Of a DNA stretch of 64,000 bases, positions 1 through 64,000 are shown piece after piece. Source of the stretch: Brevundimonas sp. AJA228-03 (GTDB taxonomy: Bacteria; Pseudomonadota; Alphaproteobacteria; Caulobacterales; Caulobacteraceae); assembly GCF_017795885.1 (NCBI RefSeq), contig NZ_CP059297.1, positions 868,001 to 932,000 on the forward strand, read 5' to 3'. The translations under genes were made by a program, and so were the position numbers. Every line of letters begins with the position of its first letter. Position 1 is the first letter of the stretch. Under the pieces are notes generated by a model. That model saw only the letters and a program-made list of their open reading frames with translations, made no database searches and had not been told where the DNA came from.

Positions 1-50
1 GACTCGAGACCGCGCATCGATCGGGGCTACGGTTCGAGGACTGACGATGC

Positions 51-82
51 GGGCTGCCGGAGCGATCCGGCCGCCCGTTTTC
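51..82 (+). terminator. Rho-independent terminator of an upstream gene
   Basis: A GC-rich stem, GGGC-t-GCCGGA paired with TCCGGC-c-GCCC around a gcga loop, is followed by GTTTTC. It would end a gene lying left of the window. One frame closes with TGA at 42-44 and could be that gene's last codons, but too little is visible to identify it. The remaining bases up to 254 hold no gene that I can support. Confidence 0.6.
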
Positions 83-254
83 GTATGCGAGGTCGCTCCG
101 CGCACGGGATAGCGACATTTAACCCTCATTCCCTGACGGAAACTGATCAAACCCCCTTTTTCGCCCCGCGCGCGAAGGCTAGGGTGCGTTCGCAACCGGA
201 TTGAAGTTGCACCCGTAATTGCGCTCCAGAGCGGGAAAGGGCGGGGGCCTGCAC

Positions 255-545
255 ATGATCAAGTCTGAGCTGATCGAGAAACTGGCGGCTGAGAATACGC
301 ATCTCACACACGCCGAGGTTGAGCGCGTCGTAAACGTCGTGCTCGGACGCATGACCGAGGCGATGGCCGCGGGCGGTCGCGTCGAACTGCGCGGGTTCGG
401 GGCGTTCTCCGTCCGGTCCCGTCCGGCGCGCGCAGGCCGCAATCCGCGCACGGGCGAAACCGTCGACGTCCCTGCCAAGGCGGTACCCTTCTTCAAGAGC
501 GGCAAGGAGCTGCGCGAGCGGCTGAACGCCAGCGGCGACGCCTGA
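255..545 (+). CDS. ihfB: Integration host factor subunit beta (HU/IHF family)
   Basis: A 96-residue DNA-bending protein of the HU/IHF family. The N-terminus [11 protein letters not shown], the helical dimerisation part and the beta-arm signature [15 protein letters not shown] near residue 60 are clear, followed by the [12 protein letters not shown] tail. The core [17 protein letters not shown] fits IHF-beta better than HU. IHF works as a heterodimer with IhfA and bends specific sites in promoters and recombination sites. I chose ATG 255 because the upstream in-frame extension is not conserved-looking and the family starts at MIKSEL. mscL follows after 17 bp. It could be another HU-like paralogue, but IhfB is the best fit. 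Confidence 0.93.
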
Positions 546-562
546 GTCTGGGGACGATATCG

Positions 563-979
563 ATGGGTCTGGTTTCCGAATTCAAGGAATTCATCGCGCG
601 CGGCAACGTGATCGACCTCGCCGTCGGCGTCATCATCGGTGCCTCGTTCGGAAAGATCGTCACCAGCCTGGTCGAACAGGTTGTCATGCCGCCGATCGGC
701 CTCCTGCTGGGCGGCGTCGACTTTTCCCATCTTCAGTGGGTGCTTCGCCCCGAGAATCTCGCCACCGAAGAGATCGAGGAAGTGGCCATCCAGTATGGCG
801 CTTTCCTGAATACCGTCATCCAGTTCCTGATCGTCGCCTTCGTGATCTTCCTGATGGTCAAGGCGATCAACAAGCTGAAACGCGCCGAGGCTGTGGCCCC
901 GTCGGCGCCGCCGGTGCCTTCGGCCTCTGAGGTTCTGCTGGCCGAAATTCGCGATGAGCTGAAATCCCGGCCTCGTTGA
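563..979 (+). CDS. mscL: Large-conductance mechanosensitive channel
   Basis: A 138-residue inner-membrane channel that opens under membrane tension to release solutes during osmotic downshock. The N-terminus has the MscL pattern: a short amphipathic helix ([19 protein letters not shown]), pore-lining TM1 to about residue 40, a periplasmic loop, and TM2 (residues about 70-95, [19 protein letters not shown]). A charged C-terminal helix ends [14 protein letters not shown], the usual bundle. Length matches the family. It lies 17 bp after ihfB in the same direction and may be co-transcribed, although the two functions are unrelated. Confidence 0.97.
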
Positions 980-1239
980 CAGGTTGCGGTGACCATTTGG
1001 CTATATGCGCCCCGGGCATGATGGCGACGATTGTGACGAGGCCCATGAACGTCGATGCGAGTGTGTCGTATCGCGTGGCGCTACGCCTGAAGCGCTGAAT
1101 CGCCGGAATCCTGCAGGACCGTCTTGGACGGCGGGGCGCAAGGCGGCATTGCGGGACGATCATGTGGTCCGCGCTTGCGCCCTCCGGTTCAATCCGTAAG
1201 GTCCGCGGTGGCTGTTTTGGGTTTTGACGAGGCTTGGCG

Positions 1240-3636
1240 ATGCGTGGATTCTTCCTGGCGGCGACAGGTCTTGTCGCGGCGCTCTCGGCCGGGATGGCGT
1301 CCGCCCAGGTCAGCGTCGGGCCCGTGCAACAGACGACCGGCACGTTCGAGGACAAGTTCCGTCAGTTCGAGGGCGAGGACTGGCCCAGCCCGACCGACTA
1401 TCGCAGCGCGTCGGGCGCGCCCGGCTTCCGCTACTGGCAGCAGAAGGTCGATTACGACATCGACGTCTCGCTGGATGAGCCGACCCGGACGCTGACGGGG
1501 ACCGAGACCGTCACCTACACCAACAACTCGCCCGACCGGCTGGGGTATCTGTGGCTGCTGCTGGATCAGCAGAACTATCGTCGGGCATCGATCGCCGAAC
1601 GCACCCGTACCGTCGGCGACGCGGCCACCGTCAGTGTCGGCGAGGTGCTGCGCGTCCAGCGATTCCAGGAGTGGGAGGGCGGGTTCAACGACCTGAAGAT
1701 CACCGGCCCGGACGGGCAGGACCTGACCTATACGATCACCGATACCCTGCTGCGGATCGACCTGCCGCAGACCCTGGGAACGGGCGAGAGCTTCACCTTT
1801 ACCATCCGCTTCACCCTGCCGCTGCCCGAGACGAATGTCGTCGGGGGCCGGTCGGGCTATGAGTGTTTCACCAAGGCCTGGGAGGACGGCAACTGCATCT
1901 TCCTGGCGGCCCAGTGGTTCCCGCGCCTGGCGGTCTATTCGGACTACGAGGGCTGGCATCAGGCCCAGTTCCTGGGGTCGGGCGAGTTCACCCTGGAGTT
2001 CGGCGACTACGACGTCTCGATCACCGCGCCGGCCGACCATGTCGTGGCCGCGACCGGCGAACTGGCCAACCCCGAGATCCTGAGCGAAGCGCAGCGGTCG
2101 CGTCTGGCCCAGGCCCGGACCGCCGACGAGCCCGTCTATATCGTCACGCCCGCCGAGGCCGCCGCAGCCGAGGCCTCGCCCGCGCGGTCGGGCACCCGCA
2201 CCTGGCATTTCGTCGCCGACAATGTGCGCGACTTTGGCTGGGCGGCCAGCCGCAAGTTCGTCTGGGACGCCCTGGGGGTCGAACAGGACTCAACCGAGCA
2301 CCCGGTCGTGATGGCCATGTCCTTCTATCCGAAGGAGGCCCGCCCGCTTTGGGACGCCTATTCCACCAAGGCCATCGCCCACACCCTGGACGTCTACAAC
2401 CAGTTCGCCCTGACCTATCCCTATCCCACCGCCCAGTCGGTCAACGGGCCGGTCGGTGGCATGGAATATCCGATGATCACCTTCAACGGGCCGCGGCCGG
2501 TGCGGGGGGACGACGGCTCTCTGACCTATACCGAGCGGGCCAAGACCGGGCTGATCGGGGTGGTGATCCACGAGGTCGGTCACACCTATTTCCCGATGAT
2601 CGTCAACTCCGACGAGCGCCAGTGGACATGGATGGACGAAGGGTTGAACAGCTTCCTGCAGTTCGAGGCGCAGAAGCTGTGGGATCCCGACTTCCCCTCG
2701 CGTGGCGAGCCCCGTGACATCGTCGAATACATGATCAGCCAGGACCAGGTGCCGGTCATGACCCAGTCCGACTCCCTGCTGCAGTTCGGCAACAACGCCT
2801 ATGCCAAGCCCGCGACGGCCCTGGTGATCCTGCGCGAGACCGTCATGGGCCGCGAGCTGTTCGACCGGGCGTTCCGCGAATACTCCCAGCGCTGGATGTT
2901 CAAACGCCCGACGCCGTTCGACTTTTTCCGCACCATGGAGGAGTCGTCGGGCATGGATCTGGACTGGTTCTGGCGCGGCTGGTTCTACACCACCGACCAT
3001 GTCGACATCGCGCTCGACAATGTGGTGCGCGTGAACCTGCAGTCGACCGACCCGGACGAGCGCGCCCGCGCCGACCGCGAACGCTTCCGGCAGCAGCCGG
3101 TCAGCCGCACCGCCGCCGTCAATCAGGAGGCCGGCATCCAGACGGTCATCGAGCGCGACAGCGGCGTGCTGGATTACTACGACGAGACCGACCAGTTCAC
3201 CGTTACCGCCACCCAGCGCAGGGATGCGGCCTCGGCCGCCGCCCGTGCCGATGCCGACCGCAGGCGCGCACAGGGTTTCCGCGACAACATCTATCGCCTG
3301 ACCTTCTCCAACGTCGGTGGTCTTGTCATGCCGGTGATCGTCAAGATGAATTTCGCGGACGGGACCAGCGAGACGGTCCGCATTCCGGCAGAGATCTGGC
3401 GCCGCAACAGCCAGCGCGTGGTCTGGCAGTACACCTCGTCCAGGACGCTGGTGTCTGCCGAGCTGGACCCCCTTTGGGAGACGGCGGACTCGGACCGGTC
3501 GAACAACAGCTTCCCGCAATCGATCGTGCCCTCGGTCGTGCCTCTGGCACCGGCCGGTCCCCAGGGCCAGAACCGGATGCGCGACGACGACCGCCGCGTC
3601 ACCCCCGACAGCCTGCGAACCCGACCCGCTTCCTGA
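1240..3636 (+). CDS. Secreted M1 family metallopeptidase
   Basis: About 798 residues starting with a Sec signal peptide (MRGFFLAATGLVAALSAGMASA, predicted cut before QVSVG), so periplasmic or secreted. Residues 444-448 are the zinc motif HEVGH, and E467 in WMDEGLNSF is the third zinc ligand at the HExxH-X18-E spacing of gluzincins. An N-terminal beta-domain of the M1 type precedes it and a C-terminal helical region follows. The family cleaves N-terminal residues from peptides. ATG 1240 is preferred over the in-frame TTG at 1234 because GAGG at 1229-1232 sits 7 bp upstream. The next gene starts on the last base of this stop codon (TGATG), so the pair is translationally coupled. Confidence 0.92.
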   Translation: MRGFFLAATGLVAALSAGMASAQVSVGPVQQTTGTFEDKFRQFEGEDWPSPTDYRSASGAPGFRYWQQKVDYDIDVSLDEPTRTLTGTETVTYTNNSPDRLGYLWLLLDQQNYRRASIAERTRTVGDAATVSVGEVLRVQRFQEWEGGFNDLKITGPDGQDLTYTITDTLLRIDLPQTLGTGESFTFTIRFTLPLPETNVVGGRSGYECFTKAWEDGNCIFLAAQWFPRLAVYSDYEGWHQAQFLGSGEFTLEFGDYDVSITAPADHVVAATGELANPEILSEAQRSRLAQARTADEPVYIVTPAEAAAAEASPARSGTRTWHFVADNVRDFGWAASRKFVWDALGVEQDSTEHPVVMAMSFYPKEARPLWDAYSTKAIAHTLDVYNQFALTYPYPTAQSVNGPVGGMEYPMITFNGPRPVRGDDGSLTYTERAKTGLIGVVIHEVGHTYFPMIVNSDERQWTWMDEGLNSFLQFEAQKLWDPDFPSRGEPRDIVEYMISQDQVPVMTQSDSLLQFGNNAYAKPATALVILRETVMGRELFDRAFREYSQRWMFKRPTPFDFFRTMEESSGMDLDWFWRGWFYTTDHVDIALDNVVRVNLQSTDPDERARADRERFRQQPVSRTAAVNQEAGIQTVIERDSGVLDYYDETDQFTVTATQRRDAASAAARADADRRRAQGFRDNIYRLTFSNVGGLVMPVIVKMNFADGTSETVRIPAEIWRRNSQRVVWQYTSSRTLVSAELDPLWETADSDRSNNSFPQSIVPSVVPLAPAGPQGQNRMRDDDRRVTPDSLRTRPAS

Positions 3637-4166
3637 TGGCCGGCGCGCGCTTCAGAATCGGACGGCGAGAGTTGCTGGGCGGGCTGATGCTCGTCTGTGG
3701 GCTGGTCGCCGGCCCCGCCCGGGCCCACCGAGGCCATGCCGGTCTGACGGTGGTGGAGATCAATGCCGCGAGCGGTGCCGTTCGGGTGACCCACCGTTTC
3801 TACGCTCACGACGTCGAGCCCGCCCTGGTCTCCATCGCGCCCGATGCCCAGCCGTCGCTGGATGATCCGCGCGCGGTCGCGGACCTGGAAGCCCATCTGG
3901 CGGCGCGATTCCGGCTGGAGATCGATGGCCGGGCGATCGACCTCACCCATGGCGAGACGGTCCTGGCCGGCGACACGGTGCGGGTCGGCTTTGCGGGCAC
4001 GAGCGAGGCGGAACCGGCCGTGCACGCGGTCACCGTCGACCTGGATTTCTTTCCTGGCGTCCATGACGACATGGAGCAGCAGGTGAATGTGCGCACCGGC
4101 GGCGTGACCCGCACGATCCTGTTCCGCCCCGGATCCGCAGCTCAGACGGTCCGCTTCGAGGGTTAA
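3636..4166 (+). CDS. DUF6702 family exported protein
   Basis: A 176-residue protein with an N-terminal export signal containing a twin arginine (GRRELLGGLMLVCG) and an AxA-type cut site near ARA-H, so probably periplasmic. The mature part is beta-rich and resembles the DUF6702 family (THRFYAHDVE near the start, and a long terminal VNVRTGGVTRTILF strand). Its function is unknown. The start codon shares a base with the M1 peptidase stop, implying co-expression and perhaps a shared periplasmic role. The family call rests on recalled similarity and needs a profile search. Confidence 0.7.
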   Translation: MAGARFRIGRRELLGGLMLVCGLVAGPARAHRGHAGLTVVEINAASGAVRVTHRFYAHDVEPALVSIAPDAQPSLDDPRAVADLEAHLAARFRLEIDGRAIDLTHGETVLAGDTVRVGFAGTSEAEPAVHAVTVDLDFFPGVHDDMEQQVNVRTGGVTRTILFRPGSAAQTVRFEG

Positions 4167-4241
4167 GGCTCTTCGACAGGGTCGAAATTGCCACGCCGGA
4201 GACCCAGGCTCCAGATTTTGGAAGTTTTTACCAGATTGCGG

Positions 4242-4270
4242 TTGTGCAACGCAGCGTTCTCTGACCTTAT
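4242..4270 (+). promoter_or_regulatory. Candidate promoter of the ilv-leu operon
   Basis: TTGTGC (4242-4247) and CCTTAT (4265-4270) are spaced 17 bp, just upstream of a strong ribosome binding site (AAGGAGG, 4281-4287). Start of transcription near 4277 would give a very short 5' end before the leader peptide, as in classic attenuators. Both hexamers are imperfect, so this is a weak call. Confidence 0.3.
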
Positions 4271-4293
4271 GTCCGGGTAGCAAGGAGGCGGCG

Positions 4294-4446
4294 ATGAGCC
4301 ACCCGACCCGTCACATCCCGATCCGTGCCGCCGCCCGTGCGGTCGCGGCCCCGCGCGCCAACGCCGCGCCTGCCGCCCTGACCACCCTTATTCTCAGCGT
4401 ACTCGTACTCCTGCTCTCCGGAGCGGCGTGGATGCAGCTGACCTGA
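4294..4446 (+). CDS. ilv-leu operon leader peptide
   Basis: A 50-codon reading frame with an excellent AAGGAGG site 6 bp upstream of its ATG. Codons 30-42 read TTLILSVLVLLLS: nine of the ten codons 32-41 are Leu, Ile or Val, preceded by two Thr codons. It uses codons uncommon in this genome (ctt, att, gta). Codons 12-28 are Ala/Arg/Pro rich. The stop at 4444-4446 lies 31 bp before the terminator stem and 100 bp before ilvD. This is the layout of a branched-chain amino acid attenuation peptide: ribosomes pausing at the Leu/Ile/Val run report amino acid shortage. The product itself is probably not functional. The short length and position would make automated pipelines miss it. Confidence 0.8.
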   Translation: MSHPTRHIPIRAAARAVAAPRANAAPAALTTLILSVLVLLLSGAAWMQLT

Positions 4447-4485
4447 AGCCGAGACAAATCAGGACCGCAAGCCTCCACCCGCTCC
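4420..4485 (+). promoter_or_regulatory. Antiterminator hairpin of the ilv-leu attenuator
   Basis: GGAGCGGcGTGG (4420-4431), inside the leader-peptide frame, pairs with CCACCCGCTCC (4475-4485) over 11 bp with one bulged base. The second arm overlaps the 5' arm of the terminator (4478-4483), so the two structures exclude each other. A ribosome reaching the leader stop at 4444 would cover the first arm and let the terminator form. A ribosome stalled at the Leu/Ile/Val run would leave it free. An earlier segment (4358-4370, containing CGCCGC) can pair with the first arm and may be the protector strand. Confidence 0.7.
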
Positions 4486-4505
4486 CGCCAGGAAGCGGGT
4501 TTTTT
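4478..4505 (+). terminator. Attenuator terminator before ilvD
   Basis: CCCGCT (4478-4483) pairs with AGCGGG (4494-4499), probably extended inward by one or two further pairs, and is followed directly by six T residues (4500-4505). It lies between the leader peptide and ilvD, so it would cut the operon transcript short when branched-chain amino acids are plentiful. Confidence 0.8.
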
Positions 4506-4546
4506 AATGCCCGACGCACGCCTCTCCTCCGGAACGCCCAACCTCG

Positions 4547-6286
4547 ATGACGCAAGATCTGACCTCTGATGACACGGCCCCGTCGCCCCGGCGACGCAGC
4601 GCCGTCGTGACCGCCGGAGCCAACCGCGCCGCGGCGCGCAGCTATCTGCGGGCCGCAGGCATGGACGATGCCGATTTCGAGAAGCCGATGATCGCGGTGG
4701 TCAACACCTGGTCGTCGGTGACGCCGTGCAACATGCATCTCGACCGTCTGGCCAGGGACGTCCGGGCCGGCATCATCGCGGCGGGCGGCTTCCCGATCGA
4801 CTTCAACACCATCGTCGTCACCGACGGCATCTCGATGGGCACGCCGGGCATGAAGGCCTCGCTGATCAGCCGGGAAGTCGTCGCCGACTCGATCGAGCTG
4901 GCGGTGCAGGGTCATCAGCTGGACGGCGTCGTCTGCATCGTCGGATGCGACAAGACGATACCGGCCGCCGCCATGGCCCTGGCTCGCATGGATATCCCCG
5001 GCCTGGTCTATTACGGCGGCACCATCATGCCGGGCCGGATCGGATCGGCCGAGATCTCGATCCAGGAGGTCTTCGAGGCCATCGGTGCCCACGGCGCCGG
5101 CGCCATCGACGACAACCAGCTGAAAATTGTCGAGAGCGCTGCCTGCCCGGGGGCCGGGGCCTGCGGGGGTCAGTTCACCGCCAACACCATGGCCATGGCC
5201 CTGTCGATGATGGGTCTGTCGCCGATGGGGGCCAACGACGTCCCCGCCGTCGACCCGGCCAAGGCGGCCGAGGGTGAACGCTGCGGCCGGCTGATCGTCG
5301 AGCGTGTCTTCGCCGGCGACACGGCCCGCAAATACATTACGCGCGCAAGCCTCAAGAATGCCGCCGTCGCCGTCTCGGCGTCCGGAGGATCCACCAATGC
5401 GGTCATGCACCTGACAGCCATCGCGACCGAGGCGGGCGTCGATTTCGGCATCGAGGACTGCCATCAGGCCTGCGTCGAGGCCCCCGTTATCTGCGATCTG
5501 AAACCGGGCGGCCGGTTTCTGGCCTCGCACCTGTATGCGGCGGGCGGCACCCGCCTGGTCGCCCAGCGGCTGGCGGCGGCGGGCAAGATCATCAACGCCC
5601 CGACCGTCTCGGGCCGCAGCCTGTTCGCCGAGGCCGCCGAGGCCGAGGAAGCGCCCGGCCAGCAGGTCGTGACCACGATCGATGCGCCGGTCATGGCGCG
5701 CGGCTCCTATGCCGTCATCCACGGCGATCTGGCTCCGGAGGGGGCGATCATCAAACTGGCAGGCCATGCCATCGACGTGTTCGAGGGCCCGGCCTGCGTG
5801 TTCGACTCGGAGGAAGACGCCTTCCATGCCGTTCAGGACGGTTCGGTCGGCGAGGGCGACGTCATCGTCATCCGTTACGAAGGTCCGCGCGGCGGCCCGG
5901 GCATGCGCGAGATGCTGCAGGTCACCGCCGCCCTGAAGGGCCGCGGCGTCCAGAATGTCGCCCTGCTGACCGACGGCCGGTTCTCGGGCGCCAGCTACGG
6001 CTTCGTCGCCGGCCATATCTCGCCGGAGGCGGCCGTGGGCGGTCCGATCGCCCTGGTCCGCGACGGCGACCGGATCACGATCGACGTCACCAACCGGCGC
6101 ATCGATGTGGCGGCGGATCTGGTCGCACGCCGTCGCGACCACACGACCCCGCCGCTGAAGCCCGCCACCGGGGTCTTCGCCAAATATCGCGCCGAGGTCG
6201 CCTCGGCCAGCCAGGGCGCCGTCACCATTCCCAACCCGCCGCCGGCCCAGGTGCCGGCGATCATCAATGCCCGTCAGGAAGCCTGA
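4547..6286 (+). CDS. ilvD: Dihydroxy-acid dehydratase
   Basis: 579 residues. The enzyme converts 2,3-dihydroxy-isovalerate and 2,3-dihydroxy-3-methylvalerate to the 2-keto acids in valine, isoleucine and leucine synthesis. The iron-sulfur ligand motifs of the IlvD/Edd family are present: VTPCNMH, VGCDKTIPA and CPGAGACGGQFTANTM. The conserved TDGRFSGASYGFVAGHISPEA stretch is near residue 490. Length fits the short IlvD type. It is the first structural gene of the operon, 41 bp after the attenuator T-run; ilvC follows after 3 bp. No frameshift or missing motif is seen. Confidence 0.97.
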   Translation: MTQDLTSDDTAPSPRRRSAVVTAGANRAAARSYLRAAGMDDADFEKPMIAVVNTWSSVTPCNMHLDRLARDVRAGIIAAGGFPIDFNTIVVTDGISMGTPGMKASLISREVVADSIELAVQGHQLDGVVCIVGCDKTIPAAAMALARMDIPGLVYYGGTIMPGRIGSAEISIQEVFEAIGAHGAGAIDDNQLKIVESAACPGAGACGGQFTANTMAMALSMMGLSPMGANDVPAVDPAKAAEGERCGRLIVERVFAGDTARKYITRASLKNAAVAVSASGGSTNAVMHLTAIATEAGVDFGIEDCHQACVEAPVICDLKPGGRFLASHLYAAGGTRLVAQRLAAAGKIINAPTVSGRSLFAEAAEAEEAPGQQVVTTIDAPVMARGSYAVIHGDLAPEGAIIKLAGHAIDVFEGPACVFDSEEDAFHAVQDGSVGEGDVIVIRYEGPRGGPGMREMLQVTAALKGRGVQNVALLTDGRFSGASYGFVAGHISPEAAVGGPIALVRDGDRITIDVTNRRIDVAADLVARRRDHTTPPLKPATGVFAKYRAEVASASQGAVTIPNPPPAQVPAIINARQEA

Positions 6287-6289
6287 GCC

Positions 6290-7300
6290 ATGCAAATCTA
6301 TACCAACGACGACATCCGTCCCGGCGTCATCGCGGGTCACCGCATCGCCATCATCGGCTATGGCTCTCAAGGGCGCGCCCATGCGCAGAACCTGAAGGAC
6401 TCGGGCCACGACGTGGTCGCCGGGGTCCGTCATGGCGGTAAGGGCTGGAAGAACGCCCAGGCCGATGGCGTCCCGACGGCGGAGCCCGCCGACGCGGTCA
6501 AGGGCGCGGATATAATCGCCATCCTGACGCCCGACATGGCCCAGGCGCAGATCTACAAGGACATCATCGAGCCCAACGCCAGGAAGGGCGCGGCCATCCT
6601 GTTCGCCCACGGCTTTTCGATCCTGTACGGACGCGTCACCCCGCGTGCCGACATGGATGTCATCCTGGTCGCGCCCAAGGGGCCGGGTGACCTGGTCCGT
6701 CGCGAATATGCACGCGGACGCGGCGTGCCCGCCCTGTTCGCGGTCGAGCAGGACGCCACCGGCAAGGCCCGCGACCGGGCCATGGGCTATGCCAGGGGCA
6801 TCGGCGGCGCGACCGGCGGCCTGCTGGAAACCTCGTTCAAGGAAGAGACCGAGACCGATCTGTTCGGCGAACAGGCCGTCCTGTGCGGCGGGGCCAAGGA
6901 GCTGGTCATGGGAGGGTTCACCACCCTGGTCGAGGCCGGCTACCAGCCCGAGATCGCCTATTTCGAATGCATGCACGAGCTGAAGCTGATCGTGGACCTG
7001 TTCTACGAGGGCGGCATCACCAAGATGAACGAATTTATCTCCGAGACCGCCAAATGGGGCTCGGTCGTCAGCGGCCCGCGCGTCATCAACGCCGAGACCC
7101 GCGCGCGGATGAAGGAGATCCTGACCGAGATCCAGGACGGCACCTTCGCCCGCGAGTGGATCGCCGAGAACGAGGCCGGCAAGGGGGCCTACGATGCTCT
7201 GGTCAAGGCCGACGGCGACCACCTGATCGAGTCGGTCGGCGCGGGTCTGCGCGAGCGCATGGCCTGGCTGCACGCCCCCAAGACCGCTGAAGCGGCCTGA
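6290..7300 (+). CDS. ilvC: Ketol-acid reductoisomerase (class I)
   Basis: 336 residues, the usual length of class I enzymes. It converts acetolactate or acetohydroxybutyrate to the dihydroxy acids with NADPH and Mg2+. The N-terminal Rossmann motif reads [19 protein letters not shown], and the knotted helical domain contains the Mg-binding acidic residues around [15 protein letters not shown] and the [12 protein letters not shown] motif. It begins 3 bp after the ilvD stop, so it is probably translated from the same ribosome stream. ilvB follows after 26 bp. Confidence 0.98.
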
Positions 7301-7326
7301 ACGCGCGAGAGCCAGAGTCCATACAA

Positions 7327-9048
7327 ATGACCGCCGCCACCGCCATGAAACCCGCGCCTGCCGCCGCTCCCCGGAGCGGTGCGCGGCTGCTCGTCTCGAC
7401 CCTGGAGCGGTTGGGCGTGGATGTTGTGTTCGGCTATCCGGGCGGCGCGATTATGCCGGTCTATGATGCCCTGACCGGGTCGGGCCTGAAGCACATCCTG
7501 GTCCGTCACGAGCAGGGCGCGGCCTTCGCCGCCGACGCCTGGGCCCGGGTGACCGGCAAGGTCGGGGTCTGCATGGCGACCTCGGGTCCGGGCGCCACCA
7601 ACCTGATCACCGGCATCGCCAATGCAATGATGGATTCGGTGCCGATGGTCTGCATCACCGGCAACGTCGCCACGCATCTGATGGGGACCGACGCCTTTCA
7701 GGAAATCGACATCCTGGGCGTCACCCTGCCGATCGTGAAGCACAGCTGGGTCGTCCGCGACCCGGCCGACGTTCCGGCCGTGATCGAGGAAGCCTTCCAT
7801 GTCGCGCGCTCGGGCCGCCCTGGCCCGGTCCTGGTCGATCTGCCGAAGGACGTGCAGGTCGGCCTGACCTCCGAGGATTTCGGCTTCCACTATCCGAACG
7901 AGACGACGCCTCTGGATCACGCGGCGATTGGCGAGGCCGAGCAGCTGATCCGCGCCGCAGAGCGCCCGCTGATCTACATCGGCGGCGGGGTCAAGATCGC
8001 CGGGGCCGTCCAGGCGTTGCGTGACTTCGCCGGGCAGACCGGCATCCCCTCGGTCTCGACCCTGAACGCCCTGGGGTCGGTCCGCACGGATGCCCCGGGC
8101 TTTCTGGGCATGCTGGGGATGCACGGGACGAAGGCAGCCAATGAGGCGGTGCAGGAAAGCGATCTGCTGATCGTCTTCGGGGCCCGGTTCGACGACCGCG
8201 CGACGGGCAAGCTGAATGAATTCGCCCCCCATGCGAAGGTCGTCCATTTCGACATCGACCCGGCCGAGATCGGCAAGCTGCGCGCCGCCCATGTTCCGGT
8301 CATCGGCGACCTGAAGGCCGGTATCGAGGCCCTGAATGCGCGTGTCGCCGCAGCGCCCCTGGCGATCGATCCCTGGATCGTCCACGCGACCTCGAACGCC
8401 CGCCGCAACGCCTTCCGCTACGACGCGCCCGGCGAGGGGGTCTATGCGCCGGCCCTGCTGAACGAACTGTCGAAGACGGCGGGCGACCGTTTCGTCGCGG
8501 CCTGCGACGTCGGCCAGCACCAGATGTGGGTCGCCCAGCACTGCGAATTCTCGCGGCCCGAGGCCCACCTGACCTCCGGCGGTCTGGGTGCGATGGGCTA
8601 CGGCCTGCCCGCCGGTCTGGGGGCCAAGATGGCCAACCCCGAAGCCCACGTCGTCACCGTCTCCGGCGACGGCAGCTTCATGATGAACATCCAGGAACTG
8701 GCGACCCTGCGCCGCTATGGCGTCGCGCTGAAGATCGTCCTGCTGGACAACTCCAGCCTCGGACTGGTGCGCCAGTGGCAGGAGCTGTTCTTCGCCGAGA
8801 ACTATTCAGAGGTCGATCTGTCGGACAATCCGGACTTCGTCGCCGTGGCCCAGGCCTTCGGCATCGAGGCCTTCATGATCGATCGCCGCGATCAGGTCAC
8901 TGACGGCATCGCCCGTCTGCTGGCCGCGCCCGGACCGTGCCTGATGCACGTCCTGATCGACCCCAGGGAAAACGTCTGGCCGCTGGTGCCTCCGGGCAAG
9001 TCCAACGCCGAGATGATGCACGACACGCGCTTTGAAGGAGACATGTGA
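7327..9048 (+). CDS. ilvB: Acetolactate synthase large (catalytic) subunit
   Basis: 573 residues with the three-domain fold of ThDP-dependent decarboxylases. The catalytic glutamate lies in LVRHEQGAAFAADAW near residue 60. The FAD/central domain follows, and the ThDP-Mg motif begins GDGSFMMNIQELATLRR and ends in NNSSLG-type sequence (read here as DNSSLGLVRQWQ). It condenses pyruvate with pyruvate or 2-ketobutyrate, the first common step of the pathway. The following gene encodes a short ACT subunit resembling enteric IlvM, so this catalytic subunit may correspond to IlvG. Its stop overlaps the next start by one base. Confidence 0.96.
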   Translation: MTAATAMKPAPAAAPRSGARLLVSTLERLGVDVVFGYPGGAIMPVYDALTGSGLKHILVRHEQGAAFAADAWARVTGKVGVCMATSGPGATNLITGIANAMMDSVPMVCITGNVATHLMGTDAFQEIDILGVTLPIVKHSWVVRDPADVPAVIEEAFHVARSGRPGPVLVDLPKDVQVGLTSEDFGFHYPNETTPLDHAAIGEAEQLIRAAERPLIYIGGGVKIAGAVQALRDFAGQTGIPSVSTLNALGSVRTDAPGFLGMLGMHGTKAANEAVQESDLLIVFGARFDDRATGKLNEFAPHAKVVHFDIDPAEIGKLRAAHVPVIGDLKAGIEALNARVAAAPLAIDPWIVHATSNARRNAFRYDAPGEGVYAPALLNELSKTAGDRFVAACDVGQHQMWVAQHCEFSRPEAHLTSGGLGAMGYGLPAGLGAKMANPEAHVVTVSGDGSFMMNIQELATLRRYGVALKIVLLDNSSLGLVRQWQELFFAENYSEVDLSDNPDFVAVAQAFGIEAFMIDRRDQVTDGIARLLAAPGPCLMHVLIDPRENVWPLVPPGKSNAEMMHDTRFEGDM

Positions 9049-9314
9049 TGACCGACACCCTCCAGATCCAGATCGACCGGGCCGACGGCTCGCTCCAGCG
9101 CCTCATCGGTCTCGTGGAACGTCGCGGCTTTCACATCGACGCCATGTCCCTGTCGGACGAGGGCGCAATGCGCCGCGTCCAGTTGCAGGTCCGCGGCCGC
9201 GAAGAAGGACGCTGCACCGAGAACCTGGGCCGCCAGATCGACAAGCTGATCGGTGCGACCCGGGTCGGTTATGCCCCCGCGCCCTACGCCTGTCGGGACA
9301 GTGTGGCGGCATGA
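9048..9314 (+). CDS. ilvM: Acetolactate synthase small subunit, short IlvM-like form
   Basis: An 88-residue protein made almost entirely of one ACT domain (LQIQIDRADGSLQRLIGLVERRGFHIDAMSL onward). Standard IlvH/IlvN regulatory subunits are about 160 residues or more and carry a second domain. The length here is that of enteric IlvM, whose holoenzyme is insensitive to valine. Start ATG 9048 overlaps the ilvB stop (TGATG); a GTG at 9045 would add one residue. The stop overlaps leuA by 4 bp (ATGA). The gene symbol is by size and architecture; ilvN would be an acceptable alternative name. Confidence 0.8.
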   Translation: MTDTLQIQIDRADGSLQRLIGLVERRGFHIDAMSLSDEGAMRRVQLQVRGREEGRCTENLGRQIDKLIGATRVGYAPAPYACRDSVAA

Positions 9315-10528
9315 CCTCCGAACCTCGAGTACCGGACGATCCCGACCGTGTAGTGGTCTTCGACACCACCATGCGCGATGGCGAACAGGCACCCGGCTTT
9401 TCCATGTCGCCCGCCGACAAGGTCAGGATGGGCCGCCAGCTGAAGGCGCTGGGCGTCGACATCATGGAGGCCGGGTTCGCCGCCGCCTCTCCGGGCGACG
9501 AGGACTGCATCCGTGCCGTCGTCGGCGAGATGGCCGAGGACGATTCGGGGCCGGTCTTCTGCTCCCTGTCCCGCTCCAGCGAGGCGGACATCGACGCCTC
9601 TTATCGCGCCCTGCGCGGGACCCGGCGTCGGCGATGCCACGTCTTCATCGGCACCAGCCCGATCCATCGTGCGGCCAAGCTGCGCATGACGCCGGATCAG
9701 GTCCTGGCCCAGGCCGTGCGTTCGGTCGAATACGCCCGGACGCATTTTCACGACGTCGAGTTCAGTGCCGAGGACGCGATCCGTACCGAGCCCGAGTTCC
9801 TGGCCGAGGTGCTGGAGGCGGTCTCGGCGGCGGGGGCCTCGACCCTGAACGTGCCCGATACGGTCGGCTATGCGACGCCGGACGAGATCGGTTCACTGTT
9901 CCGGTTCCTGATCGCGCGGATCAGGCCGCGCTTCCCGCACGTCGTGTTCTCGACCCACTGCCACAATGACCTGGGTCTGGCCGTCGCCAACAGTCTGGCG
10001 GCGATCGAGGGCGGGGTACGCCAGGTCGAATCGACCATCAACGGCATCGGCGAACGGGCCGGAAACGCGGCGCTGGAAGAGGTCGTCATGGCCCTGCGGA
10101 CCCGCGCCGAACGCTATGGCGTCACGACCGGCGTGGACGCGACCAGGCTGGTGGAGACCAGCCGCCTGCTGAGCGAAATCACCGAATCCCCGATCGTGCG
10201 CAACAAGGCCATCGTCGGCATCAACGCCTTCGCCCACGAGGCGGGCATCCACCAGCACGGCATGTATGCCGACGCCCGCACCTATGAGATCATGCGGCCC
10301 GAGGACGTGGGCTTTTCCGGCAGTTTCTTCGTGCTGGGCAAGCACTCGGGCCGAACGGCGGTTCAGAAGCGGGCCGAGGTTCTGGGCTATCCGCTGGTCG
10401 GCGATCACCTGACCGACGCTTTCGCCGCCTTCAAGGCGCGCGCCGACCAGATCGGCGAGATCGACGACCAGGAGTTGATCGCCATCTGCGTGGCGACGCA
10501 GAGAAATGCGGCCCATGTCGCCGCCTAG
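9311..10528 (+). CDS. leuA: 2-isopropylmalate synthase, short form without regulatory domain
   Basis: 405 residues. It condenses acetyl-CoA with 2-ketoisovalerate, the committed step of leucine synthesis. The TIM-barrel start [13 protein letters not shown] and the metal-binding [16 protein letters not shown] are intact, as are [19 protein letters not shown] and the flexible-region motif [10 protein letters not shown]. The protein ends at about the point where full-length LeuA (about 515 residues) would begin its C-terminal leucine-binding domain. A citramalate or homocitrate synthase is less likely because it lies directly between ilvM and leuCDB. ATG 9311 is chosen because it overlaps the ilvM stop; an upstream in-frame extension runs through ilvM. 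Confidence 0.9.
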
Positions 10529-11933
10529 GACCTTGTTCGACAAGGTCTGGGACCGCCACGTCGTCGTCCCGGAAACGGCGGAGACGCCGGGTGTCCTCTA
10601 CATCGACCTGCATCTGGTCCATGAGGTAACCAGCCCCCAGGCCTTCACCGAGATCGAGGCGCGGGGTCTGAAGGTCCGTCGTCCGGACAAGACCTTTGCG
10701 ACGCTCGACCATTCGACCCCGACCCTGCCGGCGGGGCTGAATGGCCTCAAGCCCTATGTCACGGCCGAGGCCGAGGCCCAGGTGCATCGGCTGGAAGAGA
10801 ACTGTGCCCGACATGGCATCGACCTGGCCGGCTGGGCGTCGCCGGATCGGGGCGTGGTCCATGTGATGGGTCCCGAACTGGGTCTGACCCAGCCGGGCAT
10901 GACCGTCGTCTGCGGCGACAGCCATACGGCCACCCACGGGGCCTTCGGAGCCCTGGCCTTCGGTATCGGCACCTCGGAGGTCGGTCATGTGCTGGCGACC
11001 CAGTGCCTGTTGCAAAGGAAGTCGAAGGCGATGCGCGTGACCGTCACCGGTCATCTGGTGCCGGGCGTGTCGGGCAAGGACGTCGCGCTGGCTGTGATCG
11101 CTGAACTGGGCTTCGGCGGCGGCACCGGCTTCGTCATTGAATATGCAGGCGACGCCGTGCGGTCGCTGGACATGGAAGGGCGGATGACCCTGTGCAACAT
11201 GTCAATCGAGGCCGGTGCGCGGGCGGGGATGATCGCCCCGGATGCCAAAACCATCGACTGGCTGCGCGGGCGCAAGCACGTGCCGCAGGGCCAGGCCTAT
11301 GACGTCAGGGCGGCCGAATGGTTGACCCTGGCATCCGATCCGGATGCCGTGTTCGACGCCGAGGTCGTTATCGATGGCACCGCGATCCGCCCCATGGCGA
11401 CCTGGGGCACGACGCCGGACGCGGGGTCTCCGATCGGCACCCGCGTGCCAGAGCCGAAGTCGGATAGCGACCGCAAGGCCCTGGCCTATATGGGCTTCGA
11501 GGCGGGCGAGACGACGACGACCCAGGCCGTGGACGTGGTCTTCATCGGCTCTTGCACCAATGGGCGGTTGCCAGATCTGCGGGCGGCGGCGGCTGTGTTG
11601 CGCGGGCGAAAGGTGAAGTCCGGGGTGCGCATGCTGGTCGTGCCGGGGTCGGAGGCCGTGCGTCGTGACGCCGAGGCGGAAGGGTTGCACACCGTCTTCA
11701 CCGAGGCGGGTGCCGAGTGGCGCATCCCGGGCTGTTCGATGTGCATCGCCATGAACGGAGATTTCGTTGCGCCCGGCCAGCTGGCCGTCTCGACCTCCAA
11801 TCGCAACTTCGAAGGCCGCCAGGGCAAGGGGGCCCGCACCATCCTGGCCAGTCCGGCGACAGCAGCGGCCTCGGCCATCGCCGGGGTGCTGACCGATCCG
11901 CGGGTGTATCTGGGGGAGACGGTCGATGCCTGA
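10515..11933 (+). CDS. leuC: 3-isopropylmalate dehydratase large subunit
   Basis: About 472 residues. With LeuD it isomerises 2-isopropylmalate to 3-isopropylmalate using a 4Fe-4S cluster. The family start [12 protein letters not shown], the substrate region [30 protein letters not shown] and the cluster ligands in [18 protein letters not shown] and [10 protein letters not shown] are all present. Two in-frame starts exist, 10506 and 10515. I prefer 10515 ([10 protein letters not shown]), which overlaps leuA by 14 bp. It overlaps leuD by 8 bp. Confidence 0.95.
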
Positions 11934-12516
11934 ACCCCTCAAGGTCCTGACCTCGCGCACACTCGTCCTGACCCAGGCCAATATCGATACCGACCAGATC
12001 ATCCCGGCGCGGTTCCTGACCACGACCGGGACAACGGGTCTGGGCCAGAAGGCCTTCTACGACTGGCGCTACGAGGCCGACGGCTCGGCGCGGCCGGAAG
12101 CGGTGCTGAACCGTATCGATCCGACCGAGCATCGCATCCTGGTGGCCGGCGACAATTTCGGCTGCGGCTCGTCGCGCGAGCACGCGCCCTGGGCGCTCCA
12201 CGACTACGGGTTCCGGGCGGTGATCTCGACCTCGATCGCCGACATCTTCACCTCCAACGCATTGAAGAACGGCTTCCTGCCCGTCGTCGTCGATCAGGCG
12301 ACGTGGGAAGACCTGGTCGCCCATCCCGAACAGGTGGTGACTATCGACCTGGAGGCCGGAGAGGTCCGTCGCGGCAACCATGCGCCGGTCGCCTTCGCGG
12401 TCGAGCCCTTCGCGCGCCAGTGCCTGCTGGACGGCGTCGACACGCTCGGCTGGCTGCAGAAGGCCATGCCCGCCATCGAACACTACGAACAAGTCCACTT
12501 CCCGGAGCCCGCGTGA
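11926..12516 (+). CDS. leuD: 3-isopropylmalate dehydratase small subunit
   Basis: 196 residues, the normal length. The swivelling domain of isopropylmalate isomerase is recognised by [13 protein letters not shown] near the start, [21 protein letters not shown] near residue 70, and the [17 protein letters not shown] stretch. It acts as a heterodimer with LeuC. The start lies within the leuC 3' end, and its stop shares one base with the leuB start (TGATG), so leuCDB are tightly coupled. Confidence 0.97.
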
Positions 12517-13616
12517 TGTCCAGTCCCCAGACCTATACCATCGTCCTGCTGCCCGGCGATGGCGTGGGGCCGGAAGTCATCGCGGCGGCGCGGGATGTGC
12601 TGCGGGTCATCGCCGACTTCTATGGCCACCGGTTCGCGTTCTCCGAGCACCTGATCGGTGGCGCCGGCATCGACGCGACCGGCGATCCCCTGCCGCCGGA
12701 GACCACCGCTGCCTGCCTCGCGGCCGACGGCGTGCTGCTGGGTGCGGTTGGCGGGCCCAGGTGGGACGGCGGTACGCGCCGTCCGGAAGAAGGCCTGCTG
12801 GGCATCCGCAAGGCCATGGGCCTGTTCGCCAATCTGCGCCCGCTGCAGGTCTCGCCTGTCCTGGCCCACCGCTCGCCCCTGAAGAAGGAGATCGTCGAAG
12901 GCGTCGACCTGATCGTCTTCCGCGAACTGACCGGCGGGGTCTATTTCGGCGAGAAGACCCGCACCGACACCATGGCCTCGGACCTGTGCATCTACACTGT
13001 GCCCGAGATCGAGCGGATCACCCGCGCGGCCTTCAAGACCGCCCTGCAACGGCGTGGCAAGGTGACCTCGGTCGACAAGGCCAATGTCATGGCGACGTCC
13101 AGGCTCTGGCGAGAGGTCGTCACCCGCATCCACGCCGAGGAGTTTCCGCAGGTCCAGCTGGAGCACGCCCTGGTCGACTCCATGGCGATGCATCTGATCC
13201 GCAAGCCGCGCGACTATGACGTCATCCTGACGGAGAACATGTTCGGAGACATCCTGTCGGACGAGATCAGCGTCCTGGGGGGATCAATCGGTCTGTTGCC
13301 CTCGGCGTCGCTCGGCGAATCAGGCCCGGGCCTGTTCGAGCCGATCCATGGATCCGCCCCCGACATCGCGGGACAGGATCTGGCCAATCCGGTCGGCACC
13401 ATCCTGTCGGCGGCGATGATGCTGCGTCACAGCCTCGACCTGGAGGACGAGGCCGCGTCGATCGAGGCGGCGGTCGCGGCGGTGCTGGCGGCCGGGGCCA
13501 CAACGGCCGACCTGGGGGGCGCCCTCGGCACGCGCGCTGCCGGCGAGGCCATCATCGACGCTATCCGCGCCATTCACTGGGCCGCGGCGCACCGTGTCCA
13601 GATGCACTGGGGTTAA
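12516..13616 (+). CDS. leuB: 3-isopropylmalate dehydrogenase
   Basis: 366 residues. It oxidises and decarboxylates 3-isopropylmalate with NAD+ to the leucine keto acid precursor. Family motifs include ILLPGDGVGPEV-type start (VLLPGDGVGPEVIAAAR), RELTGGVYFGEKTR, KANVMATSRLWREV, the metal-binding ENMFGDILSDE and NAD-binding HGSAPDIAGQDLANPVGTI. ATG 12516 overlaps the leuD stop; a much longer in-frame extension is a shadow of leuD. It is the last gene of the operon. I see no clear terminator in the 190 bp that follow. Confidence 0.97.
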   Translation: MSSPQTYTIVLLPGDGVGPEVIAAARDVLRVIADFYGHRFAFSEHLIGGAGIDATGDPLPPETTAACLAADGVLLGAVGGPRWDGGTRRPEEGLLGIRKAMGLFANLRPLQVSPVLAHRSPLKKEIVEGVDLIVFRELTGGVYFGEKTRTDTMASDLCIYTVPEIERITRAAFKTALQRRGKVTSVDKANVMATSRLWREVVTRIHAEEFPQVQLEHALVDSMAMHLIRKPRDYDVILTENMFGDILSDEISVLGGSIGLLPSASLGESGPGLFEPIHGSAPDIAGQDLANPVGTILSAAMMLRHSLDLEDEAASIEAAVAAVLAAGATTADLGGALGTRAAGEAIIDAIRAIHWAAAHRVQMHWG

Positions 13617-13656
13617 CGATGTCCCGATAACGGCGTCAGGCGAAATCATGGTGCAC

Positions 13657-13675
13657 TGCGCAAAATATATGCGCA
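13657..13675 (+). promoter_or_regulatory. Inverted repeat upstream of amtB, possible NtrC-type site
   Basis: TGCGCA-aaatata-TGCGCA (13657-13675) lies 134 bp before the ammonium transporter, and a second inverted repeat GTTGCG-N10-CGCAAC lies at 13761-13782. Ammonium transporter genes are commonly nitrogen-controlled, and the first repeat has roughly the size and half-site of NtrC sites. I found no sigma-54 GG-N10-GC promoter between it and the gene, so the assignment is tentative. The rest of 13617-13808 shows nothing else I can name. Confidence 0.25.
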
Positions 13676-13808
13676 TGATTCTGCCTGTTGGGAGTGTGTA
13701 GACTACGACACGCACACGAAAATTGCACAGAACACCCCGGAAGCCCTTGCGTCGGTCAACGTTGCGGTAAACAGTTCGCAACTGCGAGATCACACAGGGG
13801 GTGCATTC

Positions 13809-15188
13809 ATGTCGCAGTTCTTCAATCGACTACCGGGGGTGCTTGGCCTCCTGCTTTTGACCGCCGCCTTATTCCATGCGGGCGGAGCCTTCGCCCAGGA
13901 GGCGGCTGCGGCCACACCGGCCCCGGCCTTACTGGCGCATCAGGTGCCGCTGGAACTGGACGGCGCCGGCACGTCCTGGATCCTGACCTCCACCGCCCTC
14001 GTGCTGCTGATGACCCTCCCCGGTCTGGCGCTGTTCTATGGCGGCATGGTGCGACGCAAGAATGTGATCGCCACCATCACACAGTCGGTCGGCGTGTCTG
14101 CTGTGGTCACGCTGGTCTGGTTCGCCATCGGTTACAGCCTGTCGTTCGGGACCGGCCAGCCGATGTTCGGGCTCGATGCGGACACCGTGAATGCCTATAT
14201 CGGCTCCACCCAGGCGATCTTCCTGAACGGCGTCGGTATGGAAACAGCCCACAGCCTGGCCAAGGGCCTTCCCGAGTATCTCTGGATCGCCTACCAGCTG
14301 ACTTTCGCCATCATCACGCCCGCCCTGGTCACCGGTGCCTTCGCCGAGCGGATCAAGTATTCGGCGCTGCTGCTGTTCACCGCCCTGTGGTCGATCTTCG
14401 TCTACGCCCCCATTGCCCACTGGGTCTGGGGCGGCGGCTTCCTGGGCGCGGCCGGCGTGCTGGACTTTGCCGGTGGCGCGGTGGTGCACGTCAACTCGGG
14501 TATCGCGGGCCTCGTCTGCGCGCTGTTCCTCGGACCGCGTAAGGGTTACGGCAAGGATGCGATGAACGCCCACAATCCGGTCCTGACCATGATCGGCGCG
14601 TCTTTGCTGCTGGTCGGCTGGATCGGCTTCAACGCCGGATCGGCCTGGGCGGCCGATGGCATCGCCGCCGTCGCCCTGCTCAATACCATCCTGGCCGCCA
14701 TGGCCGCCTCCCTGACGTGGAAGATCGTCGAGGTCGTCGAGAAGCGTAAGCCGTCCCTGATCGGCGTCTTGTCCGGCATGGTCGCCGGTCTGGTCGCCAT
14801 CACGCCGGCCGCCGGCTTCGTCGATCCGAAGGGGGCCGTTCTGATCGGCCTGATCGCCGGACCGGTCTGCTACGCCTCGTCTGTCTGGTTGAAGAAACTG
14901 TTGCGTTACGATGACAGCCTGGACGCCTTCGGAATCCACGGCGCGGGCGGTCTTCTGGGCGCGCTTCTGACGGGTGTGTTCGCCACCACGGCGGTCAACG
15001 GCCTGTCCGACGGCGCAAACGTCGGCACCCAGGCTCTGGGCCTAGCCTGGACCATCGCCTGGTCCGCGGTCGTGACCTTCATCATCCTGATCATCTGCAA
15101 GTTCACGACGGGCTTGCGTGTCACAGATGCTCAGGAAGCGGAGGGTCTGGACACGACCCTGCATGGCGAAGCGCTTGAAAACGTATAA
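13809..15188 (+). CDS. amtB: Ammonium transporter, Amt/MEP family
   Basis: 459 residues, beginning with a signal-peptide-like hydrophobic segment (cut near AFA-QEA) as in several AmtB proteins, then about 11 membrane spans. Signature sequences are LALFYGGMVRRKNVI, the first pore histidine in GGAVVHVNSGIAGLV, and the second in LDAFGIHGAGGLLGALLTG. It carries ammonium across the inner membrane. The usual partner glnK (PII protein) is not adjacent; leuB lies upstream and a TorF porin 80 bp downstream. The neighbouring porin family often accompanies glnK-amtB, which supports a nitrogen-uptake unit. Confidence 0.96.
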   Translation: MSQFFNRLPGVLGLLLLTAALFHAGGAFAQEAAAATPAPALLAHQVPLELDGAGTSWILTSTALVLLMTLPGLALFYGGMVRRKNVIATITQSVGVSAVVTLVWFAIGYSLSFGTGQPMFGLDADTVNAYIGSTQAIFLNGVGMETAHSLAKGLPEYLWIAYQLTFAIITPALVTGAFAERIKYSALLLFTALWSIFVYAPIAHWVWGGGFLGAAGVLDFAGGAVVHVNSGIAGLVCALFLGPRKGYGKDAMNAHNPVLTMIGASLLLVGWIGFNAGSAWAADGIAAVALLNTILAAMAASLTWKIVEVVEKRKPSLIGVLSGMVAGLVAITPAAGFVDPKGAVLIGLIAGPVCYASSVWLKKLLRYDDSLDAFGIHGAGGLLGALLTGVFATTAVNGLSDGANVGTQALGLAWTIAWSAVVTFIILIICKFTTGLRVTDAQEAEGLDTTLHGEALENV

Positions 15189-15268
15189 GCTTGAGTATCA
15201 CGGGTGCGGCCGAAGGGGCGCGCCCGGTCAAAAAAAAATACCATCATCCTCTCGAGAAGGGCCCACTC

Positions 15269-15955
15269 ATGAAACTGACCGCAAGTCTCGCAGCGATCGC
15301 CGCTGCCATCGCCGCCGTCTCCACCGCCGGTGCCGCATCGGCACAGGACGCAACCTTCGCCTTCAACGTTGCCGGGACCAGTGATTACGTCTTCCGCGGC
15401 TTCAGCCAGACCGCTGAAGATTCCGCGCTGCAGCTCGGCGCAGACGTGACCGTCGGCAACTACTATGTCGGCGCATGGGCTTCCAACGTCGACTTCGGGG
15501 ACGAAACCGACGCGGAAGTCGATCTGTATGGCGGCTACCGCACCGAAGTGGCCGGCTTTGCCGTGGACGTCGGCGCGATTGCCTACCTCTACGTCGGCGA
15601 GCCGAACCGCGCCGCCTACAACTATGTCGAGGCCAAACTGGCAGTATCGCGTGCCTTCGGTCCGCTGACCACCGGTGTGGCCGCCTATATCTCGCCCGAC
15701 TTCTTTGGCGTGGACGAGGTCGCGACCTATTTCGAGGCCAATGCCGCCTATGCCGTGACCGACAAGCTGTCGGTCTCGGGCGCAGTCGGTAACCAGCAAC
15801 TCGACAAGTCCGACGACTACGTCACCTATAATGTCGGCGCGGCCTATGCGATCACGTCCAACCTGATTGCGGACGTCCGCTACCACGACACCGACGTCGA
15901 CAATCTCCGCATCGCCGAAGACCGCGTCGTCGGCACCCTCAAGGTGGTGTTCTAG
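15269..15955 (+). CDS. TorF family (Gcw_chp) putative outer-membrane porin
   Basis: 228 residues with a Sec signal peptide (cut near AASA-QDA). The mature protein shows alternating beta-barrel strands and the family opening FNVAGTSDYVFRGFSQT. It ends in aromatic phenylalanine (GTLKVVF), the outer-membrane insertion signal. TorF/Gcw_chp proteins are small predicted porins often next to amtB and glnK. GAGAAGG at 15254-15260 supports ATG 15269. It follows amtB by 80 bp and is followed by hairpins. Confidence 0.85.
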   Translation: MKLTASLAAIAAAIAAVSTAGAASAQDATFAFNVAGTSDYVFRGFSQTAEDSALQLGADVTVGNYYVGAWASNVDFGDETDAEVDLYGGYRTEVAGFAVDVGAIAYLYVGEPNRAAYNYVEAKLAVSRAFGPLTTGVAAYISPDFFGVDEVATYFEANAAYAVTDKLSVSGAVGNQQLDKSDDYVTYNVGAAYAITSNLIADVRYHDTDVDNLRIAEDRVVGTLKVVF

Positions 15956-16024
15956 ACCCGGCTTGTCTGAGGTGACCCCCGTCGCGGGGTCATCGAACGC
16001 CTGAACCGGATCCGGTTCCGATGC

Positions 16025-16059
16025 GAGCCCCGTTTCCGAGAGGAGACGGGGCTCGTTTT
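16025..16059. terminator. Bidirectional-looking terminator between torF and the GH13 gene
   Basis: GAGCCCCGT (16025-16033) pairs perfectly with ACGGGGCTC (16046-16054) and is followed by GTTTTC. It closes the amtB-torF unit and could also serve the convergent alpha-glucosidase gene ending at 16068. A second smaller hairpin, TGACCCC/GGGGTCA, lies at 15973-15992. Confidence 0.7.
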
Positions 16060-16067
16060 CGATTGCG

Positions 16068-17687
16068 TCACGGACGGGCCAGGACCAGCCCGGCCATAGG
16101 CGGCAGTGCGCCGACCCGGTCCTGCGCGGCATTCACAGAGGCGATGACAGTCCATCCGGACGGAAGCGCCCACGCGACCTCGCGGTGGCCGAGGTTGAAC
16201 ACGCACAGAAGCTGATCGCCACCGGCATCGCGTCGGAACGCCAGCAGCCCGTCGGGCAGATCCGTCAGCATGGTCATCGACCCGGTGCGCAGAGCCGTAT
16301 GGGCCGCGCGCAGGGCGATCGCCTGGCGGGCTCGGTGCAGCGTGGATGACGGGTCCGGCTCCTGGGCATCGACCGCCAGAGCGCGATGACGCGGGTCGAC
16401 GGGCAGCCAGGGCTCGACCGTGGAAAATCCGGCGAACTCGTCGTTTGATCGCCACGGCATGGGCGTGCGCGCGCCGTCGCGCCCGAGCGTCTCGGGCCAG
16501 TTGGTGATGGCTTCGGGATCGACCAGCCGCTCGAAGGGTACATCCGCCTGCGGCAGACCCAGCTCCTCGCCCTGGTAGATGAACACATTCCCGCGCAGCG
16601 CCATCAGCAGCAGCAGGGCCATCTCCGCATAGGCCTTCGGGTCGCGACCCTGGGCCCAGCGGGACACGGCGCGGGGCGCGTCGTGATTTGAGAACGCCCA
16701 CGATGGCCAGCCCTCGCCCGGTGTCCCCGGCCACATCGCCGGGCCCTGCTCGACCAGCATGGGTGTCAGTTCGGGCGCATACAGATACAGGAACCCGTAG
16801 GCGGAATGCAGCCGATCCGTCCCTTCGGTGTATGCGTGCATCTCCTCGTTGGCGCGCTCGCCCGCGACCTCGGCCACCATGAACCGGTCGGTATGGCTGT
16901 CGGTCAGGGCGCGCAGCCGGGTCAGGAAATCCAGAATCTCGGGCTGGGACTGATTGTGGATGTGCTGCTGAAAGTCGAACGGCCGCGTTCTCTTGCCCGG
17001 AGCGAGAACTGGCGGATTGTCTGTCAGCGCCGGGTCATGCATGGCGAAGTTGAGCGCGTCGCACCGGAACCCATCCACCCCGCGGTCGAGCCAGAAGCGG
17101 GCGACGGCCAGCAGGGCCTCCTGGACCTCCGGGTTCCTCACGTTCAGCTGCGGCTGTTCCTTGAGGAAGTTGTGCATGTAGTACTGGTGTCGGCGGGCGT
17201 CCCAGGTCCAGGCCGGGCCGCCGAACACCGACTGCCAGTTCGACGGCGGAGACCCTTCCGGCTTCGCATCGGCCCAGACATACCAGTCGGCCCTGGGGTT
17301 GGTCCGGTCCTGACGGCTTTCCTGGAACCAGGCGTGCTGGTCGGAGGTGTGGGAATAGACCTGGTCGATGATGATCTTCAGGCCGAGGGCGTGGGCCCGG
17401 GTGACCAGCCTGTCGAAGTCCGCCATGGTGCCGAAGATCGGGTCGATGCCGACGTAGTCCGATACGTCGTAGCCGAAATCCTTCATCGGCGAGGTGAAGA
17501 AGGGCGACAGCCAGATGCCGTCCACCCCAAGCGATGCCACGTGATCCAGATGGGCGGTGATGCCGGGCAGATCGCCGATCCCGTCCCCGTTGCTGTCGGC
17601 GAAGCTGCGCGGATAGATCTGATAGAGGACCGCACCCCGCCACCATTCGGGCGCGGCGATCGACGTCGGGGCTGCATTCTGGCTCAT
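16068..17687 (-). CDS. GH13 alpha-glucosidase
   Basis: 539 residues of the oligo-1,6-glucosidase/alpha-glucosidase group of GH13. The N-terminus WWRGAVLYQIYPRSFADSNG is diagnostic. Catalytic residues are D210 (nucleophile, GFRCDALNF), E273 (acid/base, VAEVAGE) and D336 (transition-state residue, SNHDAPR). The DQVYSHTSDQHAWF block is region I. No signal peptide is seen, so it is cytoplasmic and acts on imported malto- or isomalto-oligosaccharides. It is divergent from an MFS sugar transporter with a shared 185-bp control region. Confidence 0.93.
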   Translation of the reverse strand: MSQNAAPTSIAAPEWWRGAVLYQIYPRSFADSNGDGIGDLPGITAHLDHVASLGVDGIWLSPFFTSPMKDFGYDVSDYVGIDPIFGTMADFDRLVTRAHALGLKIIIDQVYSHTSDQHAWFQESRQDRTNPRADWYVWADAKPEGSPPSNWQSVFGGPAWTWDARRHQYYMHNFLKEQPQLNVRNPEVQEALLAVARFWLDRGVDGFRCDALNFAMHDPALTDNPPVLAPGKRTRPFDFQQHIHNQSQPEILDFLTRLRALTDSHTDRFMVAEVAGERANEEMHAYTEGTDRLHSAYGFLYLYAPELTPMLVEQGPAMWPGTPGEGWPSWAFSNHDAPRAVSRWAQGRDPKAYAEMALLLLMALRGNVFIYQGEELGLPQADVPFERLVDPEAITNWPETLGRDGARTPMPWRSNDEFAGFSTVEPWLPVDPRHRALAVDAQEPDPSSTLHRARQAIALRAAHTALRTGSMTMLTDLPDGLLAFRRDAGGDQLLCVFNLGHREVAWALPSGWTVIASVNAAQDRVGALPPMAGLVLARP

Positions 17688-17739
17688 GATTCACAGTGGC
17701 AAACCCGCCCGGGCCCGTCGAGCGGCGTCGTGACGGCTT

Positions 17740-17764
17740 GAAACGTACAACCAATTTTCGTTTC
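17740..17764. promoter_or_regulatory. Inverted repeat between divergent sugar genes
   Basis: GAAACG (17740-17745) and CGTTTC (17759-17764) form an inverted repeat with a 13-bp spacer between the divergent GH13 and MFS genes. The position suits an operator for a sugar-responsive repressor, but no regulator gene is present in the window and the half-sites are short. Confidence 0.3.
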
Positions 17765-17872
17765 GGATCGGCAGAACCTCCTTTACCGTCGGATCAAACC
17801 GGGCGACGCAGGCTGTCTGGGAAGCGACGGGCGGTCCACGTCCGCTCCGGAAACGACAGGGATCACGACCTC

Positions 17873-19438
17873 ATGAGCAGCTCCGACATGGCCGACACCG
17901 CCCCGCGCAAGGGCACGGGCCTGGCCTTTACCTATGTGACGACGCTGTTCTTCGCATGGGGCTTCGCAACGTCGTTGATCGACCCCCTGATCGCGGCCGT
18001 GCGGGGAGCATTTGCGCTCAGCTTCACAGAGGCGCTGCTGACGCAGTTCGCCTGGTTCACGGCCTACGGCGTCTTCGCCTTGCCTGCCGCATTCGTCCTG
18101 TCACGATTGGGGTATGCCCGTTCGATTGTGGGCGCACTCGCCGTTATGGTTCTGGGGGCGCTCATCGTTCCGGTCTCCACGATCCTCGACTTCTATCCGG
18201 GTGTGCTCGTCGCTCTATTCGTGATCGGCGGGGGCGTCACCCTGCTTCAGGTCGCAGCAAACCCGCTGGCGGCGGCGCTCGGTCCTCAGCGCCAGTCGCA
18301 TTTCCGCCTCGTGCTGTCTCAGGCTTTCAACTCCCTCGGAACGGTTGTTGGGCCGCTTCTGGGAGCGACGGTCATGCTTTCGGGCGGCATATTCGTCGCG
18401 GGCGGGGTGACCGAACTCGGCTCGCTCAGTGCTCTCCTGCTTCTCGGCCTGGGCGTCGCCTTTGGCGCTGTTGCCGGCGCGCTTCTGGGCGCTCTGCGCC
18501 GTGATCTGAAAGCTTGGTTGCCGCTGGGTGCCGCGATCGGTCTCGCTGTGGGATGGCTCGTTTTCCTGCACAACTACGTCGGTGGTCTGGCCCCGTCCGT
18601 TGCGCCACTCAAGCCTGCGATTCAAATCGATTGGTCCCAATTCTTCTCTTTCCAGTCGGACGTCGTTGCCACTGACGCCGCGCTCATCGATCCGACACTT
18701 CGGGCGCAGACTCTCGGCAACATCGACACCGTGTTCCTGGGTCTCGCAGCCTTCTTCGCCATCCTCGCCTTGTTCATCTGGATCATCCGTTCGAAACTGA
18801 CCTCTGCCAACGTCTCGACTGAGCGAAGCGTGTCACCGCTGGAAGCGCTTAAATCCCGTTGGGCTGTTTTCGGGGCCATGGGCATCTTCATCTACGTCGG
18901 ATCCGAGGTCGCGATCGGTAGCCTGATGACCAATTTTCTGGAGTCGCAAAACATTCTGAGCCTGTCGGTGAGTGATGCCGGACGATTGGTGGCTCTGTAT
19001 TGGGCAGGAGCCTTGATGGGTCGTTTCGCCGGCAGTGCCTTGTTGACCCGGATCAAGGCCGCACATCTTCTGATCGTCTGCACCGCGGTCGCAGCCGCCC
19101 TGTGTTTGATTGTCACGCAGACCGGCGGAACGACAGCTGCCTTCGCTGCGCTCGCGGTGGGCCTTTTCAACTCGATCATGTTTCCCGCCATCTTTACGTT
19201 GACTCTTGAGCGAAGCACGGCACCGGCCTCGGCGACGTCTGGCCTTCTGGTGTTCGGGATCATCGGCGGTGCCCTGCTGCCGCTGATGGCCGGTCGGATT
19301 GCGGATGCTGCCGGCGGGGTCATCAATCCTGCATTCTTTGTACCGGTGCTGGGCTATGCGGCCCTGACGATCTTCGCGATCGCGGCGGCGCGGACGGCAC
19401 CACGCAGCGCGATGGCGGGCCCCGTCACAGGCCATTGA
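17873..19438 (+). CDS. FucP/GluP-like MFS sugar transporter
   Basis: 521 residues, about 12 membrane spans, similar to proton-linked fucose/glucose/galactose permeases. Early FFAWGFATSLIDPLI and the GPxxG-like SLGTVVGPLLGATVML stretch fit the FHS family. It has an extended central part (about residues 220-300, including a soluble stretch DWSQFFSFQSDVVATDAAL), making it longer than the usual 410-440 residues. It probably imports a sugar for the adjacent glycosidases. Codon use contains more cgt, gct, ctt and tct than the neighbours and the GC content looks lower by eye, which may indicate acquisition. ATG 17873 is one of two close starts (17888 is the other). Confidence 0.85.
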   Translation: MSSSDMADTAPRKGTGLAFTYVTTLFFAWGFATSLIDPLIAAVRGAFALSFTEALLTQFAWFTAYGVFALPAAFVLSRLGYARSIVGALAVMVLGALIVPVSTILDFYPGVLVALFVIGGGVTLLQVAANPLAAALGPQRQSHFRLVLSQAFNSLGTVVGPLLGATVMLSGGIFVAGGVTELGSLSALLLLGLGVAFGAVAGALLGALRRDLKAWLPLGAAIGLAVGWLVFLHNYVGGLAPSVAPLKPAIQIDWSQFFSFQSDVVATDAALIDPTLRAQTLGNIDTVFLGLAAFFAILALFIWIIRSKLTSANVSTERSVSPLEALKSRWAVFGAMGIFIYVGSEVAIGSLMTNFLESQNILSLSVSDAGRLVALYWAGALMGRFAGSALLTRIKAAHLLIVCTAVAAALCLIVTQTGGTTAAFAALAVGLFNSIMFPAIFTLTLERSTAPASATSGLLVFGIIGGALLPLMAGRIADAAGGVINPAFFVPVLGYAALTIFAIAAARTAPRSAMAGPVTGH

Positions 19439-19538
19439 TCCCGTGTGCTCTGGCAGACGTCGCCTGCCATCCATCCGGCCCTGATGACAGTGCGGAGCGC
19501 CTCCTGTGAGCGGTTGCAGCCATGACGGAGCCCGCCAC

Positions 19539-21833
19539 ATGTCCGACCTCCGGACCCGGACGTCCCGTCGCGCCTTGCTGACCGGTGCGCTCGGAATGGC
19601 CATCGTGGGGGGCCTGATGGCGGCCCCGCGCCGCGCCGCGGCCCAGGTCGCGGCCGACCTGGACCGCGTCGATGCGCTGATCGCGCGCATGACGATCGAG
19701 GAGAAGGCCGGGCAGCTGAACGTGCTGGCCGATCCATTCCGTTTCCGGCCCCAGAACGTCAATCCGCTGGACGGACAGGGCGACCCGGCGCGCGTGACGC
19801 GGATGATCCGCGACGGTCAGGTCGGCTGCCTGTTCAACGGCGTGGGCGCCGAGGCCGGGCGTCGGATCCAGACCCTCGCGGTCGAGCAGACCCGGCTGGG
19901 CATTCCCCTGCTGTTTGCCGCCGACATCATCCACGGGCTGAAGACCGTGTTCCCCGTGCCGCTGGCGGAAGCGGCCGCTTTCGATCCCGACCTGGCCATG
20001 CGCACCGCGCGGGCCGCAGCGGTCGAGGGCGCGGCCTCCGGCATCCACCAGACCTTTGCCCCCATGGTCGACGTGGCCCGGGACCAGCGCTGGGGCCGGG
20101 TGGTCGAGGGTGCGGGCGAGGACGTCTGGCTGAACGAGGTTCTGGCCGTGGCGCGCGTCAAGGGATTCCAGGGCGACAGGGGCCTGGCCGACCGCGATGC
20201 CCTGCTGGCCACACCCAAGCATTTCGCCGCCTATTCCGCCGCGCTGGGCGGGATGGACTACAACACCACTGACATGTCGGACGCGACGCTGAGGGGCACC
20301 TTCCTGCCGCCTTTCAAGGCCGCATTCGATGCGGGTGCCCTGTCGGTCATGACGGCCTTCAACGACATCAATGGCGTCCCGGCCAGCGGCAATCCCTATC
20401 TGCTGACAGAGATCCTGCGCGAGGAGTGGGGCTTTGCCGGCTATGTCGTCACCGACTACACGGCGGATCAGGAGCTGATCGCCCACGGCTTCGCAGCCGA
20501 CGGTCGCGATGCCGCGCGGATCGCCCTGATGGCCGGGGTCGATGCCTCCCTCGTGTCCGGCCTGTTCCTGGAGCACATCCCGGGTCTTGTGGCGTCTGGT
20601 GACGTGCCCATGGCGCGCGTGGATCAGGCTGTCCGGCGCGTGCTGATGACCAAGGCGGCGCTGGGCCTGTTCGACGACCCCTATCGCGGCTGCGATCCGG
20701 AGCGCGAGCGCATCGTCGTGGGGGCCCCGACGCATCGCGATCTCGCGCGGGAAGCGGCGGTGAAATCCATCGTCCTGCTGAAGAATGACGGCGACCTGCT
20801 GCCGCTGAGGGCGGCGGGTCAGAAGATCGCCCTGATCGGGCCCTTCGCCGACGACAGGGATGTGTTCGGCCCCTGGACGATCTGGGGCGACGAGAGCCGC
20901 CGGGTCTCGCTGGCCGAGGGCTTCCTCGCCGTCCTGCACGCCGCGGACGCCTTGACGGTCGTGCAGGGGTCGAACGTCGAGACCGCGCTGTCCGGCGGGA
21001 TCGATGCCGCCGTGCGCGCTGCGTCGGAGGCCGATGTCGTCGTCCTTGCGCTGGGCGAGAGCAGCCGCATGTCGGGTGAGGCCCAGTCCCGCACCGAGAT
21101 CGACATTCCCGCACCCCAGCGCGCCCTGGCCGAGGCCGTCCGCGCGACCGGAAAGCCCGTCGTCGTCCTGCTGCGGAACGGCCGGGCGCTGGATCTGACG
21201 GGTCCGGTCGCGGACGCCGAGGCCATCGCCGTCACCTGGTTCCTGGGCGGCGAGATGGGCCATGCCGTGGCCGATGTGGTCTTCGGCAAGGTCTCGCCGT
21301 CGGGTCGTCTGCCGGTCAGCTTTCCGATGCGCGGCGGCCAGCAGCCCTTCAGCTATGACCACAAGGCGACCGGCCGTCCCGCCGATCCGACCCTGGCGAC
21401 CCAGGAATACACGGCGCGCTATCGCGACATCGCCAACGTCGCCCGCTATCCGTTCGGCCATGGGCTGACCTATGGCGACCTGACCTATGGGGCCGTGACC
21501 CTGTCGAGCCCCGATCTGGCCTGGGACGGCTCTGTCGAGGTCTCGGTCGTGGTCACCAATGCCGGCGACCGCGCGGTAGAGGAAACGGTACAGCTGTACA
21601 TCCATGACCGGGTCGCCAGTCTGACCCAGCCCGTCCGTCGCCTGCGCAATATCCGGAAGCTGCGGATCGATGCGGGCGCGACCGCGACGGCCCGGTTCAC
21701 CCTGGATCGCCGCCAGCTGATGTTCATGGGGGGCGACCGCAGGCTGACCGTCGAACCGGGACAGTTCCACATCTGGGCAGCCCCTTCGGCCCAGGCGGGC
21801 GAACCGGCGCTGTTGACGCTCACCCGCGGCTGA
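19539..21833 (+). CDS. GH3 beta-glucosidase, Tat-exported
   Basis: 764 residues from ATG 19539, with a twin-arginine signal (TSRRALLTGALGMAIVGG) and a cut near AAA-QVA, so periplasmic. The order is the usual GH3 barrel (from about MTIEEKAGQLNVLADPFRF), GH3 C-terminal domain and fibronectin-III-like domain. The nucleophile aspartate lies in GYVVTDYTADQE, a variant of the common VSDW. AxTPKHFAAY-like sequence (ATPKHFAAYSAALGG) supplies the substrate KH pair. It resembles BglX-type beta-glucosidases. A GTG at 19506 would add 11 residues ahead of the signal and is less likely. Its 3' end overlaps the convergent next gene by 14 bp. Confidence 0.92.
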   Translation: MSDLRTRTSRRALLTGALGMAIVGGLMAAPRRAAAQVAADLDRVDALIARMTIEEKAGQLNVLADPFRFRPQNVNPLDGQGDPARVTRMIRDGQVGCLFNGVGAEAGRRIQTLAVEQTRLGIPLLFAADIIHGLKTVFPVPLAEAAAFDPDLAMRTARAAAVEGAASGIHQTFAPMVDVARDQRWGRVVEGAGEDVWLNEVLAVARVKGFQGDRGLADRDALLATPKHFAAYSAALGGMDYNTTDMSDATLRGTFLPPFKAAFDAGALSVMTAFNDINGVPASGNPYLLTEILREEWGFAGYVVTDYTADQELIAHGFAADGRDAARIALMAGVDASLVSGLFLEHIPGLVASGDVPMARVDQAVRRVLMTKAALGLFDDPYRGCDPERERIVVGAPTHRDLAREAAVKSIVLLKNDGDLLPLRAAGQKIALIGPFADDRDVFGPWTIWGDESRRVSLAEGFLAVLHAADALTVVQGSNVETALSGGIDAAVRAASEADVVVLALGESSRMSGEAQSRTEIDIPAPQRALAEAVRATGKPVVVLLRNGRALDLTGPVADAEAIAVTWFLGGEMGHAVADVVFGKVSPSGRLPVSFPMRGGQQPFSYDHKATGRPADPTLATQEYTARYRDIANVARYPFGHGLTYGDLTYGAVTLSSPDLAWDGSVEVSVVVTNAGDRAVEETVQLYIHDRVASLTQPVRRLRNIRKLRIDAGATATARFTLDRRQLMFMGGDRRLTVEPGQFHIWAAPSAQAGEPALLTLTRG

Positions 21834-22686
21834 ATCGCGTCCTGATCGCGGTGACGACATCGGCCACGATCAGGTCGGCCAGACCCCAGGGCTCGATGAG
21901 ATAGCGCCTCGCCAGCCGCTTCGGGTCCCTGACCAGACGATACAGCCACTCGATCCCCAGCGGCCCCATCCAGCGCGGGGCCGCGTTCTGGGCCCCGGCC
22001 TCGTAGTCGAAGGCGGCCCCGACGGAGAAGATCACGCTGTCGGGCAGGGCGTCCAGGTTCTGACCGATCCAGACCTCCTGACGCGGCATGCCCATGCCGA
22101 CGAAAAGGATGTGCGGCCTGAACGCCGCGATCCCGGCCAGCACGGACGCGTTCGCGGCCGATCCGGGTGCGGCATCGAAATAGCCATCGTGCACGGCGAT
22201 GATGGCGGATGGATAGAGGGCCATCAGGCGCTGGCGGGCCGTCTCGGCCACGCCCGGTGCCCCGCCCAGATACAGGACCCGCCATCCCCTGCGGTCGGCC
22301 AGGCTCCAGAAATGGTCGCGCCAGTCCAGATAGGTGCAGCGGTGAAAGGTCCGCCCGTGCACACCCAGTGCTCGCGCGAAGGCGATCAGCGGGGCGGAGT
22401 CGACCTCGACCAGATCGGCCCGCTCATAGAAGGCCGCCATCGCCGGATTGCGCCGGATCAGGTTCAGACTGTTCAGATTGTGATTGGCGACGACCGCCTT
22501 GCGACCTTCGCTCACCCAGGTGTCGACCTGGTGCAGGACCTCTTCGGGACGGACCAGATCCATCGGCTGCCCCAGAAGTTTCACCCGTTCGCGCGCGCGC
22601 CGTGCGGCGCGGATCGGGCGTCGTTCGGCGTTGCGCCGATCGGGCACCAGGGCAGTGTCCATGGCTTGGGGCGACAGATCGACCAT
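21820..22686 (-). CDS. WecG/TagA/CpsF family glycosyltransferase
   Basis: About 288 residues. WecG/TagA enzymes (GT26) transfer N-acetylmannosamine-type sugars to lipid-linked intermediates in envelope polysaccharide synthesis. Typical blocks are VVANHNLNSLNLIRRNP, YERADLVEVDSAPLI, LYLGGAPGVAETARQRL, and the C-terminal VGMGMPRQEVWIGQN, VGAAFDYEAG and GPLGIEWLYRLVRDPKRLARRYL. Several starts are in frame (22707, 22686, 22662). I chose 22686 for a GAG-containing site 6-9 bp upstream. No other polysaccharide genes flank it, so the product is unknown. The acceptor specificity cannot be read from sequence. Confidence 0.85.
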   Translation of the reverse strand: MVDLSPQAMDTALVPDRRNAERRPIRAARRARERVKLLGQPMDLVRPEEVLHQVDTWVSEGRKAVVANHNLNSLNLIRRNPAMAAFYERADLVEVDSAPLIAFARALGVHGRTFHRCTYLDWRDHFWSLADRRGWRVLYLGGAPGVAETARQRLMALYPSAIIAVHDGYFDAAPGSAANASVLAGIAAFRPHILFVGMGMPRQEVWIGQNLDALPDSVIFSVGAAFDYEAGAQNAAPRWMGPLGIEWLYRLVRDPKRLARRYLIEPWGLADLIVADVVTAIRTRFSRG

Positions 22687-22850
22687 GCCGCACTCTGGCC
22701 CGAACATCCTCAAGGGCGGGTGATCGGACAGGCTTAACCGCGTCTGACGGTCAGCTTCGGTCAGGCGACGGCCGCTGCGCGGATACGGTCCAGCTGCTAT
22801 AGCGATGGCTTGCCGGCCTCGCCGGTATCGCACCGCGCTCGGGGGGCACC

Positions 22851-24032
22851 ATGCCGGATCAGATCACCAGGACCACGACCACGTCCTGGTTCAGTCGCGT
22901 CGGCTCGGCCTTCGCCGGCATCCTGTTCGGCATCGTGCTGATCGTCGGCTGTGTCATCGGGCTGGCCTGGAACGAGGGCAATGCGGTCAAGACCGCGCGC
23001 GGCCTGACCGAGGGCGCGGGTCTGGTCGTCGAGGTTCCGGCCACGCCCGTTCAATCCGCGAACGACCAGAAGCTGATCCACGTGACCGGCGGGATCGCCG
23101 TGACCGCGCCGCTGGAGGACACCGAGTTCGGCGTCACGGGCACTGGCGTGAAACTGGCCCGGAACGTCGAAATGTATCAATGGACCGAAGAGTCCAGGAG
23201 CGAGACCCGCACCAGGCTCGGCGGGTCGGAAGAGACGGTCACCACCTACACCTACAGGAAGCAGTGGTCGTCGAGCGCCATCGATTCCAGCGCCTTCGCC
23301 GAGCCTGCCGGTCACGAGAATCCGGAGATGTCGATCGAGGCGACCGAAATCTATGCCCGGGACGCGACGCTTGGCGCCTACAGCCTGGGCGACAGCGTGC
23401 TGAGCCAGGTCGGCGGCGAACAGCCGCTGCCGCTGAATGCCGCCAGCGAGGAGGCCATCCAGGCCGCCGCCGGACAGGGCCGGACGATCAGCGTGGCCCA
23501 GAACCGGATCTATATCGGCGAGGATCCGGCTGCACCGGCGATCGGCGATACCCGCGTCTCCTATGACCTGACCCCGACGGCCCAGATCAGCGTCGTCGCG
23601 CGCCAGAACGGCGAAGATTTCCTGCCGTACCGCACCCGGAACGGTTCCGAGATCCTGCTGGTGGCCGACGGCGACGTGCCGCCCGGCGATATGTTCCAGA
23701 GCGCCCAGGACACGAACAATCTGATCGCCTGGATCATCCGGGTCGTCGGCATGATCCTGCTGATGGCCGGATTCGGCCTGATCCTGGCACCGCTGGGCGT
23801 TCTGGCCGACGTGCTGCCTCTGGCGGGGACGATCGTGCGCATGGGCACGGGCCTGATCGGCTTCGTGCTGGGGCTGATCGTCGGCACGGTGACCATCGCC
23901 CTGGCCTGGCTGGCCTTCCGCCCGGTGACGACCATCATCATCCTGGCCGTCGGGGGCGCGATCGCCTTCGCCGTCTACCGGTTCGGCCGCGGACGGGACA
24001 GGAAGGCTCAGGCGGCCGGCGCGACCACCTGA
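22851..24032 (+). CDS. TMEM43 family membrane protein
   Basis: 393 residues, with an N-terminal membrane span (about residues 17-42), a long extramembrane domain (about 45-290), and three closely spaced C-terminal spans (VVGMILLMAGFGLILAPLG onward). This is the layout of TMEM43/LUMA homologues, whose bacterial role is unknown. Motifs such as AWNEGNAVKTARGLTEGAG near residue 40 and a final hydrophobic ladder support the family. The gene is divergent from the WecG gene and ends 4 bp from the convergent DUF2189 gene. Confidence 0.85.
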   Translation: MPDQITRTTTTSWFSRVGSAFAGILFGIVLIVGCVIGLAWNEGNAVKTARGLTEGAGLVVEVPATPVQSANDQKLIHVTGGIAVTAPLEDTEFGVTGTGVKLARNVEMYQWTEESRSETRTRLGGSEETVTTYTYRKQWSSSAIDSSAFAEPAGHENPEMSIEATEIYARDATLGAYSLGDSVLSQVGGEQPLPLNAASEEAIQAAAGQGRTISVAQNRIYIGEDPAAPAIGDTRVSYDLTPTAQISVVARQNGEDFLPYRTRNGSEILLVADGDVPPGDMFQSAQDTNNLIAWIIRVVGMILLMAGFGLILAPLGVLADVLPLAGTIVRMGTGLIGFVLGLIVGTVTIALAWLAFRPVTTIIILAVGGAIAFAVYRFGRGRDRKAQAAGATT

Positions 24033-24036
24033 CGTC

Positions 24037-24822
24037 TCAGCGTTCGACCATCCGCGTGTACAGGTGCCAGGTGGCATAGCCGAGCACCGGCAGCACGATG
24101 GCCAGGCCGATGAACAGCGGGATCGACCCCAGGATCAGAAGCCCGGCGACCCGCAGGCCCCAGGACACGACCGCGCCCGGATTGCGGCTGACCGCGCGGA
24201 TCGAGGTGCCGACGGCCGTGCCTGCATCGACCGGCCTGTCCACGACCATGGGAAAGGACACCAGCGTCAGGACCACGGTCAGCACTGCGAACACCGCGCC
24301 GACCAGATTGCCCACGATCACCATGGTCCAGCCCTGGGGCGTGGAGAACAGTTGCTCGAACCCGCCGACGATCGTCATGGGCCCCACCTGGGCCAGGGTC
24401 GCCTGATAGATCAGCCAGGCGGCCGCGATCCAGGTCACGAAGAAGACGAGCGACATCAGGGTCAGCATGAACAGCGGCGTCCGGCTGCGTCCGTTCAGGG
24501 GGTCGAAAAAATGGATCCAGCTGGAATCGATCCCCGCTTCCCGCCGTCGGGCGATCTCGTAGAAGCCCGCAGCCACGGCCGGACCCATGACCGACAGACC
24601 GGCGACCAGCGGGAAAAACACGGGCAGCAGCCGGTCGTTCAGCGCCATCACCGCCGCCAGCAGACCCAGCACCGGATAGAGCACCGCCAGGACCAGGACA
24701 TCGCCGCGCTTGGCGTTGAAGTCCTTCCAGCCTTCCGACAGCGCCCAGTTGATGTCGGCTTCCGATATCCGCCGCACGCCGGGTGCGGCGGTCGGGCGAG
24801 GGGTGACGGGAATGCTGGACAT
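24037..24822 (-). CDS. DUF2189 domain integral membrane protein
   Basis: 261 residues with a soluble N-terminus (ISEADINWALSEGWKDFNAKRGD) followed by about six membrane spans. The opening LxEGWxDF motif and the early MGPAVAAGFYEIARRREAG block match the DUF2189 family of unknown function. It is convergent with TMEM43 across only 4 bp. A 124-bp gap separates it from the upstream alpha/beta hydrolase, and that gap holds nothing I can name. Confidence 0.85.
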   Translation of the reverse strand: MSSIPVTPRPTAAPGVRRISEADINWALSEGWKDFNAKRGDVLVLAVLYPVLGLLAAVMALNDRLLPVFFPLVAGLSVMGPAVAAGFYEIARRREAGIDSSWIHFFDPLNGRSRTPLFMLTLMSLVFFVTWIAAAWLIYQATLAQVGPMTIVGGFEQLFSTPQGWTMVIVGNLVGAVFAVLTVVLTLVSFPMVVDRPVDAGTAVGTSIRAVSRNPGAVVSWGLRVAGLLILGSIPLFIGLAIVLPVLGYATWHLYTRMVER

Positions 24823-24946
24823 GGCAGGCTCCGTGGCACGGGCAGGGCGGTGGGAGGCGGGCGAACTCTCGGGATTGGCTACGAAAGGGACGGCGACAGG
24901 TTACCGACGTTAGTCCGCGCAATCCGCCCGCGCCACCGTACCGTCC

Positions 24947-25906
24947 TCACGGCTTGGTGATCGCCCCGGTTGCGGATCGCGCATCCAGCAGGAACGCGCG
25001 CACCGGCGGCAACGACCGTGCCGGGGCCTCCTCCTGCGGCAGATGACCCAGATCCGCGAAGGACACCAGGCGGACATCGGCCAGTTCGCGCTGGTAGTCG
25101 GCCGCATTGGCGAACGGGATCATCGAGTCCTTCTGGCCCCAGACCAGCAGCACCGGGGCCTTGATCCGGCGCAGCATCGGCACGGGATCCCGCAGCACCG
25201 TCTGCTCCATCCGGTCCAGCATGGCCTGCCGCGCACCGGGTGCCAGCATCAGGTCATGGTAGCGGGTGACGGTCGGTCCGGTCAGGGCGGCCGGATCGGC
25301 ATAGCCCACGGCGATGTTCGATTTCAGCAGCCCGCGGGGCAGCACATAGCGCATCGCCTGCATGATGAAGGGTACGTCCGGGGCCTTGCCGTACGCGAAC
25401 CCCGGGCTGGCGAAGCCGTCGGGCGAGACCAGAACCAGCCGGTCGACCCGCTCGGGATGCCTGGCCGCCATCGTCCAGGCCAGCCGCCCGCCGACCGAGT
25501 TCCCGACGAACGACGCCCTCTGCACGCCCAGCCGGTCCATCATCGCCAGCAGCAGGGCGATGACATGGTCGTCGGTATAGTCATCGGCCGGATCAGGCGG
25601 CGACAGACCGGATCCGGGCAGGTCCAGCCGGATGACCCGCAGCGCGTCGTCCAGCCCCTCCGCCCACGGCTCCCAGGTGTGCAGGCTGGAGCCGAACCCG
25701 TGGATCAGGATCACGGCCGGGGCCGCGCGCGGGCCGGTGTCGCGGACGTGCAGCCGGGCGCCGGCCACATCGATCATGTCGCCGGGGCGGGCGAGATACA
25801 GAGGTTCGAGGTCGGCCCGCGTCTTGTCCGGGGCATAAAGCCACGCGCCCAGACCCGGCAGGGCCAGGGCGAGCACGATCAGGGTCACCCGCAGGACCGT
25901 CTTCAT
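24947..25906 (-). CDS. Membrane-anchored alpha/beta hydrolase
   Basis: 319 residues. An uncleaved-looking N-terminal hydrophobic segment (residues 4-25) anchors or exports the protein. The fold is clear: oxyanion HGFGSSLHTWEPW, nucleophile elbow VGNSVGGRLAWTMA, acid in VLLVWGQKDSMIPF and histidine in FADLGHLPQEEAP. The substrate is unknown. It starts 27 bp after hemA in the same direction and could be the last gene of the photosynthesis operon, or simply read-through. It is distinct from BchO, which lies elsewhere in the window. Confidence 0.85.
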   Translation of the reverse strand: MKTVLRVTLIVLALALPGLGAWLYAPDKTRADLEPLYLARPGDMIDVAGARLHVRDTGPRAAPAVILIHGFGSSLHTWEPWAEGLDDALRVIRLDLPGSGLSPPDPADDYTDDHVIALLLAMMDRLGVQRASFVGNSVGGRLAWTMAARHPERVDRLVLVSPDGFASPGFAYGKAPDVPFIMQAMRYVLPRGLLKSNIAVGYADPAALTGPTVTRYHDLMLAPGARQAMLDRMEQTVLRDPVPMLRRIKAPVLLVWGQKDSMIPFANAADYQRELADVRLVSFADLGHLPQEEAPARSLPPVRAFLLDARSATGAITKP

Positions 25907-25933
25907 GCGGTCCCGGACGCGGGGGTCATGCGA

Positions 25934-27151
25934 TCAGGCGGCGACGGCGGTCCGGGCCAGGGCGCAGTGGCTCCAGATCTCGGACAGGGCGTCGATCAGC
26001 CGGTCGATATCGCCGTCGTCATGCACCGGCGAGGGCGTGATCCGCAGCCGCTCGGTGCCCAGGGGCACGGTCGGATAGTTGATCGGCTGCACATAGATCC
26101 CGTGGTGCTCCATCAGCCAGTCCGACACCATCTTGCACTTGTGCGGGTCGCCGACCATCACGGGGATGATATGGCTGTCGTTCGGCATATGCGGGATGCC
26201 GGCAGCGGTCAGGCGATCGCGAACGCGGGCCACGCGGTCCTGATGCCGGGCGCGCTCCATCTCGGACGCCTTCAGGTGCCGGACGCTGGCGGCGGCCCCG
26301 GCGGCGACGGCGGGGGGCAGGGCGGTGGTGAAGATGAAGCCCGAGGCGAAGCTGCGGACATAGTCACAGAGCGCGGCGGAGGCGGCGATGTATCCGCCCA
26401 TGACGCCGAACGCCTTGCCCAGCGTTCCCTCAATGACCGTGATCCGGTCCATCAGGCCCTCGCGCTCGGCGACGCCGCCGCCGCGCGGACCGTAGAGGCC
26501 CACGCCGTGGACCTCGTCCAGATAGGTCATGGCACCGTGCTTTTCGGCCACCTCGACGATCTCGCGGATCGGGCCGATGTCGCCGTCCATCGAATAGACG
26601 CTCTCGAAGGCGACCAGCCTGGGCCGACCGGGCTCGATCTGCGACAGCAGTTCGTCCAGATGCGCCGGGTCGTTGTGGCGGAAGACCTTGTATTCGGCCC
26701 GGCTGTGGCGAATGCCCTCGATCATCGAGGCGTGGTTGCAGGCGTCCGACAGCACGATGCAGTTCGGCAGCCTGGCCGCCAGGGTGCCCAGCGCCGCCCA
26801 GTTCGAGACATAGCCCGAGGTGAACAGCAGGGCCGCCTCCTTGCCGTGCAGGTCGGCCAGCTCGCGTTCCAGCAGGACGTGATGGTGGTTGGTGCCCGAG
26901 ATGTTGCGGGTGCCGCCGGCCCCGGCCCCGCAGCTGTCCAGCGCCTCATGCATGGCGCGCAGCACATGGGCGCTCTGGCCCATGCCGAGATAGTCGTTTG
27001 AGCACCAGACGGTGACCTCGTCGGGCCCATCGCCGTGCTTCCTGGCCTTCGGGAACGACCCGCGCTTGCGCTCCAGCTCGGCGAAGACCCGGTAGTTGCC
27101 GGTTTCGCGCAGCGACTCCAGTTCGGTCTGGAAGAAGGTTTCGTAGTTCAT
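25934..27151 (-). CDS. hemA: 5-aminolevulinate synthase
   Basis: 405 residues. A PLP enzyme that condenses glycine and succinyl-CoA to 5-aminolevulinate, the first step of tetrapyrrole synthesis in alphaproteobacteria. Landmarks are [58 protein letters not shown] and the PLP lysine in [18 protein letters not shown] 27151 ([14 protein letters not shown]) is the family start; a longer in-frame extension enters puhE. Location at the end of the photosynthesis operon suggests a copy dedicated to boosting bacteriochlorophyll supply. Whether another hemA exists in the genome cannot be seen. Confidence 0.97.
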
Positions 27152-27176
27152 GGCGGAGGTCCCCCAGGTCATTTTC

Positions 27177-28001
27177 TTATGGATGTTCGTTGATCGGTTC
27201 GCCGGGCGTCGCGAGCGCGACCTGGACGGCGGGTTTGGGTTTGGTTCCATGGCGATGACCCAGCGCCCAGCCCCACAGGGCATGGTCGGGCGAAGGCAGC
27301 ATCAGGAAGCCGTGTTCGAGCAGGCCCAGCGCCGCCAGCATGAACATCAGCGCATAGCCGACCTGGGCCCCGCCCGTGCTCGACAGGGCGGCGTCGCCCA
27401 GCAGCAGGGTGACGACGATCGACAGGCCCAGCGACAGCGGGAACAGGGCGTTGAACCGCGCGCGCCGGAAATAGCTCCGCAGATAGTTCAGGCCGCTCGG
27501 CAGGAAGGTGATCGGCGGATTGGGCACGCCGAGGAAGATGTTCAGCTTGGTCGACAGCCGCATCCCGAACAGAAGCAGGAACGTCAGGGTGCCGGTCTGG
27601 TTCGGCTGGCCCCAGGTCAGGGCGACGAACAGGACGGCGGTCAGGGCCAGCGCGATCTCGTGATGGATCACGGTCTCGGCCGACAGGGTGAACCGCTTCC
27701 AGCCCTGGGCACCGAACGGGCAGGCCGTGCGGCGCGGGCCGGTCAGCTTGCCCATCAGAAAGCCCATCTCATGCCAGCCCCAGACGACCAGGGCGCACCC
27801 GAAGGCAACATAGGCTCCGGAGACCGAGGCGTCCCGCGCGGCAATCATGACGCCCACGGTGGCGACGGCGGCGGCAACGGCATAAAGGCCGAGACTCCAG
27901 CCAAAGGTCCGACGCGGCAGGCGGACCAGCCACAGGATCGCACCGGTGGAGAACCACCAGACGAGGGCCGCGATCACCAGGGGCTGGACAAAAATGGACA
28001 T
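27177..28001 (-). CDS. puhE: Photosynthetic complex assembly protein PuhE (DUF3623)
   Basis: 274 residues, about seven membrane spans. The family block [21 protein letters not shown] near residue 75, the [17 protein letters not shown] span and [18 protein letters not shown] near residue 150 match PuhE, needed for normal levels of RC-LH1 in Rhodobacter. It starts 3 bp after acsF and ends 25 bp before hemA, the usual neighbourhood. Confidence 0.92.
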
Positions 28002-28004
28002 CGA

Positions 28005-29126
28005 CTACCAGGTCGGTTCCATCCGGACGTCGGCCGGCAGCGTGTTCCTGTCGACCGGCAGGAGATACAGGCCCGCCAGCGTCGCGCCGGCCTTGAGGAC
28101 GAGGCCGAACCGCTTCAGCCCGCCGAACAGCCCGCCCTTCGCCCTGGCGTCGGCCATGGCGTCCGACGTCAGGCGCAGCCGCTCCATCCCGGCACGGAAA
28201 CGGGGGTCGTCGGTGCGAAGGGTGACCGGATAGACCTGTTTGGAGATTTCCGAGCAGATGCGGAAGACCTCGTAGTCATAGGTGGTGATGTCGACGCCCA
28301 GGGCCTTGTGGAAGGCCGGACGCATGTGGTCGCGGACATACATGGTCGCATAGACGCTGAGCAGGAAGAATCGGATCCACCAGACGTTGCCACCGCTCAG
28401 CAGCTTTGGATCGTTCCGCATGATCAGGGCGAAGGCCTCGCCGTGCTTGAACTCGTCGTTGCACCACCGTTCGAACCACTGGAAAATCGGGTGGAACCGC
28501 TTGTCCGGGTTCTTCTCCAGATGGCGATGGATCGCGATATAGCGCGCGTAGCCGATCTTCTCCGACAGATAGACGGCATAGAAGATGAACTTGGGCTTGA
28601 AATGGGTGTATTTCTTGACCTTGGTCAGGAAGCTCAGATCCACGCCGATCTTCGCATCCTTCAGCGTGTCATTGATGAAGCCGGCGTGGCGGCTCTCGTC
28701 GCGGCTCATGTATTTGAACAGGGCGCGGATGTCGGGGTTCTGAACCCGCTTGGCGATCTCGGCATACAGGACGCAGCCCGAGAACTCGGAGGTCAGGGAC
28801 GACACCAGGAAGTCGGTGAACTCTTTCCGAAGGTCGTCCGGCAGGTTCTCGATAATGCCATCGAAGGCGGCATCGCGCTTGAAGTGATCCTTGTTCACGT
28901 CGGCCTCGAACTCGGCCATCAGGGCGTCCCACTGGGCCCGGACCGGGGACACGTCGATGCGGTCCATGGCGGCGAAGTCGGTGGTGTAGAAGCGGGGTGA
29001 CAGGACGGTGTCCTCGGTCGCCAGCTTGAACGACGAGTCAGAGTTCACCTTCTGGCGCGCGGCCTCGCGGCGCAGGGCGGCCAGACCGGGGGTTTCCTCA
29101 TAGGTGTCGAAGGATACGGCGGTCAC
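28005..29126 (-). CDS. acsF: Mg-protoporphyrin IX monomethyl ester oxidative cyclase
   Basis: 373 residues. A diiron enzyme that builds ring E of chlorophylls with O2. Iron-ligand motifs are visible in [12 protein letters not shown] and [13 protein letters not shown], and again in [18 protein letters not shown]. It overlaps the upstream small gene by 4 bp and is followed by puhE after 3 bp. Its presence, with no bchE in the window, fits an organism that makes bacteriochlorophyll under air. Length is typical. Confidence 0.97.
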
Positions 29127-29410
29127 AGGGTTCTCCGGGGCGTGAAGCTGACTTCGTACAGCTCGTTCATTTCAAAGAAACCGGCGCAGGTGCGCGTCCA
29201 GGCGCGTTCAAGAAAAGAGGCCCGGCGCAGGGTCGCCATGCGACGGAAGGTCCGGCGTTCGCCAAAGGCGACATGGATGGGTTCGCCATGCACCTGCACC
29301 TCGTCGCCGGGGCGGATCTCCGGATCGCCGTCCAGGGCGACATGGGCGTGCAGGCTCTGGTCGGAATGCTCGACCTCGACCGTGCAGGGAAGCTCGATCG
29401 TCCGGCTCAT
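29123..29410 (-). CDS. Conserved-context small protein between puhC and acsF
   Basis: A 95-residue soluble protein ([18 protein letters not shown]...) with no membrane span. The first half is beta-like with an acidic [17 protein letters not shown] segment, and the second half is basic ([20 protein letters not shown]). It overlaps puhC and acsF by 4 bp on each side, so all three are translationally coupled. Position suggests a role in assembly or with the cyclase. I do not recognise a named family. The upstream in-frame extension reads into puhC and is not used. Confidence 0.75.
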
Positions 29411-29886
29411 GCGGCGGTCCCCGCGTTCGCGGCCTGTCCGACCGGCGCGATCAGATTGACGAAATCGAGGCGATTGGTGGGGCCGAAGGCGTTCAGGTTC
29501 AGCACCCGGCCCGTGGCCATGTCCTGGATGGTGACGGTGCCGTCCGACCACTGGGTGACGCGGAAGGGCTGTTCGGAGCCCATGCCCCGGGCGCGGCGAT
29601 CGCGGACCAGGCTGCGCAGCACGCCGCGCACGAACCCTCCGGATGCGACCGGGATCATGCGATCGGCCTCGCCCTCGGCCACGACGCGGACGGCACCGTC
29701 GGGCAGGTCGTAGAATCGCAGGTCCCCGGTCCGGGCGACCTCGGCGACGCGCGCCTCCCGGGTCATGGCGGGCGCGCTCATCAGCCCCAGACGTGTGCCG
29801 CCCACGACGAGCAGGGAAGACCCGACCAGCAGGAACGCCGCGATGAGCGGGGCCTTGGGGAAGGGTTTGTCGTCGAGGGCGGACAT
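29407..29886 (-). CDS. puhC: Photosynthetic complex assembly protein PuhC
   Basis: 159 residues with one N-terminal membrane span (LIAAFLLVGSSLLVVGG) and a periplasmic beta domain. The LRFYDLPDGAVRV block and the VTIQDMATGRVLNLNAFGPTN tail match PuhC, which helps reorganise RC-LH1 complexes. ATG 29886 is chosen by family start (short cytoplasmic tail before the span). It is preceded by puhB at 16 bp and overlaps the next gene by 4 bp. Confidence 0.9.
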   Translation of the reverse strand: MSALDDKPFPKAPLIAAFLLVGSSLLVVGGTRLGLMSAPAMTREARVAEVARTGDLRFYDLPDGAVRVVAEGEADRMIPVASGGFVRGVLRSLVRDRRARGMGSEQPFRVTQWSDGTVTIQDMATGRVLNLNAFGPTNRLDFVNLIAPVGQAANAGTAA

Positions 29887-29902
29887 GGACGTGGCTTTCT
29901 GT

Positions 29903-30595
29903 TCAGGCTTGCGCGGCAGCAGGCTGGCCACCCGAGGCCTGGACGGCGGTCGGGCGCGCGGCGGGCTGACGCACGGGTTTGGCGACGAAGGGTCGGTCGG
30001 CGGCGGCGGATGCCTGCTGCAGCTGCAGACTCAGGCGCTCGGCGACGGCGGCGGCGTTCGGCAGGGCGCGCATCATCGGCTGGGGGTTGACGAAGGACCA
30101 GGGGCGAACGTGCGGCCACAGGTGCGGATAGGCGATCCTGGCGTCTCCCGCGAGGCCCATGGGGATGTCGCCCACGCCCTTGCTGTCCAGCTTCAGCCCC
30201 GCCGAGGCAACCGCCGCATAGGGGATGTTGAAGCATTTCGACAGGGCCACGCCGTGCCGCAGCACGAACCGCCGGTTGGTCAGGGTATAGACCGTCGTGC
30301 GTGCGCTGAGCCAGGCGTAGAGAACCAGCAGGCCCACGGCGACCGACCCCGCCAGCATGGTCAGGACGCCGGTGGTCAGGGCATGCAGGACCGACTGACC
30401 GGCCATGACTTCGGTCGCGATGTTCCAGACGGACAGACCACCGAAATAGACCGCAACCCAGTGGGCGTGCAGGGCGGACCGGGCCAGGGTGCGCCAGTCG
30501 GGTGCACCCTGCCACAGGATCTGTTCGCCCGCCGGGAGGTGGCCCGGCAGGCCGCGGACGGCTTCGCCGTCGTGCTCGTACCCGCTCACAGCCAC
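29903..30595 (-). CDS. puhB: Photosynthetic complex assembly protein PuhB
   Basis: 230 residues with a bPH-2-like core. LPAGEQILWQGAPDWRTLARS near residue 20 is characteristic, followed by about three membrane spans and TVYTLTNRRFVLRHGVAL. An Ala/Pro/Gln-rich C-terminal tail (from about residue 195) is longer than the conserved domain. PuhB is a reaction-centre assembly factor. It overlaps puhA by 10 bp. Confidence 0.93.
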   Translation of the reverse strand: MAVSGYEHDGEAVRGLPGHLPAGEQILWQGAPDWRTLARSALHAHWVAVYFGGLSVWNIATEVMAGQSVLHALTTGVLTMLAGSVAVGLLVLYAWLSARTTVYTLTNRRFVLRHGVALSKCFNIPYAAVASAGLKLDSKGVGDIPMGLAGDARIAYPHLWPHVRPWSFVNPQPMMRALPNAAAVAERLSLQLQQASAAADRPFVAKPVRQPAARPTAVQASGGQPAAAQA

Positions 30596-31368
30596 GGCTC
30601 CTGGCGGTCACGCGTCGCATAGAGGTGACCGCCACCGTAGTAGCCGATCACCTTTTCCTCCTCGAGCAGGGTGACCTGGTCAGGGCTCGCGGTGACCGGA
30701 ACGTCGGCAAACTGGGCAGCCGTGACAGCCCGAACCTTCACCGCGCGGGCGGCACCGTCGACGATAGCCATGGTCATCGGCAGAAGCACCTTCCGCGGCA
30801 GTCGGCCGGTGGAGACCGCGACCTCGAGGTAACGGATCAGGGACTCGGACCGGTCGATCCAGAGGTCGCTCACTGTTCCGGCCTTGACACCATCGACACC
30901 CAGAACCGCCATGCCGCGCGGATCGGCATCCTGCCTGGCCACGGCGAAGGTTCCGGCGATGCGCATTGGAACGATCCGGGGCGTGCCCTCGATGGTCAGG
31001 TCGGGATAGTTCGGCCGCTCCGCATAGGCACCGGGTCCGACGCCGTCGATCATCGGATTGCCGGTCGGCTCGTTGGGGGCCCCATCCATCGGGGCGCTCC
31101 GTCGTGCAGCGATCTCACGGGTGTCACGCTTGAAGTCCGGCACGGTACGGGTGCCATGACCGTGCGGCAGGAGGAAGGTCTTGGGCCGCGCCGTAAAGAA
31201 CAGTCCGCCCAGAGGCTCAAGCCGACCGGAGACATCGTCCTCCAGCGGATAGCCCTCGCGGCGATCCTCGCGGCGCAGGTAGAAAACCAGGCCGATAAAA
31301 AAAGCGTAGAATGCGAAGAGGCAGAACTCTGCCGCATCGACATCACCAAAAATGTAGGAACTGTCCAT
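30586..31368 (-). CDS. puhA: Photosynthetic reaction centre H subunit
   Basis: 260 residues. One membrane span lies near residues 13-31 (FCLFAFYAFFIGLVFYLRRED), then the cytoplasmic PRC-barrel domain with EGYPLEDD, PKTFLLPHGHG and DLWIDRSESLIRYLEVAV. It caps the L/M core and channels protons to the QB quinone. It follows lhaA by 24 bp and overlaps puhB by 10 bp. Length is normal. Confidence 0.97.
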   Translation of the reverse strand: MDSSYIFGDVDAAEFCLFAFYAFFIGLVFYLRREDRREGYPLEDDVSGRLEPLGGLFFTARPKTFLLPHGHGTRTVPDFKRDTREIAARRSAPMDGAPNEPTGNPMIDGVGPGAYAERPNYPDLTIEGTPRIVPMRIAGTFAVARQDADPRGMAVLGVDGVKAGTVSDLWIDRSESLIRYLEVAVSTGRLPRKVLLPMTMAIVDGAARAVKVRAVTAAQFADVPVTASPDQVTLLEEEKVIGYYGGGHLYATRDRQEPWL

Positions 31369-31392
31369 GTCAGGGTTTCCTTATGAACCGGG

Positions 31393-32831
31393 TCAGGCAG
31401 GCAGGTCGGCGAGGCCGAACCTGGAGGTTTCAGGAGATGCCGAAGGCGCGTATCGGGCGAGCGGCCCGATGGCGACGAGGGCGGCGAACAACAGGCCGAT
31501 TTCGAGATGGTAGACGACAGCATAGGAGGTCGCCGGCGTACTCATGGCCGCGCCCAGAACGCCAGACGCTGAAAGGGCGGCGACCAGGTCGCGCAGTCCG
31601 CCACCCAGCAGGACGGCCAGACCGACGGCCGTGGCCTGAACCGCGCCCCAGGCCCCCAGCGCGATGCCGGATTTGCCGTCGCGGGCCAGGGCCATGGCGG
31701 AGGTGAGCGTGCCGACCGAGAACATGCCGCCGCCCAGACCAATCAGGAAGACGCCGCAGCAGAACAGCGGGATGAATGACAGGGCCCCGCCACAGATGAC
31801 GGCAACGAAGGCAAGGATGCCCCAGACCATGCCGTGACCTGCCAGGCGATGCGGTTCCCCGCTCCGGGCGAGCCGGCGGGCGGCGAGGGCGAGACCCGCA
31901 AGCGTGCCGGCCGACCACAGCGCTGTCAGCGAGGTTGTCTGTCCGACCGACAGGCCGAGGATCTTGCCGCCATAGGGTTCCAGCAACACGTCCTGCATCG
32001 AGAAGGCGGCCGCGCCCAGGCCGACGGCGACCAGCAGCCGGCTGGCCCGGCCACCGGCGGAGAATTCCGCCCACGCCTGGCTGAATTTGATTTGCGGCTT
32101 GTCGAAAGCGGTCAGGGCCAGGTCCTGGGCTTCCTGTTTCCAAAGGGCAATCATGTTGAGGACGATGGCGATGACCGCCGCACCCTGGACCACGCTGATC
32201 AGTTTCATCTCCTGGAAATCGGCCAGGACCAATCCCATCAGGACGCCGGAAATCAGCATGCCGACCAGCAGCATCACATAGAGCAGGGCCACGACCCGGG
32301 GACGCGCATGTTCCGGGGCGAGGTCGTTGGCCAGGGCCAGGCCGGCGGTCTGGGCTGTGTGCACGCCTGCACCTGTGATCAGGAAGGCGACCATGGCCGC
32401 GACGTAGCCGATCCAGACAGGGCCGGTGCCCAGTCCGCCACTGATCAGGAGGGCGAACGGCATGATGGCGAGCCCCCCGAACTGCATCAGGGAGCCGAAC
32501 CAGATATAGGGCCCGCGCCGCCATCCGAGATGGGATCGGTGGGTGTCGGACTTGAATCCGATCAGGGCTCGGAACGGCGCGAACAGAAACGGCAGGGCCA
32601 CCATGGCGGCGACCAGGACGGCTGGCATGTTGAGCTCGACGATCAGCACCCGGTTCAGGGTGCCGGTCAGCAGGACGGTCGTCATGCCGACCGAGACCTG
32701 GAACAGGGACAGGCGCAACAGGCGGCCGAGCGGCAGCTCGGTGGTCGCGGCGTCGGCGAAGGGCAGGCAGGCGGAGACAATCCGCGCGAACCGCGCCCTG
32801 TTGGCTTCAGCCTTCTGCCGCAGGGCGTCGC

Positions 32832-32835
<4 letters not shown>
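31393..32835 (-). CDS. lhaA: Light-harvesting 1 assembly protein LhaA (PucC family)
   Basis: 480 residues with about 12 membrane spans of the BCD/PucC branch of the MFS superfamily. The opening LRLSLFQVSVGMTTVLLTGTLNRVLIVEL and RRGPYIWFGSLMQFGG are diagnostic. LhaA helps insert LH1 polypeptides and pigments around the reaction centre. ATG 32835 overlaps bchM by 4 bp; an in-frame extension upstream is a shadow of bchM. It directly precedes puhA, the standard order. A second PucC-family member lies after bchG. Confidence 0.93.
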
Positions 32836-34456
<1,621 letters not shown>

Positions 34457-37400
34457 TTAAGCCGCAACAGCGGGGCTGAGCCCCTCGAGGCGGTCTTCGA
34501 GTTCGTCGGCGGCATCGCGCAGAGCCTGCAGCGTGGCGGCATCCGGGGCCCAGTAGTTGCGGTCGGAGGCTTCCAGCAGGCGGTTGGCCATCCGCGCGGA
34601 GGCTTTCGGATTCAGTTTGGCCATGCGCTCGCGCATTGCCGCATCGAGCACGAAAGTCTCGCTGATTTCCTTGTAGACCCAGGGCTGGACGTCGCCGGTC
34701 GTGGCGGACCAGCCCAGCGTATTGGTCACCTGGGCCTCGATGGCGCGGACCCCTTCGGACCCGTGCTTCAGCTGGCCCTCGAACCAGCGCGGGTTCAGCA
34801 CGCGGGTGCGGCTTTCTAGCGTGACCTGTTCGGCCAGGGTGCGGACCTTGCCTTCGCCCTGCGTCTGGTCGCCGATATAGACGGGCGCGGCCTTGCCTCT
34901 GGCGCGTTCGGCCGACTTGGCCACGCCGCCCAGGGTGTCGACGTAATGGTCGATGGTGGTGACGCCCAAGTCGACCGAGTCGAGGTTCTGATAGGCCAGG
35001 TCGATGCCGGCCAGGGCGCTGGTCAGCAGGGCCGGCTGCTTCATCGGCCTGCCGTTGCGGCCATAGGCGAAACCCTTGCGGCTCTCGAAGGCATCGGCGA
35101 GCTCGCCCTCTTCGGTCCAGGCCCCCGAGTCGATCAGGGAGTTGACCGAGGCCCCATAGGCACCCTCCGCATTGGAGAAGACGCGAAGCGAGGCCGTTTC
35201 CATGTCGCAACCCAGCTTCAGCTGATGCTCCAGCGCGCGCTTGCGCACGAAGTTCATCTCGACCGGTTCGTCGGCGGTGGCGGCCAGCCAGGCGGCGTCG
35301 GCCAGCATCTTCATCTGAAGCGGCAGCAGGTCGCGGAAGATGCCCGACACCGTGGCCACCACGTCGACGCGCGGACGGCCCAGCTCTTCCAGCGACACCA
35401 GCTCTGCGCCGCACAGGCGGCCGTAGCCGTCGAAGCGGGGGCGCGCGCCCATCAGGGCCATGGCCTGGGCGATCGGACCGCCTTCGGACTTCAGATTGTC
35501 GGTCCCCCACAGAACGATGGCCATGGATTCCGGCAGCGCACCGGTCTCTTCGCGGTGTTTGGCCAGTAGCCGGTCCGCCTGGCGCATGCCGTCGGCGACG
35601 GCGTAGGCCGAAGGGATGCGGAAGGGGTCGAAGCCGTGGATATTGCGCCCCGTGGGCAGCATCTCGGGCGTGCGAAGCAGATCGCCGCCCGGCGACGGCA
35701 TGACGTACCCACCGTCCAGCGCCGCAATCAGCGCCTCCATCTCCGGATTGGACGACAGGGAGACGTTGGTCGCCTGCAGATGGCGGAACAGTTCGACGCC
35801 GGCGGTGTCGGAGTTCAGGCCACTGATGCCCAGCGCTGTGCGGGCATCGGCCCCGTCGACCAAGGCCTGAACCGCCTCGCGGCCGGGCCTGGGTCCCTCG
35901 CGGGCCTCGGCCACCGCCATCAGCAGGTCGATGCGTTCGTCGCGGCTGAAAGCCTCGCCGAGGACGTGCAGGCCGTTGGGGATCAGCGTCTGTTCCAGCT
36001 CCTGAAGCGTTGCGATCAGGGCGTTGACGCGGGCGTCGTCCGATCCGTCGATCAGGTCGATGTGCAGCATTTCGGCCGCCTCGAAGATCATCGGGTTCAG
36101 GGCGGCGCGCTCGGCCGAGGCCTCGATCTCGGTGGCGCGCCAGCGATCGACCAGGGCCTTGAGGTCCAGCAGACCCTTGTACAGGCCGGCATCGTTGATC
36201 GGCGGCGTGATGTAGCTGATCAGGGTCGCGTTCGAGCGCCGCTTGGCGATCATGCCCTCGGACGGATTGTTGGCGGCATAGAGATACAGGTTCGGCAGGT
36301 CGTCGATCAGCCGGTCGGGCCAGCAGGCCTCCGACAGGCCGGTCTGCTTGCCGGGCATGAATTCCAGCGCGCCGTGGGTGCCGAAATGCAGCACGGCGTG
36401 AGCCCCGAAATCCTCGCGAATCCAGCGGTAGAAGGCGCTGAAGGCGTGGGTCGGCGCGAACCCGCCCTCGAACATCAGCCGCATCGGATCGCCCTCGATC
36501 CCGAAGGGCGGCTGCAGGCCGACGAAGACGTTGCCGAACTGGGCCCCCAGCACGAAGATCGACGATCCATTGGCCAGCGACTTGCCGGGCGCGGGACCCC
36601 AGACGGCTTCGATGTCCGACAGCCAGCGCTCGCGTAGCACATGCTCATTGGCCGGGATGCGGACGTGGACATTGCCGTCGGTGCCGTAGCGGGCCGCGTT
36701 GCCCTCCAGCAACGCCTCGCGCAGCGCATCGATCGTCTCGGGTACCTCGACGGTATAGCCCTCGGCGGCGAGGCGGATCAGGGTCTTGTGCAGGCTGGCC
36801 CAGACCGACATCTGGGCGGCCGTTCCGGCGGCCCCGGCATTGGGCGGGAAGTTGAACAGGACCGCGGCGATCTTGCGCCCGGCTCGTTCCGAACGGCGCA
36901 GGCGGAGCATCTTGCCGACGCGATCGGCCAGGGTCCCGGCGCGCTCGGGGCAGGCGACCATGGCCTTGGCGTCCATGCCGGGGAAGGTGCAGCGACGCGT
37001 GCAGCCCGTGCAGGGTGCCTCCGATCCATCGGTGCGTCCGCCGAACATCATCGGCGCGATGCCGCCGTCCAGTTCGGGGATCGAGACCATCATCGTGGCC
37101 TCCAGCGGCAGCAGACCCTGGTCGCCTGCGCTCCACTGCTGGAAGGACTGGAACTCCAGCGGATGCGCCGAGACATAGGGCACGTCGAACCTGCCGAGCG
37201 CCACGGCGGCGGCCGAGGAGTCGTTGTAGGCGGGCCCGCCGACCAGCGAGAAACCGGTCAGGTTGATCAGGGCGTCGACGGTCGGTCGGCCGTCCTTCAT
37301 GAACAGCTTGTCCATGGCGGGACGGGCATCCAGCCCGTTGGCGAAGGCCGGAATGACCTTCATGCCCCGCGCCTCGAAGGCCTCGATCACCCCGTCGTAG

Positions 37401-38204
37401 TGCGCCGCGTCACCGGCCAGCACATAGGAGCGCAGGACGATCAGGCCGACCGTGCCATTGCCGCCCTCGACCGCGGGCAGGGTGGCGGGCGTTTCCGACA
37501 TCCGGGCCGCGGCGGTGTCGCCCATGCGCGGGTGATAGACGCCGATCTCGGGATATTCGACCGGGGCCGCCGCCTTCATGTTGCCGCGCAGGACCCGGCG
37601 CTCGCCGTCGGCGTAACGGTCCACCAGATAGCGGACCATCGACACCATGTTCTCGGTCGAGCCGGCGAACCAGTATTGCAGGGTCAGGAAATAGGCGCGG
37701 ACGTCCTGGGCCGTGCCGGGCACGAAGGCCAGGATCTTGGGCAGGCGGCGCAGCATGGCCATCTGCTTCTCGCCGGGGACGCCGCCGGTCGCCTTGGTGT
37801 TTCCGCGCAGCTTCTTCAGCATCGCCAGCGGACCCTTTGTCGAGCCGTCCATGCGGTACGGGCCCATCCTGGTCAGTTTCACGACCTCGGCCGCCGACAT
37901 CAGGCAGACCATGGCGTCGCAGGCTTCGTTGCGGGCCTTCAGCGCCGGCAGGACCATCTGGACGTGATCGTCGACGAACAGCATCGAGGCGATGACGATG
38001 TCGCCGGTGGCGATATCCTTCAGGCAGGCGTCGAGCGCGTGCGGATCGCTGCCCCATTCGGAGGCGGCGTGCAGGGAAACGGTCAGGCCGGGCGCGGTCT
38101 TGCGCAGTTCCTCTTCGGCCTGGGCGACGGCTCCGGCCAGGTGGTTATCGAGTGTGACGATGACGACTCGCACCTGTGGCGCGGTCTGGCCCGTCTGGGC
38201 GTGA

Positions 38205-38230
<26 letters not shown>
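34457..38230 (-). CDS. bchH: Magnesium chelatase subunit H
   Basis: 1257 residues. The large porphyrin-binding subunit that inserts Mg2+ into protoporphyrin IX together with BchI and BchD. N-terminal [16 protein letters not shown], central [39 protein letters not shown] and [23 protein letters not shown] are CobN/BchH hallmarks. ATG 38230 ([12 protein letters not shown]) is preferred over 38260. It overlaps the upstream bchB by 26 bp, unusually long for this operon. No premature stop is seen. Confidence 0.97.
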
Positions 38231-41598
<3,368 letters not shown>

Positions 41599-42120
41599 GC
41601 TGATGCCCGCACCCACGTCGCTGACGCTGTGCTGGCCTGTATGAGCGGTCCACGGACACGGGGCCACGCGATCGATCAGACCGCTGAAACGCCGACTGAG
41701 CAGTCCCCGAACGCCCCCGTGAGAAGCATCGCCGTGGCCGCCTGAATGATGGATCGCGCTCGATGACATCGACCGACTCCGGTCGCCCCCCGATAGAGGC
41801 GATATCGAAACCTAGGTCGGTCGCTACGCATGTGTCAAATAGATTGGACGTAAATCCAGATTGACACTTCTGGACCGCCCCTCCGGGGTTGACTCGCTGC
41901 CGGAATGGTGGACCCAATGTCGCCTGTAAGTGGAAGTGACGTGCGTGCGTGGATTGCCGAAGATCCTTCGAGTTCGCCTCTCGGGCGACGGATCCGGACC
42001 AAAGCGCGAGACGGCCCGACAACCTTCTCCCAAAGGTCGCCGGTTGGATGAGGAAACACTTCGCCGGGTGGATGGGGATCACGCCTGACGCAAGAGATCA
42101 CGCTCCGGGGAGGAGGGTCG
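41599..42120. other. Divergent control region of the bchF operon and aerR
   Basis: A 522-bp stretch without a supported gene. It contains a pair of overlapping PpsR-like palindromes in its middle, so it should control the long bch-puh operon to the left and aerR-ppsR to the right. The left part (41599-41770) is an open extension of the bchF frame. GGGGAGGAGG at 42109-42118 is the aerR ribosome binding site. Nothing else is recognised. Confidence 0.5.
41833..41866. promoter_or_regulatory. Tandem overlapping PpsR/CrtJ-like operators
   Basis: TGT-N12-ACG (41833-41850) and CGT-N12-ACA (41849-41866) share two bases and together form a 34-bp near-symmetrical element running TGTCAA...ACGT...TTGACA. 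Each differs from TGT-N12-ACA at one base. On the minus strand the left end supplies a TTGACA hexamer (41838-41833) with TAGGTT 18 bp further toward bchF, a plausible promoter covered by the operator. Confidence 0.6.
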
Positions 42121-43002
42121 ATGGCCTACGTTAATCGCGCCGGGGGCGCGCCCGATCGTACGCCGACATCGTCGGGTGATGGCGACAACGTCGTCCGGTT
42201 CCGTCGATCCGAGCCCGGCCTGTCGGGCGTTCCGTCGCCGATCGACCTGGCCCAGCTGATCGAGGGCGAGATCATTCCCCGTCTTCTGGCCGCGCACCAG
42301 AACGGTCGCAGCGAAGTCATCCCGATGAATTTGGGCGTTGTGGTGCCGGCCGAGCTTGAAAGCTTTGCGCACCAGACGATGACGCTGGACCTGTCTGCCC
42401 TGGTCGATCAGGTCGAAATGCTGGTCCGGCGTGGCGTATCGGTCGAGGGCATCTATTTCGAGCTGCTGTCACCGGCCGCCAAATTGCTGGGCGAGTGGTG
42501 GGAACAGGATATCTGCACGTTCGCCGACGTGACCGTGGGTCTGTGTCGCCTGCAGCAACTCGTCTATGAATACGCCGATCGCGTGCACGTCGAGGGTGGC
42601 GGCGGCGACGGCCGCACAGCCCTGTTCGCCCTCACGCCGGGCGACCAGCATTCCCTGGGCCTCATCATGGTGGTCGAATATTTCCGCCAGGCCGGCTGGC
42701 GGACCATCTGCATGCCCGACGCGACGGCCCAGGATCTGGAAGATGTCGTCCAGACGGAACGCTTCGACCTGATCGGCTTCTCCATGGCCAACGAACGCTG
42801 GCTGGAGCCCCTGACCCCCCTGATCTCGCGCCTTCGCGCCGTGTCCAGGAACGGGTCGGTCCGGGTCATGGTGGGGGGCCGCGCCTTCGCTGAAAATCCC
42901 GACCGGGTTGCAATGGTCGGGGCCGATCAGACCGCTGGCGATGCCCGAGAGGCCGTTCTGGCAGCAGCGCGGCTATTCGCCCCGCAGCACTCCGCCGCTT
43001 GA
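42121..43002 (+). CDS. aerR: B12-binding photosynthesis regulator AerR/PpaA
   Basis: 293 residues. The C-terminal half is a cobalamin-binding domain with the D-x-H-x-x-G signature, D175-Q-H177-S-L-G180, in ALTPGDQHSLGLIMV. It is preceded by the helical B12-cap-like region (EWWEQDICTFADVTVG). In Rhodobacter, AerR binds cobalamin in a light-dependent way and counteracts CrtJ/PpsR. Its place directly upstream of ppsR (31-bp gap) matches that pairing. A strong GGGGAGGAGG site precedes ATG 42121. The first 35 residues are low-complexity and variable. Confidence 0.9.
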   Translation: MAYVNRAGGAPDRTPTSSGDGDNVVRFRRSEPGLSGVPSPIDLAQLIEGEIIPRLLAAHQNGRSEVIPMNLGVVVPAELESFAHQTMTLDLSALVDQVEMLVRRGVSVEGIYFELLSPAAKLLGEWWEQDICTFADVTVGLCRLQQLVYEYADRVHVEGGGGDGRTALFALTPGDQHSLGLIMVVEYFRQAGWRTICMPDATAQDLEDVVQTERFDLIGFSMANERWLEPLTPLISRLRAVSRNGSVRVMVGGRAFAENPDRVAMVGADQTAGDAREAVLAAARLFAPQHSAA

Positions 43003-43033
43003 ACAAGCGCCACCCGACCCGTAATGGCTCTGG

Positions 43034-44458
43034 ATGACCATGCTTTCGTCCCCATCGGTCACCATACCGTTTCGGCAGCCGAAGACGGCGCTTGAGGGAC
43101 TGACGGCGGAGGCGACCGCCGGGGTGGTGGCCGCTGCCAGCGATCTCGCCCTGCTGCTGGACAGCGACGGGATCGTCCGGGATTTATCCGTATCTTCCAA
43201 CGACCTGGCCCGAAACGGCATCGGTGACTGGATGAACCGGTCATGGATCGACACGGTCACCGACGAGAGCCGTCACAAGATTTCCGAGATGCTGGCCGAC
43301 GTCGTTTCGGGCAAGCCGGCCCGCTGGCGCGAGGTCAATCATCCCGCGGATGACGGCGATGTTCCGATTCGTTATTTCGCTTTCAGCGCGGGTTCAGAAG
43401 GCCGCGTGATCGTGCTTGGGCGCGATTTGCAGGGCTCGGCCGTGTTGCAACAGCGGCTGATTCAGGTCCAGCAATCGGTCGAGCGGGACTACCTGAGGCT
43501 GCGTCAGGCCGAAGCCCGATACCGGCTCCTGTTCCAGAGCGCGGCCGAGGCCGTGCTGATCCTCGATGCGCCGACCCGCAAGGTCAGGGAGGCCAATCCC
43601 GCCGTCGCGCGCATCGCCGGCCGCGAAGAGGGCAGCGTCGTCGGCCAGGGGTTCGCCATCCTGCTCGACCCCTCAAGCGTGAGTGCCGCCACCGATCTGC
43701 TGGATGGCGCAACAAGCAGCACAGGCAGTGAGGCGATCAAGGTCAAGCTGGCCAATGGCGAGACCTGCCTGCTGTCCGCCTCGATGTTCCGCCACGACCG
43801 GACCTCGTCGCTGCTGGTGCGGCTGACGCCCGATGCCATCGCCCAGGGAATCGATCCCAATGCGACCCTGACGGCCGTGCTGTCGCGCATCTCCGACGCC
43901 TTCGTCGTCACCGACACCGACCTGCGCATCCTGACGGCCAACCCGGCCTTCCTCGACCTGACCCATCTGGCCAGCCGCGAGGAGGCGACGAACCTCCCGC
44001 TGGACCGCTTCCTGGGTCGCCCGCAGATCGACCTGAAGATCATGCTGGCCCAGTTGCGCGACCACGGTGCGCTGCGCAACTTCGCCACCGTCATCCGCAG
44101 CCAGTTCGGCGATCAGGAGGATGTGGAGGTCACCGCCGTCGTGGTGCCCGACGACACCCAGCCGACCTATGGTTTCAGCATCCGCAACGTCGCGCGTCGC
44201 CTGGCCGAGGCCCCCGTCGCGCCCGCGATCGGTGGCGCGGTGTCGCAGTCGGTCGAGCAGCTGACCCACCTGATCGGCCGCGTGCCGATGAAGGACATCG
44301 TGCGCGAATCGACCGACCTGATCGAGAAGCTGTGCATCGAGGCGGCGCTGACCCTGACCTCGGACAACCGCGCCTCGGCCGCTGATGTGCTGGGCCTCAG
44401 CCGCCAGAGCCTGTATTCCAAGCTCCGCCGCTATGGCCTGGGCGATCTGGACGACTGA
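43034..44458 (+). CDS. ppsR: Transcriptional repressor PpsR/CrtJ
   Basis: 474 residues: an N-terminal domain and PAS domains (from about residues 155 and 285), joined by a coiled helix (LIQVQQSVERDYLRLRQ), and a Fis-type helix-turn-helix at the end (SAADVLGLSRQSLYSKLRRYGL). Cysteines C245 (GETCLLSA) and C434 (LIEKLCIEAAL) sit where the redox-active pair of Rhodobacter PpsR lies. It represses bch, crt and puf genes by binding TGT-N12-ACA under oxygen or light. A start at 43040 is also possible. bchG follows after 176 bp with its own operator. Confidence 0.95.
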   Translation: MTMLSSPSVTIPFRQPKTALEGLTAEATAGVVAAASDLALLLDSDGIVRDLSVSSNDLARNGIGDWMNRSWIDTVTDESRHKISEMLADVVSGKPARWREVNHPADDGDVPIRYFAFSAGSEGRVIVLGRDLQGSAVLQQRLIQVQQSVERDYLRLRQAEARYRLLFQSAAEAVLILDAPTRKVREANPAVARIAGREEGSVVGQGFAILLDPSSVSAATDLLDGATSSTGSEAIKVKLANGETCLLSASMFRHDRTSSLLVRLTPDAIAQGIDPNATLTAVLSRISDAFVVTDTDLRILTANPAFLDLTHLASREEATNLPLDRFLGRPQIDLKIMLAQLRDHGALRNFATVIRSQFGDQEDVEVTAVVVPDDTQPTYGFSIRNVARRLAEAPVAPAIGGAVSQSVEQLTHLIGRVPMKDIVRESTDLIEKLCIEAALTLTSDNRASAADVLGLSRQSLYSKLRRYGLGDLDD

Positions 44459-44587
44459 TCCGCAGCCAGCGACACGCCCCACCATCCCTGCGACCGATCC
44501 TGTCGCACCGTCCGTCCAGAATGCTGGTTCCGGTCGCTGCGTTGGAGACGTGAGAGTCACTTTTCCTGACTCCAGCACCGTCGAAAC

Positions 44588-44605
44588 TGTCAATCCAAGT
44601 TGACA
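44588..44605. promoter_or_regulatory. PpsR/CrtJ operator upstream of bchG
   Basis: TGTCAATCCAAGTTGACA is a full match to TGT-N12-ACA and also to the stricter TGTC-N10-GACA. Its centre is about 38 bp before the bchG ATG. An unrelated inverted repeat, GAGTCA-N7-TGACTC, lies at about 44552-44570. Confidence 0.8.
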
Positions 44606-44634
44606 CTTTCGACTGTCCAGTGCGACGGTGCGGA

Positions 44635-45549
44635 ATGGCCAGCACGCTCGACACGCCCTCGATTTCCGTGCCCTCTCCGGCCGCCGTGCTGGAGCTGTTC
44701 AAGCCCGTCACCTGGTTCCCGCCGATGTGGGCCTTCATGTGCGGTGTCGTCTCCTCGGGCATGCCGTTCCAGGGGCGCTGGCTGTTTCTGATCGCCGGCA
44801 TCGCCCTGACCGGACCCCTGGTCTGCGCCACCAGCCAGGCCGTCAACGACTGGTTCGATCGCCACGTCGATGCGATCAATGAGCCGAACCGCCCGATCCC
44901 GTCGGGCCGCATTCCCGGTCGTTGGGGCCTGTACATCGCGATCATCTGGACGGCCCTGTCGGTGGTCGTCGCGGCCCTGACCGGCCCCTGGGTGCTGGGC
45001 GCGACCGTTCTGGGCCTGGCCCTGGCCTGGGCCTACAGCGCCCCGCCCCTGCGGCTGAAGCGGGACGGCGTGGCCGGGCCGTTCGCCGTGGCCCTGTCCT
45101 ATGAAGGTCTGACCTGGTTCACGGGCGCGGCCGTGATGGCCGGGGCCCTGCCGCATGCGCCCGTCCTGATCCTGGCCGCCCTCTACAGCTTCGGGGCCTA
45201 TGGCATCATGGTCCTGAACGATTTCAAGGCCGTCGAGGGCGACCGGCTGCTGGGCCTGAAATCCCTGCCCGCCGAGCTGGGCGTCGAGTCGGCCGCCCGC
45301 ATCGCCTGCGCCGTCATGGCCGCGCCCCAGGTCATCGTCGTGACCCTGCTGCTCGTCGCCTGGGACCGCCCCTGGCATGGCCTGGCCGTCGGAGTCCTGC
45401 TGGCGGTCCAGTTCGCCCTGATGGCGCGCCTGCTGGGCGACCCGAAGAAATTCACCCCCTGGTACAACGCCACGGGCACCACCCTCTACGTCATCGGCAT
45501 GCTGGTCTCGGCCTTTGCCGTGCGCGGCATCATCGGAGCGGGCGCATGA
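44635..45549 (+). CDS. bchG: Bacteriochlorophyll synthase
   Basis: 304 residues, about eight membrane spans of the UbiA prenyltransferase family. It esterifies bacteriochlorophyllide a with geranylgeranyl (or phytyl) diphosphate. The first Asp-rich motif is NDWFDRHVDAINEPNRP near residue 80, and LNDFKAVEGDRLLGLKSLP near residue 200 is the second. ATG 44635 is chosen over an in-frame GTG at 44620. Only 29 bp separate it from the PpsR site, so the transcript may have a very short leader. It overlaps the next gene by 4 bp. Confidence 0.96.
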   Translation: MASTLDTPSISVPSPAAVLELFKPVTWFPPMWAFMCGVVSSGMPFQGRWLFLIAGIALTGPLVCATSQAVNDWFDRHVDAINEPNRPIPSGRIPGRWGLYIAIIWTALSVVVAALTGPWVLGATVLGLALAWAYSAPPLRLKRDGVAGPFAVALSYEGLTWFTGAAVMAGALPHAPVLILAALYSFGAYGIMVLNDFKAVEGDRLLGLKSLPAELGVESAARIACAVMAAPQVIVVTLLLVAWDRPWHGLAVGVLLAVQFALMARLLGDPKKFTPWYNATGTTLYVIGMLVSAFAVRGIIGAGA

Positions 45550-46868
45550 ACGACAGGCCTCTGGGTTGGCTCGGCATCGTCCGGCTGGGTCTGGTCCAGA
45601 CCGCGCTGGGCTCGATCGTCGTCCTGACCACCTCGACCCTGAACCGCATCATGATGGTCGAGCTGGCCCTGCCCGCCGTCCTGCCCGCCGCCCTGGTCGC
45701 CTGGCATTATGCGGTGCAGCTGTCGCGCCCGCGCTGGGGCCATGGGTCGGACGGGGGAGCCCGCCGCACGCCCTGGATCGTCGGCGGTATGGGCGTCCTG
45801 GCCCTGGGCGGCGTGCTGGCCGCCGATGCCACGGCCCTGATGAGCGCCTCGCCGGTTCCGGGCATCCTGCTGGCCATCCTCGCCTTCAGCCTGATCGGGG
45901 CGGGCGTCGGCGCCTCGGGCACATCCCTGCTCGCGCTGCTCGCCACCCGTGTCACGCCGACGCGCCGGCCTGCCGCCGCCGCCATCACCTGGATCATGAT
46001 GGTCATGGGCATCGCCGCCACCGCGAGCATCGCGGGCGGTATGCTGGACCCGTTCTCCATGCAGCGTCTGGCGATGATATCGGGCGTCGTCTCCCTGGGA
46101 GCCTTTCTGCTGACGCTCGCCGCTGTCGCCGGGGTCGAGAAGACGCCCGAGGTCGCGTCCGAACCGTCCGAGCCGAAGGTCGACTTCGCGGTCGCCCTGA
46201 AGGAGACCCTGGCCGACGGTCAGGCGCGCCGCTTCACGGTCTTCGTCCTGATCTCCATGATCGCCTACAGCGCCCAGGACCTGATCCTGGAGCCCTTCGC
46301 CGGACTGGTGTTCGGCATGACGCCGGGCCAGTCGACCCAGATGTCGGGCATGCAGCACGGGGGGGTGCTTCTGGGCATGATCCTGGTCGGGGCGGCGGGC
46401 GGCTTCGTCGGTGGACGAGGGCAGGGCTGGATGCGCGGCTGGACCCTGGCCGGCTGCGGCGGCTCCGCCCTGGCCCTGGCGGCCCTCGCGGTCGCCGCGC
46501 GGGTCGGCCCGGGCTGGCCGATCGCGCCGACCGTGTTCGCCCTCGGTTTCTTCAACGGCGTCTTCGCCGTCGCCGCCATCGGTTCGATGATGGCGCTGGC
46601 GGGTCAGGGCAAGGGTCGGCGTGAAGGCATTCGCATGGGTGTCTGGGGTGCCGCCCAGGCCGTCGGCTTCGGCGCGGGCGGCTTCTTCGGCGCGGTCGCG
46701 GTCGACATCGGCCGTCGCCTGTTCGCCCAGGACGCCTCCGCCTTTGGCCTCGTCTTCGCGATCGAGGCCAGCCTGTTCATCGTCTCGGCCGTGATCGCCG
46801 CCCGTATCGGCGCGCCGGCCGCGTCCTCTCAAACCCAACCCATCGGAGCGCGTCATGTCCAGGCCTGA
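45546..46868 (+). CDS. PucC-family protein of the bchG-bchP unit (ORF428/Bch2-like)
   Basis: 440 residues with about 12 membrane spans, of the BCD/PucC branch of the MFS like LhaA. The front LGWLGIVRLGLVQTALGSIVVLTTSTLNRIMMVEL and the middle AYSAQDLILEPFAGLVFGMTPGQSTQ are typical. The homologue between bchG and bchP in other phototrophs is often called the 44.5-kDa bacteriochlorophyll synthase chain, but it is more likely a pigment or complex assembly transporter. It overlaps bchG by 4 bp and bchP by 14 bp. Confidence 0.88.
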   Translation: MNDRPLGWLGIVRLGLVQTALGSIVVLTTSTLNRIMMVELALPAVLPAALVAWHYAVQLSRPRWGHGSDGGARRTPWIVGGMGVLALGGVLAADATALMSASPVPGILLAILAFSLIGAGVGASGTSLLALLATRVTPTRRPAAAAITWIMMVMGIAATASIAGGMLDPFSMQRLAMISGVVSLGAFLLTLAAVAGVEKTPEVASEPSEPKVDFAVALKETLADGQARRFTVFVLISMIAYSAQDLILEPFAGLVFGMTPGQSTQMSGMQHGGVLLGMILVGAAGGFVGGRGQGWMRGWTLAGCGGSALALAALAVAARVGPGWPIAPTVFALGFFNGVFAVAAIGSMMALAGQGKGRREGIRMGVWGAAQAVGFGAGGFFGAVAVDIGRRLFAQDASAFGLVFAIEASLFIVSAVIAARIGAPAASSQTQPIGARHVQA

Positions 46869-48072
46869 ACCCGGTATCGTCGCCGAGACCTTCGACTGCG
46901 TCGTCGTCGGCGGCGGGCCGTCCGGATCGACGGCTGCCCGCCATCTGGCCTCGCAGGGTCGCACGGTCCTGCTGCTGGACCGCCAGGGTCGCATCAAGCC
47001 CTGCGGGGGGGCCATCCCGCCCCGGCTGATCAGGGACTTCGACATCCCCGACAGCCTGATCTGCGCCAGGGCCAATGAGGCCCGGATGATCGCCCCCTCC
47101 GACCGACGCGTGCACATGCCGATCGAGGGCGGCTACGTCGGCATGGTCAATCGCGAGGCCTTCGACGAGTGGCTGCGCGCCCGGGCCGGGAGCGCGGGGG
47201 CCCAGCGCCGCACCGGCACCTTCGACCGCATCGAGCGCGAGGCCGACGGATCGGCCCTGGTCCTCTACCGTCCGACCGGCGCATCCCGGGAGTCGCCGCC
47301 CATGGCCGTCCGTGCCCGCACCATCATCGGCGCCGACGGTGCCCGCTCCAACGTCGCGGCCCAGGCCGTGAAGGGGGCGGACCGGCAGCGCTACGTCTTC
47401 GCCTATCACGAGATCATCAAGACTCCCGCCGCCGGCACCGCCGACTTCGAGGCCAGCCGTTGCGACGTCTGGTATCAGGGCCATCTATCGCCTGACTTCT
47501 ACGCCTGGATCTTCCCGCACGGCGACACTGCATCGATCGGCGTGGGCTCGATGCAGAAAGGCTTTTCCCTGCGAACGGCCGTGACGGCGCTGCGCAAGGT
47601 CGCCGGCCTGACCGACTGCGAGACCGTGCGTACCGAGGGCGCGCCGATCCCGCTGAAGCCGATGAAGCGCTGGGACAACGGCAAGGACGTCGTGCTGGCC
47701 GGCGATGCGGCGGGCGTCGTCGCGCCTGCGTCCGGCGAAGGCATCTACTATGCCATGGAGGGCGGCAGGCTGGCGGCGGAAGCCGTCGAGGCGACCCTGG
47801 CCACCGGCAAGGCGTCAGCCCTCGGGACCGCCCGTAAGCGGTTCATGAAGGCCCACGGCAAGGTCTTCCTGGTGCTCGGGGTCATGCAGCATTTCTGGTA
47901 CCGCTCGGACAAGCGGCGCGAGCGTTTCGTCAGCCTGTGCGACGACCCCGACATCCAGGAGCTGACCTGGCAAGCCTATATGAACAAGGAACTGGTCAGG
48001 GCGAAACCCGCCGCCCACGCCCGCATCTTCTTCAAGGACATGGGGCACCTGCTGGGCCTGCGCCCGGCATGA
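46855..48072 (+). CDS. bchP: Geranylgeranyl reductase
   Basis: 405 residues. A flavoprotein that reduces the geranylgeranyl tail of bacteriochlorophyll to phytyl. The dinucleotide site is VVVGGGPSGSTAARHLASQG at the start, then KPCGGAIPPRLIRDFDIP, a second motif ARTIIGADGARSNVA, and GDAAGVVAPASGEGIYYAMEGG. Length matches the family. It overlaps the preceding PucC-family gene by 14 bp. Confidence 0.96.
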   Translation: MSRPEPGIVAETFDCVVVGGGPSGSTAARHLASQGRTVLLLDRQGRIKPCGGAIPPRLIRDFDIPDSLICARANEARMIAPSDRRVHMPIEGGYVGMVNREAFDEWLRARAGSAGAQRRTGTFDRIEREADGSALVLYRPTGASRESPPMAVRARTIIGADGARSNVAAQAVKGADRQRYVFAYHEIIKTPAAGTADFEASRCDVWYQGHLSPDFYAWIFPHGDTASIGVGSMQKGFSLRTAVTALRKVAGLTDCETVRTEGAPIPLKPMKRWDNGKDVVLAGDAAGVVAPASGEGIYYAMEGGRLAAEAVEATLATGKASALGTARKRFMKAHGKVFLVLGVMQHFWYRSDKRRERFVSLCDDPDIQELTWQAYMNKELVRAKPAAHARIFFKDMGHLLGLRPA

Positions 48073-48091
48073 CCGGCGTCGCGCCTGGCCG

Positions 48092-48343
48092 ATGAGCGGC
48101 TTCTTCGCCAGCGGCCATGCGGTCGATCTGATCCTGGTCATCATGGCGATCGAGGCTGTGGTCCTGCTGATGACACGCCGCATGATGCCCTGGGCCCTGC
48201 TGCTGGTATTCGGCCCGGGCGTCTGCATCCTGCTGGCCGCACGAGCGGCCTTGGTCGGGGCGGACTGGGGGTGGATCTCGCTGGCTCTGGCGGCGTCCTT
48301 CCCGCTGCACCTGCTGGACCTGCGTCGCCGCCTGTCCCGCTGA
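48092..48343 (+). CDS. Small membrane protein downstream of bchP
   Basis: 83 residues with about three membrane spans (LILVIMAIEAVVLLM; MPWALLLVFGPGVCILLAARAAL; WISLALAASFPLHLLDL) and basic loops. It begins 19 bp after bchP and is the last plus-strand gene before a terminator, so it is part of the bchG-bchP transcript. I do not recognise a named family. Position implies a role in pigment metabolism or membrane assembly, but sequence alone does not show which. Confidence 0.7.
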   Translation: MSGFFASGHAVDLILVIMAIEAVVLLMTRRMMPWALLLVFGPGVCILLAARAALVGADWGWISLALAASFPLHLLDLRRRLSR

Positions 48344-48356
48344 CCGCACAAAGAAA

Positions 48357-48384
48357 AAGGCCCCGGCGTTTCCGCCAGGGCCTT
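48357..48384. terminator. Terminator between bchP unit and cytochrome gene
   Basis: AAGGCCC and GGGCCTT form the outer stem, with GGCG-tttc-CGCC inside. On the minus strand it is followed by TTTTTCTTT, so it best serves the cytochrome gene ending at 48410. It may also stop plus-strand transcripts from bchP. Confidence 0.75.
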
Positions 48385-48409
48385 CCGGTTCCGGGCTGAA
48401 CCCCCGGGA

Positions 48410-48952
48410 TCAGTCGTTGTCGTGAGCGTTCAGATAGGCGATGACGTCCGCGCGCTGCTGCGCGTCACGCAGGCCGACGAAGGCCATCTTTGTGCCCGGG
48501 ATATAGGCGCGGGGGTTTTCAAGATAGGCGAACAGGGTCTCGTTGTCCCAGACCTTGCCGCTGGCCTTGTTGGCGGCAGAGTAGTTGTAGCCGGCGACCT
48601 GACCAGCGGTCCGGCCGATGATGCCATGCAGGGACGGGCCGACGCGGTTCACGCCTTCCTCGATCGCATGGCAGGTGCGGCACTGGGCGAAGATGCGAGC
48701 ACCCGCAGCCTCGGTGCCCGTGAAGCCGGCGACCACGACGCTGCCGCCAGCGGCAGCCGCGTCGGCGGCCGGTGCCGCCGCCGGTTCCGCCGCAGGCGCA
48801 GGCGCGGGGGCCGGAGCCTCGACCGGAGCGGTTGCGGGTGCGGCGGCCGGTTCGGCCGGCGCGGCGGCCTTGTCTTCACCACCGCCCGAGCAGGCGGACA
48901 GTCCAAGCAGGGCGCCGACGGCGACCATACCAACGATACCGAAACGACGCAT
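48410..48952 (-). CDS. Lipoprotein class I cytochrome c (c2-like)
   Basis: 180 residues. A lipoprotein signal ends at C21 (LLGLSAC), so the mature protein is lipid-anchored on the periplasmic side. Residues about 28-70 are an Ala/Pro-rich flexible tether. The haem domain has C91-R-T-C94-H95 and the axial methionine M156 in PGTKMAFVGL, as in c2/mitochondrial-type cytochromes. Located inside the photosynthesis cluster with a PpsR site upstream, it probably carries electrons from the bc1 complex to the reaction centre, replacing a missing PufC. AGGGAG 8 bp upstream supports ATG 48952. It could also feed a terminal oxidase. Confidence 0.9.
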   Translation of the reverse strand: MRRFGIVGMVAVGALLGLSACSGGGEDKAAAPAEPAAAPATAPVEAPAPAPAPAAEPAAAPAADAAAAGGSVVVAGFTGTEAAGARIFAQCRTCHAIEEGVNRVGPSLHGIIGRTAGQVAGYNYSAANKASGKVWDNETLFAYLENPRAYIPGTKMAFVGLRDAQQRADVIAYLNAHDND

Positions 48953-49004
48953 AGATACAGCTCCCTGGGTTTAGTTGCGGGGAGATTAGTCCGGCGCCAA
49001 CCGG

Positions 49005-49022
49005 TGTCAACTGCGGCGGACA
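49005..49022. promoter_or_regulatory. PpsR/CrtJ operator upstream of the cytochrome c gene
   Basis: TGTCAACTGCGGCGGACA matches TGT-N12-ACA and the stricter TGTC-N10-GACA, 53 bp before the cytochrome start. On the minus strand it contributes TTGACA (49010-49005), with TAATCT 16 bp downstream (48988-48983), a plausible promoter giving a leader of about 24 bases. Confidence 0.65.
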
Positions 49023-49062
49023 CCGTCCAGTTCAGGAAACGCGCTGCGAAACCGCCGCAGGC

Positions 49063-50364
49063 TCAATGTTCCTTCTCCAGCCTGTGCCGCCAGGCCGTCA
49101 GGCCGATCCAGACGCCCAGTGCCAGGATGGGAGCGATGATGCCCTGGGCCACCGTCGCGTCGAACCGGGACCAGACATGCTCGACCGCCTTCAGCGGAAA
49201 GCCCAGCAGGCCGATGGCATAGTAGGCGATGGCCACGGTCGAGAATCCCTCGACCGCCTGCTGCAGTTTCAGGGAGGTGCCCGCGCGTCGATCCATGGAG
49301 GCCAGCAGGGCCGCGCTGGTCGCTTCGGCCGCCACCTCCACGCGGGTATTCAGCATCTGCGTCATGCGGGCGATCCGGTCGATCGTGGCGCGCTGGCGTT
49401 CGGCCACCGCGTCGCAAGTCCGCATGGCCGGATCCAGTCGCCGCTGCATGAATTCGCCCAGCGTCAGCAGGCCCTCGATATGGTGCTCGCGCAGCATCTC
49501 GATCCGTTCCCGGACGATGCCGTGATAGGCGGCCGCCGCGCCGAACCGGAAGCCGGTGCGCCCGATCAGGGCCTCGGTCTCTCCGGCCAGACCGGACAAC
49601 TGCTCCAGCAGCAGCCGGTCGGCCACCGGGTCCGAATCCTCTGACAACCGATGCGCCAGTTCGCCCGCCCGGCGCTCGATCGCGGCCAGTTCGCCACTGG
49701 CCTGACCCGCCACCGGAAAAGCCAGCAGCGCCATCAGGCGATAGGTCTCGATTTCCAGCAGCCCCTGCACCAGCCGCCCGGTCAGGGCCGCGTCGCCCGC
49801 GTGGGCCAGCATCAGGAACCGGGTCATGCCTCCGGCGTCGGGCCGGAAATCGGTCAGGGCGATCGCCGCGCCGTCCGCCAGGCTGGCCCCGACCGCCTCG
49901 ACCCCGAACAGGGCGGCGGTCGCCTTCTCGTCGACAGCGGGCCAGACCTCCAGCCGCGTCGCGACCAGAACGTCGCCCGGTATCTGCGCCAGCCAGTCTT
50001 CGGGCGCGAGGTCCATCGCCGTCTCCGCGAACGGCGTCGTCCCCGTCGGCGTGCGGAAAAAGGTCCAGGTCGACAGCTCCGTATGGCGCTCCCAGCGCAG
50101 CCGCCACATTCCGGCATCCAGCGCGCACCATCGGGCGCCGGGGCCGGGCTCGGACTGACCCAGGCGGCGGCAGAGAGCGGTCATGTGCTCGCGGTCGCGC
50201 GCCTCTCCGTCCTGACCGGCCAAGGTGGCGATCCGGGTGACGAGGGCCGGTCCGACCAGAGGGGTGAAGGGCCGGGCATGGGCTTCGGCCAGCAGGGCGT
50301 CGCGCTGCGGATGATAGCGCCAGCTTCTGGCGGACCCGGACGCACTGGCCATTTCGTCCCCCAT
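49063..50364 (-). CDS. DUF3422 family membrane-anchored protein
   Basis: 433 residues. A large soluble part with RDALLAEAHARPFTPL near the N-terminus and a long helical middle (residues about 240-360, ERRAGELAHRLSEDSDPVADRLLLEQLSG) is followed by two C-terminal membrane spans. This matches the DUF3422 family of unknown function. It is not a known photosynthesis gene, yet it sits between the cytochrome and bchI. MASASGS at 50352 is an alternative start. The 79 bp between it and bchI hold the bchI operator. Confidence 0.85.
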   Translation of the reverse strand: MGDEMASASGSARSWRYHPQRDALLAEAHARPFTPLVGPALVTRIATLAGQDGEARDREHMTALCRRLGQSEPGPGARWCALDAGMWRLRWERHTELSTWTFFRTPTGTTPFAETAMDLAPEDWLAQIPGDVLVATRLEVWPAVDEKATAALFGVEAVGASLADGAAIALTDFRPDAGGMTRFLMLAHAGDAALTGRLVQGLLEIETYRLMALLAFPVAGQASGELAAIERRAGELAHRLSEDSDPVADRLLLEQLSGLAGETEALIGRTGFRFGAAAAYHGIVRERIEMLREHHIEGLLTLGEFMQRRLDPAMRTCDAVAERQRATIDRIARMTQMLNTRVEVAAEATSAALLASMDRRAGTSLKLQQAVEGFSTVAIAYYAIGLLGFPLKAVEHVWSRFDATVAQGIIAPILALGVWIGLTAWRHRLEKEH

Positions 50365-50422
50365 CGCATTCCTCGCCCTACCGCGACGCGTTGACCCGAA
50401 CGGTCATGCATGAAACCGTAAC

Positions 50423-50440
50423 TGTCAAACGGATTGGACA
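50423..50440. promoter_or_regulatory. PpsR/CrtJ operator abutting the bchI start
   Basis: TGTCAAACGGATTGGACA matches TGT-N12-ACA and TGTC-N10-GACA. It ends only 3 bp before the bchI ATG at 50444, so it covers the place where a Shine-Dalgarno sequence would lie (the only purine run is GGA inside the site). Confidence 0.8.
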
Positions 50441-50443
50441 CTG

Positions 50444-51454
50444 ATGCGCGTCGTCTTCCCCTTCTCGGCCATCGTCGGCCAGTCGGACATGAAACAGGCC
50501 CTGCTTCTGGCGGCCGTGGACAGGACTCTGGGCGGGGTCATGGTGTTCGGCGACCGGGGATCAGGAAAAACGACGGCGGTGCGCGGTTTGGCCGCGCTGT
50601 TGCCTGCTCTCCCGGTCATCGTCGGCTGCCGCTTCAACTGCGAGCCGGACCGGCCCAGCCCGGCCTGCGATGGCGTATGCAAACATGCCGGAGTCGGAGC
50701 CACGCCTTCGCCGGTCGTGGACATGCCGCTGGGTGCCACCGAGGACCGGGTGGTCGGCGCGCTGGATCTGGAACGCGCCCTGACGCTGGGGGAGAAGGCG
50801 TTCGAACCGGGGCTGCTGGCCCGGGCCAACCGCGGCTTCCTCTACATCGACGAGATCAACCTGCTGGAAGATCATCTGGTCGACCTGCTGCTCGACGTCG
50901 CCCAGTCGGGCGAGAACGTGGTCGAGCGCGAGGGCCTCAGCGTCCGCCACCCCGCCCGGTTCGTTCTGGTCGGTTCCGGCAACCCCGAGGAGGGCGAACT
51001 GCGGCCCCAGTTGCTGGACCGGTTCGGCCTGTCGGTCGAGGTCCGCACGCCCGACACCCTGGCCGAGCGTGTGGAGGTCGTGAAGCGCCGCGACGCCTTC
51101 GACCGCGATCCCGAAGGTTTCTCCAGGGCGTGGAAAAGCAAGGACGCCGCCATCCGCAGGAAGGTCGCCGCCGCCCAGAGCCGGCTGGATGCCATCGTGG
51201 TGCCCGATGCAGTTCTGGAGATGGGCTCGCGCCTGTGCATGGCCGTCGGGGCTGACGGTCTGCGGGGCGAACTGACCCTGCTGCGCGCCTCCCGGGCCAG
51301 GGCTGCGCTGGATGGGCGGGATGCGGTGACCGAAGCCGACCTGCGCCAGATCGCGCCGATGGCCCTGCGTCACCGGTTGCGGCGCGGACCGCTGGACGAG
51401 CAGGCCTCCACCGTGCGGATCGAGCGCGCCATGGACGAGCTGCTGGCGGCATGA
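50444..51454 (+). CDS. bchI: Magnesium chelatase ATPase subunit I
   Basis: 336 residues, AAA+ ATPase. It starts PFSAIVGQSDMKQALLLAAVD, has Walker A GDRGSGKTT, the BchI insertion with RFNCEPDRPSPACDGVC, Walker B FLYIDEINLLEDHLVDLLLDV, and sensor and arginine-finger segments (GSGNPEEGELRPQLLDRFGL). It forms the ring that drives Mg insertion with BchD and BchH. The start is fixed by the PFSAIVGQ motif. ATGA overlap with bchD. Confidence 0.97.
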   Translation: MRVVFPFSAIVGQSDMKQALLLAAVDRTLGGVMVFGDRGSGKTTAVRGLAALLPALPVIVGCRFNCEPDRPSPACDGVCKHAGVGATPSPVVDMPLGATEDRVVGALDLERALTLGEKAFEPGLLARANRGFLYIDEINLLEDHLVDLLLDVAQSGENVVEREGLSVRHPARFVLVGSGNPEEGELRPQLLDRFGLSVEVRTPDTLAERVEVVKRRDAFDRDPEGFSRAWKSKDAAIRRKVAAAQSRLDAIVVPDAVLEMGSRLCMAVGADGLRGELTLLRASRARAALDGRDAVTEADLRQIAPMALRHRLRRGPLDEQASTVRIERAMDELLAA

Positions 51455-53247
51455 CCGGGGCCGACGCCCAGGCCGGGGCCGCTCAGGATCGCTGGGCCGA
51501 CGCCATGCTGGTCGCTGCGCTGCTGGCGGTGGACCCCGGTCTCGGGGGCGTGGCGATCAGGGCCGGCCCGGGACCGACCCGGGACGCCTGGCTGAGCGGA
51601 TTTCGCGCCCTCCACACCGCCGACACGCCGTGGCGACGCATGCCGCCGGGGATCGGCGACGACCGTCTGCTGGGCGGGCTCGACCTGGCGGCGGCGCTCG
51701 GAGCGGGCCAGCGCATGCTCCAGCGCGGCGTGCTGGCCGAGGCGGATGGCGGGGTGGTCATCGCCCCCATGGCCGAGCGGATGGCGACCGCCACGGCCGC
51801 GCGCCTGGCCGGAGCGATCGAGGACGGGGCCGTCCGCGTCGAGCGCGACGGGGTGGCCGAGCGTCTTGCCACGCGATTCGTGCTGGTGGCGCTGGACGAA
51901 GGTCTGGGCGACGAGCTTCCGCCTGAGGCCCTGATGGAGCGACTGGCCTTCCGCATTGAGCTCGACTCCATCGGCCACCGCGACGCCCTGCCGATCAGCG
52001 CCACGCCCGACGACATCGCCGAGGCCCGCGCTGCCCTGGCCGAGGTCGCGGCCCCCGGCGAAGACGCCGTCCATGCGATCTGCTCGGCTGCGGATGCTCT
52101 GGGCGTCTGGTCGCTGCGGGCCCCTCGCCTGGCCTTGCGCACCGCCGCGGCCCTCGCCGCACTCGAGGGCCGCGACGTCATCGAGCGGGACGACCTGTCG
52201 AACGCCGCCCGACTGGTCCTGAGCCCGCGCGCCACCCGCATTCCCGCACCGCCCGAGGCGGAACCCGACGCGGCCGAGGCTCAACCCGAACCCGACGACG
52301 TCGACACGCCGCAAGACCCGCAGACCGGGGGCGAGGACGACGGTCCGGACGACACCGATCGGGGGCAGGGTGCCCTGGACGACATCGTACTGGAGGCGGC
52401 CCGCGCGGCCCTGCCCGAGGGCCTGGAGGATCTGTGGCTGGCCACCGGTGCCGTGTCCCGCGCTGCGCCGGCCCGATCCGGCGCTTCGGGCGCGCGTCTG
52501 CCTGCCGCCAGGCGGGGTCGTCGCATCGGCACCCGTCCCGGTCAGCCGGATGGATCGGCCGGTCTGGATCTGGTGGAAACGCTGAAGGCCGCAGCGCCCT
52601 GGCAGCGGCTGCGCGGCAAGCCGACCGGATCGGCAGGGTCGCTCCGGGTGTGCCGCGACGACTTCCGCATCCGCCGTTTCGAGCAGCGCTCGGAATCGAC
52701 GGTTATCTTCGTGGTCGACGCCTCGGGCTCGGCCGCCCTTCAGCGGCTGGCCGAGACCAAGGGCGCGGTCGAACTGCTTCTGGCCGAGGCCTATGTGCGC
52801 CGGACGCAGGTGGCCCTGATTGCCTTCCGGGGGGAGACTGCGGACCTGCGCCTGCCACCGACCCGGTCGCTGGCCCGTGCCCGCAGGCAGCTGGCCGAAC
52901 TGGCCGGAGGCGGGGCGACGCCATTGGCCGCGGGGCTGGAAGCCGCCGCGATCCTGGGCGTGGCCGAACGCGCGAAGGGCCGTACGCCTCTGCTGGTCTT
53001 CATGACCGACGGGCGCGGCAATATCGCGCTCGATGGCGGGGCCTTTCGCACCCGGGCGGAACAGGATGCGTTGAACGCCTGCCGCCGCATCCGCGCAGCG
53101 GGGCTCCGCGCCGCGCTGATCGACATTTCCCCCCGCCCGCGCGGCGAGGGGGCCAGACTGGCCGAGGCCATGGGCGCGACCTTCGCGACCCTGCCCTATG
53201 TCGAGGCCGGGCGGGTCCGCGATGTCGTCCGGTCGCTGGAGGACTGA
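51451..53247 (+). CDS. bchD: Magnesium chelatase subunit D
   Basis: 598 residues: an N-terminal AAA-like domain with degenerate ATP motifs, an acidic, Pro-rich linker (about residues 265-310), and a C-terminal von Willebrand A domain with the MIDAS motif DASGSAA near residue 425 and MTDGRGN near 520. It bridges BchI and BchH. It overlaps bchI by 4 bp. The 76-bp gap to bchO holds no gene. Length fits BchD. Confidence 0.96.
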   Translation: MTGADAQAGAAQDRWADAMLVAALLAVDPGLGGVAIRAGPGPTRDAWLSGFRALHTADTPWRRMPPGIGDDRLLGGLDLAAALGAGQRMLQRGVLAEADGGVVIAPMAERMATATAARLAGAIEDGAVRVERDGVAERLATRFVLVALDEGLGDELPPEALMERLAFRIELDSIGHRDALPISATPDDIAEARAALAEVAAPGEDAVHAICSAADALGVWSLRAPRLALRTAAALAALEGRDVIERDDLSNAARLVLSPRATRIPAPPEAEPDAAEAQPEPDDVDTPQDPQTGGEDDGPDDTDRGQGALDDIVLEAARAALPEGLEDLWLATGAVSRAAPARSGASGARLPAARRGRRIGTRPGQPDGSAGLDLVETLKAAAPWQRLRGKPTGSAGSLRVCRDDFRIRRFEQRSESTVIFVVDASGSAALQRLAETKGAVELLLAEAYVRRTQVALIAFRGETADLRLPPTRSLARARRQLAELAGGGATPLAAGLEAAAILGVAERAKGRTPLLVFMTDGRGNIALDGGAFRTRAEQDALNACRRIRAAGLRAALIDISPRPRGEGARLAEAMGATFATLPYVEAGRVRDVVRSLED

Positions 53248-53323
53248 CGGTGGCCTCAGCGACGCCCGGGCGTGCGGACCTCGGCGATCGCCCTGTCGGG
53301 CGACGTCTCGGTAAGGTGAAGGT

Positions 53324-54220
53324 GTGAGCGACCGTCCGGACTGGGATGTCGAGGGCCGCGACTGGCCCAATCGCGCGGCCAGCCGGTTCGTCACGGTCGG
53401 CGACCTGCGCTGGCATGTGCAGGTCTCCGGTCAGGGGCCTGTGATCCTTCTGCTGCACGGGGCCGGGGCCGCGACCCACAGCTGGCGGGATCTGACGCCG
53501 CTGCTGACGGACCGGTTCACCGTGGTCGCTCCCGATCTGCCGGCCCAGGGTTTCACCGCCATGCCGCCCGACCACGGTCTGTCCCTCTGGGCCATGGCCC
53601 GGCGCACGACCGCCCTGATCGAGGCTCTGGACGTTCGGCCGTCGATCGTCGTCGCCCATTCGGCCGGGGCGGCCATCGCGCTGCGGATGTCGCTCGACGG
53701 CCGGTTCGGAGAGGCACCTGTCATTGCCATCAACGGCGCGCTGCAACCCTTCGCCGGAGCCGTCGCGCCCCTGTTCCGGGGCCTGGCCATGGGCCTGTTC
53801 GTCAATCCGCTGGCGGTGCATCTGTTCGCCTCGGCCGCGCGGGACCGGAACCGCGTCGCCCGCCTGATCCGGGGGACGGGCTCGGTGATCGACGACCGGG
53901 GCATCGACCTCTACGCCCGCCTGCTGCGGAAGCCCGGCCATGTCGCGGGGACCCTGGGCATGATGGCCAATTGGGACATCTCCGACATGCTGCGGTCCCT
54001 GCCGCAGCTTCAGGCCGATCTGACCCTGGTGGTCGGCTCGCGCGATCAGGCCGTGCCTCCCTCGGTGGCCGAAGAGGTTCGGGCATCCCTGCCGGTTGCG
54101 ACCATCGTAACGCTTCAGGGTCTGGGCCATCTGGCGCATGAGGAACGGCCCGATCGGGTGGCCGCCATCGTCGCCGATGTCGCGGCGGTCCATGGATTGC
54201 TGACAGGAGAGACGGCATGA
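53324..54220 (+). CDS. bchO: BchO, alpha/beta hydrolase of the Mg-chelatase operon
   Basis: 298 residues. Alpha/beta hydrolase fold with HGAGAATHSWRDL, nucleophile elbow VAHSAGAAIALRM and a C-terminal GLGHLAHEERP histidine. The start DWDVEGRDWPNRAASRFV is the BchO signature. Its exact reaction is not established; it accompanies bchID in most purple phototrophs. The GTG start at 53324 has GGTGAAGG just upstream. It overlaps the next small gene by 4 bp (ATGA). Confidence 0.92.
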   Translation: MSDRPDWDVEGRDWPNRAASRFVTVGDLRWHVQVSGQGPVILLLHGAGAATHSWRDLTPLLTDRFTVVAPDLPAQGFTAMPPDHGLSLWAMARRTTALIEALDVRPSIVVAHSAGAAIALRMSLDGRFGEAPVIAINGALQPFAGAVAPLFRGLAMGLFVNPLAVHLFASAARDRNRVARLIRGTGSVIDDRGIDLYARLLRKPGHVAGTLGMMANWDISDMLRSLPQLQADLTLVVGSRDQAVPPSVAEEVRASLPVATIVTLQGLGHLAHEERPDRVAAIVADVAAVHGLLTGETA

Positions 54221-54387
54221 GAGACGAACACTTTTTCTTCATCGAGTTTATCCTGTTCTTTGGCCTGTTCCTGGGCTGGGCCGTCTGGGAACTGGTCTCC
54301 GTCAGGCGCTCCCGGAAGCGCGACCGCGACCGGTCAGCGGAGCGAGCACGGACTGCCGAAGGGCAGAATCGCCCGAAACAGGAGTGA
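54217..54387 (+). CDS. 56-residue membrane protein coupled to bchO
   Basis: Starts at the ATG that overlaps the bchO stop (ATGA), with AGGAGA 7-8 bp upstream at 54204-54209. One membrane span at about residues 6-28 (FFFIEFILFFGLFLGWAVWEL) is rich in phenylalanine and tryptophan. A strongly basic tail follows (SVRRSRKRDRDR). The positive tail predicts a cytoplasmic C-terminus. I do not recognise the family. Translational coupling to bchO and the position in the cluster suggest a small partner of pigment enzymes or complex assembly. Confidence 0.7.
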   Translation: MRDEHFFFIEFILFFGLFLGWAVWELVSVRRSRKRDRDRSAERARTAEGQNRPKQE

Positions 54388-54500
54388 CCCTTCCCGGAGC
54401 AGGATCGCTCACATCAGGTCCCGGCGTTTCCGGTCGTCGCCATCCGGTGATCCCGGGGTCCCGATCCGACGATGACGATCCCGTCCGCCCGGCACCGCCT

Positions 54501-54543
54501 TGCCCTGTTGACACGACACCAAAGGTGTCCACCCTGATTGAGA
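54501..54543. promoter_or_regulatory. Degenerate PpsR-like tandem upstream of crtF
   Basis: TGC-N12-ACA (54501-54518) and TGT-N12-AGA (54526-54543) are each one base off TGT-N12-ACA and are 7 bp apart, close to the spacing of the bchC pair. A TTGACA hexamer lies at 54508-54513. They are about 180 bp from crtF, farther than at the other genes. The bases 54388-54500 show nothing else. Confidence 0.4.
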
Positions 54544-54550
54544 CAAGCGA

Positions 54551-54709
54551 AAGCCTCCCCCGCCGGGGGCTTGCGGTCACATCGTATACGATGTGATCCT
54601 CAAGGCATGTCGCGGCTTCGCGACATGACGGAGGGGGCCCGACCAGACTCCGGCGTGCGCGGTTGGCCCCCTCCACCGCTTCGCGGTCCCCCTCCCCCGA
54701 TGGGGGAGG
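54551..54709. repeat. Mosaic of hairpins, probable inserted intergenic repeat element
   Basis: Six consecutive dyads are packed into 160 bp. They are AAGCC..GGCTT with C/G core (54551-54572), a perfect 20-bp palindrome TCACATCGTATACGATGTGA (54577-54596), CATGTCGCG/CGCGACATG (54606-54627), GGAGGGGGCC/GGCCCCCTCC (54630-54674), ACCGC/GCGGT (54675-54687) and CCTCCCCC/GGGGGAGG (54691-54709). It looks like a non-coding REP/MITE-like element. No reading frame is supported. The last arm supplies the only Shine-Dalgarno-like sequence before crtF. Confidence 0.6.
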
Positions 54710-54721
54710 ATTGATGCATTG

Positions 54722-55822
54722 ATGACCGAGACTTTTGGTGACCACTGGCGTGCCTGGCGAAATGGTCTGGTCGGCGACCCCGGATTCCAGCGTTGGGCCT
54801 CGCGCTTTCCCCTGACCCGGCCGATGGCGCGCCGGCGGGCCCAGACCCTGTTCGACCTTTCGGCCGGCTTCATCTATTCGCAGATCGCCCAGGCCTGTGT
54901 GCGGTCCGGCCTGCTGACACGGCTTTCGAAGGGCCCCGCCTCCGTCGCAGACCTCTCGGCCGTCGTGGACCTGAACGCCGATGCCACCCTGCGTCTCGTC
55001 CGCGCCGCCGTGGCCCTGAAACTGGCCGAGCCCGCCGGTCCCGACCGCTATGCCCTGGGCATGGAGGGGGCCGCCCTGCTGGGAGCCCCCGGCGTCACGG
55101 CGATGATCGAGCACCACGCCCTGCTCTATGCCGACCTCGCCGACCCGCTGGCCCTGCTCAGGCGCGGGGGCGGGGGCGGGGCCCTCGCCGGTTACTGGCC
55201 CTATGCCGATGGCGACACCCCGGACCCGGAAGCGGCTGCGGCCTATTCCGGCCTGATGTCGGTCTCCCAGGCCATGGTCTCGGCCCAGGTGCTGGATGCC
55301 TTCGATCTGTCCCGCCATCGCCGGCTGATGGATGTCGGTGGAGGCCAGGGGACCTTCCTTCGCGCCGTCGCCGCCCGCGCACCGCATCTCGACCTCGGCC
55401 TGTTCGACCTGCCCCCCGTCGCGGCCCGCGCCCGCGCCGCCTTCGCCGCCGAGGGACTGACCGTCGAGGCCACCGGCGGCAGTTTTTTCGACGATCCGCT
55501 GCCGCGCGGGGCGGATGTGATCAGCCTGATCCGCATCCTGCACGACCACGACGACGGACCCGCGCTGGATATCCTGCGGGCCGTCCGCAAGGCGCTGCAA
55601 CCCGGCGCGACCCTGCTGATCGGCGAGCCCTTCGCCGCCGAGCCGGGGGCCGAACGGGTCGGGGACGCCTATTTCGGCATGTATCTGCTGGCCATGGGCT
55701 CGGGCCGCCCGCGTCCGATACGCGAAGTGATCGATATGTGCCGCACGGCCGGATTCTCGACGGCCCGTCGGGTTTCCACCGCCATGCCCATGATCGCAGG
55801 ACTGGTTGTCGCCCGCGCCTGA
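54722..55822 (+). CDS. crtF: Demethylspheroidene/hydroxyneurosporene O-methyltransferase
   Basis: 366 residues. A SAM-dependent O-methyltransferase of the acetylserotonin methyltransferase type. The CrtF start WRAWRNGLVGDPGFQRWASRFPLTRPMARRRAQ is seen in parts, with LFDLSAGFIYSQIAQACV next. The SAM site is LMDVGGGQGTFLRAVA near residue 205, and ISLIRILHDHDD carries the catalytic histidine. It methylates the C1 hydroxyl of spheroidene- or spirilloxanthin-type carotenoids. It is the only crt gene in the window. ATG 54722 is used; TTG 54719 would add one residue. Confidence 0.92.
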   Translation: MTETFGDHWRAWRNGLVGDPGFQRWASRFPLTRPMARRRAQTLFDLSAGFIYSQIAQACVRSGLLTRLSKGPASVADLSAVVDLNADATLRLVRAAVALKLAEPAGPDRYALGMEGAALLGAPGVTAMIEHHALLYADLADPLALLRRGGGGGALAGYWPYADGDTPDPEAAAAYSGLMSVSQAMVSAQVLDAFDLSRHRRLMDVGGGQGTFLRAVAARAPHLDLGLFDLPPVAARARAAFAAEGLTVEATGGSFFDDPLPRGADVISLIRILHDHDDGPALDILRAVRKALQPGATLLIGEPFAAEPGAERVGDAYFGMYLLAMGSGRPRPIREVIDMCRTAGFSTARRVSTAMPMIAGLVVARA

Positions 55823-55832
55823 CGCTCAAAAG

Positions 55833-55876
55833 TGTAATCAGGATTTGACAACATAAACTGTCAATCTAAGCTGACA
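55833..55876. promoter_or_regulatory. Paired PpsR/CrtJ operators upstream of bchC
   Basis: Two full TGT-N12-ACA sites, 55833-55850 and 55859-55876, are separated by 8 bp. This spacing is the one known for cooperative CrtJ binding at bchC in Rhodobacter. The first site ends in TTGACA (55845-55850), and TAAGCT (55867-55872) lies 16 bp further, so the pair covers a plausible promoter. The bchC start is 46 bp downstream. Confidence 0.85.
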
Positions 55877-55921
55877 CTCGGGAAGGGTGCCTATGGGGGT
55901 GCACATCCCGAAGGCGAACCG

Positions 55922-56845
55922 ATGAACACCTTGGCTGTCGTAATGGAGGAGCCCCGTCAGCTGGCGCTTCGCCGCCTCGACCTGAAGCCTGCCGGTCCCG
56001 ACGATGTTGTCGTCGATGTGGACTGGAGCGGAATCTCGACCGGCACCGAACGCCTTCTGTGGGACGGGCGCATGCCCCACTTTCCCGGCCTCGGTTACCC
56101 TCTGGTCCCCGGATATGAGTCCGTCGGCCAGATCGTCGATGCCGGAGAAAACGCGCGGGCCCGCATTGGCCAGCGCGTCTTCGTCCCCGGATCGTCCCAT
56201 TTCATCGACGCCCGCGGCCTGTTCGGCGGCGCGGCCAAGACGCTCATCACGCCTCAGGCGCGCACGGTCACCCTGCCGGATGGCCTCGGCGACCAGGGCG
56301 TCCTGCTGTCTCTGGCGGCCACGGCCTATCACGCCATCGTCGGCGGCACGGCCCCCGACCTCATCGTCGGCTACGGCACCCTGGGCCGTCTGCTGCTCCG
56401 CGTCACCGAGGCCATGGGCCACGACAGGCCGACCGTCTGGGAAACGAACGTCTCGCGGCGCAACGGCGTGGCCATCCACCCCGACGCCGATGACCGCCGC
56501 GACTATCGCAGCATCTATGACGCCTCGGGGGCCGAGGATCTGATGGACTATCTGGTCGCGCGGCTGGCTCGCAGCGGCGAGATCGTGCTGGCCGGCTTCT
56601 ATGAAGCGCGGCTGTCCTTTGCCTTCCCCATGGCCTTCATGAAGGAAGCCCGGTTCCGCATCGCTGCCGAGTTCAGGCCGGAAGACGTCACGGGCGTCAC
56701 CGACCTCATCGCCTCGGGTGCGCTCAGCCTGGATGGCCTGATTACCCACCGTATGGCCGCCACCGAAGCGAACGACGCCTATCCTGTCGCGTTCGGCGAG
56801 CCCGACTGCCTGAAGATGATCCTCGACTGGAGGAATTGCGCATGA
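55922..56845 (+). CDS. bchC: Bacteriochlorophyllide a dehydrogenase
   Basis: 307 residues, medium-chain dehydrogenase-like. It oxidises the 3-hydroxyethyl group to the 3-acetyl group of bacteriochlorophyllide a. The N-terminus has DVDWSGISTGTERLLWDGRMP and PLVPGYESVGQIV. The nucleotide site is VGYGTLGRLLLRV. It heads the bchCXYZ-puf run and overlaps bchX by 4 bp. Confidence 0.96.
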   Translation: MNTLAVVMEEPRQLALRRLDLKPAGPDDVVVDVDWSGISTGTERLLWDGRMPHFPGLGYPLVPGYESVGQIVDAGENARARIGQRVFVPGSSHFIDARGLFGGAAKTLITPQARTVTLPDGLGDQGVLLSLAATAYHAIVGGTAPDLIVGYGTLGRLLLRVTEAMGHDRPTVWETNVSRRNGVAIHPDADDRRDYRSIYDASGAEDLMDYLVARLARSGEIVLAGFYEARLSFAFPMAFMKEARFRIAAEFRPEDVTGVTDLIASGALSLDGLITHRMAATEANDAYPVAFGEPDCLKMILDWRNCA

Positions 56846-57834
56846 CCATCACCCTGATTTCCCACAAGGCGCTCCGCGAAGAAGCGAAACAGGAGCCGGA
56901 TCCCGTCCACACGGGCGAGGTCACTAAGGAAACCCAGATCATCGCCATCTACGGCAAGGGCGGCTCGGGCAAGTCCTTCGCCCTGTCGAACCTCAGCTAC
57001 ATGATGGCCCAGCAGGGCAAGCGGGTGCTGCTGATCGGCTGCGATCCCAAGTCCGACACCACCTCCCTGCTGTTCGGCGGCAAGTCCTGCCCGACCATCA
57101 TCCAGACCTCGGCCGCCAAGAAGCTGACCGGCGAAGAGGTCAGGATCGAGGACGTCTGCTTCCAGCGCGACGGGGTCTTCGCCATGGAGCTGGGCGGGCC
57201 GGAGGTCGGTCGCGGCTGCGGCGGGCGCGGCATCATCCACGGCTTCGAACTGCTGGAGAAGCTGGGCTTCCACGACTGGGGCTTCGACTACGTCCTGCTC
57301 GACTTCCTCGGCGATGTGGTCTGCGGCGGCTTCGGCCTGCCGATCGCCCGCGACATGTGCCAGAAGGTCATCGTCGTCGGGTCCAACGACCTGCAGTCGC
57401 TCTATGTCGCCAACAACGTCTGTTCGGCGGTGGAGTATTTCCGTCGCCTCGGCGGCAATGTCGGCGTGGCCGGCATGATCATCAACAAGGACGACGGCAC
57501 CGGTGAGGCCGCCGCCTTCGCCGACGCCGTGGGCATCCCGGTGCTGGCCTCGATCCCGGCCAACGAGGACATCCGGCGGAAGTCCGCGAACTATCAGATC
57601 ATCGGCACCCCCGACAGCGAATGGGGAAGCCTGTTCGCCGGCCTGGCCCAGGCGGTCGCCGGGTCGCTGCCGCAGCATCCCAAACCCCTGACGCAGGACG
57701 GTCTGCTGGGGCTGTTCAGCCCAGAACAGACGGGCGGCGCGGTCAGCCTGATCCCTGCGACCCAGAGCGACATGCGCGGCGTCGATTTCGTGCCGCGGGC
57801 CTCGCTCGAAGTCATCTACGACGAGGCCGTCTGA
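56842..57834 (+). CDS. bchX: Chlorophyllide a reductase iron protein
   Basis: 330 residues, NifH-like. P-loop IYGKGGSGKSFALSN near residue 38; cluster cysteines in GGPEVGRGCGGRG and [16 protein letters not shown]. It delivers electrons to BchYZ for reduction of ring B, the step that makes the bacteriochlorin. ATG 56842 is preferred over TTG 56836. bchY follows after 5 bp. Confidence 0.96.
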   Translation: MTITLISHKALREEAKQEPDPVHTGEVTKETQIIAIYGKGGSGKSFALSNLSYMMAQQGKRVLLIGCDPKSDTTSLLFGGKSCPTIIQTSAAKKLTGEEVRIEDVCFQRDGVFAMELGGPEVGRGCGGRGIIHGFELLEKLGFHDWGFDYVLLDFLGDVVCGGFGLPIARDMCQKVIVVGSNDLQSLYVANNVCSAVEYFRRLGGNVGVAGMIINKDDGTGEAAAFADAVGIPVLASIPANEDIRRKSANYQIIGTPDSEWGSLFAGLAQAVAGSLPQHPKPLTQDGLLGLFSPEQTGGAVSLIPATQSDMRGVDFVPRASLEVIYDEAV

Positions 57835-57839
57835 TCGCC

Positions 57840-59363
57840 ATGGCCGACGGTCCCGCCCCCATCGCCAACGACCACGCCGCAGAGCCTGTCTCGCGCGATG
57901 GCGGCTGCCACGGTGGCAAGGCCGAACTGACGGCGGCTGCGTCCAGGGCGGGCAAGTCCGAAGTCCTGGCCCGCTATGCCAGGGACTATCCGGTCGGTCC
58001 GCACGACCAGCCGCAATCCATGTGCCCGGCCTTCGGCAGCCTTCGCGTCGGCCTGCGGATGCGGCGGACCGCGACGATTCTCTCCGGCTCCGCCTGCTGC
58101 GTCTACGGCCTGACCTTCACCAGCCATTTCTACGGTGCCCGCCGTTCGGTCGGCTATGTGCCGTTCAACTCCGAGAGCCTGGTCACCGGCAAGCTGTTCG
58201 AGGACATCCGCGAGGCGGTGTTCCAGATGGCGGACCCTGAGCTCTACGACTCCATCGTCGTGACCAATTTGTGCGTCCCGACCGCGTCGGGCGTGCCGCT
58301 GCAGTTGCTGCCGAAAGAGATCAACGGCGTCCGCATCGTCGGCATCGACGTACCGGGCTTCGGCATTCCGACCCACGCCGAGGCCAAGGATGTCCTGGCC
58401 GGTGCCATGCTCAACTATGCGCGCAAGGAGGCCGAGGCTGGTCCCGTGGCTGCGCCGCGCGAACGGACCGACAAGCCGACCGTCACCCTGCTGGGCGAGA
58501 TGTTCCCCGCCGACCCCATGATCATCGGCCGGATGCTGGAGCCGATGGGACTGGCCGCCGGACCCGTCGTCCCGACCCGGGAATGGCGCGAACTCTATGC
58601 CGCCCTGGACTGTGCCGTCGTCGCCGCCATTCACCCCTTCTACACCGCCAGCGTCCGCGAGTTCGAAGCGGCAGGCCGCAAGGTCGTCGGCTCGGCACCG
58701 GTCGGCCGCGACGGCACCGCCGCCTGGCTCCAGGCCATCGGCGAGGCCTGCGACGTGCCCCAGGGCCAGATCGACGGCATCAAGAACGCCATGCTGGGTG
58801 CCATCGGGGGTGCCCTGGCCGGTACGCCGATCAAGGGCCGGATCACGGTCTCGGGTTATGAGGGCTCCGAGCTTCTGGTCGCGCGCCTGTTGATCGAGAG
58901 TGGCGCCGAGGTCGAATACGTCGGCACCGCCTGCCCGCAGACGAAATGGTCCGACCCCGACCGCGACTGGCTGGAATCCCGGGGCGTCACCGTCAATTAC
59001 CGCGCCTCTCTGGAACAGGATCTGTCGGCGGTCGATGCGATCCGGCCCGACCTCGCCATCGGCACGACGCCGGTGGTCCAGCACGCCAAGTCGCTGTCGA
59101 TTCCGGCGCTTTATTTCACCAACCTGATCTCGGCGCGGCCTCTCATGGGCCCGGCGGGCGCGGGGTCGCTGGCCCAGGTCATCAATGCCGCCATCGGCAA
59201 CAAGGCCCGCTTCGACCGGATGACCTCCTTCTTCGAGGGTGTCGGCAAGGGCGACACCGCCGGCATCTGGTCCGAGACCCCGGTGGCCCGCCCCGAGTTC
59301 AAGGCCCGCTACGCCAAGCTTCAGGCGGCCGCCGCCAAGGCCGAGGAGCACGTCGGTACATGA
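57840..59363 (+). CDS. bchY: Chlorophyllide a reductase subunit Y
   Basis: 507 residues, NifD/BchN-like. Cluster-ligand cysteines lie in [32 protein letters not shown] and [14 protein letters not shown]. The opening 55 residues are variable and include a CHGGKAEL stretch seen in BchY proteins. ATG 57840 is 5 bp after the bchX stop; an earlier in-frame extension is a shadow of bchX. It overlaps bchZ by 4 bp. Confidence 0.95.
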
Positions 59364-60835
59364 CGCTGATCCTCGATCACGACCGGGCGGGGGGCTACTG
59401 GGGCGCGGTCTACGCCTTCACCGCCATCAAGGGCCTGCAGGTCATCATCGACGGCCCTGTCGGCTGCGAGAACCTGCCAGTCACCTCCGTCCTGCACTAC
59501 ACCGACGGCCTGCCGCCGCACGAACTGCCCATCGTCGTCACCGGTCTGGGCGAGGACGAGCTGGGCCGCCACGGCACGGAAGGCGCGATGAAGCGGGCCT
59601 GGCAGACCCTCGACAAGGATCTGCCCTCCGTCGTCGTCACCGGTTCGATCGCCGAGATGATCGGCGGCGGCGTGACGCCCGAGGGCACCAACATCCAGCG
59701 CTTCCTGCCGCGCACCATCGACGAGGATCAGTGGCAGTCGGCCGACCGCGCCCTGACCTGGCTGTGGACCCAGTTCGGACCCAAGAAGATGCCGCGCCCG
59801 CGCCCGCTCGCGGAGGGCGACAGGCCGCGCGTGAACCTGATCGGTCCGATGTACGGCGTGTTCAACATGCCGTCCGACCTCGCCGAGATCCGCCGCCTCG
59901 TCGAAGGCATCGGATGTCAGGTTAACATGACATTCCCGCTGGGCAGTCACCTCGCCGATGTGCGCAATCTGGCCGATGCCGAGGTCAACATCTGCCTGTA
60001 CCGCGAGTTCGGACGGGGGCTGTGCGAGGCGCTCGAGAAACCCTATCTCCAGGCCCCGATCGGCCTCGAATCCACGACCCTGTTCCTGCGCCAGCTCGGC
60101 CAGATGACCGGTGTCGATCCCGAGCCGTTCATCGAGCGCGAGAAGCACACGACGATCAAGCCGCTGTGGGACCTGTGGCGCTCGGTCACCCAGGACTTCT
60201 TCGCCACCGCCAGCTTCGCCATCGTCGCCAACGAGACCTACACGCGCGGCGTCAGGAAGTTCCTGGAGGACGACCTCGGCCTGCCCTGCCAGTTCGCCAT
60301 CGCCCGCTGCGCCGGGACCAAGACCGACAATGCCGAGATCAGACGCCTGGTCCGCGAGACCAAGCCTCTGGTCCTGTTCGGCAGCATCAACGAACGCATC
60401 TATCTGGCCGAGGCCTCGCAGGGTGGCGGCGGGTTCGGACCCTCCGGCGTCTGGGTGCCGGCCTCCTTCCCGGGGGCTGCAATCCGCCGACATACCGGCA
60501 CGCCCTTCATGGGTTACGGCGGCTGCACCTACCTGGTTCAGGAGGTCTGCAACGCCCTGTTCGACGCACTGTTCAACATCCTTCCCCTGGCATCCCAGAT
60601 GGACAAGGTCGAGCCGACCCTGGCCCGCCCGCATGCCGAGCTGCACTGGGAAGAGGAGGCCGCCGACGAACTCGAGAAGCTTGTCGCCTCCCATCCGATC
60701 ATTGTCAGAATTTCGGCGGCCAAGCGCCTGAGGGACACGGCCGAACGCGCCGCCCGTCAGGCCGGAGAGGACCGGGTCACTCTGGACCGCCTCTTTGCCG
60801 CCAATGCCATTGTCCTGAACGGGAGGGCCGCATGA
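59360..60835 (+). CDS. bchZ: Chlorophyllide a reductase subunit Z
   Basis: 491 residues, NifK/BchB-like partner of Bch[20 protein letters not shown] is the family start. The cluster cysteine is in [20 protein letters not shown], then [21 protein letters not shown] and the C-terminal [23 protein letters not shown] stretch. A conserved protein tail ([29 protein letters not shown]) closes it, resembling the C-terminal segment of BchB. The next gene, pufB, is 114 bp away. Confidence 0.96.
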
Positions 60836-60899
60836 TGCGTCGCCGTCACCCGCTCGGCTTCCCCTTCCGTCGTCAGGCTTGTCCGGGCGGCGGAAACGA

Positions 60900-60918
60900 C
60901 CACGGGATTTCCCCGTGG
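60900..60918 (+). promoter_or_regulatory. mRNA hairpin between bchZ and pufB
   Basis: CCACGGG (60900-60906) pairs with CCCGTGG (60912-60918) around a 5-base loop, 31 bp upstream of pufB. Without a T-run it is not a terminator. It may mark an mRNA processing or stabilising site where the puf segment is separated from bchCXYZ. Confidence 0.4.
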
Positions 60919-60949
60919 CCGACGACCCGCTCCAACGAAAGGAGGAGAG

Positions 60950-61111
60950 ATGTCTAACCAACCTGAAACAACCGGTGGATCCTTCACCGGACTAACCCCT
61001 GAAGCAGCCAAGGCATTCCATGGCCACTTCATGGCCAGCACCATTGGTTTCACGGCCATCGCGCTCGTGGCCCATACGCTGGTCTGGTTCTGGCGTCCCT
61101 GGTTCGCCTAG
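60950..61111 (+). CDS. pufB: Light-harvesting 1 beta polypeptide
   Basis: 53 residues. The N-terminal region is GLTPEAAKAFHGHFMAS, followed by one membrane span and the bacteriochlorophyll-binding histidine in ALVAHTLVWFWRPW, which is the family signature. It binds pigment with PufA in the ring around the reaction centre. AAAGGAGGAGAG just upstream is a very strong ribosome binding site. An 82-bp gap to pufA holds nothing else recognised. Confidence 0.96.
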   Translation: MSNQPETTGGSFTGLTPEAAKAFHGHFMASTIGFTAIALVAHTLVWFWRPWFA

Positions 61112-61193
61112 GTCTCCAGTCTACTTTGTCGTCAAGGTCCAAAGCCTTGCCGTCGCCAACAAAGCCACCCGATGGCTATGGAGGACCACAGTT

Positions 61194-61367
61194 ATGTGGA
61201 GAATTTGGCTTCTGTTTGATCCCCGTCGAGTGCTGGTCGCAATGACTGTCGCTCTGGTTACGATGGTTCTTCTGCTTCATTTCATCATGATCAGCGGACC
61301 GACGTACGACATCGATACCTGGGCGGGGGGGCCCCCTCAGCCTGCGGCATCGACCGCAGCACCCTGA
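61194..61367 (+). CDS. pufA: Light-harvesting 1 alpha polypeptide
   Basis: 57 residues. MWRIWLLFDPRRVLVAM is the classic LH1-alpha start, the histidine ligand is in MVLLLHFIMIS, and the C-terminal tail is TYDIDTWAGGPPQPAAST. GGAGG at 61180-61184 supports ATG 61194; the longer in-frame extension belongs to the pufB region and is not used. A stable hairpin follows before pufL. Confidence 0.95.
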   Translation: MWRIWLLFDPRRVLVAMTVALVTMVLLLHFIMISGPTYDIDTWAGGPPQPAASTAAP

Positions 61368-61392
61368 CGGGTTCCACCGCTGATGCGGCGCG

Positions 61393-61424
61393 CGGGCGGG
61401 AACGGAGCAATCCGCTTCCGTCCG
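61393..61424 (+). promoter_or_regulatory. pufA-pufL intercistronic hairpin
   Basis: CGGGC-g-GGAA-CGGA (61393-61406) folds onto TCCG-c-TTCC-GTCCG (61411-61424) with a 4-base loop and two bulges. No T-run follows. In Rhodobacter a hairpin at this place protects the upstream pufBA message and raises LH1 over reaction-centre synthesis, so the same role is likely. The rest of 61368-61488 shows only a small CTCGC/GCGAG stem. Confidence 0.5.
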
Positions 61425-61488
61425 ACGCGACCGCGATCCCGATAAAAAATGTCCAGCTCGCGGGGCGAGACGAGGGACGGAGACGGTC

Positions 61489-62313
61489 ATGGCCTTACTG
61501 AGTTTTGAGCGGAAATACCGGATCAGGGGCGGCACCCTGATCGGTGGCGACTTGTTCGATTTCTGGGTGGGGCCGTTCTACGTCGGCTTCTTCGGCGTCA
61601 CGACCGCCTTCTTTGCTGCATTGGGCACGGCTCTGATTATCTACGGGGCGGCGCTTGGCGACACCTGGAACCCGTGGCTGATCACCATAAACCCACCCGA
61701 CATCAAATACGGCCTGTCGCTCGCGCCTCTGCGCGAGGGCGGCATATGGCAGATCGTGACGATGTGCGCGGTCGGGGCCTTCTGTTCATGGGCGCTTCGA
61801 GAGGTGGAGATCTGCCGCAAACTGGGCATCGGTCTGCATGTACCGGTCGCGTTCGGCGTGGCGATCCTGGCCTATGTGTCCCTGGTGGTCGTCCGGCCGT
61901 TGCTGCTGGGGGCCTGGGGCTACGGGTTCCCGTATGGCATCTTTACGCACCTGGATTGGGTGTCGAACACGGGCTACCAGTACCTGAATTTCCACTACAA
62001 TCCCGCGCACATGATCGCCGTGACCTTCTTCTTCACGACGACGATGGCGCTGGCGCTGCACGGTTCGCTGGTTCTGGCCGCGACCAATCCTGGCAAGGGC
62101 AAGCCGGTGCGCCAGCCCGAGCATGAGGACACCTTCTACCGCGACTTCATCGGCTATTCCGTCGGCACGCTGGGTATCCACCGCGTCGGCCTGTTCCTGG
62201 CCCTTTCGGCCGGGTTCTGGAGCGCGGTCTGTATCGTAATCAGCGGGCCATACTGGTCCGCAGGCTGGCCCGAATGGTGGGACGGCTGGCGCAACCTGCC
62301 GATCTGGCAATAG
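61489..62313 (+). CDS. pufL: Photosynthetic reaction centre L subunit
   Basis: 274 residues, five membrane helices. [26 protein letters not shown] is the family start in parts, and [22 protein letters not shown] and [25 protein letters not shown] carry the bacteriochlorophyll and non-haem iron histidines; [21 protein letters not shown] includes the last iron/quinone-side histidine. It forms the core heterodimer with PufM. GGGACGGAG precedes ATG 61489. pufM follows after 13 bp. Confidence 0.98.
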
Positions 62314-62326
62314 GAGAGGGGGAACC

Positions 62327-63247
62327 ATGTCCGCCTATCAGAACATCTTTACCCAGGTTCAGGTTCAGGGGCACCCGGAGACGGGCGTGCCGGGCGTGGA
62401 GGGTGACGACTGGCGCGTCGGCACGCCAACCCTGGTTCACTGGATCGGCCGTATCGGCAATGCCCAGATCGGCCCGATTCATCTGGGCTGGACCGGGCTT
62501 CTGTCGCTCATCACCGGTTTCCTGGCCTTTGAGATCATCGGCCTGAACATGTTCGCGTCCGTGGGCTGGAACCCGGCCGAGTTCATCCGGCAACTGCCTT
62601 GGCTCGGCCTCTATCCGCCTCCGCCCGAGATGGGGCTGAAAATCCTGCCTCCCCTGGACCAGGGCGGCTGGTGGCTGATCGCGGGCTTCTTCATGACCGT
62701 CTCGATGATCAGCTGGTGCGTCCGCAGTTATCTGCGGGCCAAGGCTCTGGGTCTGGGCACCCATACCACCTGGGCCTTCGCCTCGGCCATCTGGCTGGTG
62801 CTGGTGCTGGGCTTCATCCGCCCGATCATGATGGGTTCCTGGTCGGAAGCCGTGCCGTTCGGCATCTTCCCGCACCTGGACTGGACCGGGGCCTTCTCGA
62901 TCACCTACGGCAACCTGTTCTACAACCCGTTCCACTGCCTCTCGATCGTCTTCCTGTATGGCTCCACCCTGCTGTTCGCCATGCACGGCGCAACCATCCT
63001 GGCCACCAGCCGCTACGGGTCCGAGCGCGAGGTCGAACAGATCACCGACCGGGGCACGGGGGCCGAACGCGGTGCGCTGTTCTGGCGCTGGACCATGGGT
63101 TTCAACGCCACGATGGAGTCCATCCACCGCTGGGCCTGGTGGTTCGCCGTTCTGACCACCCTGACGGGTGGCATCGGCATCCTGCTGACGGGCACCGTCG
63201 TTCCCAGCTGGTACGACTGGGCCATCGCGCACAACTACGCGCGCTGA
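62327..63247 (+). CDS. pufM: Photosynthetic reaction centre M subunit
   Basis: 306 residues, five membrane helices. It starts [12 protein letters not shown], and key histidines lie in [39 protein letters not shown] and [16 protein letters not shown]. It ends at NYAR, with no fused or following cytochrome subunit. AGGAGAGGGGG precedes ATG 62327. It is the last gene of the puf group and is followed by a strong terminator. Confidence 0.98.
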
Positions 63248-63288
63248 TCCCCGGCCGACTTCGGTCGGATAGCGACACGATGATGAAC

Positions 63289-63318
63289 GGGGCGCCGGTT
63301 TCCGACCGGCGCCCCGGA
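63289..63318 (+). terminator. Terminator after pufM
   Basis: GGGGCGCCGGT (63289-63299) pairs perfectly with ACCGGCGCCCC (63305-63315) around a ttccg loop. An 11-bp stem of nearly all G-C pairs, with a weak GTTT shortly after. It marks the end of the photosynthesis cluster. Confidence 0.75.
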
Positions 63319-63404
63319 TCGTTTGTCGCACCGGCTGTCATGGAACCATGATGACGCGGTTTGCGCCGCAGCTTATCGAGGAACCCTGTCCGGAGCCTCG
63401 TCCC

Positions 63405-64000
63405 ATGCGTCTTGATCGCCGCGCCCTGTTGTCTGCCGCCGCCGCTGCCACCGCTTTCGGCGGCCTGGCTCGCAATGTTGACGCCCGGTCCGCAGGGACG
63501 GAGACCTACGTCAATGAGGTCGATGGCTACGGACCTCTGAAGGTCGATCCGAACGGCATGCTGGACCTGCCCGAGGGCTTTTCCTACCGCGTCATCTCCC
63601 AGGGTGGCGAGGTCATGGACGATGGCCTGGTGGTGCCCGGACAGTTCGACGGCATGGGCTGTTTCGCTCTGGAGGGCACACGCGTCGCCCTCGTACGGAA
63701 TCATGAACTGAAGGGCTCGAACGCCAGTCACCGCAACTGGGGCCCGGGCGGTTCCGATCAGGCCGGGATCGATCGCCTCGATGTCGGCCGCGCCTATGAC
63801 ACCTACAAGGACGGTCGGCCCCTGCCCGGCGGCACTACCACCCTGATCTACGACATGGCCACCGGCCAGACGGTGCGCCAGCACCTGTCGCTGGCCGGGA
63901 CCAGCACCAATTGTGGCGGTGGCCACACGCCCTGGGGCTCCTGGCTGACCTGCGAGGAGACCGAGGAAACGCCCGCCGACGCGGATGTGACCCGGTCGCA
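63405..64000 (+). CDS. PhoX/DUF839 family phosphatase, Tat-exported (3' end outside window)
   Basis: The first 198 codons of a longer gene that runs off the window. A twin-arginine signal (RLDRRALLSAAAAATAFGGLA) predicts export to the periplasm. The mature part has DVGPLKVDPNGMLDLPEGFSYRVIS-like sequence, VALVRNHEL, GGTTTLIYDMATG and CGGGHTPWGSWLTCEET, the DUF839/PhoX pattern of calcium-iron alkaline phosphatases. It is unrelated to the puf operon and separated from it by the terminator. ATG 63405 is chosen as the start of the Tat signal. Confidence 0.88.
   Translation, partial: MRLDRRALLSAAAAATAFGGLARNVDARSAGTETYVNEVDGYGPLKVDPNGMLDLPEGFSYRVISQGGEVMDDGLVVPGQFDGMGCFALEGTRVALVRNHELKGSNASHRNWGPGGSDQAGIDRLDVGRAYDTYKDGRPLPGGTTTLIYDMATGQTVRQHLSLAGTSTNCGGGHTPWGSWLTCEETEETPADADVTRS

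Follow-up and report, generated by a model that had tools for sequence, protein, structure and literature searches.

The ilv-leu operon of Brevundimonas sp. AJA228-03 is very probably controlled, over its whole length, by a ribosome-mediated transcription attenuator of the trp/ilv/leu type, to judge from its sequence. The window (the whole stretch of 64,000 nucleotides that was analysed) comes from a genome of 3.04 Mb in a single contig, and all features described here lie on its plus strand unless another locus is named. A preliminary description had read the region before ilvD as a ribosome-mediated attenuator, and that reading is strengthened by the conservation of the codon run, of the pairing arms and of sequence blocks further upstream. 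The leader, its codon run, the alternative arms, the terminator, the operon and their conservation can be read directly from the sequence and its comparison with relatives.

Attenuators of the trp type are recognized by a translatable leader reading frame with a ribosome binding site, a cluster of codons for the amino acids that the operon produces, an antiterminator that excludes the terminator, and an intrinsic terminator before the first gene. A 1:2 protector hairpin also belongs to the class, and readthrough in such systems rises when those amino acids run short, provided that the leader is translated. The leader peptide gene (4294..4446) is an open reading frame of 50 codons plus TGA that encodes MSHPTRHIPIRAAARAVAAPRANAAPAALTTLILSVLVLLLSGAAWMQLT; it was found where it had been described, before ilvD, between an upstream reading frame that ends at 4166 and the ilvD start at 4547. 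Its ribosome binding site is AAGGAGG (4282-4288), and a GGAG stands before ATG or GTG in most aligned relatives. The codon cluster, which is kept in the genus, occupies codons 32-41; these translate as L I L S V L V L L L, with Leu, Ile or Val at nine of the ten positions as had been counted, and the control codons 32-38 (4387..4407) are CTT ATT CTC AGC GTA CTC GTA.

Beyond the control codons, the RNA can form a 1:2 hairpin (4411..4426) in which CUGCUC (4411-4416) pairs with GAGCGG (4421-4426) across a loop of four bases. This hairpin, which rests on pairing conservation over 74 sequences, was absent from the preliminary description; its arm 1 lies within the leader's own Leu run, and with it the 1:2, 2:3 and 3:4 arms are all present. 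The 2:3 antiterminator (4420..4485), seen on folding the window sequence and nascent RNA, pairs 4420-4426 and 4428-4432 with 4474-4485. It lies within a base or two of where it had been placed, and has 12 pairs rather than the 11 first counted, with C4427 bulged. The 3:4 structure (4477..4505), supported by folding and by pairing conservation, is the overlapping intrinsic terminator previously described before the first gene, in which 4477-4483 pair with 4494-4500 together with an inner CC/GG, and the U tract corresponds to six T at 4500-4505. Antiterminator and terminator overlap in that both use 4477-4483. A second pairing that had not been described, CCUGA (4442-4446, containing the stop codon) with UCAGG (4459-4463), forms an apex (4442..4463) inside the antiterminator.

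From these features we infer translation of the leader, ribosome stalling, termination and the physiological signal as follows. RNA polymerase would make the leader while a ribosome translates the same RNA. A shortage of charged Leu, Val or Ile tRNA would stall the ribosome at codons 32-38, no further than arm 1 (4411-4416), and, on a geometry based on the size of the ribosome footprint, would leave arm 2 (4420-4432) free. Arm 3 (4474-4485) could then capture the free arm 2 ahead of the synthesis of arm 4, and with no terminator able to form, the genes from ilvD to leuB would be transcribed. When charged tRNA is plentiful, the ribosome would reach the stop codon (4444-4446) and cover arm 2, leaving arms 3 and 4 to build the terminator. 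Arm 2 may be kept closed with the help of the conserved 1:2 hairpin.

The segment 4410-4510 folds at -43.6 kcal/mol (z -3.5), a stability equalled by one of 200 dinucleotide shuffles. Equilibrium folding of the whole leader was tried as proof of the switch and set aside: the terminator is in the best structure, and the stability of 4277-4510 is not unusual (z -1.32; 22 of 200 shuffles as good), so this fold alone does not demonstrate switching. Switch folding in the window used sub-segments, which is equivalent to the masked fold that the preliminary description had proposed. Across the 74 distinct genus sequences, a nascent RNA cut before arm 4 with arm 1 masked reaches a 2:3 pairing probability of more than 0.5 in 73 cases and averages 0.955. 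The average is 0.952 when arm 1 is left free, and since freeing arm 1 leaves the 2:3 pairing unlowered, folding lends no support to a blocking of the antiterminator by the 1:2 hairpin, which before arm 3 is made has a probability above 0.5 in 37 of 74. At equilibrium (30 C), full-length RNA in the stalled state, with arm 1 masked, shows the antiterminator excluding the terminator in 43 of 74 sequences (terminator probability below 0.5; 0.02 in the window's genome), and the terminator is still favoured, at a probability of at least 0.5, in 31. A ribosome at the stop codon gives a mean terminator probability of 0.905 (0.85 in the window's genome); passage from the stalled to the at-stop state brings no terminator gain in 21 of 74. 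When arm 1 is free and no ribosome is present, the terminator exceeds 0.5 in 35 of 74 (0.01 in the window's genome), and the corresponding values for the whole leader are 29 of 74 and 0.85. Because the equilibrium and arm-1-free folds switch incompletely, the attenuator model leans on ribosome position and the order of synthesis, which in these calculations we read as mainly setting the switch.

With regard to the genus, ilvD was found at 80% identity or more in 89 of 131 Brevundimonas genomes, and 87 of the 89 upstream regions were examined, the other two being a contig that starts inside the gene and a masked stretch. One of the 87 is wholly masked and one partly, which leaves a readable set of 85. 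A Leu/Ile/Val-rich leader and a terminator are present in all 85, in a search that demanded a terminator with the same core motif and hence was not blind. The runs hold 8-11 Leu, Ile or Val among 14 codons, and 27-32 bases separate the leader stop from the terminator. The preliminary description had named loss of the run or of the paired arms in relatives as grounds for abandoning the attenuator; the run is kept in every readable region, and the arms are kept too, with some compensating changes.

Pairing was measured on an alignment of 74 distinct sequences, after removal of duplicates and of the partly masked region; neither cells nor sequences count as independent events. Of the 444 cells of the 1:2 helix 96.4% are paired, against 41-66% in slid controls. 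The helix closes with C-G, U-A or U-G in 72 of 74 sequences, and its second pair changes from U-G to C-G in 14, where codon 40 becomes Pro CCG in place of Leu CTG; arm 1 pairing is thus retained despite the change of residue. The terminator 3:4 is paired in 96.7% of 517 cells (slid controls 42-57%), with an outer pair that is C-G in 40 sequences and A-U in 32. For the antiterminator 2:3, 75.1% of 887 cells are paired in the window's register, and in about half the sequences an additional C in arm 3 seems to displace its inner part by one base. In the apex, 88.4% of 370 cells are paired and there is no covariation. Covariation is carried by few columns, and two of five measures, the count of pairs changed on both sides and that of additional pair types, do not rise above shuffles for 1:2, 2:3 or 3:4.

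As a separate observation, no ilvD was found at E up to 1e-100 in 42 of the 131 Brevundimonas genomes, several of which are essentially complete, and a covariance model of the genus leader has no match in the 17 of them that were listed; such genomes may have lost branched-chain amino acid synthesis.

Upstream of the leader lies a promoter-like region (4242..4271) composed of TTGTGC (4242-4247) and CTTATG (4266-4271), recognized as blocks conserved in most aligned members; most of 22 aligned members of the genus have TTGTGC and a TATG-type block ahead of the leader. Because a scan for the sigma-70 consensus found nothing before the leader, the promoter at 4242-4271 is one that we infer. The ribosome binding site, the start codon and these promoter-like blocks are kept in most of 43 aligned genus sequences, and a transcription start downstream of 4505, which the preliminary description had said would refute the attenuator, is for that reason unlikely. 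The arrangement suggests that transcription starts before the leader and that initiation is under further control. The alignment also revealed a possible operator at 4218..4234, an imperfect dyad of the TTGGAA-N5-TTCCA type (with TACCA as the right half in the window). The dyad is kept upstream of the promoter-like block in most of the 22 aligned members, and most of a second set of 21 carry a different one, GCAAAATTTTTGC; 4218-4234 may be bound by a regulator, one that has changed in the genus.

The same stretch bears on an account in which the terminator only ends the upstream gene (ORF 3474-4166), ilvD has a promoter downstream of it and the leader frame is incidental. The upstream gene is co-oriented and ends about 310 bases before the terminator, and the result of the promoter scan before the leader favours this account; however, only 41 bases separate the T run from ilvD, and the leader frame, ribosome binding site, start codon, codon bias and mutually exclusive arms are all conserved in the genus, needless as they would be for a simple terminator. 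This account is very unlikely. Alternative folds and a terminator would also suit a regulatory RNA that no ribosome reads, whether a T-box, a riboswitch or a protein-bound leader. Against this stand the Rfam search, in which no family reached its gathering cut-off anywhere in the window, and the nature of the most constrained features, which include the reading frame, the Leu/Ile/Val residues and the last codon and stop (ACC-TGA in 74 of 74 distinct genus sequences), and control of this kind is extremely improbable.

A function for the leader as a small hydrophobic protein, with regulation secondary, might be suggested by a hydrophobic stretch of about 20 residues that resembles a membrane segment and by a conserved C-terminal end of the AAWM type, yet the N-terminal half is more variable, the C-terminal part is conserved where arm 2 lies, and codon use in the run reverses the ordinary coding bias, so that such a function can hardly be credited.

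Against the background of 39 window CDS (16,781 codons), att, ctt and gta are uncommon, as had been noted: att is 6.4% of the Ile codons, ctt 4.2% of the Leu codons and gta 1.6% of the Val codons. CTC and CTT together account for 16.7% of Leu codons and CTG for 78.9%. At codons 32-38 of the 74 leaders, GTA supplies 86.5% of 89 Val codons, ATT 93.8% of 81 Ile codons, and CTC plus CTT 98.2% of 272 Leu codons, with CTG at 1.5%; codon 36 is GTA in 68 of the 74. Upstream of the run in the same frame, CTG is 92% of 103 Leu codons, so the skew is confined to the run. Its conservation over 74 distinct leaders makes it stronger than the preliminary description could know, and, as suggested there, it might sharpen the response.

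In the genome 41 distinct tRNAs were found at 42 places, none of them a tRNA-Ile, with single genes for tRNA-Leu(GAG), tRNA-Leu(CAG) and tRNA-Val(TAC). The Leu and Val bias fits isoacceptor choice. ATT and ATC should share one tRNA, so tRNA choice would leave the Ile bias unexplained, and isoacceptor choice was rejected as a full account of the codon bias; slow decoding or avoidance of RNA pairing might account for the Ile codons. PMC1183508 gives rare codons as the first proposed reason for leader codon bias, now an oversimplification, and explains the bias of Escherichia coli leaders by selective charging of isoacceptors.

The operon itself, which the preliminary description had put at eight genes for valine, isoleucine and leucine, follows the attenuator directly in the order ilvD-ilvC-ilvG-ilvM-leuA-leuC-leuD-leuB. 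Seven genes were identified by NCBIfam or Pfam: ilvD (4547..6286; NF002068, 687.8 bits), ilvC (6290..7300), ilvG for an AHAS II-type large subunit (7327..9048; NF006524, 882.1 bits, cut-off 738), an ilvM-like gene for a small subunit of 88 amino acids (9048..9314; ACT_5, 63.2 bits, under the NCBIfam cut-offs), leuA (9311..10528), leuC (10506..11933) and leuD (11926..12516). The eighth, leuB (12516..13616), was identified as a reading frame with 60-62% identity to four relatives by tblastn.

The LeuA of the operon, at 405 amino acids, lacks the C-terminal extension of its full-length relatives and contains only HMGL-like and HCS_D2 domains. The missing part is what we take to be the regulatory domain that binds leucine, and a search of the genome at E up to 1e-30 found no further LeuA. 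Valine does not inhibit AHAS II, and another AHAS-like protein, encoded elsewhere in the genome, shares only 31% identity. Because the sole LeuA found lacks its C-terminal part, the leader may hold most of the leucine control and, on this sequence evidence, may be its main site here. LeuA was matched in 44 of 45 genomes searched. Among the 30 genomes with LeuA loci listed, 15 (11 Brevundimonas and 4 others) have proteins that end within 20 residues of the matched catalytic part, and those of the other 15 continue for 128-142 more. A single origin of the short form is likely for Brevundimonas and three Hyphomonadaceae-like MAGs (clade support 100/100; OFTM99 apart). A comparison of ilvD identity across lineages did not decide between a vertical and a transferred operon. 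One Brevundimonas genome that is 99% complete (G034) has the ilvD leader and no LeuA match at E up to 1e-30, and may have lost the leucine half of the operon.

Attenuators of enteric ilv and leu operons have a leader peptide with Leu/Val/Ile codons and alternative 1:2, 2:3 and 3:4 arms. Caulobacter crescentus belongs to the same bacterial family as Brevundimonas, and an attenuator of its ilvBN genes was reportedly described by Tarleton in 1994. The enteric ilvGMEDA and leu attenuators, both listed in PMC1183508, resemble the Brevundimonas element in their Leu/Val/Ile leader, in the same set of arms and in the ilv or leu genes downstream, and the leu leader also in its rare control codons; unlike them, the Brevundimonas leader precedes all three pathways together (ilvDCGM and leuACDB), and its sequence and lineage are different. 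The Caulobacter ilvBN leader is similar in carrying tandem Ile and Val codons in front of genes for acetolactate synthase (PMC4117421), whereas the first gene in Brevundimonas is ilvD. The three-hairpin attenuator of Corynebacterium glutamicum ilvBNC (terminator, antiterminator and anti-antiterminator; PMC11857589) shares the overlapping terminator and antiterminator before branched-chain amino acid genes; it belongs to an actinobacterium and another operon, and the likeness carries no claim of homology.

Full-text literature searches, mostly of papers outside subscription journals, returned no paper on a Brevundimonas ilv attenuator and none on a leader peptide with leucine attenuation before ilvD in alphaproteobacteria. 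The element appears to be a functional attenuator of a classical, already known kind, and its codon signature is striking. For the genus, and probably for several further lineages, it provides a definite switch governing all three branched-chain amino acids, and none of the Rfam families matched it here. That minor codons are so strictly conserved in a strongly codon-biased genome makes leader codon choice testable across many natural leaders, and the short LeuA offers a case in which attenuation may replace enzyme feedback.

Leaders outside the genus were sought among related ilvD loci in genome contigs; the best 80 of 587 were taken, and 77 had upstream regions long enough to test. A leader-plus-terminator scan matched 38 of these 77, 11 of them in Brevundimonas and 27 among the 66 outside the genus, with one match in 770 shuffles, one in 77 reverse complements and none in 231 stretches inside ilvD. 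Matches include Maricaulis, Hyphomonadaceae, Parvularculaceae, Algimonas, Lysobacter, a Myxococcales MAG and Acidobacteria MAGs, the last with a Val run (VVVVRSVGVVITPAASG) and another terminator sequence. In three Acidobacteria MAGs (L201, L184 and L203), ilvD is preceded by a leader rich in Val and by a terminator whose arms resemble GGCCATCATC/GATGATGGCC; this looks like a separate attenuator family. In the 13 loci where leuC-leuD-leuB precede ilvD, for example in Dyella and Luteibacter, no leader was found immediately ahead of ilvD. For 44 of the 69 non-genus loci among the best 80 of 587, the genus covariance model falls just upstream of ilvD in 19 (E up to 0.01). The distant leaders possibly arose by convergence.

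The idea that LeuA shortening and the attenuator are always paired fails one way, in that 11 of the 15 long-LeuA loci also match the leader scan. A broader scenario, which is tentative and towards which we do not lean, holds that leucine control moved from enzyme to leader in Brevundimonas and close Hyphomonadaceae. There, beside a short LeuA and an AHAS of type II, an attenuator tuned by conserved minor codons read by single tRNA-Leu(GAG) and tRNA-Val(TAC) genes would be the main sensor for the whole pathway, and homologous or parallel leaders would reach Lysobacter, Myxococcales and Acidobacteria as a widely travelled ilv-leu module.

The covariance model matched 70 genomes, 42 of them outside the genus, and the regions of 15 of the 42 were inspected. 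As a route to the Caulobacter ilvBN leader the model was given up: 12 of the 15 regions carry or resemble a Met/Ile/Thr-rich leader, two of the remainder precede ilv genes and one is of neither clear type. Four weaker second matches inside the genus show no clear leader. The Met/Ile/Thr-rich leader of sister Caulobacteraceae genera (loci L228, L232, L241, L242, L243 and others), such as KTMMMIIIPITGTGRTRAT, has the same kind of terminator and is probably another attenuator. It precedes one or two small reading frames in the five loci inspected; of four such frames scanned, one gave a weak ACT_5 match and three none. In another genus of the same family (L239), a Leu/Val/Ile leader precedes a reading frame of 187 amino acids that holds only the C-terminal domain of IlvD (ILV_EDD_C, 130 bits) and is followed by an ilvC-like frame and a TPP enzyme, a split or reduced dehydratase. 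In a Sphingomonas MAG (L160, 2639-2737, minus strand), a covariance-model match (E 1.9e-4) lies upstream of a divergent ilvC-ilvG pair.
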